Source: Chryseobacterium cucumeris (lineage in GTDB: Bacteria > Bacteroidota > Bacteroidia > Flavobacteriales > Weeksellaceae). Taken from it: a DNA stretch of 64,000 nucleotides. Below, piece after piece: positions 1-64,000 of the stretch. Position 1 is the stretch's first letter; each line of letters starts with the position of its first letter. The position numbers and the translations under genes were made by a program. Under the pieces are notes generated by a model. That model did no database searches. It saw only the letters and a program-made list of their open reading frames with translations, and was not told where the DNA came from. The stretch lies in the NCBI RefSeq assembly GCF_016775705.1, contig NZ_CP068760.1:4588001-4652000 (forward strand), written 5' to 3'.

Positions 1-389
1 AAATCTCTTACTTTTTCACAAAACAGTTCAGCATGGTACTTTCCTACTCCATCAATTTCTACCACGTCATCAGTTACCTGAATATCTATGGAAGCTAATA
101 AAAATTCTGTTTCATATTGTATGGAGCTTATTTTGCTGTAAGAAAAGTCTTCTACTTTCAATCCGTACATGAACTCCTTATCCACAAAAATCAGTCTTCT
201 GTCTGTGGCTACCAGGATGATATGATGGTTGTTCAGTTTATTTCTGCCTTCTACGAGATAGACAATTCGTTCGTCCAGTGAAAGGATATCCGGTAATTCA
301 CGAATTTCTTTCCGGGCAAATATGGTAGGGCTGATATCCAGTTTTTTAAGTTCTTCTTTTATTTCGTCAAGTCTTGATTTTTCACTCAT
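1..389 (-). CDS. PH-domain-like protein, C-terminus cut by window edge
   Basis: The reading frame begins at an ATG (387-389) and stays open to the window edge, about 129 codons. The visible protein starts MSEKSRLDEIKEELKKL and continues with a charged helix and an alternating beta pattern (RIVYLVEGRNKLNNHHIILV, then TDRRLIFVDK). This resembles the bacterial PH-like domain (bPH_2/YokE type), a small lipid- or protein-binding fold. The same pattern (helix, 'KEIRELPDIL', strand-rich region) occurs in the product of 1107-1970, so the two look like paralogues flanking the GNAT gene. No enzymatic motif is visible. The family assignment rests on pattern resemblance only; a SHOCT tail may follow outside the window. 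Confidence 0.7.
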   Translation of the reverse strand, partial: MSEKSRLDEIKEELKKLDISPTIFARKEIRELPDILSLDERIVYLVEGRNKLNNHHIILVATDRRLIFVDKEFMYGLKVEDFSYSKISSIQYETEFLLASIDIQVTDDVVEIDGVGKYHAELFCEKVRD

Positions 390-441
390 AGCGTTAATTT
401 TTGGGTCTAAATTACTCTTTATAAGTAATTAAATGAAAATA

Positions 442-1089
442 TTAGTCTTCTGATGGTATTACAATGGAAGTATGCAAACAGTATAGCTTCCAGCCTAAGG
501 TTTCATACAACAGCTTTCCTTCTTCCGTTGCCACTAAAATATTCTTGTAAAAACCTTTGGATAAAGCGATCTTCTCCAGTTCTTTCAATAAAAAACGGGC
601 AAGCCCTTTCCTTTGATGACTTTTTTCAGTAATAATCCTGTCATACACAGCAACATCATCTATAAGAGAGATACGTCCTATAGAAGCCTGCTCACCATTC
701 TCCGCCACAATCGTGATAACAAAGGTTGTATTGTACTCAGAAAATTCCAGATGGTATCCTTCTGCAAGACTTGTGTCCGGAAATTCCATTGGATGAAAAC
801 AGGTCATCATATATCCCTGCGGCTGCAGTTTCCATCTTTCAGGAATTTGATCTGTAATTTGATCAGGGGGAACAGATGCTTTCAGATAAATCCAGGGCTC
901 GGTAATTGAATTGGCAAGCTGAAAAAAATCATCATTAAGCTCAGGAAACACAAAACGTTCTTTTTGTTTTTCATCTCCTACAACAACATGAAATCCGGAT
1001 TTATAGGACACAGGAAAAGATGTTTCTCTTGAAAGGCACCATCCTTTCAACCAGCTTTCCACTATTTTTGCAGATACTTTATCTTTCAT
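442..1089 (-). CDS. GNAT family N-acetyltransferase
   Basis: A 215-residue protein whose C-terminal half is a GNAT fold. The segment GRISLIDDVAVYDRIITEK is strand 4, followed by the acetyl-CoA pyrophosphate-binding loop QRKGLA (Q/R-x-x-G-x-A) and helix 3, and the ending 'LLYETLGWKLY' is typical of the last strands. GNAT enzymes transfer an acetyl group from acetyl-CoA to an amine; the substrate cannot be read here. The first ~100 residues are an extra domain without a recognisable motif. It lies between two PH-domain genes on the same strand, 17 nt downstream of the start of the 1107-1970 gene, so co-transcription is likely. Confidence 0.85.
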   Translation of the reverse strand: MKDKVSAKIVESWLKGWCLSRETSFPVSYKSGFHVVVGDEKQKERFVFPELNDDFFQLANSITEPWIYLKASVPPDQITDQIPERWKLQPQGYMMTCFHPMEFPDTSLAEGYHLEFSEYNTTFVITIVAENGEQASIGRISLIDDVAVYDRIITEKSHQRKGLARFLLKELEKIALSKGFYKNILVATEEGKLLYETLGWKLYCLHTSIVIPSED

Positions 1090-1106
1090 GATTGGGTATA
1101 AAATTT

Positions 1107-1970
1107 TTATGGTAATTGCTCCAGCAGCTTCTTTTTTTGCTCTGCAAATTCGGCATCGGTTAAAATTCCGTTTTCCCTCAGTTTACCCAGTTTTTCAAGC
1201 TGATTCAAAATATCGTCTGATGAGACTGCAATACTTTTTCCTGCTGTACCCATTTGTTTTGGAGATTGATCCTTAGAATTATTATAAATGGTTTTTATTG
1301 TATCATAGAACTTCTCTGCATCTTCCTTATCCATATAGCATTCAAACTCAACTATTCTTTCTTCCAGATGCAGTTTAATAATCGGAGATCTCGGATGGGT
1401 TACAAAGCTTACCAACTGTATGTTTTCATTAGAGTAAATAGTAATCTTTGCGGCACCAAACATTCCTTTTGATACAGAAATCATCCTTTTGGGCGTTGCT
1501 ACCAATACTCCGGCATCCAGTGTATTGACAAACTGAGCATCTGTAATCGCAATGATCTGTTCTTCTTCAGAGATAAGATAAGGAAGTTCCTTGATTTCTC
1601 CTTTGGTAAAGACGGAGAGATTAGCATGAAGCCTTTCCAGTTCATTCTTTATTTTTTGGTGTCTTCGCTTATAAACCTCTTTTGAGATTTGATGAGAACC
1701 GGAATCTATGGCTGCAGGAAGAGTCTTTCCCACCGTCATGACTGTCTGAGCTGCTTCAGTGTCTTCTGTATTCAGCATATTATTGATATCGTCAATGCTG
1801 AATGCATTAAGATTATAAAGCAACTCATCATTGATATCGCTCACTTTATTCAAACATTTGTTGCATAAAACATTACCATCCGAAAGCGAATTCGCTCCCA
1901 GAAGCGTATCCATAGATGTTAATTCTGTATTACACAACGCACAATTATTAGTCATTCCTTTTTTATTCAA
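1107..1970 (-). CDS. Zinc-finger, PH-like and SHOCT domain protein
   Basis: 287 residues in three parts. Residues 10-39 hold two CxxC pairs (C10/C13 and C36/C39), a four-cysteine zinc site of the DUF4428-like type. Residues ~95-225 form a helix plus strands that read as a bacterial PH domain (TPKRMISVSKGMFG, then QLVSFVTHPRSPIIKLHLEE). The last ~33 residues (DDILNQLEKLGKLRENGILT onward) are a clear SHOCT motif, a short helical hairpin often found at C-termini of bacterial oligomerising proteins. Function is unknown. It is probably paralogous with the partial gene at the left edge. A TAnnTTTG box lies 42 nt upstream of the start. Confidence 0.85.
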   Translation of the reverse strand: MNKKGMTNNCALCNTELTSMDTLLGANSLSDGNVLCNKCLNKVSDINDELLYNLNAFSIDDINNMLNTEDTEAAQTVMTVGKTLPAAIDSGSHQISKEVYKRRHQKIKNELERLHANLSVFTKGEIKELPYLISEEEQIIAITDAQFVNTLDAGVLVATPKRMISVSKGMFGAAKITIYSNENIQLVSFVTHPRSPIIKLHLEERIVEFECYMDKEDAEKFYDTIKTIYNNSKDQSPKQMGTAGKSIAVSSDDILNQLEKLGKLRENGILTDAEFAEQKKKLLEQLP

Positions 1971-2011
1971 AAGTATTTAAATTCTCAACATCCATCAAAA
2001 AAAAACAACCA

Positions 2012-2019
2012 CAAAAGTA
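2012..2019 (-). promoter_or_regulatory. Bacteroidota -7 promoter element (TACTTTTG)
   Basis: On the minus strand the octamer TACTTTTG matches the TAnnTTTG consensus recognised by the Bacteroidota primary sigma factor. It sits 42 nt upstream of the start of the zinc-finger/PH/SHOCT gene. No clear -33 TTTG was found. Confidence 0.5.
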
Positions 2020-2056
2020 ATTTTGCAGTTGATCTGTTTTTAATATAATTAAGAAA

Positions 2057-3427
2057 TTATTCTCCTAAAAACTCTTCTAAAGAAACCGTTTTCTGTATTC
2101 CGGCTTCAAGATCTTTAAAAGTAACGGTATTATTTTTAATTTCTTCTTCACCCAGGAAAACAAGATTTTTAATACCTTTCTTTTCTGCATAGGTAAACTG
2201 CTTGTTGATCTTTGCATTTTCAGGATATAATTCAGCTGAAATTCCTTTGGATCTTAGCTTCATGATCAGTTTTAAGGCATCAGTGATTTCTTCACCTCCA
2301 AAGTTAGCAAACAGATATTCTATTTTAGCTGATGCTTCTTCAGGGAAAAGGTTCAATTCTTCCATTACCAGATAAATTCTGTCTAATCCGAATGAAATTC
2401 CAATTCCAGGAATATTTTTCACTCCAAAAACTTCAGTAAGGTTATCATATCTACCGCCGCCTCCGATGGATCCCATAGCAACTTCATCTGCTTTCACTTC
2501 GAAGATCGCTCCGGTGTAATAGTCCAGGCCTCTTGCCAAGGTAATATTGAAGACCAGGTTTTGAATATCCACACCAAGGTTCAGAGATTGGGTAAGAACA
2601 AATTCCAGCTCTTCCACTCCTTTTAGTCCGATTTCGTTCCCTGCAAATTTTTCTTTTAACTGAAGAAGATTTTCCAATGCATCATCCGACTGGCTGAACA
2701 GGAAATCCAGCTTATCAATAGATTCCTGAGAAATTTCTCTTTCCAACAGTTCTTTTACAACTCCATCTTTCCCAATTTTATCCAGTTTATCAAGAGCAAC
2801 AGTGAAATCAATCAGTTTATCTGTAATTCCAGCATATTCTGCCAATCCTGATAAAATCTTCCTGTTGTTCATATGAATGGTTACAGGAACTTTAAGATCT
2901 GCAAAAGATTTCAGATACAACTGAATCAGCTCCACTTCCTGCAGCAGACTTTCGCTTCCTACCACATCGGCATCACACTGATAAAATTCTCTGAATCTTC
3001 CTTTCTGAGGTCTGTCTGCTCTCCAAACCGGCTGGATCTGATAACGTTTGAACGGAAACGTCAGTTTACCATGATTCATCGCTACGAATCTTGCAAAAGG
3101 TACGGTAAGGTCATAACGAAGAGCTTTATCTGTAAGGCTCTCTGCACTGAATGGTTTTTCCAATGCTTTTTGAAAGTCATGAAGCATCTGAGTTTTTTTC
3201 TCTTCTTTCGCTTCGTTGATGCTTGAATTTAAAATTTTAAAAATCAAGCGGTCACCTTCTTCTCCGTATTTTCCTGTCAAAGTAGAAAGATTTTCAAAAC
3301 TAGGTGTTTCCAAAGGCTGAAACCCGAATAATTCAAAATTATTCTGTAAAATATTGATGATATATTTTCTTCTGGAAACTTCCTGTGCCGTAAAATCTCT
3401 CGTCCCTTTTGCTAAACTTGGCTTCAT
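2057..3427 (-). CDS. hisS: Histidyl-tRNA synthetase
   Basis: 456 residues, the usual length for HisRS. It charges tRNA-His with histidine in the cytoplasm. Class II signatures are visible: motif 2 as FREFYQCD (145-152), the histidine A loop [10 protein letters not shown] (297-306), GGGGRYDNL (322-330) and motif 3 [10 protein letters not shown] (341-350). The C-terminal ~95 residues form the anticodon-binding domain. The start ATG gives [12 protein letters not shown], the expected N-terminus. It is transcribed alone from a TACTTTTG box 26 nt upstream, and a strong hairpin lies in the gap between it and the HRDC gene upstream of it. Confidence 0.98.
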
Positions 3428-3452
3428 TTGTTGTATGTCATTTTGATAAATG

Positions 3453-3460
3453 CAAAAGTA
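3453..3460 (-). promoter_or_regulatory. -7 promoter element for hisS (TACTTTTG)
   Basis: The minus-strand octamer TACTTTTG fits TAnnTTTG and lies 26 nt upstream of the hisS start codon, a usual distance for a short 5' leader in this phylum. Confidence 0.55.
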
Positions 3461-3484
3461 AGGAATTGAAAGGAATTTTTCATA

Positions 3485-3520
3485 GTATAAAAAGCTGAAG
3501 AAGGACTTCCCTCAGCTTTT
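3485..3520 (-). terminator. Rho-independent terminator after the HRDC gene
   Basis: A perfect 9-bp stem (AAAAGCTGA at 3490-3498 with TCAGCTTTT at 3512-3520) is followed on the minus strand by a T-rich tract. It lies just downstream of the HRDC gene stop, so it ends the ssb/HRDC transcript before hisS. Confidence 0.8.
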
Positions 3521-3549
3521 CCTTTAATACTATCAATTATTCAAAAAAA

Positions 3550-4005
3550 TCATACGCTTTCCAGGATTTCAAGGATCTCTTCACCATAGTTTTCAATCTT
3601 ATGCTTTCCAAACCCTTTGATCTCGAGCAATTCTTCTTTCTTAGCAGGCTTATACTTGGCTACAGATATCAGTTCTTTATTGCTCGCGATGAAGTAAGTG
3701 GGCAGGTTCTGTTCTCTGGCTTTTTCCGATCTCCAGAATTTCAGAGCATCCAGAATTTTTTCTTCATCGATATTCAAAAGATCAGTATCTGCAGAATATT
3801 TTACTGCCTTTGGTTCTTTTACTGTACTTTTTATGGGCTTTAATTCCTCAAAATACAATATGACAGACCAATAACGTTCTTCGTTCACAAAAGCTGTTTC
3901 TACTTTCATAATCTCATTGGCGTCCAGGAAATCATCCAGCATTTTCTGATCTTTGTAGAGAAATTCTTCCGGAAGCCTGATTTTAAAAACTTTTACTTTC
4001 ATCAT
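3550..4005 (-). CDS. HRDC domain-containing protein
   Basis: 151 residues. Residues ~75-151 form an HRDC domain: DEEKILDALKFWRSEKAREQ starts its first helix, followed by LPTYFIASNKELISVAKYKP and the loop LLEIKGFGKHKIENYGEEIL. HRDC domains bind DNA in RecQ helicases and RNase D; here the domain stands alone behind an N-terminal ~70-residue segment of unknown fold. It lies 14 nt downstream of ssb on the same strand, which suggests a joint role in DNA handling, though no catalytic motif is present. The stretch VKEPKAVKY looks like an interdomain linker. Confidence 0.88.
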   Translation of the reverse strand: MMKVKVFKIRLPEEFLYKDQKMLDDFLDANEIMKVETAFVNEERYWSVILYFEELKPIKSTVKEPKAVKYSADTDLLNIDEEKILDALKFWRSEKAREQNLPTYFIASNKELISVAKYKPAKKEELLEIKGFGKHKIENYGEEILEILESV

Positions 4006-4019
4006 TTGTGTTTTTAGAA

Positions 4020-4352
4020 TTATTTACCTCCTAGTAACAGGATTTCATCTACACGAATTTCCGTGATATATCGCTTCACCCCATCCTTATCATCATAAGA
4101 TCTGTAGGTAAGTTTTCCTTCAACAGCTATTTCTTTTCCTTTGGTAACATACTTTTCAAAGATTTCTGCTGTTTTCCCAAAGGCAATCAGATTGTGCCAT
4201 TGTGTTTCTTCTACTTTTTCTCCTTTCGCATTCGTGTAATGATCGCTGGTAGCTAAAGATACACTTGCTTTTACGTTTCCATTGTCGAAGTTTACCATTT
4301 CAACTTCTTTACCTGTGTAACCAATTAATGTTACTTTGTTTCTTAGTGACAT
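4020..4352 (-). CDS. ssb: Single-stranded DNA-binding protein
   Basis: 110 residues forming a single OB fold: MSLRNKVTLIGYTGKEVEM, then WHNLIAFGKTAEIFEKYVTK and GKLTYRSYDDKDG are standard SSB strands. The acidic C-terminal tail (consensus DDDIPF) that recruits partner proteins in long SSBs is missing; the protein ends ILLLGGK directly after the OB fold. It may therefore be the accessory, short SSB of this genome rather than the replicative one. Upstream, 120-145 nt away, lies the ATCCGTTT inverted repeat described separately. Confidence 0.95.
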   Translation of the reverse strand: MSLRNKVTLIGYTGKEVEMVNFDNGNVKASVSLATSDHYTNAKGEKVEETQWHNLIAFGKTAEIFEKYVTKGKEIAVEGKLTYRSYDDKDGVKRYITEIRVDEILLLGGK

Positions 4353-4691
4353 AACTTTTAGATTTTAAAGATTAATAAATTCAGATAAGAGACGTTCACT
4401 GTTTTTCTCAAATCTCTGTTGCAAAGATTGCGATGTTCCGGTAAGACAGTCGGTTATAAACTATTTAAATCCGTTTGTAGTCGTTTGTAAACGGATAGGA
4501 AAATAAATAGAATTCTTTATAAAACAATATTTATCAAGCTTAAAAACAATAATCTTCACTTTTAAAGTAAAAATTAAACAATGAAAGCCTTATCCTAAAA
4601 TAAAATTCTTCTTTAAAAAACATTGAAAAATAGATGTATGACAAGGATTTTTTTTCTTTTTAATTTAATTTTTTTTTGCAAATTTGTAAAA
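4353..4691. other. Intergenic region between divergent ssb and XRE genes
   Basis: About 340 bp, very AT-rich. It holds the operator-like repeat at 4469-4496, and the sequence next to the XRE start contains a TTTTTTTTG run followed by CAAATTTG, which could serve as a degenerate -7 box. No small gene with coding character was found. Confidence 0.6.
4469..4496. promoter_or_regulatory. Operator-like inverted and direct repeat (ATCCGTTT...AAACGGAT)
   Basis: Between the divergent ssb and XRE genes, ATCCGTTT (4469-4476) and AAACGGAT (4489-4496) form a perfect 8-bp inverted repeat. Within it CGTTTGTA occurs twice exactly 10 bp apart (4472 and 4482), one helical turn. The 11-mer ATCCGTTTGTA also appears, inverted, at 7534-7544 just before the promoter of the HPP gene. 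A DNA-binding site is the simplest reading; the binding protein is not known, although the adjacent XRE regulator is an obvious candidate. Confidence 0.4.
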
Positions 4692-5063
4692 ATGTCTGAT
4701 ATGCAAAAAGAAAAACTCCGTACAGTAAGAAAGATGAAAGGTTTCACTCAACAGCAAATGGCTGAAGTGATCCCTACCGACGTCTCCAACTATAGCAGAA
4801 AAGAAAGCGGTACTGTATCTATAACACAGACAGAATGGAACAAACTTGCCCAGTTTTTAGAGGTTCCTATCGAAGAGATTTACGAAGAAGAGGAAGCTAA
4901 AATTGTTATTGAAAATCCTGTTTTTAATGATAATAATGGAGTCAATGTAGGTAATAATAATGCTACAGCAAATATTAGCAATGAATTAAGCATAGAAATC
5001 ATCAAGACGATGCAGGAATATATTGGTCTGCTGAAAGAAGAAATCAACAGATTGAAAAAGTAA
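4692..5063 (+). CDS. XRE-family transcriptional regulator
   Basis: 123 residues from the ATG at 4692; an upstream in-frame ATG at 4623 would add a hydrophobic poly-T-encoded segment (FFLFNLIFF) that looks like non-coding sequence, so the inner start is preferred. Residues 5-62 form a helix-turn-helix of the Cro/C1 type (LRTVRKMKGFTQQQMAEVI, then NYSRKESGTVSITQTEW). An Asn-rich linker (VFNDNNGVNVGNNNATANIS) leads to a short C-terminal helix with coiled-coil character (IKTMQEYIGLLKEEINRLKK), probably for dimerisation. Such stand-alone regulators are common in Chryseobacterium; the target is unknown, but the repeat at 4469-4496 is close by. Confidence 0.9.
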   Translation: MSDMQKEKLRTVRKMKGFTQQQMAEVIPTDVSNYSRKESGTVSITQTEWNKLAQFLEVPIEEIYEEEEAKIVIENPVFNDNNGVNVGNNNATANISNELSIEIIKTMQEYIGLLKEEINRLKK

Positions 5064-5091
5064 CAATACAAATATTAATTACGAATAGGGG

Positions 5092-5139
5092 CTATCGCTA
5101 AAAAAATAAATTTATATTTTTTCAGCGATAGTTTTTTTT
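5092..5139 (+). terminator. Rho-independent terminator of the XRE gene
   Basis: CTATCGCT (5092-5099) pairs with AGCGATAG (5124-5131); inner A and T runs extend the stem, and eight T follow. It lies 29 nt after the XRE stop codon. Confidence 0.85.
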
Positions 5140-5190
5140 AACAATATCAACCACAAATTTTTAATTTTTCTTTTTTACAAGTAAACAAAT

Positions 5191-5221
5191 TAAAAAAGCG
5201 CTCAACAAAATTGTTGAGCGC
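5191..5221 (-). terminator. Rho-independent terminator of the methyltransferase gene
   Basis: A 10-bp perfect stem (GCGCTCAACA at 5198-5207, TGTTGAGCGC at 5212-5221) with a four-base loop; on the minus strand a T run follows. It lies 39 nt downstream of the methyltransferase stop. Confidence 0.9.
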
Positions 5222-5259
5222 CTCCTACTTAATCATGCAACTAAAAATAAAATTGAAAC

Positions 5260-6285
5260 TTATATTTTTTCACATTCAATAATGCTTTTTGCATCTGTTC
5301 CGATGTGAATAATCTGAGTAAATTGTAATCCTGCTTTTTCAATGATCAATTTAAATTCGTTTAAAGTTCTTTCTTTTCCCGTAAGGCAGGCCAGCATAAC
5401 AATGTCCAGCAGTTTGGCGATATGGGGCTTATTTAAAGAATCGTCCGGGATAACTGCGTCTATAATCAACAGTTTGGCTCCTTTAGGCATTGCACCATAG
5501 CAGTTTTTAAGAATCTGTATACATTTATCATCATTCCAGTCATGCAGAATCCATTTCATGGTATATAAATCCGCACCCTGCGGAACTTCATTAAAAAAGC
5601 TTCCTATAGCTACAGAACACCTTTCACTAAGATTTTCAGGAATCATTTTGATAGTTTTTTCAATTACATTGGCTTCATCAAAGATAATTCCGGAGCTTTG
5701 CGGAGCATTTTTCAGAATAGTATGGATCATAACCCCATTGCCTCCTCCTATATCAACAATTTTTTTATAAGGTTTAAAATCATAGTTCTCTATAATTCCT
5801 TTCAGCTCCATACCGGACATTCCCGTCATTCCCTTTCCAAAGTTTTCACCTGTTTCAGGAAATTCTTTATAAAATCCCCAAAGATCTTTCCCATGAATGT
5901 GTTCAAAAGGAACTTTTCCTGTCTGAACGGCATATGTTAGTTCTCCATAGCACGGGAAATGTTCATTCATAATGGTCAGAACAAAATTTTTTGCTGTTCC
6001 GGGAACATCGGTTTGCAGGGCAGCTCCGAAATCATTCAAAGCAAACGTTTTGTTTTCTAATTCTTCAAAGATTCCTGCACCACACAACGCTCTCATTACC
6101 CGGTACAGTTGGGCTTCATGCGATTGTGTTTCTTCTGCAAGGAAAGAAATAGTTTGAGGACCAGAGGTCAGTAAATCTGCAATATTGAGCTCAGCAGCTG
6201 TTTTTACACATCCGGTTAGCCATAAACCACCTAGTATTTCGAACATTTTAAAAGTAAACTCCGGCTTAATGGGTTGTTTTTCCAT
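5260..6285 (-). CDS. SAM-dependent O-methyltransferase (acetylserotonin OMT-like)
   Basis: 341 residues from the ATG at 6285 (MEKQPIKPEFTFKMFEIL). A further upstream ATG at 6366 would add 27 residues with no family resemblance, so the shorter form is chosen. The N-terminal ~95 residues are the winged-helix dimerisation domain (AAELNIADLL, then LYRVMRALCGAGIFEE). The SAM site is IVDIGGGNGVMIHTIL; later motifs include MKWILHDWNDDKCIQILKNC, where the HDW is the catalytic-base region of this family, and AKLLIIDAVIP. The family methylates hydroxyls of small aromatic or polyketide molecules; the substrate cannot be told. It is a single gene with its own terminator. A small-molecule or resistance role is inference. 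Confidence 0.9.
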   Translation of the reverse strand: MEKQPIKPEFTFKMFEILGGLWLTGCVKTAAELNIADLLTSGPQTISFLAEETQSHEAQLYRVMRALCGAGIFEELENKTFALNDFGAALQTDVPGTAKNFVLTIMNEHFPCYGELTYAVQTGKVPFEHIHGKDLWGFYKEFPETGENFGKGMTGMSGMELKGIIENYDFKPYKKIVDIGGGNGVMIHTILKNAPQSSGIIFDEANVIEKTIKMIPENLSERCSVAIGSFFNEVPQGADLYTMKWILHDWNDDKCIQILKNCYGAMPKGAKLLIIDAVIPDDSLNKPHIAKLLDIVMLACLTGKERTLNEFKLIIEKAGLQFTQIIHIGTDAKSIIECEKI

Positions 6286-6400
6286 AGTATTATTTAATTG
6301 ATTAATATCATTATATATTGAGTCTGAAAACAAGAACCAACTGATTAGTTTGTTCTTGTCTGACATGTGTCAAATTTGAAATTAAGTTTTAATAATGAGA

Positions 6401-7192
6401 TTAATCTTTTGCCTGAGAAACTCTTGTTACACTACTGATAGTAGCATCCAATGCGGTATCAGATTTTATTTTAATAAGATATCCGCTGCCTATAGACAAA
6501 GGATCGGCAACACTCACCAGGTAAAAAACAAGATCTCCGGAGGTTACCCCATTGGGAGCAACAGCGGTCTGATCTATGGAGAATGTTGAAGGCGGAACAG
6601 GATTGGAAAGGTTTACTGTCACGAAGGCTACAGAACCATTATTCTTGTTGGCATAACTTACAATAACCCTCCACATATGAACCTGTCCGGCAATAGGATT
6701 TTCCAAAAACCGTCCTGTTGCCGGATCATATATATCTCCGGGTACCGGGTTGATAATATTTTCCGGCCATGTGGTTGTTGGAGATGATGCAAAATCTGTC
6801 ACAATATTCATAGGAGTTTGATAAACAATGTTTTGATACGTCATTAAGGGAACTCCTCCGGAAGCTCTGAATGCAAATGAAGGTTTCACTCCTGCCCCGC
6901 TATTTAACTTAACAACTCCTTCATTGGCTGTTGTTAATGTTACTGAAGAAATTACAGTACTCCACTGGGTTCCATTATAATACCTCAAGGTTTTATTGGT
7001 GGTATCGTAGATAATCATTCCTGCTGTGGGTGTTGTCACATTGGCCGGAGGATTGGCATTTCTGGAAAGTATGACTGCAGAATTTGCAGAAGTAACATCC
7101 AGAACTCCTTGTGGAGATGTAGTATTAATCCCTACCTATCCAAAAATAAGTGAAGAACACAGAATACTGAGTAATAAATTGGATTTTTTCAT
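6401..7192 (-). pseudogene. Surface/tail-like secreted protein interrupted by an in-frame amber codon
   Basis: The minus strand reads MKKSNLLLSILCSSLIFG, a signal peptide, then TAG (7136-7138), then without any frame change VGINTTSPQGVLDV and on to the stop at 6401. In flavobacterial proteins of this type the residue at that point is usually Gln (FGQVGINT), so a CAG-to-TAG change explains the break. The remaining 244 codons are intact: SRNANPPANV, then GMIIYDTTNKTLRYYNGTQW, then a ~170-residue C-terminal domain. The only rescue start inside the frame is a GTG at 7039, which would yield a 212-residue protein without a signal peptide. The family is a frequent secreted or cell-surface hypothetical protein in Chryseobacterium. 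Either a recent null allele, a sequencing error, or readthrough. Confidence 0.75.
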
Positions 7193-7653
7193 GGTTTGTT
7201 TTTTTGATGCATTAAAATTACAAAAAAACACAATACAGTGAAATAAAAATTCATTTTTTTTATTGAAAACTAGACTGTTATACATAACAATAAATATTTA
7301 TTAATTAAAAATCCATTCTAAATATCGATAAATACTAAATTTTTCAAAATACAGTGAATTACACAAAACACATGTCTATATTCAAAAAAAAATTAGTCTA
7401 AATAAATTTAGATTTTTCTCAAACGTAATGACATATCATATATAAACCATTGTTTTTCAGTTATTAAAATTCACTCCGTTCTACAGAGAAGTGCGTTTCA
7501 CTATAATAATTAGCAATCTGACAGTTATCCATTTACAAACGGATATTTCTGTATCTTTGTGAAAAGTCTTTTATGAAAAGGAATATCAATATTTTTGAGT
7601 TTCCTCTCAATTGAGGCATACTAAAAGGAAGATAAAAAAATACCGAAGAGTAA
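7193..7653. other. AT-rich intergenic region with divergent promoters
   Basis: About 460 bp between the interrupted surface-protein gene (minus) and the HPP gene (plus). It holds an inverted copy of the 11-mer ATCCGTTTGTA (7534-7544) followed by the -7 box of the HPP gene, and a ~90-nt leader. No ORF with coding character or stable RNA fold was recognised. Confidence 0.55.
7552..7559 (+). promoter_or_regulatory. -7 promoter element for the HPP gene (TATCTTTG)
   Basis: TATCTTTG fits TAnnTTTG exactly. It lies 7 bp downstream of the AAACGGAT copy (7537-7544), so a protein bound there would overlap the -33 region. The start codon is 94 nt downstream, giving a fairly long leader. Confidence 0.6.
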
Positions 7654-8247
7654 ATGAAGAAGAGCATAAAAAGAACATTCAGAGTTTCAAAGTACGTAAT
7701 CTATAAGGAAACGCTTGTTGATTATAAAGAGCATTTCTGGTCATTTTTAGGTGCATTTTTTGGAATCGGCATTATTGCATTTATTCAGTCCCATTCACTG
7801 GCAGAAACTGAGAATATATTCCTGATCGGTTCTTTTGGAGCATCCAGTGTCCTTATTTATGGTGCTATCCAGAGTCCTTTGGCCCAACCCCGAAACCTTA
7901 TAGGCGGACATGTGCTGTCGGCATTGGTAGGGGTTACGGTATATCAGTTTGTTCCGGATATCATCTGGCTTTCGGCACCTTTGGCAGTAGCATTTTCCAT
8001 TGTATTGATGCAGTATACGAAAACATTACATCCACCAGGTGGCGCTACAGCGCTGATCGCGGTAAGTTCTACAGGAAAAATTCCTGAACTGGGATATTGG
8101 TATGTTCTCTCCCCTGTTCTTTCCGGATGCATTATTCTTTTGATTGTTGCTCTGTTTTTTAATAATATTACACCCAAGAGAAGCTATCCTTCTCACAGCA
8201 TGTTCAGAAAGCTGTTGAAAAAAAGACACCACCATCACTTAAAATAA
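7654..8247 (+). CDS. HPP family integral membrane protein
   Basis: 197 residues with four to five membrane segments. The family-defining motif is KTLHPPGGATALIAV. HPP proteins occur in bacteria and plant plastids, where members have been linked to nitrite transport; the function of this copy is not known. The cytoplasmic N-terminus is basic (MKKSIKRTFRVSKY) and the C-terminus ends KKRHHHHLK, a natural run of four histidines that could bind metal. The next gene starts 5 nt after its stop, so it heads an operon that may run through the epimerase and Crp genes. Confidence 0.92.
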   Translation: MKKSIKRTFRVSKYVIYKETLVDYKEHFWSFLGAFFGIGIIAFIQSHSLAETENIFLIGSFGASSVLIYGAIQSPLAQPRNLIGGHVLSALVGVTVYQFVPDIIWLSAPLAVAFSIVLMQYTKTLHPPGGATALIAVSSTGKIPELGYWYVLSPVLSGCIILLIVALFFNNITPKRSYPSHSMFRKLLKKRHHHHLK

Positions 8248-8252
8248 AAATT

Positions 8253-8597
8253 ATGAATTGTCTGGAATGCGGCGAGAAAATCATCGGAAGGTCTGATAAA
8301 AAATTCTGCAACGATGCCTGCCGGAACGCCTATAATAATAAGCAGAATAAAGATTCTAACAATCTGATGCGGAATGTTAATAACAAACTCCGTAAAAACT
8401 ACCGTATTCTGATGGAAATCAATACCGATGGTAAAACAAAAGTCCCCAGATCCAGACTGGATGGCTTGGGTTTTGATTTCGATTATTTTACCAATCTGAA
8501 AGTTTATAAAAATGGTTCTGAATACAAGTTCATTTATGATTACGGTTATAAACTTCTGGAAGATGATTTTGTACTGATTGTAAAAAATCAGGCATAA
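8253..8597 (+). CDS. Small zinc-ribbon protein of unknown function
   Basis: 114 residues. The first 30 residues form a zinc ribbon with two cysteine pairs: CLECGEKI (C3/C6) and FCNDACRNAY, the latter like the DUF2116/FCS-type ribbon. The remainder (DGKTKVPRSRLDGLGFDFDY, then YKFIYDYGYKLLEDDFVLIV) is a compact alpha/beta domain seen in many Flavobacteriia. No catalytic residues. It follows the HPP gene by 5 nt and precedes the epimerase by 25 nt. A nucleic-acid-binding role is possible from the ribbon but unproven. Confidence 0.85.
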   Translation: MNCLECGEKIIGRSDKKFCNDACRNAYNNKQNKDSNNLMRNVNNKLRKNYRILMEINTDGKTKVPRSRLDGLGFDFDYFTNLKVYKNGSEYKFIYDYGYKLLEDDFVLIVKNQA

Positions 8598-8622
8598 ACC
8601 CACCCACCACAAATATAGAAAT

Positions 8623-9531
8623 ATGAAAGAAGTTGTCCTGATCACCGGCGCCAGCGGCATGATCGCTAAAGAACTGGCAAAAAAAATAGGGAGCGAATAC
8701 GAGATCAGATTTCTGACCCGGAAAAAAAAACATGATGATGAGTATGAATGGGACATCAAAAAAGGAAGTATAGATGAAACAGCCTTTGACAATGTTTCAC
8801 ACATCATTCACCTGGCAGGTGCTAATATTTCAGAAAAGCGGTGGACCCCGGAAAGGAAAAGAGAATTGATTTCCAGCCGTGTAGATTCCGCAGAATTACT
8901 TCGAACCACTTTAAGAAAAAACAGGATTAAGCTAAAGTCTTTTATTTCAGCTTCAGGAATTAATTTTTACGGTACAAAAACCTCAGAAAAGATTTACACA
9001 GAAAACGATCCTCCGGGTAATGATTTTCTAAGTGAAGTGGTAGTTTTATGGGAAAGAGCTGCTGACGATTTCAAGGAACAGGATCTGGCAGAAAGGGTTG
9101 TCAAAATAAGAACTGCCGTAGTTCTTTCTGAAAAAGATGGAGCTTTAAAGAAAATGACCCCTCCTATTCAGTACTATATCGGTTCTCCACTGGGAAGCGG
9201 CCAACAATATATGCCATGGATTCATATTGAGGATATCTGTTCTATTTATGAATTTGCATTAAAAAATCCAACAATGGATGGTGCATATAATGCTGTTTCT
9301 CCACAACATGCCACCAATAAAGATCTGACAAAAAAAATTGCCAAAGTACTTGGAAGACCTTTATTGATGCCCAATATTCCCGGATTTGTTCTGAAACTGC
9401 TATTCGGAGAACTGGCAAATGCTATTCTGGAAGGTTCCAGAGCTTCTTCAAAGAAACTTCAGGATGCAGGTTTCCATTTTAAATTTCCGGACTTGAATAA
9501 GGCTTTGGAAAATCTCTTACAAAAACAATAA
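8623..9531 (+). CDS. TIGR01777 family NAD(P)-dependent epimerase/oxidoreductase
   Basis: 302 residues, the normal length for the YfcH/SulA-type atypical short-chain dehydrogenases. The Rossmann site is ITGASGMIAKELAKKIG; HIIHLAGANISEKRW and PWIHIEDICSIYEFALKNP are family signatures, and the C-terminal half is the DUF1731 region (LPMPNIPGFVLKLLFGE type). The canonical YxxxK pair is not obvious, which is usual in this subgroup. E. coli YfcH is related; the physiological substrate is unknown. It is co-directional with the Crp gene, 4 nt apart. Confidence 0.93.
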   Translation: MKEVVLITGASGMIAKELAKKIGSEYEIRFLTRKKKHDDEYEWDIKKGSIDETAFDNVSHIIHLAGANISEKRWTPERKRELISSRVDSAELLRTTLRKNRIKLKSFISASGINFYGTKTSEKIYTENDPPGNDFLSEVVVLWERAADDFKEQDLAERVVKIRTAVVLSEKDGALKKMTPPIQYYIGSPLGSGQQYMPWIHIEDICSIYEFALKNPTMDGAYNAVSPQHATNKDLTKKIAKVLGRPLLMPNIPGFVLKLLFGELANAILEGSRASSKKLQDAGFHFKFPDLNKALENLLQKQ

Positions 9532-9535
9532 CAGA

Positions 9536-10126
9536 ATGGAGGAAGAACTTTTAATCCTAAAAAACATTTCCAGGCATATTTCACTTACCAATCAGGAGAA
9601 ATCTTATTTTATCTCTCTATTAAAAGAAAAAAAGGTTGCCAAAAAAGAATTGATTTTACAGCAGCAACAAGTGTGTAAAGAGATCAATTTTGTTCAGACA
9701 GGAATTTTGAGAGCTTTTCATATGGATACCACAGGAAAAGAATCCACCATCATGTTTGCTGTTTCCGACTGGTGGATCACTGATATGTATTGTTTCATCA
9801 ATCAGAAACCCGCCATGCTGAATATTGAAGCATTAGAAGAAAGTTGTATTTTGCAGCTTCAAAAAGATCATCTGGATACGCTTTATCACAAAGTCCCAAA
9901 ATTTGAACGCTTTTTCCGGATTATGATGCAGAATGCTTACATCAGAGAACAGCTCAGAACGATTGAAAATCTTTCTCTACCGGCAGAGGTACGCTATTAT
10001 AATTTTCTACAGAAATATCCTGAAGCGGTAAAACGGATCAGGCAAAAACAAATTGCTTCTTATTTAGGTATTACTCCTGAATTTTTAAGCCTTATAAAAT
10101 CCAAACAAAAAAACAGTTTCTCTTAA
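9536..10126 (+). CDS. Crp/Fnr family transcriptional regulator
   Basis: 196 residues: an N-terminal cyclic-nucleotide-binding-like beta barrel (VCKEINFVQTGILRAF, then STIMFAVSDWWITDMYCF) and a C-terminal winged helix (IRQKQIASYLGITPEFLSLI). The barrel lacks the cAMP-contacting RE pair and Fnr-type cysteines, as is usual in Bacteroidota members, so the ligand is unknown. It follows the epimerase by 4 nt, and may regulate that operon. Confidence 0.92.
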   Translation: MEEELLILKNISRHISLTNQEKSYFISLLKEKKVAKKELILQQQQVCKEINFVQTGILRAFHMDTTGKESTIMFAVSDWWITDMYCFINQKPAMLNIEALEESCILQLQKDHLDTLYHKVPKFERFFRIMMQNAYIREQLRTIENLSLPAEVRYYNFLQKYPEAVKRIRQKQIASYLGITPEFLSLIKSKQKNSFS

Positions 10127-10178
10127 GCTATATTATTTTTTTTATTCTGAAAGTTCTGTTATTTTACTCAAAAAAATT

Positions 10179-10538
10179 ATGTTTATACTTATTGCAGGCC
10201 CTTACCGTAGTGGAACGAATGATGATCCGCTGCTTATTCAGCAGAATCTTCACAATCTTGAATCTGTTGCTCTTCCTATTTTCAGAAAGGGACATATCCC
10301 AATTATCGGAGAATGGGTTGCATTACCATTGATCAACCTTGCCGGTTCTGCTCAAATAGGTGATGAAGCATGGCAGGAAATACAATATCCCGTAGCTCAT
10401 GCCCTACTTGAAAAATGTGATGCAGTACTACGTATAGAAGGAGCATCAAAGGGAGCTGATGAAGATGTAAGAATAGCTAAAGAAAGAGGTCTTACCATTT
10501 ATTATAACCTAGAAGATATTCCTTATGCAAAATCCTGA
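10179..10538 (+). CDS. DUF4406 (nucleoside deoxyribosyltransferase-like) protein
   Basis: 119 residues. [20 protein letters not shown] resembles the nucleotide-binding start of nucleoside 2-deoxyribosyltransferase-like proteins, and the C-terminal half ([20 protein letters not shown]) carries the conserved acidic residues of the DUF4406 family. Members may act in nucleotide salvage or cleavage. The stop codon lies inside the 5' end of nudK (14-nt overlap), so translation of the two is coupled, which supports a shared role in clearing unusual nucleotides. Confidence 0.85.
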
Positions 10539-11106
10539 TATAACTATCCTTCAGACAGAAATCCTTTCAGATAACTGGTATACTTTAAACAAAGTTACCT
10601 ACTCTGTTTTAAAAAAGGACGGAACTACAGAAACCCAGAGCAGAGAAGCTTATGACCGCGGAAACGGAGCCGTAATCCTTCTTTACAATACAGATTCAAA
10701 CACCGTTATTCTTACCAGACAATTCAGATTACCTACTTATATCAACGGAAATTCTACAGGCATGCTCATTGAAGCCTGTGCCGGACTTTTGGATAATGAT
10801 AATCCGGAAGACTGCATCAAAAGAGAAACAGAAGAAGAAACCGGATATAAAATTTCCAAGGTTGAAAAGGTTTTTGAAGCCTATATGTCACCCGGATCTG
10901 TAACGGAAATTCTTTATTTCTTTATTGCAGAATATTCTCATGAAATGAAAATCAATGATGGAGGCGGACTGGAAGAAGAAGGGGAAAATATAGAAGTTCT
11001 TGAATTATCTTTTGACGAAAGCCTGAAAATGATCGACACAGGAGAAATCAAAGATGCAAAAACCATTATGCTTCTGCAGCATCTGAGGATTAAAGGAATA
11101 CTGTAA
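10525..11106 (+). CDS. nudK: GDP-mannose pyrophosphatase NudK (Nudix)
   Basis: 193 residues, closely matching the E. coli NudK plan: [42 protein letters not shown], and the Nudix box starting [19 protein letters not shown] and ending TGY (GX5EX7REUXEEXGU). The ending [18 protein letters not shown] is a family signature. It hydrolyses GDP-mannose and related nucleotide sugars to the monophosphates. Overlaps the DUF4406 gene by 14 nt. A short run of TGATNAT heptamers follows its stop codon. Confidence 0.93.
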
Positions 11107-11113
11107 AAATAGA

Positions 11114-11148
11114 ATATGAGTGATGATTGATTAATGATAATTGATACA
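11114..11148. repeat. Degenerate heptamer array after nudK (consensus TGATNAN)
   Basis: Starting 7 nt after the nudK stop, five consecutive 7-nt units fit a common pattern, e.g. TGATGAT and TGATTAA. Period 7 is clear although no two units are identical. No inverted partner was found nearby. Confidence 0.55.
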
Positions 11149-11202
11149 GAAAACCGCCTATTTGAATAAAAGCAATACCTTAACTCCGGTAGTTTATACG
11201 AT

Positions 11203-11895
11203 ATGAAGTCTTTGGGAATACAGATAATTAAAGCTGGTGCTTTATTTTTAGTCTTTCTTTTCAGCATCCTGATGCTGAAAGTAATTTCCCAATATACTTC
11301 TTTGGATCAAAATACCGGATTTCTGGCTTTCAAACAAGAAGTAGTCGGAAATCCATACTGGATGGCTTTTTTCTACATTCATATTTTTTCAATAACACTT
11401 TGTCTGCTCGCTGGTCTGACACAGTTTTCGAACCGGTTTTTAGCGGAAAACAGAAACCTTCACAAGTTTATCGGGAAAATATATGTGTATAATATTCTGA
11501 TCATCAATGTTCCCGCGTGTTTTGTACTGGGACTTTTTTCAAATGGCGGGCTTATCGGAATTATAGGATTTCTTGTGCAGGACGTACTTTGGGCTTATTT
11601 CACTTTTGCTGCCGTATTTTTTATCAAAAAAGGAAATGTGAACAGACACAGAATGTATATGGTCTTCAGCTATGCCGTCACCACTACAGCGATTACTTTC
11701 AGAATTGTTAAAAATCTGTTGTATAACGAAGCTTATCATGACTACAGTCTCTTTTATGGTTTGAATGTCTGGGCTGCCCTTTTTATCAACCTTTTCCTTG
11801 CTTATTTAATTCTTAGAAAACACTCCTGGTTAACGGGAGAAATCAAGGGTAGAAAAGAAAATATACAGACTGAGGAACGACATCAGAAAAAATGA
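11203..11895 (+). CDS. DUF2306-family integral membrane protein
   Basis: 230 residues with about six hydrophobic segments, starting ALFLVFLFSILMLKVI. The central part (FLVQDVLWAYFTFAAVFFIK, then NRHRMYMVFSYAVTTTAITF) carries the conserved H-R-x-M-x-x-x-F pattern of DUF2306, a predicted heme-related membrane family. A first-helix start at 11203 is supported by a Lys before the hydrophobic run. The C-terminal tail is charged (KGRKENIQTEERHQKK), and the last 66 nt overlap a small gene on the other strand. Confidence 0.88.
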   Translation: MKSLGIQIIKAGALFLVFLFSILMLKVISQYTSLDQNTGFLAFKQEVVGNPYWMAFFYIHIFSITLCLLAGLTQFSNRFLAENRNLHKFIGKIYVYNILIINVPACFVLGLFSNGGLIGIIGFLVQDVLWAYFTFAAVFFIKKGNVNRHRMYMVFSYAVTTTAITFRIVKNLLYNEAYHDYSLFYGLNVWAALFINLFLAYLILRKHSWLTGEIKGRKENIQTEERHQKK

Positions 11896-12030
11896 CGCAA
11901 TAAATATGAAGGTGTTAAAAATCAGTTCATATTTGCTTTGCCTGGTCCATTTACCGAAAAAACGCATGATGAGGTAAGAAATGCCTCCAAAAACAGCGAT
12001 AATAAAAAGAAGAAAAAAATAATAGATCAT
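11830..12030 (-). CDS. Small two-helix membrane protein
   Basis: 66 residues in a hairpin layout: a first hydrophobic segment (YYFFLLFIIAVFGGISYLIM), a basic linker RFFGKWTRQSKYE, and a second segment (IFNTFIFIASFFLMSFLSLY). The linker is too well placed to look like chance translation, so it is annotated as real, but its 3' end overlaps the DUF2306 gene tail by 66 nt on the opposite strand and part of the hydrophobicity comes from A-rich DNA. Function unknown. Confidence 0.55.
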   Translation of the reverse strand: MIYYFFLLFIIAVFGGISYLIMRFFGKWTRQSKYELIFNTFIFIASFFLMSFLSLYIFFSTLDFSR

Positions 12031-12437
12031 GGTTTTGTGTTAATTGATGTAAATCTATTATTTTAAATTTAGAAAAACAACCAAACTGGAGAACTGATCC
12101 CAACTAACTTTATTTGAGACAAAATTCATAATTCCAGCAAGGTTAAAATTATAAACGGATCTGTAGGAAAAATCTAATCCTTTTTATTTTCGTAACCGGA
12201 TTACAGTCTTATTGGAGTAAGCAATTATCATTAACAAAAACACCTCTGTATCAGTTTATAACCGTCTATTTTTCAGAATTTAAAACACCTGAATTCTGAA
12301 AATACAAAAACGCAAGTATAAAATCCATATAAAATTTGCAAAATCAATTGAGAAAATCTATTTAATCCTTTATATTTTGAATTTAAAGCTTTAATTTTGC
12401 ACTGAAATTCAGAAAATTCGGATTCTTTCAACAGGTT
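12031..12437. other. Intergenic region upstream of the secreted protein gene
   Basis: About 407 bp, AT-rich. It holds an AAACGGAT octamer (12153-12160) and the -7 box at 12392. No coding ORF or recognised RNA. Confidence 0.5.
12392..12399 (+). promoter_or_regulatory. -7 promoter element (TAATTTTG)
   Basis: TAATTTTG fits TAnnTTTG and lies 39-45 nt upstream of the possible starts of the secreted protein gene. A TTTG at 12376 is only 12 nt away, too near for a standard -33. Confidence 0.5.
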
Positions 12438-13208
12438 ATGTACATGAAAAAAATGATGATCGGGCTTGCTTTGGCCTTATCCATTACTATTTGGGGGCAA
12501 AAAACTCCTGCAAAAGCAAACAGTCTGACCCCTTACAGCTATCAGACCTTTAACTGTGACAATAAAGGGTATTTTGACCCGGCTAAATATAAAAAGGAAG
12601 AAATAGACGGTGTCAATAAACTTTTGTATCAGTTCAATGGGGTTGTATTTGATACCCAGCCTGTTTTTAAAATTGCCCAGCTTGAAGAAATCCGTAAAAA
12701 CAGAGAAACGTATTTACAGGAACTGGAAAAACAGTATGAAGAAAAGAAAAAAGAATTGTACAGCCTTAAAGTAATTGATCTTCCGAAATGGAAAAAATTA
12801 ATGGAAGAAACAATTGATTCTTTTGAAAATGAATACCAGCTTAATAAAGAAGAAATCCTTGCCTATTCTGATCCTACCACATTGAGAAACAGTAAATATT
12901 ACAATACCTGTAGAGAACAGATTGACGCCATCTCCTCTCCCGACAGAGAAAAGATGTTTGCCGCATGGCGAGCGTATACTGAACTTAAAAGCAAAAATAA
13001 TGCTGACCCAAAAGGTGTAATGGCAAGATTTGAGGCCAAAATGAATGATCCTCAAAAAGAAGATTATGCTTTAATCGATATGATTGGTTTAGGTTTTCAT
13101 AACTGTGCCAACAGCAGTTTCAGACAAAAGCGTGATAATGAAGAGAGTTCTTACAAGGATTTTGATAAGATTTTCACCAAGCTGAAAAGAACTTGTGATG
13201 AACCTTAG
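12438..13208 (+). CDS. Secreted protein of unknown function
   Basis: 256 residues. A signal peptide (MKKMMIGLALALSITIWG, probable cut before Q or after it) precedes a helical domain. The start may be 12438 or the second ATG at 12444; an AGG at 12433 favours 12444. The mature part has a strongly charged helix with coiled-coil character (ETYLQELEKQYEEKKKELYS) and three cysteines in the sequence (FNCDNKG, YNTCREQ, FHNCAN), with a fourth near the end (KRTCDEP), which could form disulfides. No known family was recognised. A terminator follows. Confidence 0.8.
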   Translation: MYMKKMMIGLALALSITIWGQKTPAKANSLTPYSYQTFNCDNKGYFDPAKYKKEEIDGVNKLLYQFNGVVFDTQPVFKIAQLEEIRKNRETYLQELEKQYEEKKKELYSLKVIDLPKWKKLMEETIDSFENEYQLNKEEILAYSDPTTLRNSKYYNTCREQIDAISSPDREKMFAAWRAYTELKSKNNADPKGVMARFEAKMNDPQKEDYALIDMIGLGFHNCANSSFRQKRDNEESSYKDFDKIFTKLKRTCDEP

Positions 13209-13240
13209 GATTGATGTAAAACCTGAAAGATTAAATATAG

Positions 13241-13268
13241 CAGCACTCAGATTGGGTGCTGTTTTTTT
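13241..13268 (+). terminator. Rho-independent terminator
   Basis: CAGCAC (13241-13246) pairs with GTGCTG (13256-13261), followed by seven T. It lies 32 nt after the secreted-protein stop. Confidence 0.8.
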
Positions 13269-13427
13269 ATGTATTCCCAGATTGAATAAAAATTATGATC
13301 AGAGTTTAATCGGCTGTGAAAGTTAACTATATACATTCTACAGCACTTAATCATCCTAATTTAATGCTTTAAAAACAGCTAAATAAATTAATAATGAATA
13401 AGTTATGGTTTATCAGATTTAAATCCG

Positions 13428-13435
13428 TAATTTTG
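13428..13435 (+). promoter_or_regulatory. -7 promoter element (TAATTTTG)
   Basis: TAATTTTG fits TAnnTTTG and lies 26 nt upstream of the J-domain gene start. Confidence 0.55.
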
Positions 13436-13460
13436 CACCCCGAAAATAAGGATTAGAGAT

Positions 13461-13907
13461 ATGAAAAAAATTGGTGAGCACAGAACACTTCTTGGAGTTG
13501 ATAAAAACGTTACTTTAAAAGAATTAAAGACGATTTACAGAAATGTGATGAAAGATACCCATCCTGATAAATTCATTAATGATGAAGCAGGAAAGCAGGA
13601 AGCTGAAGAAAAAAGCAAATCTGTGATTGAAGCCTACCACTTTTTGGTAAGTATCAATCCGGAAACGCAGGAAAAATATAAGGAAGAATATACTGAAACC
13701 ATTACAAAATCCAATATTCAGGATTTTTATTTGGAGAAATCAATTTTAACGGTTCAGCATCTGAACGGGAATATGTATGAATATATGGGCGTTCCAAAAA
13801 ATACGTATATCAAAATGATCAATGCTGATTCACCAAGCCGTTTTGCAAGAAGACACATCTACGGAAACTTCGTTTACAGAAAGTCTGGAGAGGCTATGGC
13901 AGATTAA
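13461..13907 (+). CDS. J-domain plus KTSC domain protein
   Basis: 148 residues. Residues 1-65 are a J domain: helix II, the HPD tripeptide in THPDKF, and helix III EEKSKSVIEAYHFLVSINPE. The J domain stimulates DnaK ATPase. Residues ~90-145 (LTVQHLNGNMYEYMGVPKNT, then SRFARRHIYGNFVYRKSG) form a KTSC domain, a small module often found with lysyl-tRNA synthetases or RNA-related proteins. The pair is seen in Flavobacteriia; it suggests a co-chaperone delivering a specific, possibly nucleic-acid-bound, client to DnaK. It has its own promoter and terminator. Confidence 0.9.
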   Translation: MKKIGEHRTLLGVDKNVTLKELKTIYRNVMKDTHPDKFINDEAGKQEAEEKSKSVIEAYHFLVSINPETQEKYKEEYTETITKSNIQDFYLEKSILTVQHLNGNMYEYMGVPKNTYIKMINADSPSRFARRHIYGNFVYRKSGEAMAD

Positions 13908-13932
13908 TCTTTTCCTATTATAATATACAAAG

Positions 13933-13959
13933 CTTCCAGTTTTGCTGGGAGTTTTTTTT
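13933..13959 (+). terminator. Rho-independent terminator of the J-domain gene
   Basis: CTTCCAG pairs with CTGGGAG (one G-T pair) around a five-base loop, followed by eight T, 26 nt after the stop. Confidence 0.75.
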
Positions 13960-14193
13960 GTTGCCAAAACATGGCTTTATGTTTTGGCTCCTATGTTTGC
14001 AAAAGAATAAATTTACATACAAAGCAAAAGGGGTGAGAGAACAGTTTTGGCTAAATAACTCAGGAAGTATATTGTGCTTTAGAAATGTCCTCACTTCTTT
14101 ATTCCTTAATTTTACATTACAGTGATATTTATTCCTAAAGGACTGGAAGGCAGGGAGAAAAATTTTAAACATTTGTTTGGAATGGAAGGAAGG

Positions 14194-14284
14194 AGTTGGA
14201 GTGTGGGAGGGTTTGAGGGTGAGAGAGCGTGAGAAGAGAGGGATTGGAGATTCGAGATTCGAGATGCGGGATACGGGGAGCGAA
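14194..14284. repeat. Purine-rich octamer array passing into a heptamer array
   Basis: From 14194 to 14249 seven octamer units, six of them ending GAG (e.g. AGTTGGAG, TGTGGGAG) stand in register. The spacing then changes to 7: ATTCGAG occurs twice in a row (14250-14263), followed by ATGCGGG and ATACGGG. The change of period inside one array with the same base pattern is notable. Confidence 0.8.
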
Positions 14285-14386
14285 GTGCAAGGATGAGTGG
14301 TTTCGGGATGATTGTAATATACTATATATAATAAAGGGATAAGTTAGGCGAAAGCTCGTTCCTATTGAATGGTTTTTATTTTTTAC

Positions 14387-14423
14387 CGCGGATGACACAG
14401 ATTGACACGGATCATGATGGATA
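14387..14423. repeat. Short GGAT repeat of 9-10 nt period
   Basis: Four successive units of 9-10 nt contain GGAT or AGAT (e.g. CACAGATTGA, CACGGATCA). Comparable CACGGAT/CACAGAT strings are scattered in intergenic DNA of many Bacteroidota, which is from general knowledge and not checked here. Confidence 0.5.
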
Positions 14424-14456
14424 TTTTATATATGAACTTGTTTTCATTGGGCCAAA

Positions 14457-14544
14457 TTATTACTTATTACTTATTACTTATTACTTATTACTTATTACTT
14501 ATTACTTATTACTTATTACTTATTACTTATTACTTATTACTTAT
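14457..14544. repeat. Perfect heptanucleotide VNTR (TTATTAC)12
   Basis: Twelve exact copies of TTATTAC (14457-14540) plus a partial TTAT. Because 7 is not a multiple of 3, every frame reads the same heptapeptide cycle, which creates the repetitive LLLITYY ORFs; these are not genes. It is the only perfectly regular array in the window and a good marker for strain typing. Confidence 0.97.
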
Positions 14545-14596
14545 ATCCTACCCTCCTTCCCTAGCCCTGATAGGAATGGTTACCCCACAGCATGGG

Positions 14597-14636
14597 TTGG
14601 AGAGTGGGTGGGACTGAGCGTGGGAGTGCGCTGGCG
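14597..14636. repeat. G-rich octamer array, left copy
   Basis: Five 8-nt units in register, e.g. TTGGAGAG and TGGGTGGG, with G at positions 4 and 8 in all units. The same TTGGAGAG unit starts the array at 14679. Confidence 0.6.
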
Positions 14637-14678
14637 CGAGGAGTATGAATGGATAGCAGGAAATAGCTCCTTATAAAA

Positions 14679-14734
14679 TTGGAGAGTTGGAGCGTTGGAG
14701 AGTAATAGAGTTTGAGAGTGGGAAAGTGAAGGAC
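14679..14734. repeat. G-rich octamer array, right copy (consensus TTGGAGAG)
   Basis: Seven consecutive 8-nt units: TTGGAGAG occurs at 14679 and 14695 with TTGGAGCG between them, followed by diverging units such as TTTGAGAG. It has the same orientation as the arrays at 14194 and 14597, so these are direct and not inverted copies. Confidence 0.85.
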
Positions 14735-14778
14735 AAAGAGACATAATCTGAAATACGGACATATTCTCTAGAAAGGAT

Positions 14779-14827
14779 AAAAAAACATTCCGTAAGAATC
14801 CTAAATATGTGGGACTCCTACGGAATG
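14779..14827 (-). terminator. Rho-independent terminator of cysS
   Basis: On the minus strand a long imperfect hairpin (CATTCCGTA at 14819-14827 with TACGGAATG at 14786-14794, longer with two A-C mismatches) is followed by a run of T. It lies 23 nt after the cysS stop. Confidence 0.85.
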
Positions 14828-14849
14828 GGGATAAAACGAAGTTATATTT

Positions 14850-16316
14850 CTAGTTCAGAACATATGATGTTCCGTCTCTTCCGTCTTTTAATTCGATACC
14901 TTCTGCAAGCAGTTTATCTCTGATCTGGTCTGAAAGTTCGAAGTTTTTGGATTTTCTTGCCTGGTTTCTCAATTCGATCAAAACTTTTAAGGTCTGATCA
15001 AGTTTTTCATTGTTATTTTCTTCTACGGTCTGTAATCCAAGAACGTCGAAGATGAAAGCATTCAGTGTTGACTTTAAATCTTCAAGATCTTCTGTTGCAA
15101 TTGTTTCTTTGCCATCTTTCAGCGCAAAGATATATTTCACCGCTTCAAAGAGGTGGGCAATCAGGATTGGCGAATTAAAGTCATCTGTTAATGCTTCATA
15201 GGCTTTATTTTTCCATTCTTTCAGGCTGAAACCGGATTGTTTTGTATCATCAGGAGTAATAGAATTCAATACTTTCACTGCTTCCATTAATCTGATAAAT
15301 CCTTTTTCGCTTGCTATCATGGCATCGTTTGAAATATCCAGAACGCTTCGGTAGTGCGCCTGCAGGAAGCAGAAGCGTACAATTGAAGGGTGGAACGGTT
15401 TTTCAAAGAAGTCGTTATCTCCTGTCACCAGCTGCATGGGCAGAATATAGTTTCCTGTAGATTTGCTCATACGCTGAGAATTCATCGTCAGCATATTGGC
15501 ATGCATCCAGTAATTCACCGGTGCGACATCGTTGCAGGCTTTGCCTTGTGCAATTTCGCATTCGTGGTGAGGGAATTTAAGATCCATTCCTCCTCCATGG
15601 ATATCGAATGTTTCACCAAGATATTTTGTACTCATTGCAGTACATTCAAGGTGCCATCCCGGGAAACCTTCTCCCCAAGGGGAATTCCATCTCATGATGT
15701 GAGCCGGAGAGGCTTTTTTCCACAATGCAAAATCCTGAGGGTTTTTCTTTTCACCCTGTCCGTCAAGGTCTCTGGTATTGGCGAAAAGCTCTTCTATGTT
15801 ACGTTTTGAAAGCTCACCATAATTCAGCCCTCTTTTATTGTACTCCAAAACATCAAAATACACTGAACCGTTGCTTTCGTAAGCAAATCCTCTTTCAATT
15901 AGTTTTTGAGTTAACTCGATCTGCTCTACAATATGTCCTGTAGCAGTAGGTTCGATGTTTGGAGGAAGTAAGTTGAACATATCCAGGACTTTGTGAAAGT
16001 CTACGGTGTATTTCTGTACAATTTCCATAGGCTCCAGCTTTTCAAGTCTGGTTTGTTTTACGAATCTGTCGTTATCTACATTTCCATCATCGGTAAGGTG
16101 TCCTGCGTCGGTAATATTTCTCACATACCTTACTTTGTATCCCAAATGCATCAGGGTACGGTAGATAAAATCGAAAGAAAGGAAAGTTCTTACATTTCCC
16201 AAATGTACATTGCTGTACACGGTAGGTCCGCAGACATACATTCCGACATTTCCTTCCAAGATAGGTTTGAATATTTCTTTTTCCGCTGTAAGGGAGTTAT
16301 ATAATTTTAATTGCAT
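14850..16316 (-). CDS. cysS: Cysteinyl-tRNA synthetase
   Basis: 488 residues, standard length. It charges tRNA-Cys. Class I motifs are present: the HIGH-equivalent HLGN (38-41) after the zinc ligand C29 in [16 protein letters not shown] (221-229) with the second zinc cysteine, HHECE (250-254), and the KMSKS loop as RMSKS (282-286). The C-terminal ~110 residues form the DALR anticodon helix bundle. It follows the DinB gene in the same direction, with a possible terminator and a weak octamer pattern in the 123-bp gap. Confidence 0.98.
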
Positions 16317-16330
16317 TTATTTTTAAGTTA

Positions 16331-16362
16331 AAGATTTAATGATTTTAAGATTCAAAATTGAG
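16331..16362. repeat. Possible octamer array upstream of cysS
   Basis: Four 8-nt units such as AAGATTTA and AAGATTCA are in register 15 nt upstream of the cysS start. The local AT content is high, so chance is a real alternative; kept as a weak member of the array family. Confidence 0.3.
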
Positions 16363-16364
16363 TT

Positions 16365-16407
16365 AAAAAATATTTTTGTCACAACAAATAATTGTCGTGA
16401 TAAAAAT
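16365..16407 (-). terminator. Possible terminator between the DinB gene and cysS
   Basis: A 14-bp stem with one A-C mismatch and one G-T pair (16372-16385 with 16394-16407) is followed on the minus strand by six T. It could separate folE/DinB from cysS. Confidence 0.5.
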
Positions 16408-16439
16408 CTTATCTGAAACTTTTTTAAATTTTATCATAA

Positions 16440-16871
16440 TTAAATCGCTTTTAAATGATGATGCAGATGATCTACATAATCATTGATAATAAACTCCAAC
16501 GTATAAACCTGCGGTTCTGTTTTGCTAGTATCACAGGTTCTCTGTAATGCTTCGTCCGGGATATTTTCTACGATATGAACAATCTGATAGTTCAAGGATT
16601 TCCACAGATCAATAAGATCTGAGATAGGAACATTCTGATAGTTCTGAGCTTTTACCCAGAAGTTCTGGTCATATACAATATTTTCGTTCTCTTTATATTG
16701 TGTCACAACAAATCTACGGATATTTGTAAAAGCGCTGTCACAAAGATGGCCAATAATTTCTTTTTTGGACCATTTTTCCGAGGAATTTTTATATGTCCAT
16801 TCTTCTTCAGTGATATTTTGGAATCTCTGAAGCTGTGCATCAATAATATTTTTAAGGATCTGGTAGTTCAT
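16440..16871 (-). CDS. DinB superfamily protein
   Basis: 143 residues of a four-helix bundle of the DinB/YfiT type. Conserved histidines that bind a divalent metal are placed as expected: KKEIIGHLCDSAFTNIRRF (first His) and the C-terminal DYVDHLHHHLKAI (second and third). Such proteins are thiol-dependent transferases (bacillithiol or mycothiol S-transferases) or of unknown activity. It starts 6 nt after folE stops, so the two are translated from one mRNA. Confidence 0.87.
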   Translation of the reverse strand: MNYQILKNIIDAQLQRFQNITEEEWTYKNSSEKWSKKEIIGHLCDSAFTNIRRFVVTQYKENENIVYDQNFWVKAQNYQNVPISDLIDLWKSLNYQIVHIVENIPDEALQRTCDTSKTEPQVYTLEFIINDYVDHLHHHLKAI

Positions 16872-16877
16872 TGTTTA

Positions 16878-17543
16878 TTAATCCAGTTTTGCATGACTTC
16901 CTACGTAATGTAAGAATTCCTGTCTTGTGATAGGGTTTGTTCTGAAAATACCACTGAGTTCCGCAGTAATTGTGGAGCTTGCTGTATCTTTTATTCCTCT
17001 GCAGTTGACACAAAGGTGTTTTGCATCAATAATGCAGGCTACATCTTTCGTTCCCAAAGCTTCTTTCAATGCGTCTACAATCTGCATGGTAAGCCTTTCC
17101 TGAACCTGTGGTCTTTTCGCGTAATAATCAACAATTCTGTTAATTTTTGAAAGACCAATTACTTCGCCATTGGAAATATAAGCAACATGGGCTCTCCCTA
17201 TGATGGGTAAAAAGTGGTGCTCGCAAAAAGAGTATACCGTGATATCCTTTTCCACCAGCATCTGGCGGTATTTGTATTTGTTGGAGAAAGTGGAGATTCC
17301 TGGTTTATTTTCAGGAAGAAGTCCTCCGAAAATCTCGTTCACATACATTTTGGCAACACGTCTTGGAGAATCTTTCAGAGAGTCATCTGTCATATCCAAT
17401 CCCAACGTTTCCATAATCTCACCAAAAAGCTCAGTAATTTTTTCAATTTTTTCCTGTGGCGATTTATCAAAAGCATCTTCCCTTATAGGCGTATGTTCTT
17501 TTCCAGTGAAAATATCATCGTCGTTATCAGTAAAATCAACCAT
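16878..17543 (-). CDS. folE: GTP cyclohydrolase I
   Basis: 221 residues. It converts GTP to 7,8-dihydroneopterin triphosphate, the first step of tetrahydrofolate (and pterin) synthesis. Zinc ligands C107 and H110 lie in SFCEHHFLPIIG and C178 in HLCVNCRGI; QERLTMQI (148-155) and the ending TITAELSGIF are signature segments. The first ~30 residues are a variable leader. It is the first gene of a unit with the DinB protein and has a TATTTTTG box 18 nt upstream. Confidence 0.97.
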   Translation of the reverse strand: MVDFTDNDDDIFTGKEHTPIREDAFDKSPQEKIEKITELFGEIMETLGLDMTDDSLKDSPRRVAKMYVNEIFGGLLPENKPGISTFSNKYKYRQMLVEKDITVYSFCEHHFLPIIGRAHVAYISNGEVIGLSKINRIVDYYAKRPQVQERLTMQIVDALKEALGTKDVACIIDAKHLCVNCRGIKDTASSTITAELSGIFRTNPITRQEFLHYVGSHAKLD

Positions 17544-17560
17544 TTTTATTTAATTTGCAG

Positions 17561-17568
17561 CAAAAATA
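17561..17568 (-). promoter_or_regulatory. -7 promoter element for folE (TATTTTTG)
   Basis: TATTTTTG on the minus strand fits TAnnTTTG and lies 18 nt upstream of the folE start, giving a very short leader. Confidence 0.55.
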
Positions 17569-17645
17569 CGGATAATATCTGTTCATCTATATTCAATTAG
17601 GATGAAAAACATTATCTTTTATAACCAGCTCAGATTAAAAAGCCT

Positions 17646-18797
17646 ATGATTATTGTCGAAGAAGTACAAAACCAACTCCATAAAAGGGAATTTCTGGAAT
17701 TCCCGGCCCGTCTTTATGAACACGACAAAAATTATATCCGCCCTTTAGATAAACATATTGAGGAGATTTTTGATCCTGCCAAGAATAAATTCTTTAAAAA
17801 CGGAGAATGTAAAAGGTTTCTGTTTAAAAAGAATGGCAATACCGTTGGGAAAGTAGCTGTTTTTGTGAACGGCTGTTATGAGCAAAAGCAGCCTACGGGA
17901 GGAATTGGCTTTTTTGACTGTATTAATGATCAGGAAACTGCCAATTTTATTTTTGACCATTGTAAAAACTGGCTTCAAATAAAAGGGATTGAAGCAATGG
18001 ACGGACCTATCAATTTTGGGGAACGGGATAAATTCTGGGGGCTTTTAATTGAAGGTTTTATCGAGCCTTTATTTGGAATGAACTACAATTTCCCTTATTA
18101 CAAAGATCTTTTTGAAAATTATGGTTTTCAGATTTATTTTGAGCAGCTATGTTTTACCAGACCTGTTTTTGCGGAAGTGTCGAGGATCTTTACCATTGCG
18201 CATGAAAAGAACAGAAGAAACCCTGCGATCTCAGCACAACCTATGAAAAAGAATAATCTGCCGAAGTTTGCAAAGGATTTTACAGAGATTTATAATAAAG
18301 CATGGGCATCTCATGGAGAAGGAAAGCATCTTGAAGAAGCAAAAGTTCTGAAGATGTTCAACACCATGAAACCAATCATTAATGAACATATCTCCTGGTT
18401 TGTTTACGAAAACGAAAAACCGATTGCGATGTGGATCAATATTCCTGATCTCAACCAGTGGTTTAAATATCTGAACGGGAAATTCGGGATTTTTCAAAAG
18501 CTTAAATTTTTGTTTCTAAAACGTTTTAAAAAGAATGAAAAAATGGTGGGGCTTGTTTTTGGTGTTGTTCCCGAATGGCAGAAGAAAGGTATTGACGGAT
18601 ATATGATCTGGGAAGGAACTCAGCATTTGAGAAAACATACCGATTTTACGATTACTGAACTACAGTGGATTGGTGATTTTAATCCGAAAATGATCAAGAT
18701 TGCAGAAACTCTTGACACTACAGTAACGCGAAAGCTTGCTACTTACCGGTATTTGTTTGACAGAAGTAAGGAGTTTGAAAGACATACTGGTCTTTAG
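17646..18797 (+). CDS. GNAT-like protein of the YghO type
   Basis: 383 residues. Its layout (MIIVEEVQNQLHKREFLEFP, then ARLYEHDKNYIRPLDKHIEE, KRFLFKKNGNTVGKVAVFVN) matches a conserved family related to E. coli YghO, with a split acyltransferase fold. The C-terminal half has the loop GVVPEWQKKGIDGYMIWEG where an acyl-CoA would bind. The family has no assigned reaction. It is divergent from folE and stands alone; the gap to metF carries only the metF terminator. Confidence 0.85.
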   Translation: MIIVEEVQNQLHKREFLEFPARLYEHDKNYIRPLDKHIEEIFDPAKNKFFKNGECKRFLFKKNGNTVGKVAVFVNGCYEQKQPTGGIGFFDCINDQETANFIFDHCKNWLQIKGIEAMDGPINFGERDKFWGLLIEGFIEPLFGMNYNFPYYKDLFENYGFQIYFEQLCFTRPVFAEVSRIFTIAHEKNRRNPAISAQPMKKNNLPKFAKDFTEIYNKAWASHGEGKHLEEAKVLKMFNTMKPIINEHISWFVYENEKPIAMWINIPDLNQWFKYLNGKFGIFQKLKFLFLKRFKKNEKMVGLVFGVVPEWQKKGIDGYMIWEGTQHLRKHTDFTITELQWIGDFNPKMIKIAETLDTTVTRKLATYRYLFDRSKEFERHTGL

Positions 18798-18985
18798 AGT
18801 AAGAAAGATAGAAGTTTAATTTTTCTTGGATACTTTAATTTATTTGACGCAAAGTCTTATTTGCTGATGTTATATTTTATAGGGAGCAAAGATGGAATCA
18901 ACAAAGTCGATTCTTTCTAAGCGGGTGTATAGCCTACGGCTTTCTTCATTTCTTCTATCTTTAAAATTAATTCTGTATCAGATTT

Positions 18986-19019
18986 TAAAAATAAAAACCC
19001 TGCTTTTTATGGCAGGGTT
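18986..19019 (-). terminator. Rho-independent terminator of the met operon
   Basis: AACCCTGC (18996-19003) pairs with GCAGGGTT (19012-19019); on the minus strand TTTTTATTTTT follows. It lies 20 nt after the metF stop and closes the ten-kilobase methionine operon. Confidence 0.9.
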
Positions 19020-19039
19020 CCTTCATTTTGGTACTTTTA

Positions 19040-19999
19040 TTAGAATAGCTCACCGGCTACTTTTTTGATATTATCACTTTTCCCCATTGAGTAAAAGTGG
19101 AGAACAGGAACTCCAAAGTCCAAAAGTTCTTTACACTGAGCAATAGACCATTCTATTCCGATCTGTTTTACCGCTTCATTATTTTTTGCATTTTCCACCT
19201 CATTGATCAGTTCTTCAGGAAGATCTATTTTGAATACCTGTGGCAGGATTTTCAAGTGCTTCTTAGTGGCAATAGGTTTGATTCCCGGAATAATTGGAAC
19301 CGTTATTCCCATTTCTCTTGCTTTCTGAACGAATTCAATATACTTTTTATTGTCAAAAAACATCTGGGTAACGATGTAATCTGCTCCGGCATCTACTTTT
19401 TGCTTCAGCCACTTCAGATCATAATTCATGGAGGGCGCTTCCATATGTTTTTCGGGATATCCAGCAACACCGATGCAGAATTTGTTCAGTTCATCACAAA
19501 CCTGTTCTTCGTTATGAAGATATTTTCCTCTTCCCAGATCATTAATCTGATTGACAAGATCCATCGCACTGGCGTGCCCTCCCTGAGTAGGTTCAAAATA
19601 TTGATGCCCTTTCATGGCATCTCCTCTTAAGGCCATTACATTATCTATTCCAAGGTACATACAATCTACCAGCAGATATTCTGTTTCTTCTTTTGTAAAA
19701 CCTCCACAAAGAAGATGCGGCACTGTATCTACATTATATTTATGCTGGATGGCTGCACAAATTCCTAAGGTTCCGGGGCGCATTCTTGTAATACGACGCT
19801 CCATCAAGCCATTTCCTTTGTCCAGATAGATATATTCTTCTCTGGATGTGGTAACATCAATGAAAGGAGGTTTGAACTCCATCAACGGATCTATGTTTGT
19901 ATAAAGATCTTCAATACCTATTCCCTTTTGTGGTGGAACAACTTCTAAGGAGAATAAAGTTTTTCCATTTGCATTTTTAATGTGTTCTGTTATCTTCAT
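19040..19999 (-). CDS. metF: 5,10-methylenetetrahydrofolate reductase
   Basis: 319 residues, typical for MetF. It reduces 5,10-methylene-THF to 5-methyl-THF with FAD, supplying the methyl group for MetH. Visible signatures: LFSLEVVPPQKGIGI near the start (catalytic Glu), DVTTSREEYI, the FAD-binding NVMALRGDAMKGHQYF, GADYIVTQMFFD and VPIIPGIKPI. It is the last gene of the met operon, 7 nt after metH2, which fits its role as methyl donor supplier to the synthase. Confidence 0.97.
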   Translation of the reverse strand: MKITEHIKNANGKTLFSLEVVPPQKGIGIEDLYTNIDPLMEFKPPFIDVTTSREEYIYLDKGNGLMERRITRMRPGTLGICAAIQHKYNVDTVPHLLCGGFTKEETEYLLVDCMYLGIDNVMALRGDAMKGHQYFEPTQGGHASAMDLVNQINDLGRGKYLHNEEQVCDELNKFCIGVAGYPEKHMEAPSMNYDLKWLKQKVDAGADYIVTQMFFDNKKYIEFVQKAREMGITVPIIPGIKPIATKKHLKILPQVFKIDLPEELINEVENAKNNEAVKQIGIEWSIAQCKELLDFGVPVLHFYSMGKSDNIKKVAGELF

Positions 20000-20006
20000 G
20001 TTAATG

Positions 20007-22667
20007 TTAATCTGCTAAATTGGGTGACAACCATTTTTTCGCTTCCTGGATGCTACAACCTCTTCTTGCTGCATAATCTTCAAGCTGGTCTTCTGTAATT
20101 TTTCCTAATCCGAAATATTTGGCATGCGGGCTTCCGAAATAATATCCGGAAACAGATGCTGTTGGGAACATGGCGAGACTTTCTGTAAGGAAAACCCCAG
20201 TATTCTCTTCTACTTTTAAAAGATCCCAGATGGTTTTCTTCTCCAGATGGTCCGGGCATGCCGGATATCCGGGAGCTGGACGGATTCCTTTATATTTTTC
20301 GGCAATAAGCTCTTCGTTGCTTAAGTTTTCCTGATTGGCATATCCCCAGTATTCTGTTCTGACTTTTTTATGTAAGAATTCGGCATAAGCTTCTGCAAAA
20401 CGGTCTGCCAAAGCTTTGACCATGATAGAATTGTAATCGTCATTGGCTTTTTCGTATTCCGCAGACAGCTCATCGGTTCCAAATCCGGTGGTTACGCAGA
20501 ATGCTCCCACATAATCGGTTTTTCCAGAGCTTTGAGGAGCAATGAAATCACTTAGCGCCAGATAGTCTTTTCCTTTTGATCTTTGAGCCTGTTGTCTTAG
20601 GGTTAAAAATTTAGCCTGCTCATTATTATTTTCATCAAAAATCAAAATATCATCAGATTCATTGGAATTGGCTTTAAAGATTCCGAAAATGGCTTTTGCT
20701 GTTAACAGTTTCTCATCCAGAATTCTATTCAAAATGACCTGAGCATCTTTGAATAGTTCTTTCGCCTGAACTCCTACCACCTCATCTTCCAGAATATTCG
20801 GGTATTTTCCATGAAGATCCCAGCTTCTGAAAAACGGAGACCAGTCGATGAAAGGAAGAAGTTCTCTCAGATCCTGATTTTCAATTACTTTTATTCCGAG
20901 ATTATTCGGTGTGAAAATTTCTTCATTTTCCCAGTCAATTTTAAAGTGATTTTCCCTTGCTTCTTTGATTGAAACATAATCTTTATCCACCTGTCTGTTC
21001 AGAAATTTTTCTCTGAAGTCAGAGTAGTCGTTCTTTAAATCCGAAACATATTCTTTATTTCTGTCACCCAGCAATGAGCTTACAACGTTTACCGCTCTTG
21101 AAGCATCATTCACATGAACGACAGCATTTTTATATTTCAAATCGATTTTCACAGCAGTATGTGCCTTTGACGTTGTAGCACCGCCGATTAATAGAGGGAA
21201 ATCCAAATTTTGTCTTTCCAATTCTGAAGCGATGTACACCATTTCATCCAAACTAGGGGTAATCAGTCCGCTTAGCCCAATAACATCTACTTTTTCTTCA
21301 ATGGCAGTCTGAATAATCTTTTCGGCAGGAACCATTACTCCAAGGTCAACAATTTCATAGTTGTTACAACCTAAAACAACACTCACAATGTTTTTGCCGA
21401 TATCATGAACATCTCCTTTTACGGTTGCCATTAAGATTTTTCCGTTGGCAGGTTTTGTTCCGTCTTTTTCTGCTTCAATGAAAGGCTGTAAATAAGCTAC
21501 TGCCTTTTTCATTACCCTTGCGGATTTTACTACCTGTGGAAGGAACATTTTTCCACTTCCGAATAAATCGCCTACCACTCCCATACCTGTCATCAGGTTC
21601 ACTTCGATGACGTGAAGCGGTCTTTCGGCCAATAGCCTTGCTTCTTCTACATCTTCTTCAATAAAACGGTCGATTCCTTTTACCAAAGCATGGGTAATCC
21701 TTTCCTGTAGAGGATTATTTCTCCACTCTAAGTCTTCAGTCTTTTCTTTTTTTACCGATTTATGTTTCTCAGAGTAATCTAAAAGCCTTTCGGTAGCATC
21801 TTCTCTTTTATCCAGGATGACATCTTCTACCAGCTCCAGCAATTCTTTATTGATTTCATCATAAACCTCCAGCATAGCCGGATTTACAATACCGATGTTC
21901 ATTCCTGCCTGAATCGCGTGATAAAGGAAAACAGAATGCATGGCTTCTCTTACGGTATCATTTCCACGGAAGGAGAAGGAAACATTGCTCACGCCTCCAC
22001 TCACGGATGCATAAGGAAGATTTTGTCTTACCCAGCGTGTAGCTTCAATAAAGTCGATGGCATTTCTTCTGTGCTCATCCATTCCAGTTGCCACCGGAAA
22101 GATATTTAAGTCGAAAATGATATCTTCTGCAGGGAAACCAATCTGGTTTACCAAAATATCATAGGAACGTTTTGAAATTTCAATTCTTCGTTCAAGATTG
22201 TCAGCCTGCCCTACCTCATCAAATGCCATTACAATGACAGCTGCACCGTACCTTTTGATGGCCTTGGCGTGTTTGATAAATTCTTCCTCGCCTTCTTTTA
22301 AGCTAATGGAATTCACAACACATTTTCCCTGAGCTACCTGAAGACCTGCTTCAAGGATCTCCCATTTGGAAGAATCTACCATAATCGGGATTCTTGCAAT
22401 ATCCGGTTCTGAGGCAATTAAGTTCAGGAATTTGATCATCGATGCTTTTCCATCGATCAAACCATCATCAAAGTTAACATCCAGAATCTGGGCACCTCCT
22501 TCTACCTGATGGCGGGCAATATCTAAGGCTTCTGAGAATTTCTCCTCTTTAATCAGTCTTAAAAACTTTTTGGATCCGGCAACATTTGTTCTTTCACCAA
22601 CGTTGATGAAATTACTTTCCGGGGTTATGATAAGAGGCTCGAGGCCTGATAATCTTAAATACTTCAT
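20007..22667 (-). CDS. metH: Methionine synthase, pterin/cobalamin/activation part
   Basis: 886 residues: this is the C-terminal three quarters of cobalamin-dependent MetH, lacking the homocysteine-binding barrel. Residues 15-300 are the methyl-THF (pterin) domain ([22 protein letters not shown]), ~320-400 the cap, ~405-540 the B12 domain with the axial ligand H421 in DVHDIGKN, and ~590-886 the SAM-dependent reactivation domain ([48 protein letters not shown]). It must work with the separate barrel encoded at 23844-24854. The desaturase stop lies 1 nt before its ATG, so translation is coupled. Confidence 0.96.
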
Positions 22668-22668
22668 T

Positions 22669-23760
22669 TTATTCTTCTAAAATATAGTAGGCATTATTGG
22701 CATTCTGCTTCAATAAATCCCTATGCTTACTTAAAGCTGTAATCAGCGGAAATCTTTTGTATGCTAAACCATGTTCTTTAGCAAACTCCTCAATCTCCTC
22801 TGTAATTTCATTATAATACATATAACTGTAATTGGGAAACAGATGGTGAGCAACGTGAAAATTGAAATTTCCCAACACATTTCTTACCAACCAGTTATTT
22901 TCTTTGAGATCATTGGTTACTTCCAGCTGGTGACGAAGCCAGCTAAACGGCAGACCATTCTCTTTATTTAATTTTGGAAAGGCATTATCAGGAAGCGGAT
23001 GCAAAGGCAGTAACACAAACAATGCAAAAATACTTGCTGAAATTACCTGTAAAAACCACGCTCCTAAAGCCAATCCTATTGATACTTTAAAGAACACCAC
23101 AGGAACCACAATCTGATAAAAGAAATAGAACAGCTTATAGCTTATCATTTTTACTTTTTCAATGGTGGGAATTTTTCCCTGGGTTTTTAAAATCACTCTT
23201 TCTTTATCAAAGAAGTCTCTGAAGTCTCTTATAAACATCCAGTTGAACAAATACAACGGATATACTAAAAAGAAAAACTTATCCTGATACTTCTGTATAC
23301 CTTTCGCTTTGATCCACGGTACGATTAAAAGCAGTCCGCTCTGTTCGATATCCGTGTCCCATCCATCTACATTAGGATAGGCGTGATGGCTTGCGATATG
23401 TCTTTTTTTCCAGATATAGGAGTTGGCACCTATAAAATCAAAAATGTGCAGAATCAGCCCATTGAGTCTTTTACTCTTATAAATGTTATTATGGGCTGCT
23501 TCGTGGATTAAGTTTAAATAAATTAAAACCAGAGAGATTCCCATTAAAACAAAACTCAGAATATAGATCCAGTGTTTTTCAGCATTCAAAAGAGCCAGAA
23601 CATATAATCCCAGATAGATCATCGGCAGAATAACTGCTTTAATCTGAATATAGATGTCCCTGTTTTCAGAAATCCCTTCCACCCTTTGGTTTACTTTCTT
23701 CCTCAACTCATTAAAAAGCTTAACATCTTCTGAATCTTTTAAGTAAATCGGCTTTTCCAT
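22669..23760 (-). CDS. Membrane fatty acid desaturase
   Basis: 363 residues with several membrane segments and the three histidine boxes of the acyl-lipid desaturase family: HEAAH (86-90), HIASHH (121-126) and HVAHH (302-306), which hold the di-iron centre. It inserts double bonds in membrane fatty acids with O2 and an electron donor. It is unexpected here: the gene sits between the two halves of methionine synthase, 83 nt after metH1 and 1 nt before metH2, in the same transcript, so it would be under the same SAM riboswitch. No cytochrome b5 domain is fused. Confidence 0.95.
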
Positions 23761-23843
23761 TACATTAAATTTTGTGGTTTATTTAAAGATAATATTTATA
23801 ACCGAGCCTTCATTCTTGATTTTAATTAAAAAAATCTATCAAA

Positions 23844-24854
23844 TCAGACAAATTCTTTCAATTTTCTAGGCGGATAATCTTTCACCAGATCTGCAATCGC
23901 CCTGATATGCTCAGGGGTAGTTCCGCAGCATCCTCCAATAATATTGATTAATCCTTTTTCTACATATTCTTTAATCTGCCTTGCCATGTCCTCAGGAGTT
24001 TCGTCATATTTTCCGAAAGCATTTGGTAAACCGGCATTCGGGTATGCTGAAACATAGAATTCTGAATTATGAGCCAGTGTTTCAAGATAAGGAGTCAGCT
24101 GATCTGCTCCCAATGCACAGTTGAAACCTACGCTTAGTAAATTCAGGTGGGAAACTGAGATCAGAAAAGCTTCTGCGGTCTGTCCGCTCAATGTTCTTCC
24201 TGAAGCATCTGTAATAGTTCCTGAAACCATGATCGGGATCTTAATTCCTCTTTCATCCTGCAGTTCATCAATCGCAAATAAAGCTGCTTTCGCATTCAAG
24301 GTATCAAAGATGGTTTCTACCAGAAGAATATCTGAACCTCCATCCAGCAAAGCTTCACATTGCTGTTTGTAAGCTACTCTCAATTCTTCAAAGGTGATGG
24401 CTCTGTATCCCGGATCATTCACATCAGGGCTTAAACTTGCTGTTCTGTTTGTAGGTCCGATAGATCCTGCTACAAATCTCGGTTTGTCCGGATTTTTTGC
24501 GGTGTACTCGTCACAGGCTTTTCTTGCAATCTTTGCAGATTCATAATTCAGATCATATACAAGATCTTCCATATGATAATCTGCCATCGCAATCGTAGTT
24601 CCTGAGAACGTATTGGTTTCAATGATGTCTGCTCCGGCTTCCAGATATTTCTTGTGAACTTCTTCAATCGCCTGCGGCTGTGTAAGAGAAAGGAGGTCAT
24701 TATTTCCTTTTACCGGATGTTCCCAGTCTTTGAAACGCTCTCCACGATAATCTTCTTCTTCGAATTTGTATCTCTGAAGCATGGTACCCATCGCTCCGTC
24801 AAGAATTAAAATTCTTTCGGATAAAGCTTTATATAATTGTTCTGAATTTTTCAT
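23844..24854 (-). CDS. Methionine synthase, homocysteine-binding part
   Basis: 336 residues, a homocysteine S-methyltransferase barrel equal to the N-terminal module of Met[19 protein letters not shown] is the conserved start; zinc-binding cysteines are in VGFNCALG and the C-terminal [14 protein letters not shown]. It has no methyl-THF or cobalamin domain, so it must dock with the 886-residue protein at 20007-22667. It lies 37 nt after metZ. In other bacteria a similar protein can act alone with S-methylmethionine, but the operon context favours the split-MetH reading. Confidence 0.95.
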
Positions 24855-24891
24855 TTTAATCTATTTTGGCTAAAACCAGTTGCTATTTGAA

Positions 24892-26052
24892 TTAATCCAA
24901 AGCTTGTTTTAAATCTGCAATGATATCTTCTACATTTTCCAGTCCTACTGAGCAACGTACCAGTCCTGCAGTAATCCCTACTTCATTTCTTTCTTCGTCT
25001 GATAATTTGGAATGCGTTGTAGAAGCCGGATGCGTAACGATCGTTCTTGTATCACCTAGATTAGCAGACAATGAACACATTTGTATCTTATCTAAAAAGT
25101 TTCTTCCTCCTTCTATTCCCCCTTTTATTTCAAACGCCACAATATTTCCTCCGAGTTTCATCTGCTTTTTGGCGACTTCATAACTAGGATGGGATTTCAG
25201 GAATGGATATTTTACCAGTTCAACATTTGGATGACTTTCTAAAAACTCAGCTACCTTCAATGCATTCTCACAATGCTTTTCTATACGGATCGCCAATGTT
25301 TCTAAACTTTTTGATAATACCCAGGCATTAAAAGGAGACAATGCAGGACCTGTATTTCTTGCGAAAAGATAAATTTCTCTGATCAGGTCTTCTTTTCCTA
25401 CTGCGATTCCTCCTAAAACTCTCCCCTGTCCGTCAATCAGTTTCGTTGCTGAGTGTACCACAATATCGGCACCATATTTGATAGGCTGCTGAAGGTAAGG
25501 TGTTGCAAAACAATTATCTACAACAAATATAAGATTATGCTTTTTGGCGATCTGACCGAAAAACTCAAGATCCAGAATTTCAATAGCGGGATTGGTAGGA
25601 GTTTCAAGGTATAAGATCTTTGTATTAGGTTTGATGTATTGCTCCACATTCGCTGCATCTTCTGCTTTGAAATAAGAGGTTTCAATATTCCATTTCGGGA
25701 AATATTTGGTAAACAAAGTGTGGGTAGACCCGAATACTGACTGGCAGCTCACAATATGATCTCCAGCGTTTAGCAATGCTGCAAATGTTGAATAGATGGC
25801 TGCCATTCCTGTTGCAAAGGCATATCCTGCTTCTGCACCTTCCATTTTAGCGATCTTATCTGTAAACTCGGTTACGTTTGGATTAGAGAAACGGCTGTAT
25901 AAGTTTTTTGGTTTTTCTTCTGCAAAGCTTGCTCTCATATCCTCCGCATCCTGAAATATAAAGCTGGAGGTAAGATAGAGCGGCGTAGAATGCTCATCAA
26001 ACTGAGTTCTTTCCGTCTGGGTTCTTATTGCTGATGTTTCAAAATTTTCCAT
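24892..26052 (-). CDS. metZ: O-acyl-homoserine sulfhydrylase (PLP enzyme)
   Basis: 386 residues of the Cys/Met metabolism PLP family. The PLP lysine is K204 in VVHSATKLIDGQG; other signatures are YSRFSNPNVTEF, GYAFATGMAAIYSTF, YLETPTNPAIEILDL and HPASTTHSKLSDEER. It forms homocysteine directly from an acylated homoserine and sulfide. The MetZ subgroup is favoured over cystathionine gamma-synthase by its length and motif context (RFSNPNV, the ending GLVRCSVGLENVEDI). In this operon its substrate would be the product of the preceding MetX-like enzyme. Confidence 0.93.
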   Translation of the reverse strand: MENFETSAIRTQTERTQFDEHSTPLYLTSSFIFQDAEDMRASFAEEKPKNLYSRFSNPNVTEFTDKIAKMEGAEAGYAFATGMAAIYSTFAALLNAGDHIVSCQSVFGSTHTLFTKYFPKWNIETSYFKAEDAANVEQYIKPNTKILYLETPTNPAIEILDLEFFGQIAKKHNLIFVVDNCFATPYLQQPIKYGADIVVHSATKLIDGQGRVLGGIAVGKEDLIREIYLFARNTGPALSPFNAWVLSKSLETLAIRIEKHCENALKVAEFLESHPNVELVKYPFLKSHPSYEVAKKQMKLGGNIVAFEIKGGIEGGRNFLDKIQMCSLSANLGDTRTIVTHPASTTHSKLSDEERNEVGITAGLVRCSVGLENVEDIIADLKQALD

Positions 26053-26076
26053 ATAGTTTTAATTAATTTACCAAAA

Positions 26077-26100
26077 TAGCAGTCTAACAATGTACCAATT
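26077..26100. repeat. Octamer array, left arm (consensus TANCAATN)
   Basis: Three 8-nt units in register (TAGCAGTC, TAACAATG, then a third) 25 nt upstream of metZ. The reverse complement pattern recurs at 26136-26167. Confidence 0.7.
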
Positions 26101-26135
26101 AAAATCTTCGCTTTGCTCAGAATAACGACACCAAT

Positions 26136-26167
26136 TATTGGTAAACTGGTACATTATTAGATTGTTA
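26136..26167. repeat. Octamer array, right arm (consensus NATTGGTA)
   Basis: Four 8-nt units such as TATTGGTA and AACTGGTA, the inverted form of the left arm. The 15-mer at 26083-26097 pairs with 26147-26161 with a single mismatch, so the mRNA can form a long stem around a 35-nt core. The array reaches within 10 nt of the hom stop codon. Confidence 0.7.
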
Positions 26168-26176
26168 CATTAAATA

Positions 26177-27715
26177 TTATTTTGTTTCACTTACTCTTAA
26201 AATATCTCCGAATACTCCTCTTGCGGTTACCTTTGCACCAGCTCCGGCTCCCATAATCACGATTGGATTTTCTCCATAGCTTTCTGTGTAGATTTCAAAG
26301 ATGGAGTCTGAACCTTTCAGTTGTCCCAATGCTGAAGTTGCAGGAACAGAAACCAGTTTTACATCCAGTTCACCTTTATCTTTCTGTAAATCTCCGTGCA
26401 GATCACCTACATATCTCAATACATGTCCAGGTTCCTGGTTTTCTTTTATTTTCTGGTATTCTTCGTCAAGCTCCTCTAGTCTTGAAAGGAATTCTGATTT
26501 TGAAACTTCAAGTAAATTTTCAGGAACCAGATTTTGAATGCTGATATCATCAAATTCATTGATTAAGTCTAATTCTCTTGCCAGAATCAATAATTTTCTT
26601 GCTACATCGTTTCCTGAAAGGTCTTCTCTTGGATCAGGTTCGGTGTATCCTTTTTCCAAAGCTTCATTGATGATGGTTGAAAATTTATCATCTCTTAAAG
26701 AAAAATTGTTGAAAACATAGCTCAGTGTTCCTGAGAATACGCCTTTAATTCTTGTGATATTTTCTCCTGAAAGGTGTAGTAACTTGATGGTATCAATTAA
26801 CGGTAATCCTGCTCCTACATTGGTTTCATACAAATACCGTCTGTTGTTTTTATTCAACGTATATCTTAGTTTTCTGTATTCTTCAATCGGAAGGGTATTG
26901 AAAATTTTGTTGGAAGAAACCAGATCAAACCCGTTTTCTGCCAAAGCGTGATAGTTTTTAACAAAATCCTTGCTTGCAGTGTTATCCACAACAATCAGGT
27001 TCTCCAGTTGATTTTCATTAGAGAAATTAATCAGTTCTTCCACGTTTGACGGATGCTCTGCTGTTAAAACCTCATCATTCCAATGGGCATCAAATCCTTT
27101 TTTGTTGAAGGCAATTTTCTTTGAATTGGCTACCGCAACTACTTTAAGGTCTATTTTTTTACGTTTTTTAATTTCTTCTGCAGATTCAAGTACCTGTTCT
27201 ATCAAGGTTTTTCCTACATTTCCATGGCCAATAATGGCCAGATGAACGGTTTTCGGTTTTTTGAAAATTTCAGATTCTATGATGTTTCTTGTTTTTTCAT
27301 CCTGTGAAGACGTCACTACGATATTGACTCTGTTTTCTCCTGCTACCTGGTTCAAAAGCAATGGAAAAACATTATTTCTTGCCAGCTCAGCAAAGACTTT
27401 ATTAAAATCTTCTGCTACAAAACCAATGACAGAAACATTATTGATACTATAGATCTGGGAAACTTTTCCTGACTTTCTTTCTGCTTCAAATTCATCGATA
27501 AGACAAGCCACTGCCTTCTCTGCATCATTTTCATGAACCAGGATAGAAATTCCGTTTTCTACGGCCTGCTGAGAGATTACTCCTACACTGATACGCGCCA
27601 AAGTAAGCGCTTTAAAAATTCGTCCGTCAATCCCGATTTCTCCCAGGAAATCTTCTCCTTCAAATTTAACGATTGATCTGTTCTTCAAAAATTTTATTTC
27701 GTTAGCATTTTTCAT
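26177..27715 (-). CDS. Homoserine dehydrogenase with N-terminal ACT region
   Basis: 512 residues. Residues ~10-150 carry two ACT-like modules (GIDGRIFKALTLARISVGVI, then VSVIGFVAEDFNKVFAELAR), as in the regulatory part of bifunctional aspartokinase-homoserine dehydrogenase, but the kinase domain itself is absent. Residues 158-512 are the dehydrogenase: NAD-binding GHGNVG (163-168), the catalytic region NVGAGLPLIDTIKLL, GVFSGTLSYVFNNF and EALEKGYTEPDPREDLSGND. It reduces aspartate semialdehyde to homoserine. It looks like a ThrA/MetL that lost its kinase. The gene starts 5 nt after metX stops. Confidence 0.93.
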   Translation of the reverse strand: MKNANEIKFLKNRSIVKFEGEDFLGEIGIDGRIFKALTLARISVGVISQQAVENGISILVHENDAEKAVACLIDEFEAERKSGKVSQIYSINNVSVIGFVAEDFNKVFAELARNNVFPLLLNQVAGENRVNIVVTSSQDEKTRNIIESEIFKKPKTVHLAIIGHGNVGKTLIEQVLESAEEIKKRKKIDLKVVAVANSKKIAFNKKGFDAHWNDEVLTAEHPSNVEELINFSNENQLENLIVVDNTASKDFVKNYHALAENGFDLVSSNKIFNTLPIEEYRKLRYTLNKNNRRYLYETNVGAGLPLIDTIKLLHLSGENITRIKGVFSGTLSYVFNNFSLRDDKFSTIINEALEKGYTEPDPREDLSGNDVARKLLILARELDLINEFDDISIQNLVPENLLEVSKSEFLSRLEELDEEYQKIKENQEPGHVLRYVGDLHGDLQKDKGELDVKLVSVPATSALGQLKGSDSIFEIYTESYGENPIVIMGAGAGAKVTARGVFGDILRVSETK

Positions 27716-27720
27716 TACTT

Positions 27721-28659
27721 CTATAAAATGTTTTTAATGATATTATTTAATTGTTGATATTCCATTAGGAAGGCATCATGCCCGTGTATAGATTGGATCT
27801 CGTGATAAGAAACATCTTTATTTTTCTCTTTTAAGTTTTCAAAACACATTCGGATTTCAGAAGCCGGGAAAAATAAATCTGTATCTACGGAGATCATGTG
27901 CATTCGTGCCTGTATGTTCTCCAGTGCTGTATCAGCAGCATTTATATTCATCAAGAGATGATTCATCAATTTGTAAGCTTTTAAACTAAATCTTTCGTTT
28001 AGTGCATTACCATGATAAACCAGCCAGTCTTCTGATTCCAGGCGTTGTTTGTCCTGATTATATTGGTTTTGAAATCTGTCATTGAGCGACTGCGGTGTTC
28101 TGTAGCACAACATGGCATGAATTCTTGCTTTCTGTAATGGTTCTTCCTTATCATTTAATAAAAATTTCTGAACCAGACACTGTGCATGAAGCCAGTCGTG
28201 TGTTCTGTAATCGCAGGCAATAGGAATAAAAATCTCAGCAAGATCCGGCTGCTGGGCAAGCATTTCCCAGGCAATACCTCCTCCCAGAGAGCCTCCTATA
28301 ATGGCATATAAATTTTTGATCTGTAAAACTTCAAGTCCTTTCAGAAATATCGCAGCGATATCTGAAGGAGTAAAGTCTTCATAATCTTCAATTAAAAAAT
28401 CGTCGTATCCGTTTCCTGGTATATTGAAGCACAGAACGGTATATTGATCGGTATCAACAATCTGATTTTTTCCCACCAGCTGTTTCCACCAGCCTTTTTC
28501 TCCGGATACGTTTGAATTTCCGGTAAGAGCATGATTGATTAAGACAACAGGGGCTGTAAACAGATCTTTCCCAAAAAGCTGATAGCTTAATGAGATATGG
28601 TATTCCTTTTGGGAATGAGTTTGATACGTAAGATTAATATAGTTTAGTTCTGTTTTCAA
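27721..28659 (-). CDS. metX: Homoserine O-acyltransferase-like alpha/beta hydrolase
   Basis: 312 residues, shorter than the usual ~370-380 of MetX. VVLINHALTGNSNV and the nucleophile elbow GGSLGGGIAWE (Ser124) mark the fold; the acid VDTDLFFP and the base SIHGHDAFLMEY complete the triad. It would acylate homoserine, giving MetZ its substrate, which fits the operon. The reduced length falls in the lid region, and the acyl donor (acetyl or succinyl) cannot be read from the sequence. It is the first gene after the SAM riboswitch, 62 nt downstream. Confidence 0.88.
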   Translation of the reverse strand: MKTELNYINLTYQTHSQKEYHISLSYQLFGKDLFTAPVVLINHALTGNSNVSGEKGWWKQLVGKNQIVDTDQYTVLCFNIPGNGYDDFLIEDYEDFTPSDIAAIFLKGLEVLQIKNLYAIIGGSLGGGIAWEMLAQQPDLAEIFIPIACDYRTHDWLHAQCLVQKFLLNDKEEPLQKARIHAMLCYRTPQSLNDRFQNQYNQDKQRLESEDWLVYHGNALNERFSLKAYKLMNHLLMNINAADTALENIQARMHMISVDTDLFFPASEIRMCFENLKEKNKDVSYHEIQSIHGHDAFLMEYQQLNNIIKNIL

Positions 28660-28721
28660 TTCTATTAAATTTTAATACAATTGAAAATGCCACAGGAAAT
28701 GGCTGAAAAGAACTTCAGTAA

Positions 28722-28825
28722 GTTATCTGTCCAAAATTATTTTGGTAGAACGTAGCACCTTCTTTACTTGCGCAAAGGGTTGCTAAGGTTTCATAGGGTC
28801 TAATCCCTCAACCTTTCTTGATAAC
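28722..28825 (-). ncRNA. SAM-I (S-box) riboswitch
   Basis: On the minus strand the leader shows the S-box core: P1 closed by GTTATC/GATAAC, then AAGAAAGGTTGAGGGA, TTAGACCCTATGAAACCTTA, GCAACC and the P3 strand AAGGTGCTACGTTCTACC, ending in GACAGATAAC. The spacing and the conserved AUGAAACC...GCAACC blocks match SAM-I. It precedes metX by 62 nt. No strong intrinsic terminator hairpin follows, only weak stems such as CTGAA/TTCAG, so control may act on translation or through a hidden structure. It presumably senses S-adenosylmethionine and shuts off the whole met operon, including the desaturase. Confidence 0.95.
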
Positions 28826-28854
28826 ATTTTCAATATTTGAATGAACGAATGGTG

Positions 28855-28884
28855 CAAAGGTAGTTCTTTTCTTTTAATTTCAAA
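28855..28884 (-). promoter_or_regulatory. Promoter of the met operon (-33 TTTG, -7 TACCTTTG)
   Basis: On the minus strand TTTG (28881-28884) and TACCTTTG (28855-28862) are separated by 18 nt, the standard Bacteroidota spacing. Transcription would begin about 25 nt before the riboswitch. Confidence 0.75.
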
Positions 28885-29015
28885 AAAAAATTATTTTAAT
28901 ATTTAAAAAAGCCCTTAAATACAAGTATTCCAAGAGTATATTAATAATTATTCAGATGAAAAAAATTGGAATTACTTCTCAAAAAAACTAACTTCGTATG
29001 GAAAAGTGATGAGAT

Positions 29016-31631
29016 ATGACCGCCGAAAAAGATAGATTACAAGATACCAAATGGAAAAACTGGGGACCTTATGTAAGCAACCGGCAGTGGGGAAATGTAC
29101 GCGAAGATTATAGCCCGAACGGGAATGCCTGGAATTTTACCAACCATAATAATGCAGAAAGCTATGCCTACCGTTGGGGTGAAGAAGGTATTGCCGGAAT
29201 TTCTGATGTAAAGCAGCTTTTATGTTTTGCTTTTTCGTTCTGGAACAAGAAAGACAAAATGGTAAAGGAACGATTCTTTGGTTTGAGCAATCCTCAGGGT
29301 AATCATGGGGAAGACATCAAAGAAATCTTTTATTATCTGGATAATACACCTACTCATAGTTATATGAAAATGGTTTATAAATATCCCATCAATGAATTTC
29401 CTTACGATGAACTTGTTGCAGAAAACGGAAGACGCAGTAAAAAGGAACCGGAATATGAAATTTTCGATACCGGAATTTTCGATAATGATGAATATTTTGA
29501 TATTTTCATTGAATATTGCAAGGCCGATCACAATGATATTCTTGCCAGAGTAACGGTCTGTAACCGAAGTCAGCATGAAGCACCTATTCTGGTAGCGCCT
29601 ACTGTATGGTTCAGAAACAACTGGAAATGGGGATACAACACCTATAAGGCAGAGCTTAATGCTTCTCATGACGGAAGTATCAATATTGGACACGACAGTA
29701 TCTCCATTAAAAAACTTTATTCCCGAAATACCAATGCACAAAGCGTATTTTGTGATAATGAAACCAATACTTCTAAGCTTTACGGAGCTCCTGCAGGTGA
29801 AAATACATATTTCAAAGATGGCATCAATCATTTTATTACCCACCAGGCAAATACGATTAATCCCGCAAAGAAAGGGACAAAAGCTTCTTTCCTGATCGAT
29901 GAGCTTATCGGAGCCGGAGAATCAAAGGTTTTTGATTTCAGATTATGTCCTGAGGAAAATGATAATCCTTTTGAAAACTTTGATGAAATTTTCAATACCC
30001 GGCAGGCTGAAGCTGAAGAGTTTTATCAGGAAATTCAGAATGATACCGTTAACGAAGATGAGAGAAATGTACAGAGACAGGCTTTTGCAGGACTTCTCTG
30101 GAATAAGCAGTTCTATCATTATAATATCGGAAAATGGCTGAAAGGTGATCCCAACTTTGAAGCCCCAAGAAATTTCAATGAATATGTAAGAAATACGGAA
30201 TGGAATCATCTCCATAATAAGGATATTATTTCTATGCCCGATAAATGGGAATATCCATGGTATGCCACATGGGATCTGGCGTTTCATTGTGTTCCTTTTT
30301 CCATCATTGATGCGGAATTTGCCAAGGGACAGCTTTTACTTCTTACTAAGGAATGGTACATGCATCCCAATGGACAGCTTCCTGCCTATGAGTGGAATAT
30401 GAGTGATGTGAATCCGCCGGTACACGCATGGTCTTGTTTCCGTGTTTTTAAAATTGATGAAAAAAATAACGGAAAACCGGATTTATTATTTTTAGAGAAA
30501 GTTTTCCAGAAACTGCTTCTTAATTTCACCTGGTGGGTGAACCGAAAGGATAAAAACGGAAAAAATATCTTTGGTGGAGGGTTTCTTGGTCTTGATAATA
30601 TCGGAGCTTTTGACCGGAATATGGAACTAAAGGACGGACAGCATCTTGAACAGGCAGACGGAACCAGCTGGATGGCCATGTATGCATTGAATATGATGCG
30701 TATTGCAATGGAGCTTGCCCAGTATTATCAGGTATATGAAGATATGGCCATCAAGTTTTTTGAACATTATCTTTATATCGCTGAGGCTATGGAAAATCTT
30801 GGTGAAGGCACAAAAGGGCTTTGGAATGAAGAAGACGGATTTTTCTATGATGTATTGCAGCTTGGAAACGGAGACAGTGTTTCTTTGAGGTTAAGAAGTA
30901 TTGTTGGTTTGATTCCTATGTTTGCTGTTGAAATTGTAGACCATCGCTTACTGGAAAAGATGCCGAATTTCAGGACCCGAATGGAGTGGATCTTAAAAAA
31001 TAAACCGGAGCTTACCAAACTCGTTTCCCATTGGGACGAGGAAGGACACGGACGAAAACACCTTATGAGCATACTTCGTAAAAACAGACTGACAAAAGTT
31101 CTGACCAGAATGCTTGATGAAAATGAGTTCCTGAGTTCTTACGGAATACGTGCTATGTCTAAGGTATACGAAGAAAATCCGTTTGTATTCTCTGTACATG
31201 GGTCTGAAAATATGGTATACTATACGCCTGCAGAAAGTGACAGCAGAATGTTTGGCGGAAATAGCAACTGGCGCGGCCCCATCTGGTTTCCTATCAATTT
31301 CCTGATTGTTGAAAGCCTGCAGCGCTTCCATTATTATTATGGAAACAGTCTGAAAGTAGAATTCCCAACGGGAAGCGGTGATAAAAGAAACCTGGATGAA
31401 GTAGCCCAGAATATCAGCAAAAGACTCTGCTCAATATTTTTAAAGGATGAACATGGCCAAAGGGCGTTCAACGGAGGCAATCCCAAGTTCAATTATGATG
31501 AACACTTCAGAGATTATATTACGTTCTTTGAATATTTCCATGGTGATAACGGCCGTGGTGTGGGTGCTTCCCATCAAACAGGATGGACTGCTACTGTAGC
31601 GAAACTGATAAAGCCAAGACTCACCTTTTAA
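29016..31631 (+). CDS. GH63/MGH1-type glucosidase
   Basis: 871 residues. The start (DTKWKNWGPYVSNRQWGNVR) and the (alpha/alpha)6 barrel signatures KWEYPWYATWDLAFHCVPF, NPPVHAWSCFRVF, GGGFLGLDNIGAFDRN and GNSNWRGPIWFPINFLIVE match the GH63-related glucosidases of the MGH1 clade. It releases glucose or mannosyl-glycerate-type units by inversion. No signal peptide is present, so it acts in the cytoplasm, probably on an internal oligosaccharide. It is divergent from the met operon, and a shared terminator with osmC follows. Confidence 0.92.
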   Translation: MTAEKDRLQDTKWKNWGPYVSNRQWGNVREDYSPNGNAWNFTNHNNAESYAYRWGEEGIAGISDVKQLLCFAFSFWNKKDKMVKERFFGLSNPQGNHGEDIKEIFYYLDNTPTHSYMKMVYKYPINEFPYDELVAENGRRSKKEPEYEIFDTGIFDNDEYFDIFIEYCKADHNDILARVTVCNRSQHEAPILVAPTVWFRNNWKWGYNTYKAELNASHDGSINIGHDSISIKKLYSRNTNAQSVFCDNETNTSKLYGAPAGENTYFKDGINHFITHQANTINPAKKGTKASFLIDELIGAGESKVFDFRLCPEENDNPFENFDEIFNTRQAEAEEFYQEIQNDTVNEDERNVQRQAFAGLLWNKQFYHYNIGKWLKGDPNFEAPRNFNEYVRNTEWNHLHNKDIISMPDKWEYPWYATWDLAFHCVPFSIIDAEFAKGQLLLLTKEWYMHPNGQLPAYEWNMSDVNPPVHAWSCFRVFKIDEKNNGKPDLLFLEKVFQKLLLNFTWWVNRKDKNGKNIFGGGFLGLDNIGAFDRNMELKDGQHLEQADGTSWMAMYALNMMRIAMELAQYYQVYEDMAIKFFEHYLYIAEAMENLGEGTKGLWNEEDGFFYDVLQLGNGDSVSLRLRSIVGLIPMFAVEIVDHRLLEKMPNFRTRMEWILKNKPELTKLVSHWDEEGHGRKHLMSILRKNRLTKVLTRMLDENEFLSSYGIRAMSKVYEENPFVFSVHGSENMVYYTPAESDSRMFGGNSNWRGPIWFPINFLIVESLQRFHYYYGNSLKVEFPTGSGDKRNLDEVAQNISKRLCSIFLKDEHGQRAFNGGNPKFNYDEHFRDYITFFEYFHGDNGRGVGASHQTGWTATVAKLIKPRLTF

Positions 31632-31666
31632 TAAGCAATGAGTAATTGGTAATGAGTAATAATAAA
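31632..31666. repeat. Heptamer array directly after the glucosidase stop (TNAGTAA)
   Basis: The array begins on the base after the stop codon: TAAGCAA, TGAGTAA and two or three more 7-nt units in register. It is the inverted counterpart of the array at 32128-32148. Confidence 0.75.
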
Positions 31667-31690
31667 AGCCGGATGAAACATCCGGCTTTT
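31664..31690. terminator. Bidirectional terminator between the glucosidase and osmC
   Basis: AAAAGCCGGATG (31664-31675) pairs with CATCCGGCTTTT (31679-31690) around AAA, with T-rich sequence on either strand, so it can end both convergent transcripts. Confidence 0.9.
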
Positions 31691-31708
31691 GTTATTTTAT
31701 ATAAGAGA

Positions 31709-32128
31709 TTAAATTTTTTCTCCGTTCACATAGACTTCGTATCCGATTTCTACATTCGGTTCTAACGTTTTTGATACAGAGCAGTATTTTTCAAAAGAAA
31801 GTTCTGCAGCCTTTAATGCTTTTTTAGGATCAATTTCTCCTTCCAGAAGGAATTTTACGTTAATCGATTTAAATGGTTTTGCATCTTCTACCTGTACTCT
31901 TTCTCCTTCTACCTCTGCCTGAAAGCTTCTGATCTCCTGACGCTGCTTCTTTAAAATAGAAACTACATCAATTCCGCTGCAGCCTGCCACAGCCATCAGT
32001 ACACTTTCCATTGGAGAAACTCCTTTAGCTCCCGGCTGGGAAGTATTATCCAAAAGAATAGAATTTCCCTGAGCATTGGTACATTCAAATAAAAAATCGT
32101 CGTTTATTCTGTTAAGTGTAATTTTCAT
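31709..32128 (-). CDS. OsmC family peroxiredoxin-like protein
   Basis: 139 residues. The OsmC fold is shown by the active-site segment PMESVLMAVAGCSGIDVVSI with the first cysteine, and by KAAELSFEKYCSVSKTLEPN with the second. OsmC proteins reduce organic peroxides. The gene is oriented opposite to the glucosidase and lies between two inverted heptamer arrays, the left one after the glucosidase stop and the right one directly adjoining its own start codon. Confidence 0.92.
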   Translation of the reverse strand: MKITLNRINDDFLFECTNAQGNSILLDNTSQPGAKGVSPMESVLMAVAGCSGIDVVSILKKQRQEIRSFQAEVEGERVQVEDAKPFKSINVKFLLEGEIDPKKALKAAELSFEKYCSVSKTLEPNVEIGYEVYVNGEKI

Positions 32129-32148
32129 TGCTTATTGCTTATTGCTTC
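32128..32148. repeat. Heptamer array adjoining the osmC start (TTGCTTA)
   Basis: Three units TTGCTTA, TTGCTTA, TTGCTTC, the first overlapping the osmC ATG by one base. Its reverse complement TAAGCAA equals the first unit of the array at 31632. It ends 7 nt from the DUF58 stop. Confidence 0.7.
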
Positions 32149-32155
32149 TACAAAG

Positions 32156-33478
32156 TTATAAAATTCCTCTCGCTTTTATCTCCAGATATTTATTGATAAC
32201 ATCGATATTCAAATTTTCAGGAAGTGTATAAACAGTATAAATTCCGTATTTACGGAGTTCCTGGATGATCAGTTTCTTTTCAAACTCAAATTTTTCAGCA
32301 ATGATCTCGTCATAAATTTCCTGCATACTTTCAGGATTTTTGTTGATCAGCGTCTGCAGTTCAGAATTTTTAAAGAATACTACTACCAGCAAATGGTTCT
32401 TAGCAATTCCCCTAAGATATTTCAGCTGCCGGTTTAGTCCGTCTAACGTCTCAAAATTGGTAAAAAGCAGAATTAAACTTCTTTGGTTGATGGAATATTT
32501 TACATCCTGATACAAACGGTTGAAATCACTTTCGAAGAAATCTGTTTTGATATTATAAAGAGCTTCAGAGATTTTCTTCAACTGTCCGGATTTATTATCG
32601 GCAGCAATTTTATTTTCAGCTTTCTTGGAAAAAGTCATCATTCCCGCTCTGTCTCCTTTTCTCAAAATAATATGAGACAGCGCCATGGTTGCATTGATGG
32701 AATAATCCAGCAAGCTTAATTCGTTGAAAGGCATTTTCATGGTTCGTCCTTTATCAATCAGCATAAAAATACGCTGTGATTTCTCATCCTGAAACTGATT
32801 AACCATTAAACGATTTGTTTTCGAAGTTGCTTTCCAGTTGATCGTTCTGATATCATCTCCTGGTACATATTCTTTGATCTGCTCAAATTCCATGGTATGT
32901 CCCAGCTTTCTGACTTTCTTGATTCCGCCTAATAAAAATTCACTCTGAATAGCCATCAGTTCATATTTTCTTAGATGAATAAAAGAGGGATAGGCAGGAA
33001 GCATAGCATCTTTCTGGAAAATAAATCTTTTTGAAATCAGTCCTATTGGTGATGATGCGTACACATTCAATCCTCCGAAATGATATTCTCCCCTTTCTTT
33101 AGGCTCTAATGTGTATTGAAAAAATGTATTTGCTCCGGAAGTGATCTGTTTTTTGATCAGAAAATCTCTTTTCTGAAACTGAAACGGGATTTCATCAATA
33201 ATTTTAGTGGCTATGGTAAAGTTGTAATTATTCTTGATGTCAATTTTTACAAAATTCTCATCTCCGTTAGACAGTTTTTCCGGCAGAATTCTTTGAACCT
33301 GCAATGCATTCTTTTGGTTGAAAAGCAACAGAAAATCTACCATTGCTGCCAAAAAACAAATCAGGAGTGCGATATGGGCTACCCACATCAGCACCGGAAA
33401 GAAAAATGCAAGGACATACAGAATCCCCACTCCGATGAGTGTAAAAAAGAAACGTGTATTGATGTATAAGTTTTTCAT
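32156..33478 (-). CDS. DUF58 domain-containing protein
   Basis: 440 residues. Two membrane helices at the N-terminus (TLIGVGILYVLAFFFPVLMW) precede the DUF58 region: YVPGDDIRTINWKATSKTNR is the hallmark (DxRxIxW), and the C-terminal part resembles a von Willebrand A fold (RIFMLIDKGRTM, then SLILLFTNFETL). It normally works with a MoxR AAA+ ATPase in assembly or metal insertion of envelope proteins. Here MoxR is the next gene upstream but is separated by an IVP element. Confidence 0.93.
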   Translation of the reverse strand: MKNLYINTRFFFTLIGVGILYVLAFFFPVLMWVAHIALLICFLAAMVDFLLLFNQKNALQVQRILPEKLSNGDENFVKIDIKNNYNFTIATKIIDEIPFQFQKRDFLIKKQITSGANTFFQYTLEPKERGEYHFGGLNVYASSPIGLISKRFIFQKDAMLPAYPSFIHLRKYELMAIQSEFLLGGIKKVRKLGHTMEFEQIKEYVPGDDIRTINWKATSKTNRLMVNQFQDEKSQRIFMLIDKGRTMKMPFNELSLLDYSINATMALSHIILRKGDRAGMMTFSKKAENKIAADNKSGQLKKISEALYNIKTDFFESDFNRLYQDVKYSINQRSLILLFTNFETLDGLNRQLKYLRGIAKNHLLVVVFFKNSELQTLINKNPESMQEIYDEIIAEKFEFEKKLIIQELRKYGIYTVYTLPENLNIDVINKYLEIKARGIL

Positions 33479-33482
33479 TGGT

Positions 33483-33531
33483 TAGGTGGCAGGTTGCAGA
33501 TTATAGGTTGCAGGTTACAGGTTTTGAGGAT
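33483..33531. repeat. Heptamer array, right-hand end of IVP element 1 (CAGGTTN)
   Basis: Seven consecutive 7-nt units: TAGGTGG, CAGGTTG and five more, six with AG[GA]T. It lies 5 nt upstream of the DUF58 start. In the direction of the IVP gene it reads (AACCTNN)n downstream. Confidence 0.9.
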
Positions 33532-33563
33532 TATGTGAACGCACCATAGGTCTTACAGTTGTA

Positions 33564-33914
33564 TTATTGTAATGAGTTAATGAGTCCGTTCAACATTTTG
33601 GATATTTCTATAATCTTTTCATTTAATTTTAAATGCTCATTTTCATTTAAAAATTTGAGATTTTTTGAAATAATTAATTGTGTTTCTACTTCCGCACAAC
33701 TGCCTCTTGATATTTTTAAAAATTGCGAGTAATCAGGTTTGCTTCTCCTGGAGTTTCCCTCTGCAATATTGGAGGGTATAGAAACAGCAGCCCTTCTGAT
33801 TTGTGATGTCAAGCCATAAATCTCATCCTTAGGAAAAGCTTCTGTAGTTCTGTAGATTTCAGTAACAAAATCAATAGATCTCTGCCAGACTAAAAGTTCT
33901 TTAAAATTTGCCAT
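33564..33914 (-). CDS. Four-helix-bundle protein (S23 intervening-sequence type), copy 1
   Basis: 116 residues of the 23S rRNA-IVP/S23 family, a four-helix bundle also used by Avd of diversity-generating retroelements. Signatures: ELLVWQRSIDFVTEIYRTT, YGLTSQIRRAAVSIPSNIAE, NSRRSKPDYSQFLKISRGSC. Though named for 23S rRNA insertions, most members are found, as here, far from rRNA genes and have no known job; the positive face (RR, KxR) suggests nucleic-acid binding. Copy 2 at 49438-49800 has the same motifs. The gene stands between inverted heptamer arrays inside the MoxR cluster. Confidence 0.92.
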   Translation of the reverse strand: MANFKELLVWQRSIDFVTEIYRTTEAFPKDEIYGLTSQIRRAAVSIPSNIAEGNSRRSKPDYSQFLKISRGSCAEVETQLIISKNLKFLNENEHLKLNEKIIEISKMLNGLINSLQ

Positions 33915-33943
33915 ACATAATAATTTTGTAAATATTTAAACAT

Positions 33944-33992
33944 TCACTCACAATCAACTGCTACCGGCTACCTACCATCTACTACCTATTGT
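33944..33992. repeat. Heptamer array, left-hand end of IVP element 1 (CNNCTAC)
   Basis: Seven units in register including CTGCTAC and CGGCTAC. It runs up to the base pair before the moxR stop codon. In the IVP direction it reads (NNTAGGT)-like, inverted relative to the array downstream of the gene. Confidence 0.85.
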
Positions 33993-33993
33993 T

Positions 33994-35025
33994 CTATCTC
34001 GGTATTTCTATTCCTTCTAAAATCTGACGGATAATTTCATCTGCGGTAAGACCTTCCATTTCTCTTTCCGGAGATACGATGACTCTGTGTCTTAATACGG
34101 CGTAGCTTGCTTCTTTAATATCTTCAGGAGTCACAAAGTCTCTACCTCTTAAAGCGGCAAATGACTTTGATGCCGTAAGAAGTGCCAATGAAGCTCGTGG
34201 TGAAGCTCCCAGATATAAGAATTGGTTTTCTCTGGTATTGATAATAATTTTAGCAATATATTCCATCAGCTGGCTTTCCACAATAATTTCTTTTACCAGA
34301 TGCTGGTAGTTTTTCAATTGTTCAGCTGTGATCACGCGGTTGATTCCTTCTGTTTTATCTTCTTTTTTGCTTTCGTGCTGATTTTTAATGATCGCAATTT
34401 CCTGCTCAAGATCAGGATATCCTACATTGATTTTGAATAAAAAACGGTCCAGCTGCGCTTCCGGAAGCCTGTACGTTCCTTCATGTTCAATAGGGTTTTG
34501 TGTAGCGATCACCAGGAAAGGTTCCTCAAGGGTATATCGTGTACCGTCCATCGTGATCTGCCTTTCTTCCATAACTTCAAATAATGCAGACTGCGTTTTT
34601 GCCGGCGATCTGTTGATCTCATCAATCAGGATGAAGTTGGAGAAGATAGGTCCTTTTTTGAATTCAAATTCTGAATTTTTCACATTAAATACGGAAGTCC
34701 CCAAAATATCGGAAGGCATCAGGTCCGGAGTAAACTGAATTCTGCTAAACCCTACGTCAATGGTTTTGGCTAATAATTTTGCCGTGATTGTTTTCGCTAC
34801 TCCCGGAACGCCTTCAATAAGTACGTGTCCGTTTGAAAGTAATGCAGCCAAAAGATGTTCAATCATTTTTTCCTGCCCTACAATTACTTTTCCGATCTCA
34901 GATTTTACTTTCTCTAAACTCGCACGAAGTTCAATCATATCAATTCTCGACTGAAACTGCTCTTCCTGTTTATTAAGATTGATAGCGTTTTGGTTTTCTA
35001 TATTCGGGTTATCAAAGTTTTCCAT
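33994..35025 (-). CDS. MoxR family AAA+ ATPase
   Basis: 343 residues. Walker A GVPGVAKT (72-79), Walker B FILIDEIN (131-138), sensor ATQNP, and the family segment RITMDG-like 'ERQITMDGTRYTLEEPFLVI' with the arginine finger region PEAQLDRFLFKI. MoxR ATPases cooperate with VWA/DUF58 proteins as chaperones, sometimes for cofactor insertion. It belongs to the plus- and minus-strand cluster with DUF58, DUF4350, DUF4129, SpoIIM-like and RDD proteins. The next gene upstream ends 113 bp away, with an octamer array in the gap. Confidence 0.95.
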   Translation of the reverse strand: MENFDNPNIENQNAINLNKQEEQFQSRIDMIELRASLEKVKSEIGKVIVGQEKMIEHLLAALLSNGHVLIEGVPGVAKTITAKLLAKTIDVGFSRIQFTPDLMPSDILGTSVFNVKNSEFEFKKGPIFSNFILIDEINRSPAKTQSALFEVMEERQITMDGTRYTLEEPFLVIATQNPIEHEGTYRLPEAQLDRFLFKINVGYPDLEQEIAIIKNQHESKKEDKTEGINRVITAEQLKNYQHLVKEIIVESQLMEYIAKIIINTRENQFLYLGASPRASLALLTASKSFAALRGRDFVTPEDIKEASYAVLRHRVIVSPEREMEGLTADEIIRQILEGIEIPR

Positions 35026-35107
35026 AATAATTTTAATTTGCTAGTTTAACAATGACTATCTACAATTACATTTATTCTAACGAACAGACATTTTAGCATT
35101 GAAAAAC

Positions 35108-35139
35108 TGTTATATGGTTAGGTTATTCTATTGTTATAT
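35108..35139. repeat. Octamer array before the DUF4350 stop (TGTTATAT)
   Basis: Four 8-nt units in register; TGTTATAT is first and last, with GGTTAGGT and another between. It ends on the first base of the DUF4350 stop codon. Near the moxR start the gap also contains TTTAACAATG-type sequence, possibly a decayed inverted arm. Confidence 0.65.
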
Positions 35140-36296
35140 TATTTAAGTATTTCATCAAGGAGCTTATTGATCCTTGTAAGGTCTTCTTTCATTACACTGG
35201 CGTAAGGATCCTGGGCTTTTTTGATAAGCGCTATTGCTTCGCCAATCATTTCTACGGGTTTACCAGTTTTCAGATGTAATTTTTTTGCAAATTCTTCATC
35301 TAGATGCTGGGTATCTATCAACAGATCCATTCTTACCTTGTTCAGGAAATATTGAGCTTTCTTGGCCATCATATCATGGAAATCGCCTTCCTGAAGATAC
35401 AGATTTCCAATGCTTTTCACAAAATCCAGGGAAGTATTTCTCAATGGTTCTGTTACTGGGACTATCCTCTGTTTCCTTTTTGCATTAAAGAAGATAAAAA
35501 GAATAAGCCCTCCTAAAAATACCCACCATGCATATTTTAAAGCCGGATTTGACAATATAAATCTCATGAAAAAGCGTGATTCATAGCTTTTGTTTGAGAC
35601 AAACCAAAGGGTTTCCCTATCCTGAAGATATGAAAATACGTCCTGAGCATATTTTACATTTCCGGGTTTTAGAAGATAATAATTCGTAAGGAAAAGAGGT
35701 TCTGTATGAGCATAGATATATCCTTTACCAAACTTTACTTTAATAAAATTGGCCTGATCTGTATTCTTCTTCTCAACGGTTTTCCCCAGTACTTCCACTC
35801 CCGGTTTTATGAATGAGAATCCTCTGCCCGACGGAAATTTATCCAGCTTAATAAAATCATTCTGAAATTTTTTATCGGTAAGTTTCAGGACATTTTCTTC
35901 TTCAAAAGAGATCTCAGAATCGTAATATCCGATACTATCAGAAATTTCTTTAGGCATGCGGGTTACCATCAGAAATGCATCCGAACCTTCAGATATCTGA
36001 GACAGAATTTTTTTCCATGACTCACCGTCAAGGTTATTTTCAATGACTACAATATTGTGAGCTCCCTTTTTGTGCTGGCTGTAATATTCATAAGGAACCT
36101 GTTCAATCTTCTTAAGATTATTTTTAAAAAGATATTTCGCTTCATTATTAAAAACAAACAGTCCAAACGGAGACTTCTCATTGATATCAAAATTCTTCCG
36201 CCAGTCTGTCGTTTCTTTTTTGTTAACTTCAAGCAACGCCAAAATAATCATCACAATGACGAAAATTACAGCATATGTTTTGAAAGTTTTGTTCAT
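35139..36296 (-). CDS. DUF4350 domain-containing membrane protein
   Basis: 385 residues: one N-terminal helix (YAVIFVIVMIILALLEVNK), a periplasmic GATase-like DUF4350 domain (SPFGLFVFNNEAKYLFKNNL), then a second helix (WWVFLGGLILFIFF) and a cytoplasmic C-terminal helical region. DUF4350 proteins are regularly coded beside MoxR, DUF58 and DUF4129 genes and probably form the membrane partner of the ATPase. It starts 11 nt after the DUF4129 gene ends. Confidence 0.88.
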   Translation of the reverse strand: MNKTFKTYAVIFVIVMIILALLEVNKKETTDWRKNFDINEKSPFGLFVFNNEAKYLFKNNLKKIEQVPYEYYSQHKKGAHNIVVIENNLDGESWKKILSQISEGSDAFLMVTRMPKEISDSIGYYDSEISFEEENVLKLTDKKFQNDFIKLDKFPSGRGFSFIKPGVEVLGKTVEKKNTDQANFIKVKFGKGYIYAHTEPLFLTNYYLLKPGNVKYAQDVFSYLQDRETLWFVSNKSYESRFFMRFILSNPALKYAWWVFLGGLILFIFFNAKRKQRIVPVTEPLRNTSLDFVKSIGNLYLQEGDFHDMMAKKAQYFLNKVRMDLLIDTQHLDEEFAKKLHLKTGKPVEMIGEAIALIKKAQDPYASVMKEDLTRINKLLDEILK

Positions 36297-36307
36297 GGTT
36301 ACTATAG

Positions 36308-37099
36308 TTATGGTTTAAATGCCTGATACTGATTTTTAAATTTCTGATAGCTCTCTTCTTCAATTCTGAATTCACCATACCATACATAATCAAAAATATA
36401 AGACAGATTGGAGAAGTCACCCTTCAGATGATGAGCTTTTAACTCTGAGGCATAGTCCTTATTGGTTTTTTCCGGATTCCAGTTGATCAGTTTTTTGTCA
36501 CTCAGTTTTTTAAGAACAAACAGGAATTGATACCGAACTGCGGAACGATAATCTCCTGCGTGTTCAAATTTCGCGATACTTTCAGGAAAATTAATTTCAT
36601 GGATATTCTCATGAAGTTCCTGCACATTAAGATCCAGCTTTTTATTCTTTTTACCAAAAATAAAATTCCCATCTTTTCCCATGATATATCTGATGATGAA
36701 ATAAAGCAGAAATCCTACAAGAATAATGGCAAACAGTCTGATAAGAACAGTAGTAAGTTCTGCCGACTTAGTGAGTGCTGTATCTCCAAAGATCCCCTGT
36801 ATGATCTGATTGATCTTCCGCATCAGTTTTTGAAAGAAAGATTCTCTCGGCTTTGAAACGGAATAATCAAACTCATTTCCTTTATATCTTGACGGAATAT
36901 TCTCTTTAAACGTTTTCGGGTACACTTCATTCTCCGATACCGGATATTTCATCAGTACAGAATCTGCACGCAGCATATTTCTGTAATGCCCGGTAGTGTA
37001 CAATGAATCTACCAGATCATCAGAAGCAGGAGGGTTATCCTGAGCATGAACCAGCCCGGGAGAAAAGAAAAGCAGTATGAAAAAAAGAGTTTTATTCAT
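36308..37099 (-). CDS. DUF4129 domain-containing membrane protein
   Basis: 263 residues from the ATG at 37099; the upstream TTG at 37108 is a less likely start. A signal peptide (FFILLFFSPGLVHAQ) leads to a periplasmic segment, one membrane helix (TVLIRLFAIILVGFLLYFII) and a cytoplasmic DUF4129 domain (HAGDYRSAVRYQFLFVLKKL, then FSNLSYIFDYVWYGEFRIEE). It overlaps the next upstream gene by 8 nt. A conserved part of the MoxR cluster, unknown function. Confidence 0.9.
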   Translation of the reverse strand: MNKTLFFILLFFSPGLVHAQDNPPASDDLVDSLYTTGHYRNMLRADSVLMKYPVSENEVYPKTFKENIPSRYKGNEFDYSVSKPRESFFQKLMRKINQIIQGIFGDTALTKSAELTTVLIRLFAIILVGFLLYFIIRYIMGKDGNFIFGKKNKKLDLNVQELHENIHEINFPESIAKFEHAGDYRSAVRYQFLFVLKKLSDKKLINWNPEKTNKDYASELKAHHLKGDFSNLSYIFDYVWYGEFRIEEESYQKFKNQYQAFKP

Positions 37100-38054
37100 T
37101 GATTCCAATCGTGTCTATTTCGGCCAATTCAACTTTCTGGTGAAGATCTGTTCTGCTGTCATAATACATTAATCCCGCATTCACATACATAAGGTTGGAA
37201 AGAAAAAATGAAAGTAACATAGAAACTCCATAGAATACAAAAAAAATGATTCCGGCAGTTCCGGTAAAAGGATTCTGTTCAAAATTTCCGTCCGGTGTAG
37301 AGGTAAGCAGTGATCCGTAAAAAAACATCATCGGAATAAACGTAAAGATAGACGTTATAATGTACATGATAATAAACATCACAAATGCAGCTCCCCAATA
37401 TTTCCAGAAGGGTGATTTTTCACTTCCATTGGGATAAGAAAACTGAGAACGCAAAGCATAGCTCAAGCTTTCCCAGAACCCTCGGTCCGAATTAAAATAA
37501 TCATACATCAGAAATGTAGTAAAATTAAATATCGTAGGATAAAGAAGCAGGATAAGGAAGAAACCGATAATGATAAGAACCAGAATATAAGAAAAACCTA
37601 CTACAAATAAGATTGCCGGAGTAACGATAAAGATCATTCCCAGACATAGTTTTCCAATTCTTCCGGCATTGTTTTTAAAGTCACCGAGAATTTCATCAGT
37701 CTTTATTTTTTCTGCTCCCTGTGCAATTCTTTTTAAATAAAAAACAGGATACAGATAATTGACAATCATCAGGACCATGAAAAGCAGGAAAGTCAGTAAT
37801 CCTACTGTGATCAGCATTCCGGAATTTTCTGAAAAATACTGTTCAAAATAATAGGTTTCACCTCCAAGATTAGATCCGAATATCTGTGAAAACAGCTCCT
37901 TATAGCCGAAAATAACAACAGTAACCATTAAGATCAAAAGCAAGCCATTGATCAGAATATAGTTTTTGAAATAATTCTTTCCGTATAATTTGAAAAAATT
38001 GAAACTATCACTGATAAAAGTTCCAAAATCTCTTTTTTTATAAAATTGTATCAT
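37092..38054 (-). CDS. Multi-pass membrane protein of the MoxR cluster
   Basis: 320 residues from the ATG at 38054 (MIQFYKKRDFGTFISDSFNF); the longer frame to 38132 lies wholly within the SpoIIM-like gene and is not used. About six membrane helices, e.g. YILINGLLLILMVTVVIFGY and GMIFIVTPAILFVVGFSYIL. It starts inside the end of the SpoIIM-like gene (17-nt overlap) and ends inside the DUF4129 gene. No named domain recognised; position suggests a channel or scaffold. Confidence 0.82.
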   Translation of the reverse strand: MIQFYKKRDFGTFISDSFNFFKLYGKNYFKNYILINGLLLILMVTVVIFGYKELFSQIFGSNLGGETYYFEQYFSENSGMLITVGLLTFLLFMVLMIVNYLYPVFYLKRIAQGAEKIKTDEILGDFKNNAGRIGKLCLGMIFIVTPAILFVVGFSYILVLIIIGFFLILLLYPTIFNFTTFLMYDYFNSDRGFWESLSYALRSQFSYPNGSEKSPFWKYWGAAFVMFIIMYIITSIFTFIPMMFFYGSLLTSTPDGNFEQNPFTGTAGIIFFVFYGVSMLLSFFLSNLMYVNAGLMYYDSRTDLHQKVELAEIDTIGINE

Positions 38055-39021
38055 TGATGTGTTTATTAGTTTTTTTGTAAACAACAGACGGATATACAAA
38101 ATAGTAGTATCCAATAATTGCAAGTGAGCCAAAAATGATGATAAGGTTTAAAATTAAAGGCATCTTCAATGCATGTCTGGTGACATATCCTTCTATAATC
38201 CCTGCACAAATAGTGAAAGGGACAGTACTTAAAAATATTTTAAATGAATCTTTAAATCCTTTTTTAAACGAGTTAAATCTTGAAAATGTTCTTGGAAATA
38301 AAATAGACGCGCCCAGAATCAATCCACACATCGCTTCTACTACCATCGCAAAAATTTCAAAAACCCCGTGAAGCCATATTCCTCTTGCACTGTCTTTCAA
38401 TGCTCCGTAATCATAGAAGAAATATTGAAAAGCTCCCAGCATCACACTGTTGGAAAGCAGTGCAAACAATGTTCCCACTCCCCCGGCAATTCCGTAAATA
38501 TATAATTTTGCTCCAACCTGAATATTATTAAAGATAATTCCGATGGTGCTTCCCCAAGTGCTTCCGCTCTGATAAACGCCTACGGCATTATTATTTTTAA
38601 TATTTTCGATCGTTTCATTCACATACCCTTCCCCTAGTATAATATTCACAAAGCCTTTATCATAAATGGCAGAAAGCACTCCTATTGATGTAAACAAAAT
38701 GAAAAAGAGAAAGGCATACATCAGATATCTCCGGTATTGATACATCAGCAACGGAACTTCAGTTTTGAAAAAGTAAATCAGCCTGTTCTCCTCTACCCTT
38801 TTTGTTTTATAAATCTTCTGAAAAATCTGGGCAGATAAATGGTTCAGATAAACGGTAGTATTACTTTTGGGATAATAAGTCTGGGCAAAAGAAAGGTCAT
38901 TGATCAGGTTTATATACAATGAAGACAGGTCATCAGGATTTTTTTTAATTTTCCCTTGAATAACCTGTTCGATTCCCAACCATTTTTCTTTATTTTGTTT
39001 AATGAAATAAACTTCTCTCAT
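38038..39021 (-). CDS. SpoIIM-like (stage II sporulation M, DUF95) membrane protein
   Basis: 327 residues. After a soluble helical N-terminal part (MREVYFIKQNKEKWLGIEQV) come helices of the SpoIIM fold: YLMYAFLFFILFTSIGVLSA, LLSNSVMLGAFQYFFYDYGA and GIWLHGVFEIFAMVVEAMCG. In spore formers SpoIIM works in the septal peptidoglycan machinery; in Bacteroidota it occurs in this conserved cluster and its role is unknown. It is divergent from the RDD gene with 28 bp between starts, so both promoters lie in or overlap the coding ends. Confidence 0.9.
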   Translation of the reverse strand: MREVYFIKQNKEKWLGIEQVIQGKIKKNPDDLSSLYINLINDLSFAQTYYPKSNTTVYLNHLSAQIFQKIYKTKRVEENRLIYFFKTEVPLLMYQYRRYLMYAFLFFILFTSIGVLSAIYDKGFVNIILGEGYVNETIENIKNNNAVGVYQSGSTWGSTIGIIFNNIQVGAKLYIYGIAGGVGTLFALLSNSVMLGAFQYFFYDYGALKDSARGIWLHGVFEIFAMVVEAMCGLILGASILFPRTFSRFNSFKKGFKDSFKIFLSTVPFTICAGIIEGYVTRHALKMPLILNLIIIFGSLAIIGYYYFVYPSVVYKKTNKHINDTIL

Positions 39022-39049
39022 AATTATTAAGGCTAAAATAATAAAAAAT

Positions 39050-39799
39050 ATGTCTCAAATTGCGATAAATACCTCACAAAATGTAAATATTAATTTTACT
39101 ATTGCAGGTATAGGAGAAAGGATGCTTGCCTTCATTATTGATCTTCTGATCAGGATTGCTTATGTAGTTGCTATCCTGTATCTGTTCTTCAATATTCTTG
39201 ATTTGGGATATCTTCTGAATGGTCTTGATGGCTGGTCGATACGTGCGGTATATCTTGTCCTTACCTTTCCTGTTTATATTTATCCTCTTGTATTGGAAAG
39301 TTTGATGGAAGGCCAGACTCCCGGTAAAAAACTCATGAAAATAAAAGTGGTGAAAATTGACGGTTACCAGGCCAGTTTAGCAGATTATATGATCCGGTGG
39401 ATTTTCAGAATTGTAGATGTTTCATTTGCCGGAGTAGTAGGACTTATTTCTATGATTGTTTCTAAAAATAATCAGCGTTTGGGTGATATCGCTTCCGGAA
39501 CAGCTGTGATCTCCCTAAAAAATAGCATTAATATTTCTCATACAATACTGGAGAATATCCATGAAAATTATATTCCCTCTTTCCCTCAGGTGATTGCTTT
39601 GAGTGATAATGATATGAGAATTATCAAAGACAATTATACCAAAGCATTGAAAGCAGATGATCGCCAGATCATCAGTAAACTATCCGATAAAATTAAAAGT
39701 ATTCTGAAACTGGAAATAGATCCCACTAAAATGACGGAAAGACAGTTCATCGGTGTAATTATCAAAGATTATAATTATTATACGGGGAAAGATAATTAG
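39050..39799 (+). CDS. RDD family membrane protein
   Basis: 249 residues. The RDD core is plain: RMLAFIIDLLIRIAYVVAIL, EGQTPGKKLMKIKVVK, IRWIFRIVDVSFAGVVGLIS and NNQRLGDIASGTAVI (Arg and paired Asp residues). Then comes a soluble helical tail with charged residues (KDNYTKALKADDRQIISKLS). RDD proteins are mostly of unknown function, some linked to ion exchange. It closes the divergent side of the MoxR cluster. Confidence 0.93.
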   Translation: MSQIAINTSQNVNINFTIAGIGERMLAFIIDLLIRIAYVVAILYLFFNILDLGYLLNGLDGWSIRAVYLVLTFPVYIYPLVLESLMEGQTPGKKLMKIKVVKIDGYQASLADYMIRWIFRIVDVSFAGVVGLISMIVSKNNQRLGDIASGTAVISLKNSINISHTILENIHENYIPSFPQVIALSDNDMRIIKDNYTKALKADDRQIISKLSDKIKSILKLEIDPTKMTERQFIGVIIKDYNYYTGKDN

Positions 39800-39906
39800 G
39801 TAGGCAATGGTTAATTTTTCTTCGCAAGTGAATGGTCAATTTGAAAAGTGTTGAGCGAGATTGACAGCAACACTTATTGCTTATGCAAAGCTCGGTTCAA
39901 TTTTTG

Positions 39907-39914
39907 TATCTTTA
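39907..39914 (+). promoter_or_regulatory. -7-like element upstream of the small GNAT gene (TATCTTTA)
   Basis: TATCTTTA differs from TAnnTTTG only at the last base and lies 18 nt upstream of the chosen ATG, which supports that start over the longer frame. Confidence 0.45.
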
Positions 39915-39931
39915 AACTAAAGTCAAGAATC

Positions 39932-40222
39932 ATGAAATTTGAAAACAATAAATCCGGGAACGGCGGAGTTATCACTTTAAATAACGAAATAAAAGAAGTC
40001 GGAAGGCTTACCTATACCATTTTCCCTGAAGATCATAAACTGATTATCTCTTTTGTTTTGGTACACCCGGAATTTGAAGGAAGAGGAATGGGAAAATTCC
40101 TTGTGGAAGAAGCCATTAAATTTGCCAGAGAAAACAATTGGAAAGTATACCCGCACTGTTCGTATGCAAGGTCTGTGATGATGAGAATGAGTGATGTGGC
40201 CGATATCTTTTTAAAGAATTAA
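39932..40222 (+). CDS. Small GNAT-family acetyltransferase (COG2388 type)
   Basis: 96 residues from the ATG at 39932 (MKFENNKSGNGGVITL); a longer in-frame start at 39848 would include the promoter. The compact GNAT has strand SFVLVHPEFEGRGMGKFLVE with the acetyl-CoA loop EGRGMG and YPHCSYARSVMMR (conserved C). This short family (YjdJ/NATD1-like) acts on unknown amines. Its last 12 nt overlap the end of the glycosyltransferase gene on the other strand. Confidence 0.9.
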   Translation: MKFENNKSGNGGVITLNNEIKEVGRLTYTIFPEDHKLIISFVLVHPEFEGRGMGKFLVEEAIKFARENNWKVYPHCSYARSVMMRMSDVADIFLKN

Positions 40223-41182
40223 AACCTCGTTTACCAGGATATCTTCAATATCATCCGGATAATCTACTTTGAGATGATGATCTGATGCTACCCATTCCAT
40301 TATTTCCTGAAGATTTAACACCTTGGAATTGGGAATTCCCATTTTATCCAGAGCACATGCATTGCATTCCTGCTCATATTGATTGTGGATAGGAATCACA
40401 AATAGTTTCTTATCCATAAATAGTGCTTCTGCCGGGGTTTCAAAACCTGCATTGCATAAAATTCCGTCACAGCCTTCAAAATATTTCAGGTACTGGCTTT
40501 CATCAATGGGAAATACTTCTACATTTTTTATTTTCACCTGTACTTTGCTGTATTTTGAAAAAACTTTCCACTCCACAGGGATTTTTCTTAAAACCTTAAT
40601 GATATTTTCATCCGCAAAACTCGGAAGATAAACAAGATAATATCCCTGTTTGTAAGGATTAAGGTTTCTGATCTTTCTCCTGATGACAGGTTTTTTGATC
40701 TGTGGATGGTAATTTTCAAAATGAAATCCTATTTTTTTTTCGCTGGGAACGTAATATTTCAAAATCATTTCTCCCAGAAAATCTTTTTCCTTTGGTTTGG
40801 GTGTTTCAGGAAAACTCATAGAAGCCTGATGGCTGAGTTCTATCAACGGAAACTTTTTCAATTTGGAAGCCCAGCCTGTCAGAGGTTCGTAATCATTAAT
40901 AATTAAATCATACTGTGACAGCTCTAGTTCTCTGATTGTTTTAGCGGCTTCAAAGAATTTATTTTCGGTAAATGTTTTTCGGTAAGATAGACCTCCTGTT
41001 TTATTATAAAGAAGGGAAATGCCTCTGTATTGAAAGTTAATGTCAAAATCAGCCTTCAATTGCGATTGATGGCCACTGATCAAGGTGTCTACAGACGCAT
41101 GCTTTTTGAGAAGAGGAATAATTTCCTGTGCCCTGGCAATATGCCCGTTTCCGGTACCCTGGAATGCATACAGAATCTTCAT
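40211..41182 (-). CDS. Glycosyltransferase of the MurG-like/GT-B type
   Basis: 323 residues. MKILYAFQGTGNGHIARAQE is a GT-B nucleotide-diphosphate-sugar enzyme start (GTGNGH), and the C-terminal GCDGILCNAGFETPAEALFM with IPIHNQYEQECNA matches the acceptor-donor loop of the MurG/UGT-like group. The sugar is not known. It begins one base after the LpxH-like gene ends, so the two probably act together on a cell-envelope glycolipid; that link is inference. Confidence 0.88.
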   Translation of the reverse strand: MKILYAFQGTGNGHIARAQEIIPLLKKHASVDTLISGHQSQLKADFDINFQYRGISLLYNKTGGLSYRKTFTENKFFEAAKTIRELELSQYDLIINDYEPLTGWASKLKKFPLIELSHQASMSFPETPKPKEKDFLGEMILKYYVPSEKKIGFHFENYHPQIKKPVIRRKIRNLNPYKQGYYLVYLPSFADENIIKVLRKIPVEWKVFSKYSKVQVKIKNVEVFPIDESQYLKYFEGCDGILCNAGFETPAEALFMDKKLFVIPIHNQYEQECNACALDKMGIPNSKVLNLQEIMEWVASDHHLKVDYPDDIEDILVNEVLIL

Positions 41183-42007
41183 TTAAGAAAAATTAGTTAC
41201 AATTTTTAAAAGATCAGAATTATCCATCTCCGGGATTTCTTCTGCTTCATCATCTTTCAGTAAATGTTTATGTTCATCATAATAAAAAATCTTCCATTGT
41301 TTATCATGATATTCCAAAGCAGAAAGATTTTCTATCCAGTCACCGGAATTCAGGTAAGTACAGGATCCTTTTTTATTAACAACCTCGCGGATCTGTGGCT
41401 GGTGGATATGCCCGCATACCACATAATCATATTGGTTATCAATGGCCAGCTCTGAAGCTGTCAATTCAAAATCCCCGATATATTTTACCGCTTTTTTCAC
41501 ATTGTTTTTGATCTTTTTGGAAAATGAGTATTTCTCTTTACCCATTTTTTCCAGGAACCAATTTACAACATTATTGATGATAATAAGAAGATCATAACCT
41601 TTTCCGCCAAGTTTGGCGATCCATTTGGAATGCTGGACGGATGCATCGAAAACATCCCCGTGAAAAATCCAGGTTTTTTTCTGATCGATATTCAGACAGA
41701 TCTTGTTACAGACTTTAAGTTTTCCCAGTTCAAAATCTGTGAACTTACGGAACATTTCATCATGATTGCCTGTAATGTAATAGACATCTGTGTTTTTGGT
41801 AGCCAGTGAAAGTATCTTTCTGATTACCTTCAAATGAGGTTTAGGGAAGTAAGACTTTTTAAACTGCCAGATATCGATAATATCACCGTTTAAAACTAAA
41901 GTTTTAGGCTGGATCGAATTGAGATATCTTAGCAATTCTTTAGCCTTACATCCATAAGTTCCCAAATGAACATCCGATATAACAACTAATTCAACGTTTC
42001 TTTTCAT
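41183..42007 (-). CDS. LpxH-like calcineurin metallophosphoesterase
   Basis: 274 residues from the ATG at 42007; the longer frame begins at a TTG. Metal-binding motifs of the calcineurin family: ISDVHLGTYG, LNGDIIDIW, ITGNHDEMF, VVCGHIHQPQ and NSGDWIENLSAL. It is most like UDP-2,3-diacylglucosamine hydrolase (LpxH), which makes lipid X for lipid A. The C-terminal 30 residues are an acidic tail (DDEAEEIPEMDNSDLL). It is adjacent to the glycosyltransferase in one unit. Confidence 0.88.
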   Translation of the reverse strand: MKRNVELVVISDVHLGTYGCKAKELLRYLNSIQPKTLVLNGDIIDIWQFKKSYFPKPHLKVIRKILSLATKNTDVYYITGNHDEMFRKFTDFELGKLKVCNKICLNIDQKKTWIFHGDVFDASVQHSKWIAKLGGKGYDLLIIINNVVNWFLEKMGKEKYSFSKKIKNNVKKAVKYIGDFELTASELAIDNQYDYVVCGHIHQPQIREVVNKKGSCTYLNSGDWIENLSALEYHDKQWKIFYYDEHKHLLKDDEAEEIPEMDNSDLLKIVTNFS

Positions 42008-42064
42008 AGTTTTGCACAAAGAAACTAATTGAAAATTAACTGTATATGAATGCTATATTATTTT

Positions 42065-42805
42065 TTATAGAGAGTTCATCAGCTCTTCTGTGATTTCCAT
42101 GTTGTGGTAAACGTTTTGCACGTCATCATCTTCTTCGAAACGCTCAAGCATTTTCATATTCGCTTTGAACTGTTCTGCGTTCACTTCTTTAGTATTATTT
42201 GGAATTCTTTGAAGTTCTGCACTTTTTGCTTCAATTCCAAGCGCATCCAATTTGTGAGATAAAGAACCGAAATCTTCAAAAGCAGTGGTAATCATTACTT
42301 CTTCTTCATCTTTTTCTACATCTTCTGCTCCTCCGTCAATCATTTCCATTTCAAAATCATCCCAATCCATTTTGATCTGAGCCAAATCTATAGTGAAAAT
42401 ACCTTTTCTGTCGAAGATAAATGCCAATTCCCCGTTCTTACCAAGGTTACCATCAAACTTATTGAAGATAGCTCTTACATTGGCTACCGTTCTTGTAGTA
42501 TTGTTTGTAGTACATTCTACAAAAAAAGCAACACCACCTTGTCCGTAACCTTCATAAGTGATCTCTTCATAGTTTTCTGCATCTGCACCGCTTGCCTTTT
42601 TAATTGCTCTTTCAACATTATCCTTAGGCATGTTAGCCCCTTTTGCGTTTTGGATACATCTTCTCAAGGCAGGATTAGATTCAGGATCTGTTCCTCCAGC
42701 TTTTACAGCCAGTGCGATATCTTTTCCTATTTTAGAGAATGTCTTGGCCATCTTGTCCCATCTGGCCATTTTAGAAGCTTTTCTATATTCAAATGCTCTT
42801 CCCAT
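42065..42805 (-). CDS. YebC/PmpR family regulator
   Basis: 246 residues from the ATG at 42805 (MGRAFEYRKASKMARWDKMA); a longer frame adds 20 residues of T-rich origin. YebC proteins bind DNA or, as recently shown for the TACO1 type, help ribosomes through proline-rich stretches. Signatures: TFSKIGKDIALAVKAGGTDP, IQNAKGANMPKDNVERAIKK, YEGYGQGGVAFFVECTTNNT. The OmpA terminator lies just upstream of the start, so it is probably transcribed on its own. Confidence 0.95.
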   Translation of the reverse strand: MGRAFEYRKASKMARWDKMAKTFSKIGKDIALAVKAGGTDPESNPALRRCIQNAKGANMPKDNVERAIKKASGADAENYEEITYEGYGQGGVAFFVECTTNNTTRTVANVRAIFNKFDGNLGKNGELAFIFDRKGIFTIDLAQIKMDWDDFEMEMIDGGAEDVEKDEEEVMITTAFEDFGSLSHKLDALGIEAKSAELQRIPNNTKEVNAEQFKANMKMLERFEEDDDVQNVYHNMEITEELMNSL

Positions 42806-42845
42806 TTTAATTTTTAAATTTCCAACAAAATTACTCAAAAGTCCA

Positions 42846-42881
42846 CAAAAAAAAAATACCTCCAATCAAATTGGAGGTATT
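42846..42881 (-). terminator. Rho-independent terminator of the OmpA gene
   Basis: AATACCTCCAAT (42855-42866) pairs perfectly with ATTGGAGGTATT (42870-42881); the minus strand then runs into ten T. It lies 20 nt after the OmpA stop. Confidence 0.95.
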
Positions 42882-42900
42882 CATTATTTAGAAAAATTAA

Positions 42901-44412
42901 TTATTTTTTCTTTTTAGCAGCAGCTTTTTTCTTAGCTGGAGCTTTTTTAGTAGCTTTTTTAGTAGCTTTTTTCGCTGGAGCTACAACATCAGATTTCTGA
43001 TATTTGTTCCACTCACTGTCATCACCAATGTATCTAACAGTTACTTTTCTATCAGCTTGTCTTTCAGCATCAGAAGCAGATTCTGCAACTTTAGCATTTT
43101 GCTCACCAATACCAACTGATTTTAATGCGTTGATATCTACACCTCTTGCATCTAAAGCAGCAACTACAGAAGCAGCTCTTTCTTTAGATAATTTCAAGTT
43201 GTAAGCATCGCTTCCTTTCTTGTCAGTTTCACCAACTAATAGGAATCTACCTCCGTCTTTCTTAATGATTTCAGCAGCAGTATCTAAAGCTCCTTTAGAT
43301 TCAGGCTTGATTGTAGCTTTGTTGAAATCGAAGTATACACTCTTAAGGTTTTTCTCAACATCAGTAGCTGTTACTTCTTTTGGTTTAGGACATCCGTTGT
43401 ATTCTGGAAGACCTGGAACAGTAGGACAAGCATCATCTTTATCTAAGATACCGTCACCGTCTGTATCTGGCCAAGGACAACCGTTGTTTTCAGCAGGACC
43501 TGCTACTGTAGGACAAGCGTCATCTTTGTCGATTACACCATCACCATCAGTATCTGGCCAAGGGCATCCGTTGTTTTCAACTGGACCAGCCACTTCTGGA
43601 CATTGATCGTCTTTATCTGGAACTCCGTCACCGTCAGTATCAGGACATCCTTGGAATTCTGGTAAACCTGGAGTATCTGGACAAAGATCATCTTTATCTA
43701 GGATACCATCCTTATCTCTGTCTCTGTTTCCGAATCTGAATAAGATGGAAGCAGAAGCTTGCCAGAAGTTAGCAACAGTAGATTTGTCACCTGGAGTTGA
43801 TACATAATCTCCCTGAACACCAAGACCGAAGTTCTTAGTTACCCAGAAGTTAGCACCAGCACCTGTAGCTACAGTAAAGTGATTAGCTTTACCGTTTTCG
43901 TTACCATCCTTACCGTTAGTTACAGTTTCGATTGGGTTACCGTTATCATCAACAGATGTTCTAGGGAAAGTAAGAGCTGTATAGTCATGTCTTAAGTAGT
44001 TAGCACCAACTCTTAAATATGGATCAAACCAAGATTCTTCGTTCCATAAAAGACCTGCAGCGTGAGCCTGGAAACCAAGACCTGTCATTAGGAAAAATTC
44101 TTTCCCCATGTTGAATCTTTTGTTTTCAACATTTCCAACAGAAGTTTGCCAGTCAATTACTAAACCTTTACCAACGTTTCTAGCAACTGTTAACTTAGAT
44201 AGTGGAGGTGTAATAGAAAAGTTGTTCACATTGAACATACTTTTTGTCAAATTGTTAGCAGAGAACGTATTACTGAAGTTACTTCTTGCTGCTACGTGGT
44301 TTTCAGCATGAGCACCAACTCCGATTAACCACGGATTGTTGGTAGTCTGTGCGAAAACAGTAGAGGCAACAGTAAGCGCCAATGCTGAAATTCCTAATTT
44401 TAGATTTTTCAT
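42901..44412 (-). CDS. OmpA family protein with TSP3 repeats and a lysine/alanine-rich tail
   Basis: 503 residues: signal peptide (LGISALALTVASTVFAQ), N-terminal beta-barrel-like region to ~235, then calcium-binding thrombospondin-3 repeats (DKDGILDKDDLCPDTPG, DTDGDGVIDKDDACPTVAG and three similar copies), then an OmpA peptidoglycan-binding domain (VYFDFNKATIKPESKGALDT, then LKSVGIGEQNAKV). Unusually, a final tail of ~25 residues is almost pure K, A, T and P (AKKATKKATKKAPAKKKAAA). In DNA this tail is a chain of A-rich repeats such as AAAAAAGCTACT. A major outer-membrane porin-like anchor is likely. Confidence 0.95.
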   Translation of the reverse strand: MKNLKLGISALALTVASTVFAQTTNNPWLIGVGAHAENHVAARSNFSNTFSANNLTKSMFNVNNFSITPPLSKLTVARNVGKGLVIDWQTSVGNVENKRFNMGKEFFLMTGLGFQAHAAGLLWNEESWFDPYLRVGANYLRHDYTALTFPRTSVDDNGNPIETVTNGKDGNENGKANHFTVATGAGANFWVTKNFGLGVQGDYVSTPGDKSTVANFWQASASILFRFGNRDRDKDGILDKDDLCPDTPGLPEFQGCPDTDGDGVPDKDDQCPEVAGPVENNGCPWPDTDGDGVIDKDDACPTVAGPAENNGCPWPDTDGDGILDKDDACPTVPGLPEYNGCPKPKEVTATDVEKNLKSVYFDFNKATIKPESKGALDTAAEIIKKDGGRFLLVGETDKKGSDAYNLKLSKERAASVVAALDARGVDINALKSVGIGEQNAKVAESASDAERQADRKVTVRYIGDDSEWNKYQKSDVVAPAKKATKKATKKAPAKKKAAAKKKK

Positions 44413-44441
44413 AGAATTAAATGATTAAATAATTGATAATG

Positions 44442-44473
44442 CAAAATAAATATAATTTTTCTTTATATACAAA
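44442..44473 (-). promoter_or_regulatory. Promoter of the OmpA gene (-33 TTTG, -7 TTATTTTG)
   Basis: On the minus strand TTTG (44470-44473) and TTATTTTG (44442-44449) are 20 nt apart; the -7 differs from consensus at one base. The start codon is 30 nt downstream. Confidence 0.55.
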
Positions 44474-44489
44474 GTTTTTCAAATGATTT

Positions 44490-44948
44490 TTAACTTTTCT
44501 TTAATATTCTGTCGAGGTTCCGTTTATTTTCTCTATCTTTTATCGCCTCTCTTTTATCGAAAAGTTTTTTCCCTCTACCAAGCGCTATGAGCACCTTTGC
44601 TTTCCCTCTATCAGTGATATATAATTTTAAAGGTATTATGGTGTTCCCAGCATCCTTTAACTTTTTTTCAAGTTTTTGTAATTCTTTTTTGTGCAAGAGC
44701 AATTTCCGTTCCCTTTTTGTTTTGTGATTGTAAAAAGTTCCCAATTTGTACTCATCAATCATCATGTTGATGATGTACAATTCCCCATCAATAAACTGAC
44801 AGAACGATTCTGTGATAGATGCTTTGGATGAACGTAAAGATTTTATTTCGGTACCCGTTAAAACCATTCCGGCTTCATATTCTTCAAGAATTTCATATTC
44901 AAAACGGGCTCTTTTGTTTAATATGTTAACTGTTTTCTCAATCTTCAT
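44490..44948 (-). CDS. smpB: SsrA-binding protein
   Basis: 152 residues. SmpB brings tmRNA to stalled ribosomes. Signatures: NKRARFEYEILEEYEAGMVL, GTEIKSLRSSKASITESFCQ, the barrel strands LYIINMMIDEYKLGTFYNHK, and the C-terminal tail GRGKKLFDKREAIKDRENKR. Two ATG codons stand in tandem; the second (44948) is used. No tmRNA gene was seen in this window. Confidence 0.96.
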   Translation of the reverse strand: MKIEKTVNILNKRARFEYEILEEYEAGMVLTGTEIKSLRSSKASITESFCQFIDGELYIINMMIDEYKLGTFYNHKTKRERKLLLHKKELQKLEKKLKDAGNTIIPLKLYITDRGKAKVLIALGRGKKLFDKREAIKDRENKRNLDRILKKS

Positions 44949-45041
44949 CATTTTAAAATTTCGTTAATGAAATATATAAAAAATACCGTACATTTAAAAA
45001 CTTGACTATTATATTATTACAAAATACCCAAATTCTTTTCG

Positions 45042-45049
45042 TATTTTTG
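45042..45049 (+). promoter_or_regulatory. -7 promoter element for the ABC-F gene (TATTTTTG)
   Basis: TATTTTTG fits TAnnTTTG and lies 21 nt upstream of the ABC-F start codon. Confidence 0.55.
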
Positions 45050-45069
45050 CGCCAAATTTACAAAACTAT

Positions 45070-46692
45070 ATGTTAACAGTATCTAACTTATCTTTACAAT
45101 TCGGGAAAAGAATTCTTTTTGACGAGGTAAATATTATGTTTACCAAAGGAAACTGCTACGGAATCATCGGAGCAAACGGTGCGGGAAAGTCTACATTCCT
45201 GAAAATACTAACAGGAAAGCAGGATCCTACAACAGGACATGTATCTCTGGAGCCAGGGAAAAGAATGTCAGTTTTGGAACAGGATCACTTTGCTTATGAT
45301 CAGTTTACAGTTCTTGAAGCTGTTTTAAGAGGTAATAAGAAATTATTTGAGATAAAAGAGGAAATGGATGCGTTATACGCAAAAGAAGATTTCTCTGACG
45401 AAGACGGTATTAAAGCCGGTGAACTAGGTGTAATTTATGACGAAATGGGTGGTTGGACTGCAGAATCTGATGCTCAGACTATGCTCTCTAACGTAGGTAT
45501 TTCTGATGATATGCACTGGCAGCTGATGAGCGAACTTGAGAACAAAGACAAAGTAAAAGTTCTTTTGGCTCAGGCACTTTTCGGAAACCCTGATGTATTG
45601 ATTCTGGATGAGCCTACCAATGACCTTGATATCGACACGATCTCATGGCTGGAAGACTTCCTTGCAGATTATGAAAACACGGTAATCGTTGTATCTCACG
45701 ACCGTCACTTCCTTGATACGGTTTGTACACACATCGGTGACCTTGATTATTCTAAACTTAACCTTTATACAGGTAACTACTCTTTCTGGTACCAGGCTTC
45801 TCAATTGGCAACAAGACAAAGAGCTCAGGCCAACAAGAAAGCTGAAGAGAAGAAAAAAGAACTTCAGGACTTTATTGCACGATTCAGTTCCAACGTTGCT
45901 AAAGCAAAACAGGCTACTGCAAGAAAGAAAATGATCGACAAATTAAATATTGACGATATTAAACCTTCTTCAAGAAGATACCCTGCTATTATTTTCGAAA
46001 TGGAAAGAGAAGCAGGAGATCAGATTTTAGATGTAAAAGGTCTTGAGAAAACCAAAGACGGGGAATTATTATTCTCTAATGTTGATCTAAACCTTAAGAA
46101 AGGAGATAAAGTAGCAGTACTTTCTAAAAACTCTTTAGCTATCACAGAATTCTTCGAAATTCTTGCTGGAAATGTAGAAGCAGACAAAGGAACTGTTGCA
46201 TGGGGAGTAACAACCAACCAGTCTCACATGCCTTTGGACAACACTAACTTCTTCCAGGAAGACCTAAGCCTGGTTGACTGGTTGAGACAGTTTACAAAAA
46301 ATGACGAAGAGCGTCATGAAGAATTCGTAAGAGGATTCTTAGGAAGAATGCTGTTCTCAGGAGATGAAGCTTTGAAATCCTGTAAAGTACTTTCAGGGGG
46401 TGAAAAAATGAGATGTATGTTCAGTAGAATGATGCTTCAAAAAGCGAACGTTCTTTTATTGGACGAACCTACCAACCACTTAGACCTGGAGAGTATCACA
46501 ACCTTGAACAACTCTTTATCCAACTTCAAAGGAAATCTTTTACTGGCATCTCATGACCACGAAATGCTTTCAACAGTCTGTAACAGAATCATCGAATTGA
46601 CTCCTTCCGGAATTATCGACAGAGAAATGACTTACGACGAGTATCTTGCGGATAAAAAAGTAAAAGAATTAAGAGAGAAAATGTATTCTTAA
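45070..46692 (+). CDS. ABC-F family ATPase (YbiT type)
   Basis: 540 residues with two nucleotide-binding domains and no membrane part. Walker A GANGAGKST (34-42), Walker B VLILDEPTNDLDI, a charged linker around 240-290 (ANKKAEEKKKELQDFIARFS), and in domain two LSGGEKMRCMFSRMM with VLLLDEPTNHLDL. The first domain lacks a normal LSGG signature: it reads LMSELENKDKVKVLLAQALF, as in YbiT homologues. The second Walker A is also weak (AVLSKNSLAITEF). ABC-F proteins act on ribosomes; this one is a housekeeping type and not a clear antibiotic resistance factor. Confidence 0.93.
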   Translation: MLTVSNLSLQFGKRILFDEVNIMFTKGNCYGIIGANGAGKSTFLKILTGKQDPTTGHVSLEPGKRMSVLEQDHFAYDQFTVLEAVLRGNKKLFEIKEEMDALYAKEDFSDEDGIKAGELGVIYDEMGGWTAESDAQTMLSNVGISDDMHWQLMSELENKDKVKVLLAQALFGNPDVLILDEPTNDLDIDTISWLEDFLADYENTVIVVSHDRHFLDTVCTHIGDLDYSKLNLYTGNYSFWYQASQLATRQRAQANKKAEEKKKELQDFIARFSSNVAKAKQATARKKMIDKLNIDDIKPSSRRYPAIIFEMEREAGDQILDVKGLEKTKDGELLFSNVDLNLKKGDKVAVLSKNSLAITEFFEILAGNVEADKGTVAWGVTTNQSHMPLDNTNFFQEDLSLVDWLRQFTKNDEERHEEFVRGFLGRMLFSGDEALKSCKVLSGGEKMRCMFSRMMLQKANVLLLDEPTNHLDLESITTLNNSLSNFKGNLLLASHDHEMLSTVCNRIIELTPSGIIDREMTYDEYLADKKVKELREKMYS

Positions 46693-46716
46693 TCTGAACA
46701 ACATTAAAATCTATAT

Positions 46717-46750
46717 AAAAACACCTCAAAGCAGTGCTTTGAGGTGTTTT
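46717..46750. terminator. Bidirectional terminator between ABC-F and M48 genes
   Basis: AAAACACCTCAAAGC (from 46717) pairs with GCTTTGAGGTGTTTT around AGT. Flanking A and T tracts serve both convergent genes. Confidence 0.92.
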
Positions 46751-46771
46751 CGTTTAAACAATAAATAATAT

Positions 46772-47584
46772 TTATTTCGTCAATTTTGCAGCAGGTAAAG
46801 TAACCGTTCCCGGATCTTTCCATAAGCCTTCTTTCTCTGCTTTCTTTTTGATAGATTCAGCTCTCTTGTTGCTATCGGGGTGAGAATTGAACATCTTTTC
46901 AAAATTAGTCTGTGTACTTCCCTGTGAAAGTAAGGCTAACTTTTTAAAAGCTGTATATGCTCCTACCACATCATACTTATTGGCCTTCATGAAATCATAT
47001 GAATAAGTATCTGCTTCAGATTCCTGCTTTTTGCTGTGCGAAGCATCTAAAAATGCATTCGCCATCTTCCCTATCTGACTTTCATTTAGTGAAGCTACAT
47101 CTGACGAAGCTGAGGAAGCAGCATCTAATGCAGCCGCCTTCAGATAAGCCGATTTCATAGCATCTTTGGTATCCTGATTCTTTACGTGCCCGATCTCATG
47201 TCCGATTACGGCAAGCAGTTCATTATCAGTCATAATATCCATTAAGGAAGAGAATACACGTACACTTCCGTCTGCACAGGCAAACGCGTTGATATCTTTT
47301 ACTTTATAAACTTTATAATTAAGGTTCAGACCATCCTGAGATTTGTGTTTTCCAAACAGCCTGTTCAGTCTCACAGTGTAAGGATCTTTCGGTCCTGCTA
47401 CAGGATTATTTTTATCCATCCATTCTACTGATTCTTTGGATAATTTAATAGCATCTTCGTTGGTAAATGTTAAGGCTTTTGCACCATTTGAAACCATTCC
47501 GGCTGCTTTGCCAAGATTAATTTTCTGTGCGTTGATCGAACATGCTGTTCCCAGTAACAGGAAGCATAGAGTAATTTTTTTCAT
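46772..47584 (-). CDS. M48 family metalloprotease, secreted
   Basis: 270 residues from the second ATG (47584); a first ATG is at 47590. Signal peptide KKITLCFLLLGTACSINAQ. Zinc protease motif HEIGH (131-135 from the longer start) in LLAVIGHEIGHVKNQD, with the third ligand Glu in SKKQESEADTYSYDFM. The late segment NSHPDSNKRAESI is typical of M48C/Ste24-like oligopeptidases (LoiP/YcaL). It should act in the periplasm on outer-membrane or misfolded proteins. Divergent from recJ. Confidence 0.93.
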   Translation of the reverse strand: MKKITLCFLLLGTACSINAQKINLGKAAGMVSNGAKALTFTNEDAIKLSKESVEWMDKNNPVAGPKDPYTVRLNRLFGKHKSQDGLNLNYKVYKVKDINAFACADGSVRVFSSLMDIMTDNELLAVIGHEIGHVKNQDTKDAMKSAYLKAAALDAASSASSDVASLNESQIGKMANAFLDASHSKKQESEADTYSYDFMKANKYDVVGAYTAFKKLALLSQGSTQTNFEKMFNSHPDSNKRAESIKKKAEKEGLWKDPGTVTLPAAKLTK

Positions 47585-47682
47585 AGTCATTTAAAAATTT
47601 GGAGCACGAAGATAGTCTTTTTTTAACAATTATTAAGTCAAAACTTCGTTTCAGTTCTTCCCTGAATGCTATTTTTTTTCCT

Positions 47683-47690
47683 TATTTTTG
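47683..47690 (+). promoter_or_regulatory. -7 promoter element of recJ, almost touching the start codon (TATTTTTG)
   Basis: TATTTTTG fits TAnnTTTG and ends only 4 nt before the recJ ATG, so the transcript would begin at or next to the start codon. Confidence 0.5.
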
Positions 47691-47694
47691 TGAA

Positions 47695-49407
47695 ATGAGT
47701 CAAAAATGGATTTACAAGCCTGAACCCGATGAGGAAGTTGTGGACAGACTAAGTTCGTCACTTGGTTTTGGTACTTTTGAATCTAAAATCCTCGTTCTTA
47801 GGGGAATTGACAATTATCAAAAGGCCAGAGAATTCTTCAAACCGAACCTTAACGATATCCACAACCCTTTTTTAATGGCAGATATGCAAAAAGCTGTAGA
47901 GCGTATTGCTACCGCCATTGAAAACGGTGAAAAAATATTGGTATATGGTGACTATGATGTGGACGGAACCACAGCGGTTGCTTTAATGTACCTGTATCTC
48001 AGCAAAATTGTTGAGAAAAAATATTTAGATTATTATATCCCGGACAGAAATTCTGAAGGATATGGAATTTCCACGGAAGGAATTGATTTCGCCAAAGAAA
48101 ATGGTTTCTCATTAATCATTGCTCTAGACTGTGGAATCAAGGCACTTGATATGATCAACTATGCCAGCAATCTGGGTATAGATTTTATTATCTGCGATCA
48201 TCACCTTCCGGGTGAAGAGATTCCAAACGCTGCAGCTGTTCTTGATCCTAAAAGAAGTGACTGCCGATATCCTTTCAAAGAACTTTCCGGATGCGGTGTT
48301 GGCTTTAAGCTTTGCCAGGGACTGAATACGATTTATAAATTACCGGAGGCAGAATTATTTGAACTTACAGATCTTCTCGCCATTTCCATTGCAGCAGATA
48401 TTGTTTCGATGACGGGAGAAAACAGGGTCTTGGCTAAAATGGGATTAAAAACCCTGAGGAAAACCAGAAATCTTGGTTTAAGGTTATTGATTCCTGAGGA
48501 CAAACTTTCTCATTTCGAAATTTCCAATATCGTTTTTGAAATAGCTCCCAAAATTAATGCTGCCGGAAGAATTTCTCATGGTAAAGCAGCTGTAGAGCTT
48601 ATGGTTTCCGACAATCTGAAACATGCCAACCAGATTGTGAATGATATCATGAACCTCAACGATGAAAGGCGTGAACTGGATATGAATTCCACTCTTTCCG
48701 CTCTGAATCAGATTATAGAATCCCAGCAGGAAACCAAGCATACTACTATCGTTTATCATCCTGAATGGAATAAAGGCGTTATCGGTATTGTAGCCTCAAG
48801 GCTTATTGAAACCTATTATAAACCCACACTAGTTTTTACCGATGGTAATAACGGAGAAATGGTAGCTTCTGCAAGGTCTGTTTCTGATTTCGATGTACAT
48901 GAAGCTCTTGATATGTGCTCTGAATATTTCCTTAAATTTGGAGGTCATCATGCTGCTGCCGGACTTTCGATGGAAAAAGATAAGTTTGATGCCTTCAAGG
49001 AAAAATTTGAAAGAATTGTTTCTGAAAAAATCCAGGAGCACCAAAAGGAACCTTCTATTACGATTGATACGGAAATAAGAATTGACGAAATCAACAGAGA
49101 GTTTATCAATTTCCACAGAAAACTGGCGCCATTCGGGCCTCATAATATGAAGCCTATTTTTACATTAACCAATCAGAAGCTTTCCGGATATGTAAAAACC
49201 ATGGGGAAAGATAATAATCACCTGAAGTTTTATATCAAGCAGGAATCTACGGGACGAAATATTGAATGTGTCGGATTCAAACTGGGACAGTTTGCTGAAG
49301 ATTTTAAAAATAAAAATTTCGACCTTGCTTTTACCCTGGAAGAGAATCACTGGAAAGGCAATGTCACTCATTATCTTAATATCAAGGATGTAAAATTCAG
49401 GGGTTAG
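47695..49407 (+). CDS. recJ: Single-stranded-DNA-specific exonuclease RecJ
   Basis: 570 residues from the ATG at 47695 (MSQKWIYKPEPDEEVVDRLS); the longer frame begins inside the M48 promoter region. DHH phosphoesterase motifs: KILVYGDYDVDGTTAVALMY, LDCGIKALD, ICDHHLPGE, ISIAADIVSM; then DHHA1 with VIGIVASRLIETYYKPT and GGHHAAAGLSM, and an OB fold at the end. It degrades ssDNA 5'-3' in recombination and mismatch repair. The stop codon is part of the first heptamer of the array at 49401. Confidence 0.96.
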   Translation: MSQKWIYKPEPDEEVVDRLSSSLGFGTFESKILVLRGIDNYQKAREFFKPNLNDIHNPFLMADMQKAVERIATAIENGEKILVYGDYDVDGTTAVALMYLYLSKIVEKKYLDYYIPDRNSEGYGISTEGIDFAKENGFSLIIALDCGIKALDMINYASNLGIDFIICDHHLPGEEIPNAAAVLDPKRSDCRYPFKELSGCGVGFKLCQGLNTIYKLPEAELFELTDLLAISIAADIVSMTGENRVLAKMGLKTLRKTRNLGLRLLIPEDKLSHFEISNIVFEIAPKINAAGRISHGKAAVELMVSDNLKHANQIVNDIMNLNDERRELDMNSTLSALNQIIESQQETKHTTIVYHPEWNKGVIGIVASRLIETYYKPTLVFTDGNNGEMVASARSVSDFDVHEALDMCSEYFLKFGGHHAAAGLSMEKDKFDAFKEKFERIVSEKIQEHQKEPSITIDTEIRIDEINREFINFHRKLAPFGPHNMKPIFTLTNQKLSGYVKTMGKDNNHLKFYIKQESTGRNIECVGFKLGQFAEDFKNKNFDLAFTLEENHWKGNVTHYLNIKDVKFRG

Positions 49408-49435
49408 GATTTAGCAATAAGGGAATAGGAGAATC
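49401..49435. repeat. Heptamer array, left end of IVP element 2 (NNNTAGG)
   Basis: Five units in register such as GGGTTAG, GATTTAG and GGAATAG, overlapping the recJ stop codon and running to 3 nt before the IVP start. The inverse pattern follows the gene at 49786. Confidence 0.8.
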
Positions 49436-49437
49436 AT

Positions 49438-49800
49438 ATGGGAAATTATAAGGAATTAATTGTCTGGAACAAATCTGTAGATCTCGTTACTGAAATCTAT
49501 TCCGTGACCACTATTTTTCCAAAAGAAGAACTGTATGGACTTACTAGCCAGATTCGAAGAGCGTCAATTTCAGTTCCGTCCAATATTGCTGAAGGACATT
49601 CCAGAAGATCTACCAGCGATTATCTTCAGTTTTTGAAAATTGCAAGAGGTAGCTGTGCTGAGCTGGAAACCCAATTGATTATTTCAAAAAACTTACATTA
49701 TTTGAATCCTGAAGAGTTTCAAATTTTAATTAAAAAAACATCTGAAATATCAAAAATGCTGAATGCAATAATTACAAAGCTTCACACCCCTAAAACCTAA
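49438..49800 (+). CDS. Four-helix-bundle protein (S23 intervening-sequence type), copy 2
   Basis: 120 residues, clearly paralogous with copy 1: KELIVWNKSVDLVTEIYSVT, YGLTSQIRRASISVPSNIAE, HSRRSTSDYLQFLKIARGSC, then ETQLIISKNLHYL in the same order. The shared SQIRRA and RGSC motifs are diagnostic. The two copies diverge at many positions, so the duplication is not very recent. It lies between recJ and nadD, on their strand, in its own pair of arrays, and has no neighbour suggesting a function. Confidence 0.92.
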   Translation: MGNYKELIVWNKSVDLVTEIYSVTTIFPKEELYGLTSQIRRASISVPSNIAEGHSRRSTSDYLQFLKIARGSCAELETQLIISKNLHYLNPEEFQILIKKTSEISKMLNAIITKLHTPKT

Positions 49801-49820
49801 TTCCTGCTACCTAGTTCCTT
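49786..49820. repeat. Heptamer array, right end of IVP element 2 (NNNCCTN)
   Basis: Five units in register, e.g. AAACCTA, ATTCCTG and CTACCTA, overlapping the IVP stop codon. Its reverse complement is (TAGGNNN)n, the pattern of the left array. Confidence 0.85.
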
Positions 49821-49826
49821 ATAACA

Positions 49827-50411
49827 ATGAAAAAAATCGGTTTATTTTTCGGATCATTTAATCCTATTCATATCGGGCATCTTATTCTGGCCAATTATAT
49901 TCTGGAAAATTCTGATATGGATGAGCTTTGGTTTGTGGTAAGCCCGCAAAACCCATTTAAGGACAAAAAGTCTTTACTGAATGACCATAACAGACTTGAT
50001 ATGGTACAACTGGCAGTAAAGAATTACCCCAATATGAGAGCTTCCAATGTGGAGTTTTCTCTTCCGAAACCAAGTTATACTATTGATACCTTAACGTATC
50101 TGCATGAGAAATACCCTGATTATTCTTTCAGTCTGATCATGGGAGAAGATAATCTAAAGAGCCTTCACAAATGGAAAAATGCTGATATCCTGATCAAAAA
50201 TCATCATATTATTGTTTACCCAAGAGTATTTGAAGGCGAGAAAAAAGATCCTGAATATTTACAGCATGAAAATATCTCTCTGGTAAAAGCACCCATAATA
50301 GAGCTTTCAGCTACGGAAATCCGTAATATGATAAAGGATGGTAAAAATGTAAGACCTATGCTGCCACCAGAAGTTTTTGAGTATTTGGATGGTAGTAGTT
50401 TTTATCAATAA
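49827..50411 (+). CDS. nadD: Nicotinate-nucleotide adenylyltransferase
   Basis: 194 residues. It makes deamido-NAD from nicotinate mononucleotide and ATP. The class I-like start FGSFNPIHIGHL (HxGH at 15-18), VVSPQNPFKDKKSLL, FSLIMGEDNLKSLHKWKNAD and the C-terminal ELSATEIRNMIKDG (SxTxIR) are standard. It begins 26 nt after the IVP gene; in relatives without the element it would be next to recJ. Confidence 0.97.
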   Translation: MKKIGLFFGSFNPIHIGHLILANYILENSDMDELWFVVSPQNPFKDKKSLLNDHNRLDMVQLAVKNYPNMRASNVEFSLPKPSYTIDTLTYLHEKYPDYSFSLIMGEDNLKSLHKWKNADILIKNHHIIVYPRVFEGEKKDPEYLQHENISLVKAPIIELSATEIRNMIKDGKNVRPMLPPEVFEYLDGSSFYQ

Positions 50412-50414
50412 ACA

Positions 50415-51218
50415 ATGAAGCTATATTTATTTTTATTCTCTGTTTTTTTGCAATGTTGTTTATATGCCCAGGAATCAACAACTTTAAAAAGTGACTCTCT
50501 TAAAGAATTACAGAAAATTGCTATTGCTGAAAGAAAAAGCTATAATAAAAAGCATTGCAGCGAAGATTCAATCAGGGCTGTAAAAGCTTCGGAAATTCAA
50601 AACAAATATTTTATCAATATTGCAGCTCCCGATGGTGATAAGTTTTTACCCGGAGAAGAGCTCAAAACAATTTTAAAAAAGCATAATATCATTTGGGGCG
50701 GAGAATGGATGGGTAGTGATATAGGCGGGTATTCCGGTGCCTGTTATTATTCTGTAATGAATAAATTGACTGAAAAAAAATTTGGTAAAGATTTTATGGA
50801 TGGTCTCGTTAAAGAATCTGTAGCCCTATATGTAAAAAAACACCCAGATACAATCTTTGATAATGATGAGCATTGTGAATGGACCTATAAAGGAGGCTAT
50901 CTCAGGTATAGTGATGATAATGATCAGTTAAATAAAGATTTCTTCCGTAATTTTAGTTATCCGGAAGGCTATGAAAATTACAATCCGTCTTTTCAAAAAT
51001 ACCGTTCAAGTACTGTGGTTACGCTCACATTAGATCAAAATGGAAAGGTTTTGAAGAATCAATTTAGTCATGAGATTTATAATGATCACAATTTGAAATA
51101 CATTCCTTATTTTGAAAAAGAGATCAAAAAGTTTATAAAATACACTAAATTTGAGCCTGTAAAATACAGAGGATATCCAGTAAAAAGCAAAACATCCTTT
51201 TTTATCTATTATAAATAA
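50415..51218 (+). CDS. Secreted protein with TonB C-terminal-like end
   Basis: 267 residues; signal peptide MKLYLFLFSVFLQCCLYAQ. A middle region of unknown type (PDGDKFLPGEELKTILKKHN, IIWGGEWMGSDIGGYSG) is followed by ~80 residues resembling the TonB C-terminal fold: STVVTLTLDQNGKVLKNQFS, then YTKFEPVKYRGYPVKSKTSF. Many Flavobacteriia have such proteins that probably bind partners in the periplasm. It begins 3 nt after nadD. Confidence 0.82.
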   Translation: MKLYLFLFSVFLQCCLYAQESTTLKSDSLKELQKIAIAERKSYNKKHCSEDSIRAVKASEIQNKYFINIAAPDGDKFLPGEELKTILKKHNIIWGGEWMGSDIGGYSGACYYSVMNKLTEKKFGKDFMDGLVKESVALYVKKHPDTIFDNDEHCEWTYKGGYLRYSDDNDQLNKDFFRNFSYPEGYENYNPSFQKYRSSTVVTLTLDQNGKVLKNQFSHEIYNDHNLKYIPYFEKEIKKFIKYTKFEPVKYRGYPVKSKTSFFIYYK

Positions 51219-51224
51219 TTATTC

Positions 51225-51563
51225 ATGGACTTCATCGAAAAAATATTCTCAAAATATTCTCAGGAAAAAATCATCAGATGGTTTAAGCAGATTTGTCTTG
51301 CAGAGGCCATTTCATGTCTTTTATTGTATGGTGTTGCGATGATCTGGATCCGGTATGATGAAAATGTATATTCTATCATCTTCATCAGTGTTATTGGTAG
51401 TTTACATGGTTTATTTTTTACTCTTTACCTTCTACTCTGCCTTCCTGCCAGAAAAATTTATAATTGGGATGATGAAGATTTTGTTTTTGCCTTATTATCG
51501 GCATTCTTCCCCTTTGCAACGGTTTGGGTAGATAAAAAGCTGGCCCGATTCGACAGAGAATAA
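51225..51563 (+). CDS. Small membrane protein of unknown function
   Basis: 112 residues, two or three membrane helices (CLAEAISCLLLYGVAMIWIR, then VYSIIFISVIGSLHGLFFTL, and FVFALLSAFFPFATVWVDKK). DUF3817-like spacing is possible but not certain. It begins 6 nt after the TonB-like gene and is followed by a terminator, so nadD, the secreted protein and this gene form one transcript. Confidence 0.75.
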   Translation: MDFIEKIFSKYSQEKIIRWFKQICLAEAISCLLLYGVAMIWIRYDENVYSIIFISVIGSLHGLFFTLYLLLCLPARKIYNWDDEDFVFALLSAFFPFATVWVDKKLARFDRE

Positions 51564-51574
51564 ACAATATTATG

Positions 51575-51600
51575 AAAGGACCTTTTCGGTCCTTTTTTAT
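51575..51600 (+). terminator. Rho-independent terminator after the nadD unit
   Basis: AAAGGACC (51575-51582) pairs with GGTCCTTT around TTTTC, followed by TTTTA, 12 nt after the stop. Confidence 0.88.
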
Positions 51601-51939
51601 TTTACGGATATTACAGCCCCGCTTCACAGATACCTTTGTGTGGAGCATAATTCCTGGATCAGGGGGATAAATTCCAGGTATTAATTATCCATTTTTTTAA
51701 AAAAATCTTTCATAATTTCTTTCATTGATGTAACATTTAGCATCATTTATTTGTCTTATTATACAGAAAGATCAAGCAATCAATATTTTAAACTAAATTT
51801 TTATCAACTGACAATCAATCAATTGCGATGATTCAAAAATATTTTTAAGTACTTTGTATTGCATAATACTAAATTTATTATATATCTTTGTAATGTTAAA
51901 TAACAAACCATACAAGCTATTAATTAAAAAAGAATAATC
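51601..51939. other. Regulatory region of the tandem receptor genes
   Basis: About 340 bp, gene-free. The right end holds a -7 box and an inverted repeat typical of a repressor site; near the left end CCTGGA/TCCAGG (51651-51681 region) may form a weak hairpin. No small RNA recognised. Confidence 0.55.
51853..51890 (+). promoter_or_regulatory. Promoter with embedded inverted repeat before the receptor pair
   Basis: TATCTTTG (51883-51890) is a good -7 box; a TTTG (51853) lies 26 nt before it. Between them GTATTGCATAATAC (51856-51869) is a perfect 5-bp inverted repeat around GCAT. Such a site overlapping a -33 region would suit a PadR- or GntR-like repressor; the regulator is not in this window. 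Confidence 0.5.
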
Positions 51940-54201
51940 ATGAAGACTCAAATTCTTATTGCAGCACTATTTTTCGGTGGACTTATCACTGCCCAGCAGA
52001 AAAAAGACAGTTTGAAAGTAAATGCTATTGATGCAGTGAATCTCAAGAAGCAGGTTTTCAAAAAACAAGGTGACCGTTTGGTATACGATGTAGCTTCTTC
52101 ATCTATAGCTAAAGGAACCAACACCTTTACTCTTTTGAAACAAACACCGATGATTTCCAGCATTGACGGAAAAACGCTGAAGATTTTGGGAAAAAATGAT
52201 GCAATCATTTACATCAACAACAAAAAAACTAATATGGATTCCGAGGCGTTGATTGAAATGCTGAAGTCTACTCCCTCTGAGGATATCCAGAAAATTGAAG
52301 TGATTACAGTTCCCGGCAGTGAATTCCAGGTTGAATCCAAAGAAGGGGTGATCAATATTGTGATGAAAAAAAGCAAAAACAACGGCTACAACGGAACGCT
52401 GAAAATGCAGAACGAGCAGGCTTATTACAATAACCCTAATGCAGGAGCTTCTTTTAATTTCAGACAAGGTAAATGGTCTGGTAATTCCAATTTCAGAACG
52501 GGAAGCTGGACAGACAGACAAAGATATACGCTGTCCAACGGAGATCCTACTTTCAAAAATGAATCCTTTGGATTTAATGATGATCCTAACAAAAACTTTG
52601 GAGGAGGCTTCAACGTTGATTATGAGATTAATAAAAAACACAGTCTGGGATTTTCCTACAACATGAGATACAATAAAAGTTTCAATTCTGTACTGGATAT
52701 TACCAACTGGCAAAACGGAGTCTTAAACAACAGAACAGTGAATAATGAGGATGCACAGACCAGAAATCATTCTTTCAATTTAAATTATGAGATGAAAACA
52801 GATTCTCTGGGAAGTAAACTTACATCAAACGTTTCTTACCTGTGGTTCAACAGAGATAAAGTAAGCTTCAATGAGAGTTTTCCTCTAACGAATGATACGA
52901 TTAACAAATATTCTGCATTGCATCAGGCGGTACCCCAAATTATCAACAACTATGCAGCCAATATTGATTATCTGAAAAAGACAGCAAAGGGCGCGACATG
53001 GTTAATGGGAATCAGCTACAATCACACCAATACAGATAACGATACCAAACAGGATAAACTAATAAAGGGAGAATTTATCATCGATCCCAACCAAACCAAT
53101 CACTTCATTTATAAAGAAAATATTCTTGGAATTTACCTGAACTATGAAAGAAAACTGACTGAAAAAATATCAGGAAAGATTGGTGCCCGCTACGAAATGA
53201 CCAGAAGTACCGGAGATATTGTGGATAAAACAGGTTTTGAAAGAAATTACAACAACCTTCTGCCTTATCTGAATTTAAATTACGCCATCAATTCCGATCA
53301 TAATCTGAGCTATACTTTCTCCAGCAGAATCAGAAGACCGAGATTCTGGGAACTGAATCCTTCAAGAACTTATTTTACTCCAACCAATTATACACAGAAC
53401 AATCCATTTATACTGGCTTCCAAATATTATAATCAGGAGTTAAATTATATGTACAAAAATGCATTCTATGCCAATCTTAGTTTTAATATGGTGGAAGATG
53501 CAGCAGCTTCAGACCTGATTCCATTGCAGGGAACGGTAACAGCTCCTAAAAAAGATGCTGAGGGGAAAATCATCAAGGATATCAAAGGAAATCCAATTAT
53601 GGAAACTACCCGATTCTTAAGATATATCAGAACCAATTATGGTAAAAACAGGGAAATTGCTCTTACTCTTGGAATGAACAAGTCCTGGTTCAAAGACATC
53701 TGGACAACCAATTATTCTGTCAATCTGGGATATGTTACCTACAAAGGCGGAGTATTTGAAGATCCTACTTCCATGCCGGTTCCGGGAGAAACTGAAGTAG
53801 TGGATCCTTATATCATTGATGTTAAAAACTATAATATGTCTGCAACCATCAATAATGTGATCAGACTGTCTTCTAAAAAAGACTGGTTCCTGGGAGTGAA
53901 TTACTTCTTTGCCAGCCAGACTGCCATGGAAGGAGGTATGATCCGAGCAAGACAAAGCTTCGATTTCAGTCTGAAAAAAATTGCAGGAGACTGGACTATT
54001 GTAGCGGAAGTGAGTGACTTATTTAATCAAAGTTTCTACAGCATTAGAGGCGTACAGCCCGATGGAAAATTTAACAATATCACCAACTTCAATTATCCAA
54101 GGTTTATGAGCCTAGGGGTTACTTATAATTTCGGAAATCAGAAACTGAAAAAAGCAAGGGAAATGAAATCGGCTAATGATGCTGTAAAATCAAGAACCTA
54201 A
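51940..54201 (+). CDS. Outer membrane beta-barrel receptor (TonB-dependent type), copy 1
   Basis: 753 residues. Signal peptide TQILIAALFFGGLITAQ, a plug-like domain (VFKKQGDRLVYDVASSSIAK, LLKQTPMISSIDGKTLKILG, IQKIEVITVPGSEFQVESKE, GVINIVMKK) and a long beta-barrel (KISGKIGARYEMTRSTGDI, NLSYTFSSRIRRPRFWELNP) ending GVTYNFGNQKLKKAREM. This is the OMP_b-brl_3 type common in Bacteroidota; it lacks a CarboxypepD_reg domain and a clear TonB box. The ligand is unknown. Copy 2 follows after 46 bp. Confidence 0.92.
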   Translation: MKTQILIAALFFGGLITAQQKKDSLKVNAIDAVNLKKQVFKKQGDRLVYDVASSSIAKGTNTFTLLKQTPMISSIDGKTLKILGKNDAIIYINNKKTNMDSEALIEMLKSTPSEDIQKIEVITVPGSEFQVESKEGVINIVMKKSKNNGYNGTLKMQNEQAYYNNPNAGASFNFRQGKWSGNSNFRTGSWTDRQRYTLSNGDPTFKNESFGFNDDPNKNFGGGFNVDYEINKKHSLGFSYNMRYNKSFNSVLDITNWQNGVLNNRTVNNEDAQTRNHSFNLNYEMKTDSLGSKLTSNVSYLWFNRDKVSFNESFPLTNDTINKYSALHQAVPQIINNYAANIDYLKKTAKGATWLMGISYNHTNTDNDTKQDKLIKGEFIIDPNQTNHFIYKENILGIYLNYERKLTEKISGKIGARYEMTRSTGDIVDKTGFERNYNNLLPYLNLNYAINSDHNLSYTFSSRIRRPRFWELNPSRTYFTPTNYTQNNPFILASKYYNQELNYMYKNAFYANLSFNMVEDAAASDLIPLQGTVTAPKKDAEGKIIKDIKGNPIMETTRFLRYIRTNYGKNREIALTLGMNKSWFKDIWTTNYSVNLGYVTYKGGVFEDPTSMPVPGETEVVDPYIIDVKNYNMSATINNVIRLSSKKDWFLGVNYFFASQTAMEGGMIRARQSFDFSLKKIAGDWTIVAEVSDLFNQSFYSIRGVQPDGKFNNITNFNYPRFMSLGVTYNFGNQKLKKAREMKSANDAVKSRT

Positions 54202-54247
54202 TCTATAACCACTTATTTCACTAAATCCACTCTTAAATAAAAACAAC

Positions 54248-56506
54248 ATGAAACGTATAATTTTGTCAATGGCAATTGTATTCGGTACCTGTGCATTTGC
54301 ACAAGAGAAGAAATCTGATACGGCAAAAACAAAAAACATAGAAGGTGTTACCATCACAAAGCAGGTTTTCAAAAAGCAAAGTGACCGTTTTGTATACGAT
54401 GTGGCAGCATCACCTGTTGCCAAAGGAAACACCACTTTTGACCTTTTAAAACAAACTCCTTTATTATCTTCTACAGATGATAAAACATTAAAAATAGCAG
54501 GAAAAAACAATGCTCTGATCTATATCAACGGAAGAAAAAGCAATATGGATTCTGAGTCACTGGCTCAGTTTCTGAAAAATACTCCGGCTGAAAATATCCA
54601 GAAAATTGAAGTGATTACTGTTCCCGGCAGCGAGTATCAGGTAGAATCTTCTGATGGAATCATCAATATCATTTTAAAGAAAAAAATGAGTGACGGTCTC
54701 AACGGAAACATGAGAATGTCTAACACAACCAATAAGTATAACGGAAGCCAGGCAAGTTTCTCAGCCAATTACAGAAAAGATAAACTGGGAGTAAGTGCCA
54801 GTCTTAGCGGCGGTGAAAATATCGAAGCACAAACCTATACCCTGAGAAACGGAACCTCAACAACTTCCAACGAGTCTACCGGGGATATTGACGATCCGAA
54901 TAAAAACATAGGAGGTTATCTGAATATTGATTACCAGCTGAACGACAAAAGCAACCTTGCCTTATCATGGAATACATGGGCCAATAAAAGTTATAATTCA
55001 ACGGTAGATTTATTCAATACCATAAAAAAAACGAATACGGAATATACATGGTCTAAAAACAGAGAGAATACACGATCTTATAACAATTCTGTGAATTTAA
55101 ACTATGAATTAAAAACGGATTCTCTGGGTAGCAAACTGAATGTAAATGCAGCATACCTCAACTACAGAAGGTTCCAGTTTACGGATAACCAAACCTTTAC
55201 CTCAGATATCAACCGAAATGTAGGAGCAAGAACAAAACAAGTTATTCAGGACCTTCCGCAGATCATTAATAATTTCTCCGGAATGGTGGATTATAATCAA
55301 AAGTTTAAAAATGATCTTACCGTTTCCGTCGGTGGAAATTATAACAAGACTAAAACAGATAACGATTCTAAAAACATCACTTATTCATTTAATCCCGTAA
55401 CAGCTCCGGATTCAAGACCCAACCATTTTATCTATGATGAAAACATCTACGGAATGTATCTTACTGTTGAGAAAAAAATTTCCGACAAACTTTCAGGAAA
55501 AGTAGGTGCCAGATACGAGATCACCAACAGTCTTGGTACGTCTGACAACGCTCCCACAGAAGCCCTTAGAAGAATTGAGAGAAATTACAAAAACCTTCTT
55601 CCCTATCTCAGCCTGAATTATGCGATTAATGATAAAAACAATATTTCCTATTCCTTTTCAAGCAGAATGAGAAGGCCAAGTTTCTGGGAACTTAATCCGG
55701 TAAAAAATATTCTGACCGATGATAACTATACTCAGAACGATCCGTTTGTAAAGGCCTCTTCCAACTACAATCAGGAACTTACTTATATGTACAGAAATTC
55801 GTATTTCCTGATTTTAAACCATTCTTACATTCAGGACGTCATTACACAGGTTCCGCTTCAGGGATACCCGGTATCACCGGATGGTAAAATTGGTGATAAT
55901 CCTGCATTGAGATACATCAGAACCAACTTTGGAAATAAGCAGGAAATGTCGGCCATGGTAGGTATTCAGAAGTCGTTTTTCAAACAGTACTGGACAACCA
56001 ATTTCAATATTGGAGTGCAGCATAATATCAACAATGGAAGTCTTGATACTGATCCTACAACCGGGGATCGCTTCAAAGATCAAAAAGGGCCTAATGGAAA
56101 CTTTATTACCTACACCAATAAAACCAATTCTACCAGTCTTCTGATCCAGACCAATAATACCATCCGTCTTGATAAAAAGAAAACATGGTTCTTCGGACTT
56201 AATTATTTCTTTGTTGACAAACAGCAGATTGAGCTTGGTTCACTGAAAAACTTAATGAGTCTGGATCTCAGTCTTAAAAAAATGTGGAACGACTGGACTT
56301 TTGCAGTGAATGTAAATGATGTACTGAATACCAATATTGTTAAAATTGAAGACTTTCAAGACAACGGAAATTATAATTATATCCACCAAAACCGTTACAA
56401 CAGAAGTTTAATCGTAAGCCTTACCTACAATTTCGGAAACCAGAAAGTGAAAAAGGTAAGAGACATCGAAGGGGCATCAGATGCCATCAAAAGCAGAACA
56501 AGATAG
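54248..56506 (+). CDS. Outer membrane beta-barrel receptor (TonB-dependent type), copy 2
   Basis: 752 residues, paralogue of the preceding gene. The plug region matches closely (VFKKQSDRFVYDVAASPVAK, LLKQTPLLSSTDDKTLKIAG, IQKIEVITVPGSEYQVESSD) while the barrel loops differ in sequence and length, as expected if they bind different ligands. Signal peptide RIILSMAIVFGTCAFAQ. The end SLTYNFGNQKVKKVRDIEGA again resembles copy 1. Terminator follows, so both probably share the promoter at 51853. Confidence 0.92.
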   Translation: MKRIILSMAIVFGTCAFAQEKKSDTAKTKNIEGVTITKQVFKKQSDRFVYDVAASPVAKGNTTFDLLKQTPLLSSTDDKTLKIAGKNNALIYINGRKSNMDSESLAQFLKNTPAENIQKIEVITVPGSEYQVESSDGIINIILKKKMSDGLNGNMRMSNTTNKYNGSQASFSANYRKDKLGVSASLSGGENIEAQTYTLRNGTSTTSNESTGDIDDPNKNIGGYLNIDYQLNDKSNLALSWNTWANKSYNSTVDLFNTIKKTNTEYTWSKNRENTRSYNNSVNLNYELKTDSLGSKLNVNAAYLNYRRFQFTDNQTFTSDINRNVGARTKQVIQDLPQIINNFSGMVDYNQKFKNDLTVSVGGNYNKTKTDNDSKNITYSFNPVTAPDSRPNHFIYDENIYGMYLTVEKKISDKLSGKVGARYEITNSLGTSDNAPTEALRRIERNYKNLLPYLSLNYAINDKNNISYSFSSRMRRPSFWELNPVKNILTDDNYTQNDPFVKASSNYNQELTYMYRNSYFLILNHSYIQDVITQVPLQGYPVSPDGKIGDNPALRYIRTNFGNKQEMSAMVGIQKSFFKQYWTTNFNIGVQHNINNGSLDTDPTTGDRFKDQKGPNGNFITYTNKTNSTSLLIQTNNTIRLDKKKTWFFGLNYFFVDKQQIELGSLKNLMSLDLSLKKMWNDWTFAVNVNDVLNTNIVKIEDFQDNGNYNYIHQNRYNRSLIVSLTYNFGNQKVKKVRDIEGASDAIKSRTR

Positions 56507-56543
56507 AGAATTATCTTTCTTCATATTTAATTATTCTTACGGT

Positions 56544-56573
56544 ATCCGCTGATTCTTTTCAGCGGATTTTTTA
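56544..56573 (+). terminator. Rho-independent terminator after the receptor pair
   Basis: ATCCGCTGA (56544-56552) pairs with TCAGCGGAT (56559-56567), followed by T6, 38 nt after the stop. Confidence 0.92.
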
Positions 56574-56585
56574 TATTTAATCATT

Positions 56586-57446
56586 ATGAAAAAAGATATA
56601 AAAATTATTTTGATATCCCTCAGCCTCCTTTTTCTATGGACAGCTTGCAAAGAAAAAAAGATAAAGCTTGGTAAAGATATCCACTTTGATAAGGAGGAAA
56701 ATATTCACTATGGAAACAATCCAGAGCAGGTTATGGATCTTTATATTCCATCTGCACGAACGAATAAAGAAAAGGATGTTTTTATTATGATTCATGGTGG
56801 AGGCTGGAGGGCTGGAGATAAATCACAACTCACCTTTTTCACACTCTCTATGATGCAGAAATTTCCTGATCATATTTTCGTTAATATGAACTACAGACTT
56901 GCTTCAGCTACGAGCTTTGGACTTCCAAATCAAACTAATGATATTAAAAAGGTAATTGAATTATTAAAAAATAAACTAGGCTACCATCCCAATGTGATTT
57001 TATTAGGCAACAGCGCCGGAGGCCATTTATCGATGTTGTATGCCTACAAGTTTGATGCGGATAAAAAAGTAAAAGCTGTAATTAACATTGTTGGCCCGGC
57101 AGACCTCTCTGATCCGGGTTTCAAAAATTATCAGGAGTATTCTTTTGTGGAAAGCAGACTTGTGGATCCTGAAATAATTCAAACCGGAACATCAAAGATA
57201 GGTTTTGCCAGTCCTGTGAAATGGATAAAAAGCGATTCCCCTCCTACTTTATCTTACTATGGAAATTCGGACCGCGTAATTCCGTTTACACAAGAAAAAA
57301 GACTGGATTCAGCTTTGACAGCCAACCATGTTATCCGTGAATCTTATCAATTTAATGGTGGGCACCTGGATTGGGATAAACATCCAAATGACGAATTCTT
57401 TATCAATAAAATAGAAACATTTCTTAAGAAAGCAAACAAAAAATAA
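56586..57446 (+). CDS. Lipoprotein alpha/beta hydrolase (esterase)
   Basis: 286 residues. A lipoprotein-like signal (IILISLSLLFLWTACKEKK, cysteine as lipid site). The hydrolase fold shows the oxyanion motif MIHGGGWRAGDKSQ, the nucleophile GNSAGGHLSM, acid in YYGNSDRVIPF and base His in FNGGHLDWDKHPND. It is related to BD-FAE/carboxylesterases that cleave esters such as those on xylan or feruloyl groups. A location in the envelope and a role beside the GH43 enzyme are inferred. Convergent with the GH43 gene. Confidence 0.9.
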   Translation: MKKDIKIILISLSLLFLWTACKEKKIKLGKDIHFDKEENIHYGNNPEQVMDLYIPSARTNKEKDVFIMIHGGGWRAGDKSQLTFFTLSMMQKFPDHIFVNMNYRLASATSFGLPNQTNDIKKVIELLKNKLGYHPNVILLGNSAGGHLSMLYAYKFDADKKVKAVINIVGPADLSDPGFKNYQEYSFVESRLVDPEIIQTGTSKIGFASPVKWIKSDSPPTLSYYGNSDRVIPFTQEKRLDSALTANHVIRESYQFNGGHLDWDKHPNDEFFINKIETFLKKANKK

Positions 57447-57473
57447 CACGTCCTGAATCCTCAAAACGTGTTA
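57444..57473. terminator. Bidirectional terminator between esterase and GH43
   Basis: TAACACGT (57444-57451) pairs with ACGTGTTA (57466-57473); the stem includes the esterase stop codon, and A/T-rich sequence follows on either strand. Confidence 0.65.
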
Positions 57474-57493
57474 TATTTTATTTTTAAATTGAT

Positions 57494-59248
57494 TTATTCA
57501 GATTTTGCAACAGCTGTTCTTTCCGAGACGCCATTGGCATTAAAAGCTTCAATCTGGAAATAATAGGCATCCGTTCGGTCTGCTCCGGTAAAGAAATACT
57601 CATTCTTTCCGTACACCATAATGCTTCCATACAATTTATCGGGAGTTTTTCCAAAATAAATTACATAGCCATCCGCTTCAGGATTCTGCTGCCACTTCAT
57701 CCAGATACTTCTTCTTTCACCATACTTCTTTGGATCAGCTCTCAGAGGAACAAACCCTTCCACTTTAGCAGGCTGCTTTCCTGCTCCTTTTCCGAATACT
57801 CTGAAGCCGCTTAATGCAAATTTTCCTGTTGGCATTTTAAGGTTTTCCATTTTAAGGAAACGGGCTTTTGCAGGCTGTTCAAGTTCTACATAGTCGTGAG
57901 GTACGTCTTTTGTGTTTTTGCTTTTATCCACAATCACATTCCATTTTTTCCCGTCATTGGAGCCATAGATTTTATATTGATGCATTTTCCCCAACGTTTT
58001 TCCCATAAATTCTGCATCCTGATCCGCATAATTGATCTGAATGGCATTAATTGTCGAAACTTCACCCAGATCCGTCTCGAACCATTCCCCGGAATTTCCT
58101 GTCTTAGCACTCCAATACGTTTTGATATCTTCATCTACCGCATAGTTGGGCTGATATCCACCCAAAGTAGATGAAACCTGCACCGGTTTATTATAGTTCA
58201 ACAGCATCCATCCGGCAAAAAGACCTTTTGAAAAATCTTTTCCCTGTGCATATTGGGGAAGATAAGTCGGATAATCGCCATAAGCCGTGTTACAGTACAT
58301 CACATCATCTTTATCAAATCCTGCCGGCCAGATTCCCAGTCTTCTTTCAAAATTATTTTTAGTTGAAATAAAGATGGTCGAAACATGCCACCAGTTTTTG
58401 TAATTGTCTTCAAATGTCGCTCCGTGCCCTGCACCTCTTGCAAAACCGCCCGGTTTATAAGAGAACGGATTATGCTGCTGATATTCGAAGCCTTCCAGAG
58501 GATTTTTACTTACATACACTCCATCGGAATAGCCGCTGAATTCTGTTGCCGGAGCACCATACTGCATATAATATTTCCCGTTATGCTTCGTCATCCACGC
58601 TCCTTCTACAAAAGGCTGCAGAAAAACATTATCATTATATTCCCCAAACCTTTCCCAACCGTGGTCTTCAGGCTTTAGCTTAATAATCGGTTTTACGAAA
58701 CCTTCGGACTGAAGGTTTTTTACTTTCACTTCTGTTCCCAGCAATGGCCATTCATTGCTTGAACCCCAGTACAGATATAATTTATTCTTATCTTCATCAT
58801 AATGGAATGCAGGATCCCACGCTCCTACCTTCAGTGTATCCACAGCAATTTTCCAGTCGTCTTTGGTGGGATTAGTACTTTTCCAGATCGGGAAATCCTG
58901 TTCCCAGGTAGAGCCATACACATACAAAGTATCTTTCATTGCCCAGACTGCCGGGGCATTAAGATCATGGATGTATTTGTTATCTCTGAGGAATTTCCTT
59001 TTTACAAACTTCCAATCCAGCATATCATCACTGTACCAGTATCCTTCCTGATTGGTAGAAAAAAGGAAAAGTTTATTTTTAAAATTGACAATTACCGGAT
59101 CTGCTGTAGCGCGGTGCTTTCCCTGTTTGGAAAAGGCTTCAAAAGGGGTATATCCGTAGTCGATATTGATAGGATTGCAGAATGTTTTCTGCTGGGCTCC
59201 AACAATAATTCCAATAAAAATTGTTAATGATAAAAAATATTGTCTCAT
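57494..59248 (-). CDS. Secreted GH43 glycoside hydrolase with discoidin and FN3-like domains
   Basis: 584 residues; signal peptide RQYFLSLTIFIGIIVGAQ. The five-bladed propeller carries GH43 features: TADPVIVNFKNKLFLFS (first Asp), VGAWDPAFHYDEDKNKLYLY (second Asp) and the GHGATFEDNYKNWWHV segment. Residues ~345-485 are an F5/8 (discoidin) sugar-binding domain (YWSAKTGNSGEWFETDLGEV, ARFLKMENLKMPTGKFAL), and ~495-584 a fibronectin-III-like domain (WMKWQQNPEADGYVIYFGKT). GH43 enzymes act on arabinan, xylan or galactan. There is no T9SS C-terminal sorting signal visible, so export ends in the periplasm or outside by Sec. Confidence 0.92.
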   Translation of the reverse strand: MRQYFLSLTIFIGIIVGAQQKTFCNPINIDYGYTPFEAFSKQGKHRATADPVIVNFKNKLFLFSTNQEGYWYSDDMLDWKFVKRKFLRDNKYIHDLNAPAVWAMKDTLYVYGSTWEQDFPIWKSTNPTKDDWKIAVDTLKVGAWDPAFHYDEDKNKLYLYWGSSNEWPLLGTEVKVKNLQSEGFVKPIIKLKPEDHGWERFGEYNDNVFLQPFVEGAWMTKHNGKYYMQYGAPATEFSGYSDGVYVSKNPLEGFEYQQHNPFSYKPGGFARGAGHGATFEDNYKNWWHVSTIFISTKNNFERRLGIWPAGFDKDDVMYCNTAYGDYPTYLPQYAQGKDFSKGLFAGWMLLNYNKPVQVSSTLGGYQPNYAVDEDIKTYWSAKTGNSGEWFETDLGEVSTINAIQINYADQDAEFMGKTLGKMHQYKIYGSNDGKKWNVIVDKSKNTKDVPHDYVELEQPAKARFLKMENLKMPTGKFALSGFRVFGKGAGKQPAKVEGFVPLRADPKKYGERRSIWMKWQQNPEADGYVIYFGKTPDKLYGSIMVYGKNEYFFTGADRTDAYYFQIEAFNANGVSERTAVAKSE

Positions 59249-59276
59249 TTTCAGATTTTAAACGTTCCGGACAAAG

Positions 59277-60302
59277 TTAACTAACTTTTTTGGGTTTTCT
59301 CCAAATAAAGCCGTCCAGAAGATAATGAGTGAGCTGCGGAACAACCAGTAAAGGAACCAGAAACTGAAAGAGATTTTCTGAGATCACCACATTCAGGGAA
59401 AAGTGCTCATTCCAGACAAGCGTTTCCCACAAAAATTCTTCGAGAAAGGCAAACAATAAAATGACTCCGACAAATAGGAATATTCCTGAAAAGGATTTAA
59501 AAATCTGCATCCGGTTCAGCTGATGATTTTCTTTTTGCTTTATTTCCCGGATATAGATCAATGCGATATAGGGAATACCGTGAGAAACCACATTCAGAAA
59601 AGTAAACAGAAGATCATTATTGAAGTAAACAATCCCGAAATACCAGGAAAGAAAAGTCCCGGTGATCAGTGCTGTTTTCGGAATGTTAATTTTTTTTGTT
59701 TTAAAAGCTTCAACAACAGTTTTAATAATCCAAATAATCAGAATGGCAAAATAGATAATGGTAATTAAAGGAATATAATCCGGAAGATTTTGAAGCCAGT
59801 CAAACTCATTGTTGACAAACCAGGTGAAGGCACGGGGCGTTTTAAACCAGTACAGCATCGGATAAATCGTTGCGGAATACACAGCCACCTCATCTATTTT
59901 TTTGCTCCAGTTATCCGGTTCAAAGCGCGCATAGATTCTCATAAATCCGTATTGCTGCCGTATAAAATGAAAAACGGCAATCAATGCCAGTACTGACCAG
60001 AATGTCAGGCTACCCAACTGGAACAGGAGCATTCCCAAGATCCAGCTCAAAACAGGAATTCCCAGATACAGCAGTTTATTTTTCTGTATTTCTCCCTTTA
60101 CGAAATACGTTTTGAACAGCGTAGAATATACATGAGCCACATCCACAAAAACGATCAGGAAAAGCCATGTGTAAAAGGAATAATGATTTTCCAGCCCCTG
60201 AATTTGTTTCTGAAATAGAAAGATAATCATCAATACCAGAAAAGGCGGCGATAAAATAAACCACCAGTCTGTTTTTGCATTATGTATCCACGGTTGTTTC
60301 AT
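59277..60302 (-). CDS. Multi-pass membrane protein, last gene of the polyamine-like operon
   Basis: 341 residues with about eight membrane segments (WWFILSPPFLVLMIIFLFQK, WSVLALIAVFHFIRQQYGFM, WLQNLPDYIPLITIIYFAIL). Several histidines sit near membrane edges: DVAHVYS, FHFIRQQYG, SHGIPYIA, LTHYLLDG. That placement recalls di-iron membrane oxidases, but no known histidine-box pattern fits, so the function remains open. It begins 9 nt after the FAD gene ends. Confidence 0.8.
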   Translation of the reverse strand: MKQPWIHNAKTDWWFILSPPFLVLMIIFLFQKQIQGLENHYSFYTWLFLIVFVDVAHVYSTLFKTYFVKGEIQKNKLLYLGIPVLSWILGMLLFQLGSLTFWSVLALIAVFHFIRQQYGFMRIYARFEPDNWSKKIDEVAVYSATIYPMLYWFKTPRAFTWFVNNEFDWLQNLPDYIPLITIIYFAILIIWIIKTVVEAFKTKKINIPKTALITGTFLSWYFGIVYFNNDLLFTFLNVVSHGIPYIALIYIREIKQKENHQLNRMQIFKSFSGIFLFVGVILLFAFLEEFLWETLVWNEHFSLNVVISENLFQFLVPLLVVPQLTHYLLDGFIWRKPKKVS

Positions 60303-60311
60303 TGTTGTATT

Positions 60312-61901
60312 TTACATCATTTGTTCTGCAGTCCGGATTCCCTGATAGAAAGCTTCTTCAAAAATAGATATTCCCGAAAGATCGGAATGGGCAAAGAAAA
60401 TTTTATCTTCTATCGTTTTTTTTGCTTTTTGGGTTTCTTCTCCAAAAATCTGGTTGGGAACCGGAGCGATCATCGCATGTCCGATTTTATGGAACTGCAT
60501 TTCCAGAATGAAATCTTCTATCAACGGATGGGCTTTCTTCAAATCATCCAAAACTAAAGTTTTAAGTTCAGATTCTTTCATGGCATAGAGCTTTTTTCTT
60601 GCTTTTTTGCAATCTGCAGTTGAAAAACTCTTATAATGGGTAATTACTTTTTCACCTATGATCTGGTTCAGATTCTGGTGCTGGTCATAGATATAGCCTA
60701 ATCCCGAAGAACCGTAGATCACATTATCCCAGGCCAGCTCTTCATCTCCTCCAAATTCGTTTTTAAACGTAATGGTGGTTAAAAGCCACGGAACATAATG
60801 AAATGATGATGCTCTTTTTTGATTAAAAATTCTTTCATTCACAAATTGTGGGGTTGCAAACAGTACTTTATCTGCAATGATCTTTTTAGTTTTCTTTTGG
60901 GTATTATCAAAACTTAAGACCTCAACTTTATCATTGATTTTAATATCAAAAACCAGATTTCCCGGCAAATGTTTTCCCTCCGTATATTTTGAAAAATGGT
61001 TTGCCAGTCTTGCATTTCCTTCCGGCCAGGTGAATACCTGATCTTTATATTTTGTGCTCCAGTTGTTTTTTCTTCCGGCAAAATAATGAATGCCTGCCCA
61101 TGCTGAAACGTAGTCTATTCCTAATCCGAAATCGTCTCTGCAGGAATAATCCAGCAGCCAGAGAAGTTCTTCCGAATAGAAGTTATTTTCTTTGAGCCAG
61201 TCTTTAAAAATGATTTTTTCAAGTTTTACAACCTCATCTTCTCTGCTGGAATCATGTACCGGAATAGCAAACCAATATCTTCCTTCAGTGTCTTTCTTTG
61301 TACGAAATTCATCCATCAGCTTAAAAAAGCGGGCAAGCTCTTGCTGGACCTGTGCGGAAATTCCTCTTTGCGGAACAATATCGTTCTGCCAGGCATTTTT
61401 ATAAAATAGTCTTTCCTGTTGTGGAAAAGTCATTTGGTATTCATCAAGGATGGGTTCTCCATCATCCTCAGTTCCCAAGCAGATTTCACATTCTTTCAGG
61501 AAGTGGATGATTTCTGTATTCTCTTTGTTCGGTAATGGTAAATAATGAGCGCCTAAAGGAAATTTTGAAAATGAATTCTGTCCGTTGGAAGAATTTCCTC
61601 CCAGATGGTTTTCCATTTCAAGGAGAAGATAATCCTGTTCATTATTCTGGTTAAAAAACCTACATGCGGAAAGTCCGGAAATCCCACCACCCACGATAAG
61701 ATATTTTGTGTGGATAACTTCTGAAAACTGTGGAAAATCTTTTGCCCATAATCTATGGCCGAGAACATGATTGGTCCCTGTGATCTTTAACAGCAAAGTT
61801 TTTACTTTCTTTCCGCAATACTGCAAAAAAGGAAGTATAAGGCTACCTAAAAATATAGTTGTAAGAAAATCTTTTCTACTGTACTTTCCCCCACTCTTCA
61901 T
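60312..61901 (-). CDS. FAD-dependent oxidoreductase (amine-oxidase/protoporphyrinogen-oxidase-like)
   Basis: 529 residues. An N-terminal anchor, with SRKDFL before a hydrophobic run (TTIFLGSLILPFLQY), recalls a Tat signal lacking the second arginine. Then the FAD site YLIVGGGISGLSACRFFNQ (GGGISG 71-76) and the late dinucleotide segment IFFAHSDLSGISIFEEAFYQ. This fold is used by flavin amine oxidases and phytoene- or protoporphyrinogen-like oxidases. Its start overlaps the aminopropyltransferase gene by 26 nt, so coupling of the two activities is plausible; the substrate is unknown. Confidence 0.9.
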   Translation of the reverse strand: MKSGGKYSRKDFLTTIFLGSLILPFLQYCGKKVKTLLLKITGTNHVLGHRLWAKDFPQFSEVIHTKYLIVGGGISGLSACRFFNQNNEQDYLLLEMENHLGGNSSNGQNSFSKFPLGAHYLPLPNKENTEIIHFLKECEICLGTEDDGEPILDEYQMTFPQQERLFYKNAWQNDIVPQRGISAQVQQELARFFKLMDEFRTKKDTEGRYWFAIPVHDSSREDEVVKLEKIIFKDWLKENNFYSEELLWLLDYSCRDDFGLGIDYVSAWAGIHYFAGRKNNWSTKYKDQVFTWPEGNARLANHFSKYTEGKHLPGNLVFDIKINDKVEVLSFDNTQKKTKKIIADKVLFATPQFVNERIFNQKRASSFHYVPWLLTTITFKNEFGGDEELAWDNVIYGSSGLGYIYDQHQNLNQIIGEKVITHYKSFSTADCKKARKKLYAMKESELKTLVLDDLKKAHPLIEDFILEMQFHKIGHAMIAPVPNQIFGEETQKAKKTIEDKIFFAHSDLSGISIFEEAFYQGIRTAEQMM

Positions 61902-63390
61902 CGAAATAACGGACTAGTATCTGGTTGTCCAGACGGTTAACTTCTACGTCTTTCACCTTCATATCTTTATTGAAATAAGACATCTGTGAAAAATTGTAAT
62001 CATAATATTTTAATCCAGGCAGTTTTCTGTAGATTCTGTTATTGATGGGTTCAAATGAAGCCATCGAAAATCCCCATTCTCCAAAAGACGGAACATAGGT
62101 ATGATACGCTGCAGTGAAAGGAAAAATCTGATTGATTGTTTTCTCAATACACCAGAAAGATTTCGGAGCAAAATAAGGAGAAGTGGTCTGAACCACAATT
62201 TTCGTATCAAGGGTTGTCAGCTTCTCTAGTTCTTTATAAAACTGCAGGGAATAGAGCTTTCCTAAGCTGTAATTCGACGGATCAGGAAAGTCGATGATGA
62301 TGACGTCAAATTTCTTTTTGCTGTCTTTTACCCAGATGTAAGCGTCTTTATTGATCACCTCCATTCTAGGATTGGAAAGTGAGCTTTGGTTCAGTCTTCG
62401 CATGGTTTCATTGGTCTTGAAAAACTGAGTCATTTCCCCGTCAAGATCCACAAGGGTTACTTTTTTAACGTCTTTGTATTTTAAAACTTCTCTTGCTGCA
62501 AAACCATCACCACCGCCAAGAATCAGAACGTTATCAATGTTTTTTGCCATAGACATCGCAGGATGTACTAAAGCTTCATGATAACGGTATTCGTCGGTGG
62601 ATGAAAACTGCAGGTTGTTGTTTAAATACAGACGGAATTCGTGAGTATTTCTCGTTAAAACAATTCTTTGATAGGGTGAGCTTTTGGTATAGACTACATT
62701 TTCACCATATAACTTTTCTTCAGAATAGGATAAAATAGTATCTGAAAAAATGAAAAGCCCCAGAAGAAATGCAAACGCTGCAATAGATTTTACTTTTAAC
62801 GATAATGGTTTTGATAATTCCTTTGTAAGATAATAGCAAAGGAATATCGCAATGGAAATATTGATTAACCCAAAAAATAAAGGGGTTTTAACAATCCCTA
62901 ATTTTGGAATCAAAACCAACGGGAAAAGAATGGATGCCAGCAAAGCCCCGATATAATCGAATGCAAAGACATTTGAAACTAAATCTTTAAACTGAACCCT
63001 GTCTTTTAAAATATTCATCAGAAGCGGGATTTCCACCCCTACAAGACATCCGGTGAAGAAGACAAAGAGATAGAGAACGCTTTCAAAATGGGCCAGTGTA
63101 TTAAACAGAATAAAAAGTACAACAGAACTGATTCCGCCTACAATTCCTACAAGGATTTCGATCTCAATGAATTTATCTATAAGATTTCCTTTGATGAATT
63201 TTGCAAGGTAGGAACCTACTCCCATTGAGAACAGGTATACTCCGATAATGAAAGAAAACTGCTTTACAGAGTCTCCTAAAAGATAGCTTGCCAGGGCTCC
63301 GGCCACCAGCTCATAAATCAATCCACATGTAGCAATGACGAATACTGAAAACAATAAAAGCAGCTCAAGAGGAATCCTCTTCTTATCCAT
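61876..63390 (-). CDS. Membrane-bound polyamine aminopropyltransferase-like protein
   Basis: 504 residues. The first ~215 residues form about seven helices (VIATCGLIYELVAGALASYL, FVFFTGCLVGVEIPLLMNIL). The rest is a spermidine-synthase domain: SSPYQRIVL, QFSSTDEYRYHEALVHPAM, the dcSAM site VLILGGGDGFAAREVLKY, VTLVDLDGEM and IIIDFPDPSNYSLGKLYS with the catalytic Asp. The substrates may be polyamines or other amines. The fusion of membrane and synthase parts is known in several bacteria. It overlaps DUF350 by 8 nt and the FAD gene by 26 nt. Confidence 0.92.
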   Translation of the reverse strand: MDKKRIPLELLLLFSVFVIATCGLIYELVAGALASYLLGDSVKQFSFIIGVYLFSMGVGSYLAKFIKGNLIDKFIEIEILVGIVGGISSVVLFILFNTLAHFESVLYLFVFFTGCLVGVEIPLLMNILKDRVQFKDLVSNVFAFDYIGALLASILFPLVLIPKLGIVKTPLFFGLINISIAIFLCYYLTKELSKPLSLKVKSIAAFAFLLGLFIFSDTILSYSEEKLYGENVVYTKSSPYQRIVLTRNTHEFRLYLNNNLQFSSTDEYRYHEALVHPAMSMAKNIDNVLILGGGDGFAAREVLKYKDVKKVTLVDLDGEMTQFFKTNETMRRLNQSSLSNPRMEVINKDAYIWVKDSKKKFDVIIIDFPDPSNYSLGKLYSLQFYKELEKLTTLDTKIVVQTTSPYFAPKSFWCIEKTINQIFPFTAAYHTYVPSFGEWGFSMASFEPINNRIYRKLPGLKYYDYNFSQMSYFNKDMKVKDVEVNRLDNQILVRYFDEEWGKVQ

Positions 63391-63598
63391 GAATCGCTGC
63401 GCTTATGATCATTGAAATTCCGATAATAAATGCCCCGAAAACAATAGCAATGGCTATATTTTTGTTCTGGGCGATCTCATGCCATGTTTTTTCAGGAGTC
63501 AGTTTTTCAATGATGAAATAACATACAAGTAAAATGGCGATTCCTAAAAATGAATAAAGAACCGAGTTTAGTATGGGTAAGAAATTGATGTTGTCCAT
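63383..63598 (-). CDS. DUF350 small membrane protein
   Basis: 71 residues, two helices: ILNSVLYSFLGIAILLVCYF and AIAIVFGAFIIGISMIISAA, joined by a charged loop IIEKLTPEKTWHEIAQNKN. This matches half a DUF350 (YjfL) unit. In E. coli yjfL lies in a unit with a glutathionylspermidine-synthase-like gene, which parallels the link here to an aminopropyltransferase. Overlaps the latter by 8 nt. Confidence 0.88.
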   Translation of the reverse strand: MDNINFLPILNSVLYSFLGIAILLVCYFIIEKLTPEKTWHEIAQNKNIAIAIVFGAFIIGISMIISAAIHG

Positions 63599-63613
63599 AA
63601 TTTTTATATATTT

Positions 63614-63808
63614 TTATTTGTGATAGTATCTGTAAAATCCTACTCTGGAGTGGCTTCTTGTAGTTCCGTCGCGGTATGTTTCCGTTTTGGCACAGTCGCA
63701 GACCTGATTTCCCCGGTACGTAAGGTATACAAACCAGGTCATGAAAAATCCTCCGATCAGGCAGAGTATCCAGTTTTGTCTTATGTAATTGGTTATATTA
63801 GTTATCAT
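63614..63808 (-). CDS. Small membrane-anchored protein with a CDC motif
   Basis: 64 residues: one membrane helix (WILCLIGGFFMTWFVYLTYR) then NQVCDCAKTETYRDGTTRSH and an aromatic, basic tail (VGFYRYYHK). No family recognised. Its start overlaps the end of the next gene upstream by 7 nt and it precedes DUF350 by 15 nt, so it belongs to the operon and is likely real. Confidence 0.7.
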   Translation of the reverse strand: MITNITNYIRQNWILCLIGGFFMTWFVYLTYRGNQVCDCAKTETYRDGTTRSHSRVGFYRYYHK

Positions 63809-64000
63809 TGGCAGGATAAGGTGAGTTTGAACTATTCTTCCATTTATTCACATTAAAGTAATGTTTTCCTATCCACATTGCCACAAACAGAGCAATCATT
63901 ATGAATAAAATAATTCCGAAGTTCCAGAATGAGACAGGAAGCCATGTTGCTTTGAGCTGTACATAGGTATTGTTTGAAATAAGGTCTGTAGTAAGTCTAA
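63802..64000 (-). CDS. C-terminal end of a membrane protein, cut by window edge
   Basis: An open frame on the minus strand from the window edge to the TAA at 63802-63804, about 65 codons: LTTDLISNNTYVQLKATWLP, a membrane helix (FWNFGIILFIMIALFVAMWI), and KHYFNVNKWKNSSNS at the end. The layout, a soluble part ending in one helix, and its place before DUF350 and the aminopropyltransferase would suit a DUF4178 protein, but too little is visible to decide. Confidence 0.7.

Follow-up and report, generated by a model that had tools for sequence, protein, structure and literature searches.

In REP/RAYT systems (REPtrons), one protein gene lies between inverted short repeats, and cognate copies of these repeats occur without the gene elsewhere in the genome. 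RAYT belongs to the HUH nucleases and is related to IS200/IS605; the REPs are palindromes. Avd of the diversity-generating retroelements is a pentamer and, to judge from weak profile matches below the cut-offs, a distant sequence relative of the S23 (four helix bundle) proteins. We know of no function of S23 genes outside rRNA. Within rRNA, S23 ORFs occur in the intervening sequences (IVSs) of the 23S genes of Coxiella, Leptospira and others, enclosed by terminal inverted repeats. The Coxiella IVS, as described in the consulted part of PMC4990558, has two to three tandem GACAGAT heptamers and a degenerate one upstream of the S23 ORF. Elsewhere, S23 genes are listed among strain-unique genes or within called phage regions (PMC8700078, PMC5524665; excerpts).

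Heptameric simple sequence repeats form a separate literature. They include GGGAATC in Xanthomonas and GGGGA(C/T)T in Nostoc (PMC4692102), TAACTGA in Beggiatoaceae (PMC4679880) and the heptanucleotides of Calothrix, which are intergenic and tandem like the arrays described below. According to the excerpts of PMC4692102, such repeats are over-represented in many genomes without an explanation, and X. campestris has 70 convergent inverted heptamer pairs; the same species has a solved S23 protein (XCC0516, 2gsc), described as a toroidal homopentamer (PMC4990558, in part). Heptamer arrays are discussed as G-quadruplexes or regulator sites in the accessible portions of PMC4679880 and PMC4692102, where the term S23 has no match; 'four helix' has none in that of PMC4679880. 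In the open-licence literature searched, we found no paper linking dispersed heptamers to S23, although such a link may be in print elsewhere. The S23 family and the heptamers were each known before; what is new here is the link between them, the matched ends and the correspondence between protein and array.

The window analysed here is a 64,000-nucleotide stretch of the Chryseobacterium cucumeris genome (G000). Its S23 locus, like the 23S rRNA IVSs, has an S23 ORF between terminal inverted repeats; unlike them, it lies between moxR and a DUF58 gene and not inside a 23S rRNA gene. The elements described here also differ from the IVSs in lying between ordinary genes, in having arrays at both ends, unit families that follow the protein and no RNA-stem wobble signature, and in that similar arrays lacking S23 are dispersed through the genome. 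The flanking repeats recur without the gene elsewhere in the genome, as in REP/RAYT, whereas S23 matched no nuclease family and its repeats are tandem degenerate heptamers or octamers. In contrast to a diversity-generating retroelement, the reverse transcriptase profile RVT_1 is absent from 27 of the 59 genus genomes.

An S23 gene between inverted heptamer arrays

The S23 gene of the window (Table 1) has an intact reading frame. Its product matches PF05635 (E 2.8e-43), TIGR02436 (3.5e-42) and NF008911 (7.8e-46) and exceeds the curated cut-offs (146.9 bits against 33.8 for Pfam PF05635, 143 against 24 for TIGR02436), which confirms the assignment, made in an earlier sequence-only reading, of an S23/IVP gene between moxR and the DUF58 gene. 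The match to bAvd (PF22296, E 5e-8) is weak and under the cut-off, as is that to the DGR Avd model. Among the matches of the gene to Pfam and NCBIfam profiles there is no transposase or nuclease family; S23 is the sole gene between the arrays, and an HUH (Y1) transposase gene is absent there. The three genes are co-directional, and spacers of 85 and 79 nt flank S23.

Both spacers are periodic at lag 7 and align as inverted repeats, so that the central claim of the reading, inverted heptamer arrays enclosing the gene, stands. Its seven units on each side were an overcount (our count is six for the left side and about four for the right), and its two motifs, CAGGTTN and CNNCTAC, reduce to one unit family in opposite orientation on the two sides. 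The score of the left array at lag 7, 17, was equalled at any lag from 5 to 12 by none of 5000 dinucleotide shuffles, that of the right array, 10, by 65 of 5000, and that of the inverted alignment of the two spacers, 14.5, by 43 of 5000. The matching of the two arms is only moderately significant at the window locus alone; the case for it is carried by many other loci.

Table 1. Features of the window, with positions counted from its first letter
Feature	Position	Strand	Basis or remark
S23 / 23S_rRNA_IVP / four helix bundle protein gene, 116 aa	33564..33914	-	profile matches
moxR-type AAA ATPase gene, upstream in operon	33994..35025	-	AAA_3 E 1.3e-63
DUF58 gene, downstream in operon	32156..33478	-	PF01882 E 7.5e-19
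Array 3' of S23 gene	33484..33523	+	about six AGGTTGC-like units, read towards gene
Array 5' of S23 gene	33960..33988	-	about four AGGTAGC-like units, read towards gene
Second S23 gene, 120 aa	49438..49800	+	PF05635 E 2.3e-42
Array 5' of second S23 gene, AGGGGTTAGGATTTAG..., degenerate	49399..49431	+	by eye
Array 3' of second S23 gene, overlaps stop codon	49785..49822	-	by eye
S23-less array AATGAGTAATTGGTAATGAGTAAT	31630..31660	+	lag-7 score 12
Partner of array 31630..31660, AAGCAATAAGCAATAAGCAAT on - strand	32127..32147	-	lag-7 score 14
Cluster of S23-less arrays, periods 7 and 8	14195..14728		three similar to L003 or L006 arrays of the same genome

Periods 7 and 8 at S23 genes in many phyla

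The association of heptamer arrays with S23 genes is real and general. For the genus, we used 116 S23 loci (L001-L007, L009-L037 and L108-L187), a set of best matches and rows picked by hand that includes many orthologues. In their 150-bp flanks, scores of at least 9 at lag 7 occur in 86 upstream and 86 downstream, compared to 2.8 and 2.2 after shuffling. The sequence-only reading had described short-period, non-identical terminal arrays and had named beforehand the flanks of other S23 genes as the place where a missing lag-7 or lag-8 signal could refute it; the signal is present there. Lag 14 is found in 73 and 67 flanks and lag 8 in 6 and 9. Of the remaining lags, only lag 12 upstream (7 against 2.6) and lag 15 downstream (14 against 2.2) stand out from the background. 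Arrays on both sides, at lag 7 or 8, accompany 76 of the 116 S23 loci compared to 15 of 741 ordinary ORFs of G000.

S23 is present in 116 of the 148 Bacteroidota genomes sampled. The further locus samples are, like the genus set, none of them random. Outside the genus, a set of 89 loci from Bacteroidota (29 of them best per genome, 60 hand-picked from the matches listed) shows lag 7 in 51 and 41 flanks, lag 8 in 13 and 13, and other lags in 0-6, all counted without shuffles. From a scan of named genomes we took the best 80 of at least 588 S23 loci: among the 56 not named as Bacteroidota, 44 upstream and 37 downstream flanks show lag 7, 8 and 6 show lag 8, and 0-2 show other lags, again without shuffles, with inverted matching of at least 15 in 41 loci, and the 24 Bacteroidota-like ones have lag 7 in 16 and 16 and lag 8 in 7 and 4. 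Of 30 plasmid records that carry S23 we read ten, each of them cyanobacterial; with wider flanks, lag 7 is present upstream in 10 and downstream in 6 of these. A viral scan gave one S23 locus.

When 72 thinned representatives and 76 named loci were pooled, a period could be called in 130 of the 148 and not in the other 18. It is 7 in 106 and 8 in 24, and never 6, 9 or 10. Arrays are longer at period 8 than at period 7 (39 against 32 nt, p 0.012), while the number of units per array is similar (4.9 against 4.6, p 0.49). Both relatives with a solved structure, 2gsc and 2rld, have five chains.

Two simple descriptions of the arrays were discarded. A single universal unit motif fails, with only a weak AG anchor that barely exceeds the null. 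Because a repeat of period 7 or 8 shifts the reading frame from unit to unit, arrays could be all-frame stop cassettes; stop codons in all three frames do occur in 51% of 110 5' arrays, compared to 26% in dinucleotide shuffles, but about half of the 5' arrays lack them.

Two individual loci and one genome deserve mention. In a Pseudanabaena plasmid (L473), S23 and long near-exact heptamer arrays lie between genes annotated as cas6 and cas4. In an Endomicrobiales contig (L332), tRNA genes occur on both sides of S23. A Desulfobacteraceae genome (G213, with locus L353) has 25 S23 matches, many of them partial or with stops, which suggests a burst followed by decay.

Matched ends, fixed polarity and correspondence with the protein

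Units vary between loci, but each locus has matching units at its two ends. A strong array is present at both ends in 118 of 205 loci, and the best period agrees in 111 of these (98 with period 7, 13 with period 8). In the genus set, 84 of 116 loci have an inverted alignment of upstream with downstream flank that scores beyond the 99th percentile of shuffles; measured against cross-locus pairs, the alignment exceeds the 95th percentile in 67 and the 99th in 12 of the 116. Polarity is fixed, the G-rich strand pointing inward at both ends: read inward, upstream arrays of the genus set have more G than C in 81 of 90 cases and downstream arrays in 84 of 93, with the reverse in 4 and 2 and ties in the rest.

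In a tree of the S23 proteins (144 of 145 loci, one short gene having been dropped), in which many forks are unresolved, units and periods track clades across sites; the array types include AGGNNNN, AGANNNN and AGCNNNN, and one period-8 clade extends over three families. We quantified this correspondence in two ways. Among the 72 representatives, with pairs sharing a common neighbour excluded, the 47 cross-site pairs with a protein similarity of at least 0.55 have an array similarity of 16.9, compared to 12.3 under permutation (reached in 1 of 5000), and equal periods in 94% of the 31 called, compared to 69% (8 of 5000). When 76 of the 80 named loci were added (4 short-flanked ones omitted) and 91 pairs were dropped for flank homology, the 77 cross-site pairs at a similarity of at least 0.60 gave 18.1 against 12.2 (0 of 3000), with equal periods in 90% of 61 called against 70% (31 of 3000). 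At a similarity of at least 0.50 the agreement of periods is not significant (430 of 3000), and the correlation of protein with array over all pairs is weak (Spearman 0.095, null sd 0.047). The link is visible only among closer relatives.

Near-related S23 proteins at unrelated sites, even in other phyla, have similar arrays, and in this sense the arrays are cognate to the protein. For example, a Nitrospirae and a Cloacimonadota locus with a protein similarity of 0.77 have period-8 arrays that are alike. The suggestion of the sequence-only reading that the arrays are perhaps recognised by their own four-helix-bundle protein gains weight from these comparisons, in which array type follows S23 among closer relatives at unrelated sites.

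Turnover of S23 genes at gene junctions

We read 30 moxR-DUF58 junctions out of the 59 genus genomes. In 11, S23 occupies a gap of 436-515 nt (in one, G022, with an internal stop); another is shortened, two have remnants, one is a clean 4-nt gap, and 15 are without S23, many of these showing by eye arms that resemble arrays, of either the same or a different type. Junctions lacking the gene, which the earlier reading had proposed to seek in relatives, thus exist. S23 adjoins DUF58 also in G001, G017 and G058, which are among the most distant members of the genus (DUF58 identity 85%); the window copy therefore looks old and repeatedly lost, and not recently inserted. Most S23 copies of the genus are at orthologous sites and likewise look old.

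A comparable picture was obtained for the junctions of L007, L004, L115 and L113, where the sequence found in relatives is an array of another type, a remnant, a short spacer or an unrelated ORF. In a survey of five junctions by eye, no target duplication was identified, most S23-free sites carrying arrays, remnants, short spacers or ORFs. The proposal that the block enters at gene borders accordingly holds in part: S23 lies mostly at junctions of co-directional genes, and relatives have S23-free junctions, but the window copy itself looks old.

Arrays away from S23 genes

Three observations go beyond the earlier reading: the two periods, the spread over phyla and the occurrence of S23-less arrays genome-wide. 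In 864 kb of G000, 49 period-7 arrays have a score of at least 13, compared to 1 in one third-order Markov copy; the shuffles and this copy rule out a chance origin of the arrays. Since 43 of the 49 are away from S23, a confinement of arrays to S23 loci is also excluded. At a score of at least 12, the same 864 kb contain 57 S23-less arrays, 36 of which match arrays of the resident S23 genes at 15 or more, whereas only 8 do so after shuffling.

The density of period-7 arrays per 100 kb is 5.7 in G000 (864 kb), 0.4 in G045, a genome of the same genus without S23 (240 kb), and 0.0 in G191, a genome of the same order without S23 (160 kb), the latter two values coming from samples of only two genomes. 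On a broader scale, where ancestry and base composition are confounded with S23, a degenerate period-7 probe marked 40 of 116 S23-bearing compared to 2 of 32 S23-less Bacteroidota genomes (Fisher 0.0015); by the number of S23 matches per genome, the counts are 34 of 63 with at least five, 6 of 53 with one to four, and 2 of 32 with none. For the probe or its reversal, subject to the same confounding, the counts are 59 of 116 and 9 of 32 (0.028). The most matches to the reversed heptamer probe in this survey, 118 overlapping ones, were in G193, a member of Bacteroidota. In a small sample of 50-kb pieces, two Nostoc plasmids had 1 and 3 period-7 arrays and E. coli had none.

Inverted pairing is not a general property of nearby arrays in G000, where 117 pairs yielded 7 strong inverted and 5 strong direct matches. 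Thus, the inverted layout marks S23 loci and some S23-less pairs and not all arrays.

A model of the S23 unit and its alternatives

On balance, we lean towards the view that the block in the window is a copy of a widespread mobile unit of about 0.5 kb, in which S23 lies between inverted arrays and the ends are cognate to the protein. Under this model, the element would comprise the S23 gene with an inverted array on each side, each built of some five degenerate units that are mostly 7 and less often 8 nt long. An S23 pentamer would bind its own arrays as DNA, with about one subunit per unit, and the arrays would be the cognate recognition ends. Recognition at the level of DNA is favoured by a polarity that is symmetric about the gene and by the lack of an excess of G-U-tolerated mismatches, and the one-to-one stoichiometry is suggested by about five units per array and five chains in 2gsc and 2rld. 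Gene and ends would travel together between gene junctions and settle there; we infer such movement because distant hosts have similar units of gene plus arrays at sites that are unrelated. The unit would presumably be kept for as long as the host operon drives expression of S23, and its decay could leave S23-less arrays behind. The purifying selection on S23, detailed below, also counts in favour of this model.

A wider formulation, which we put forward tentatively and with somewhat less than even confidence, is that S23 genes define a class of mobile protein-repeat unit not recognised before and distributed over Bacteria, in which a pentameric, non-enzymatic S23 reads five-unit arrays by a lineage-specific code, moves or maintains these ends and is the source of the heptamer excess between genes, the rRNA IVSs being one habitat of such units. 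The data join two puzzles, the function of S23 and the excess of heptamers, and make both accessible to tests, with the arrays as candidate binding sites, S23 as their candidate binder and the lineage-specific units as a set suited to specificity swaps. Mobile units of protein plus repeat might also be where the unexplained seven-letter repeats in many bacterial genomes come from. Movement of DNA by S23 in the absence of a recognisable nuclease would be a new way of life for a mobile element; if S23 does not move DNA, the loci would represent a new protein-repeat regulatory system.

The latter possibility leads to the strongest alternative, which we consider unlikely but worth serious attention, namely that S23 is a stable, host-useful regulator of its operon, binding arrays in mRNA or DNA to tune expression or processing, with any movement ancient. 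S23 is under strong purifying selection: at eight of nine orthologous genus sites the median dN/dS lies in the range 0.06-0.13 (dS 0.6-1.1), the exception being site 2 (0.36), which mixes clades. Both neighbours have the direction of S23 in 187 of 205 loci compared to 340 of 737 ordinary G000 ORFs, although this sense placement is not universal, as both neighbours are co-directional in 6 and both opposite in 3 of the ten cyanobacterial plasmid loci. Selection and placement alike are what a regulator would lead one to expect, and the S23-less arrays of resident types could be its regulon. However, S23 is absent or decayed at many moxR-DUF58 junctions, and similar S23 genes with similar arrays at unrelated sites in different phyla better fit a moving unit. 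As a separate observation, in L137 (G017) S23 seemingly lies between two halves of a gene that we read as metH-like.

It is rather improbable that the block is an RNA-stem element in the manner of the 23S rRNA IVSs, with the arrays pairing in the transcript and RNase III excising S23 from the operon mRNA. The inverted arms round an S23 gene between co-directional genes are compatible with such a stem, and in the rRNA IVSs RNase III cuts the terminal inverted repeats that flank the S23 ORF (PMC4990558, consulted in part). In the 114 of 145 loci that align well, however, about 21% of the aligned columns are mismatched and there is no wobble excess (129 G-U-tolerated mismatches against 176 non-wobble transitions), and an Rfam search of 20 of the 80 named loci found no rRNA.

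The reverse order of events, in which ordinary repeats are born by slippage and S23 genes happen to insert into them, is already disfavoured, and we give it little credence. S23-free arrays at the same junctions in relatives would be expected under this scenario, and heptameric repeats are common in bacteria, with slippage proposed as their origin (PMC4679880 and PMC4692102, in the parts consulted). It is at odds with the fixed inward polarity, with the near absence of arrays from the samples of two S23-less relatives, and with array type and period that follow the S23 protein among closer relatives. Finally, a retroelement-like unit moved by reverse transcriptase, suggested by the kinship of S23 with Avd and by the weak sub-cut-off matches of the window protein to the bAvd and DGR Avd models, is very improbable given that RVT_1 occurs in only 32 of 59 genus genomes and S23 in 58 of 59; G000 has one RVT_1 match, not beside the window.

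Other features of the window and its genome

By profile search, G000 has seven S23 genes (eight rows, two of which are pieces of one broken gene). By eye, each has arrays on both sides, with a unit that differs per locus and is common to both ends; L002 on both sides and L006 upstream are under the array threshold. The second S23 gene of the window lies between what we take to be a recJ-like and a nadD-like gene. Its 5' array (score 7) is sub-threshold here and reaches at least 9 upstream in 7 of the 10 orthologous site-5 loci; its 3' array is sub-threshold here and in all 10.

The inverted pair of S23-less arrays next to DUF58 (Table 1) has a score of 13, where distant pairs have a 95th percentile of 12.5 and a 99th of 17. 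It surrounds an ORF (31709-32128) that is presumably OsmC-like, which means that genes besides S23 may also lie between matched arrays. Within the cluster of S23-less arrays, about twelve exact TTATTAC units fall inside an open frame of 103 aa (14365-14676). At 3172735-3172894 of the G000 chromosome, a 64-bp stretch with GATTGAC heptamers is present in two copies 96 bp apart.
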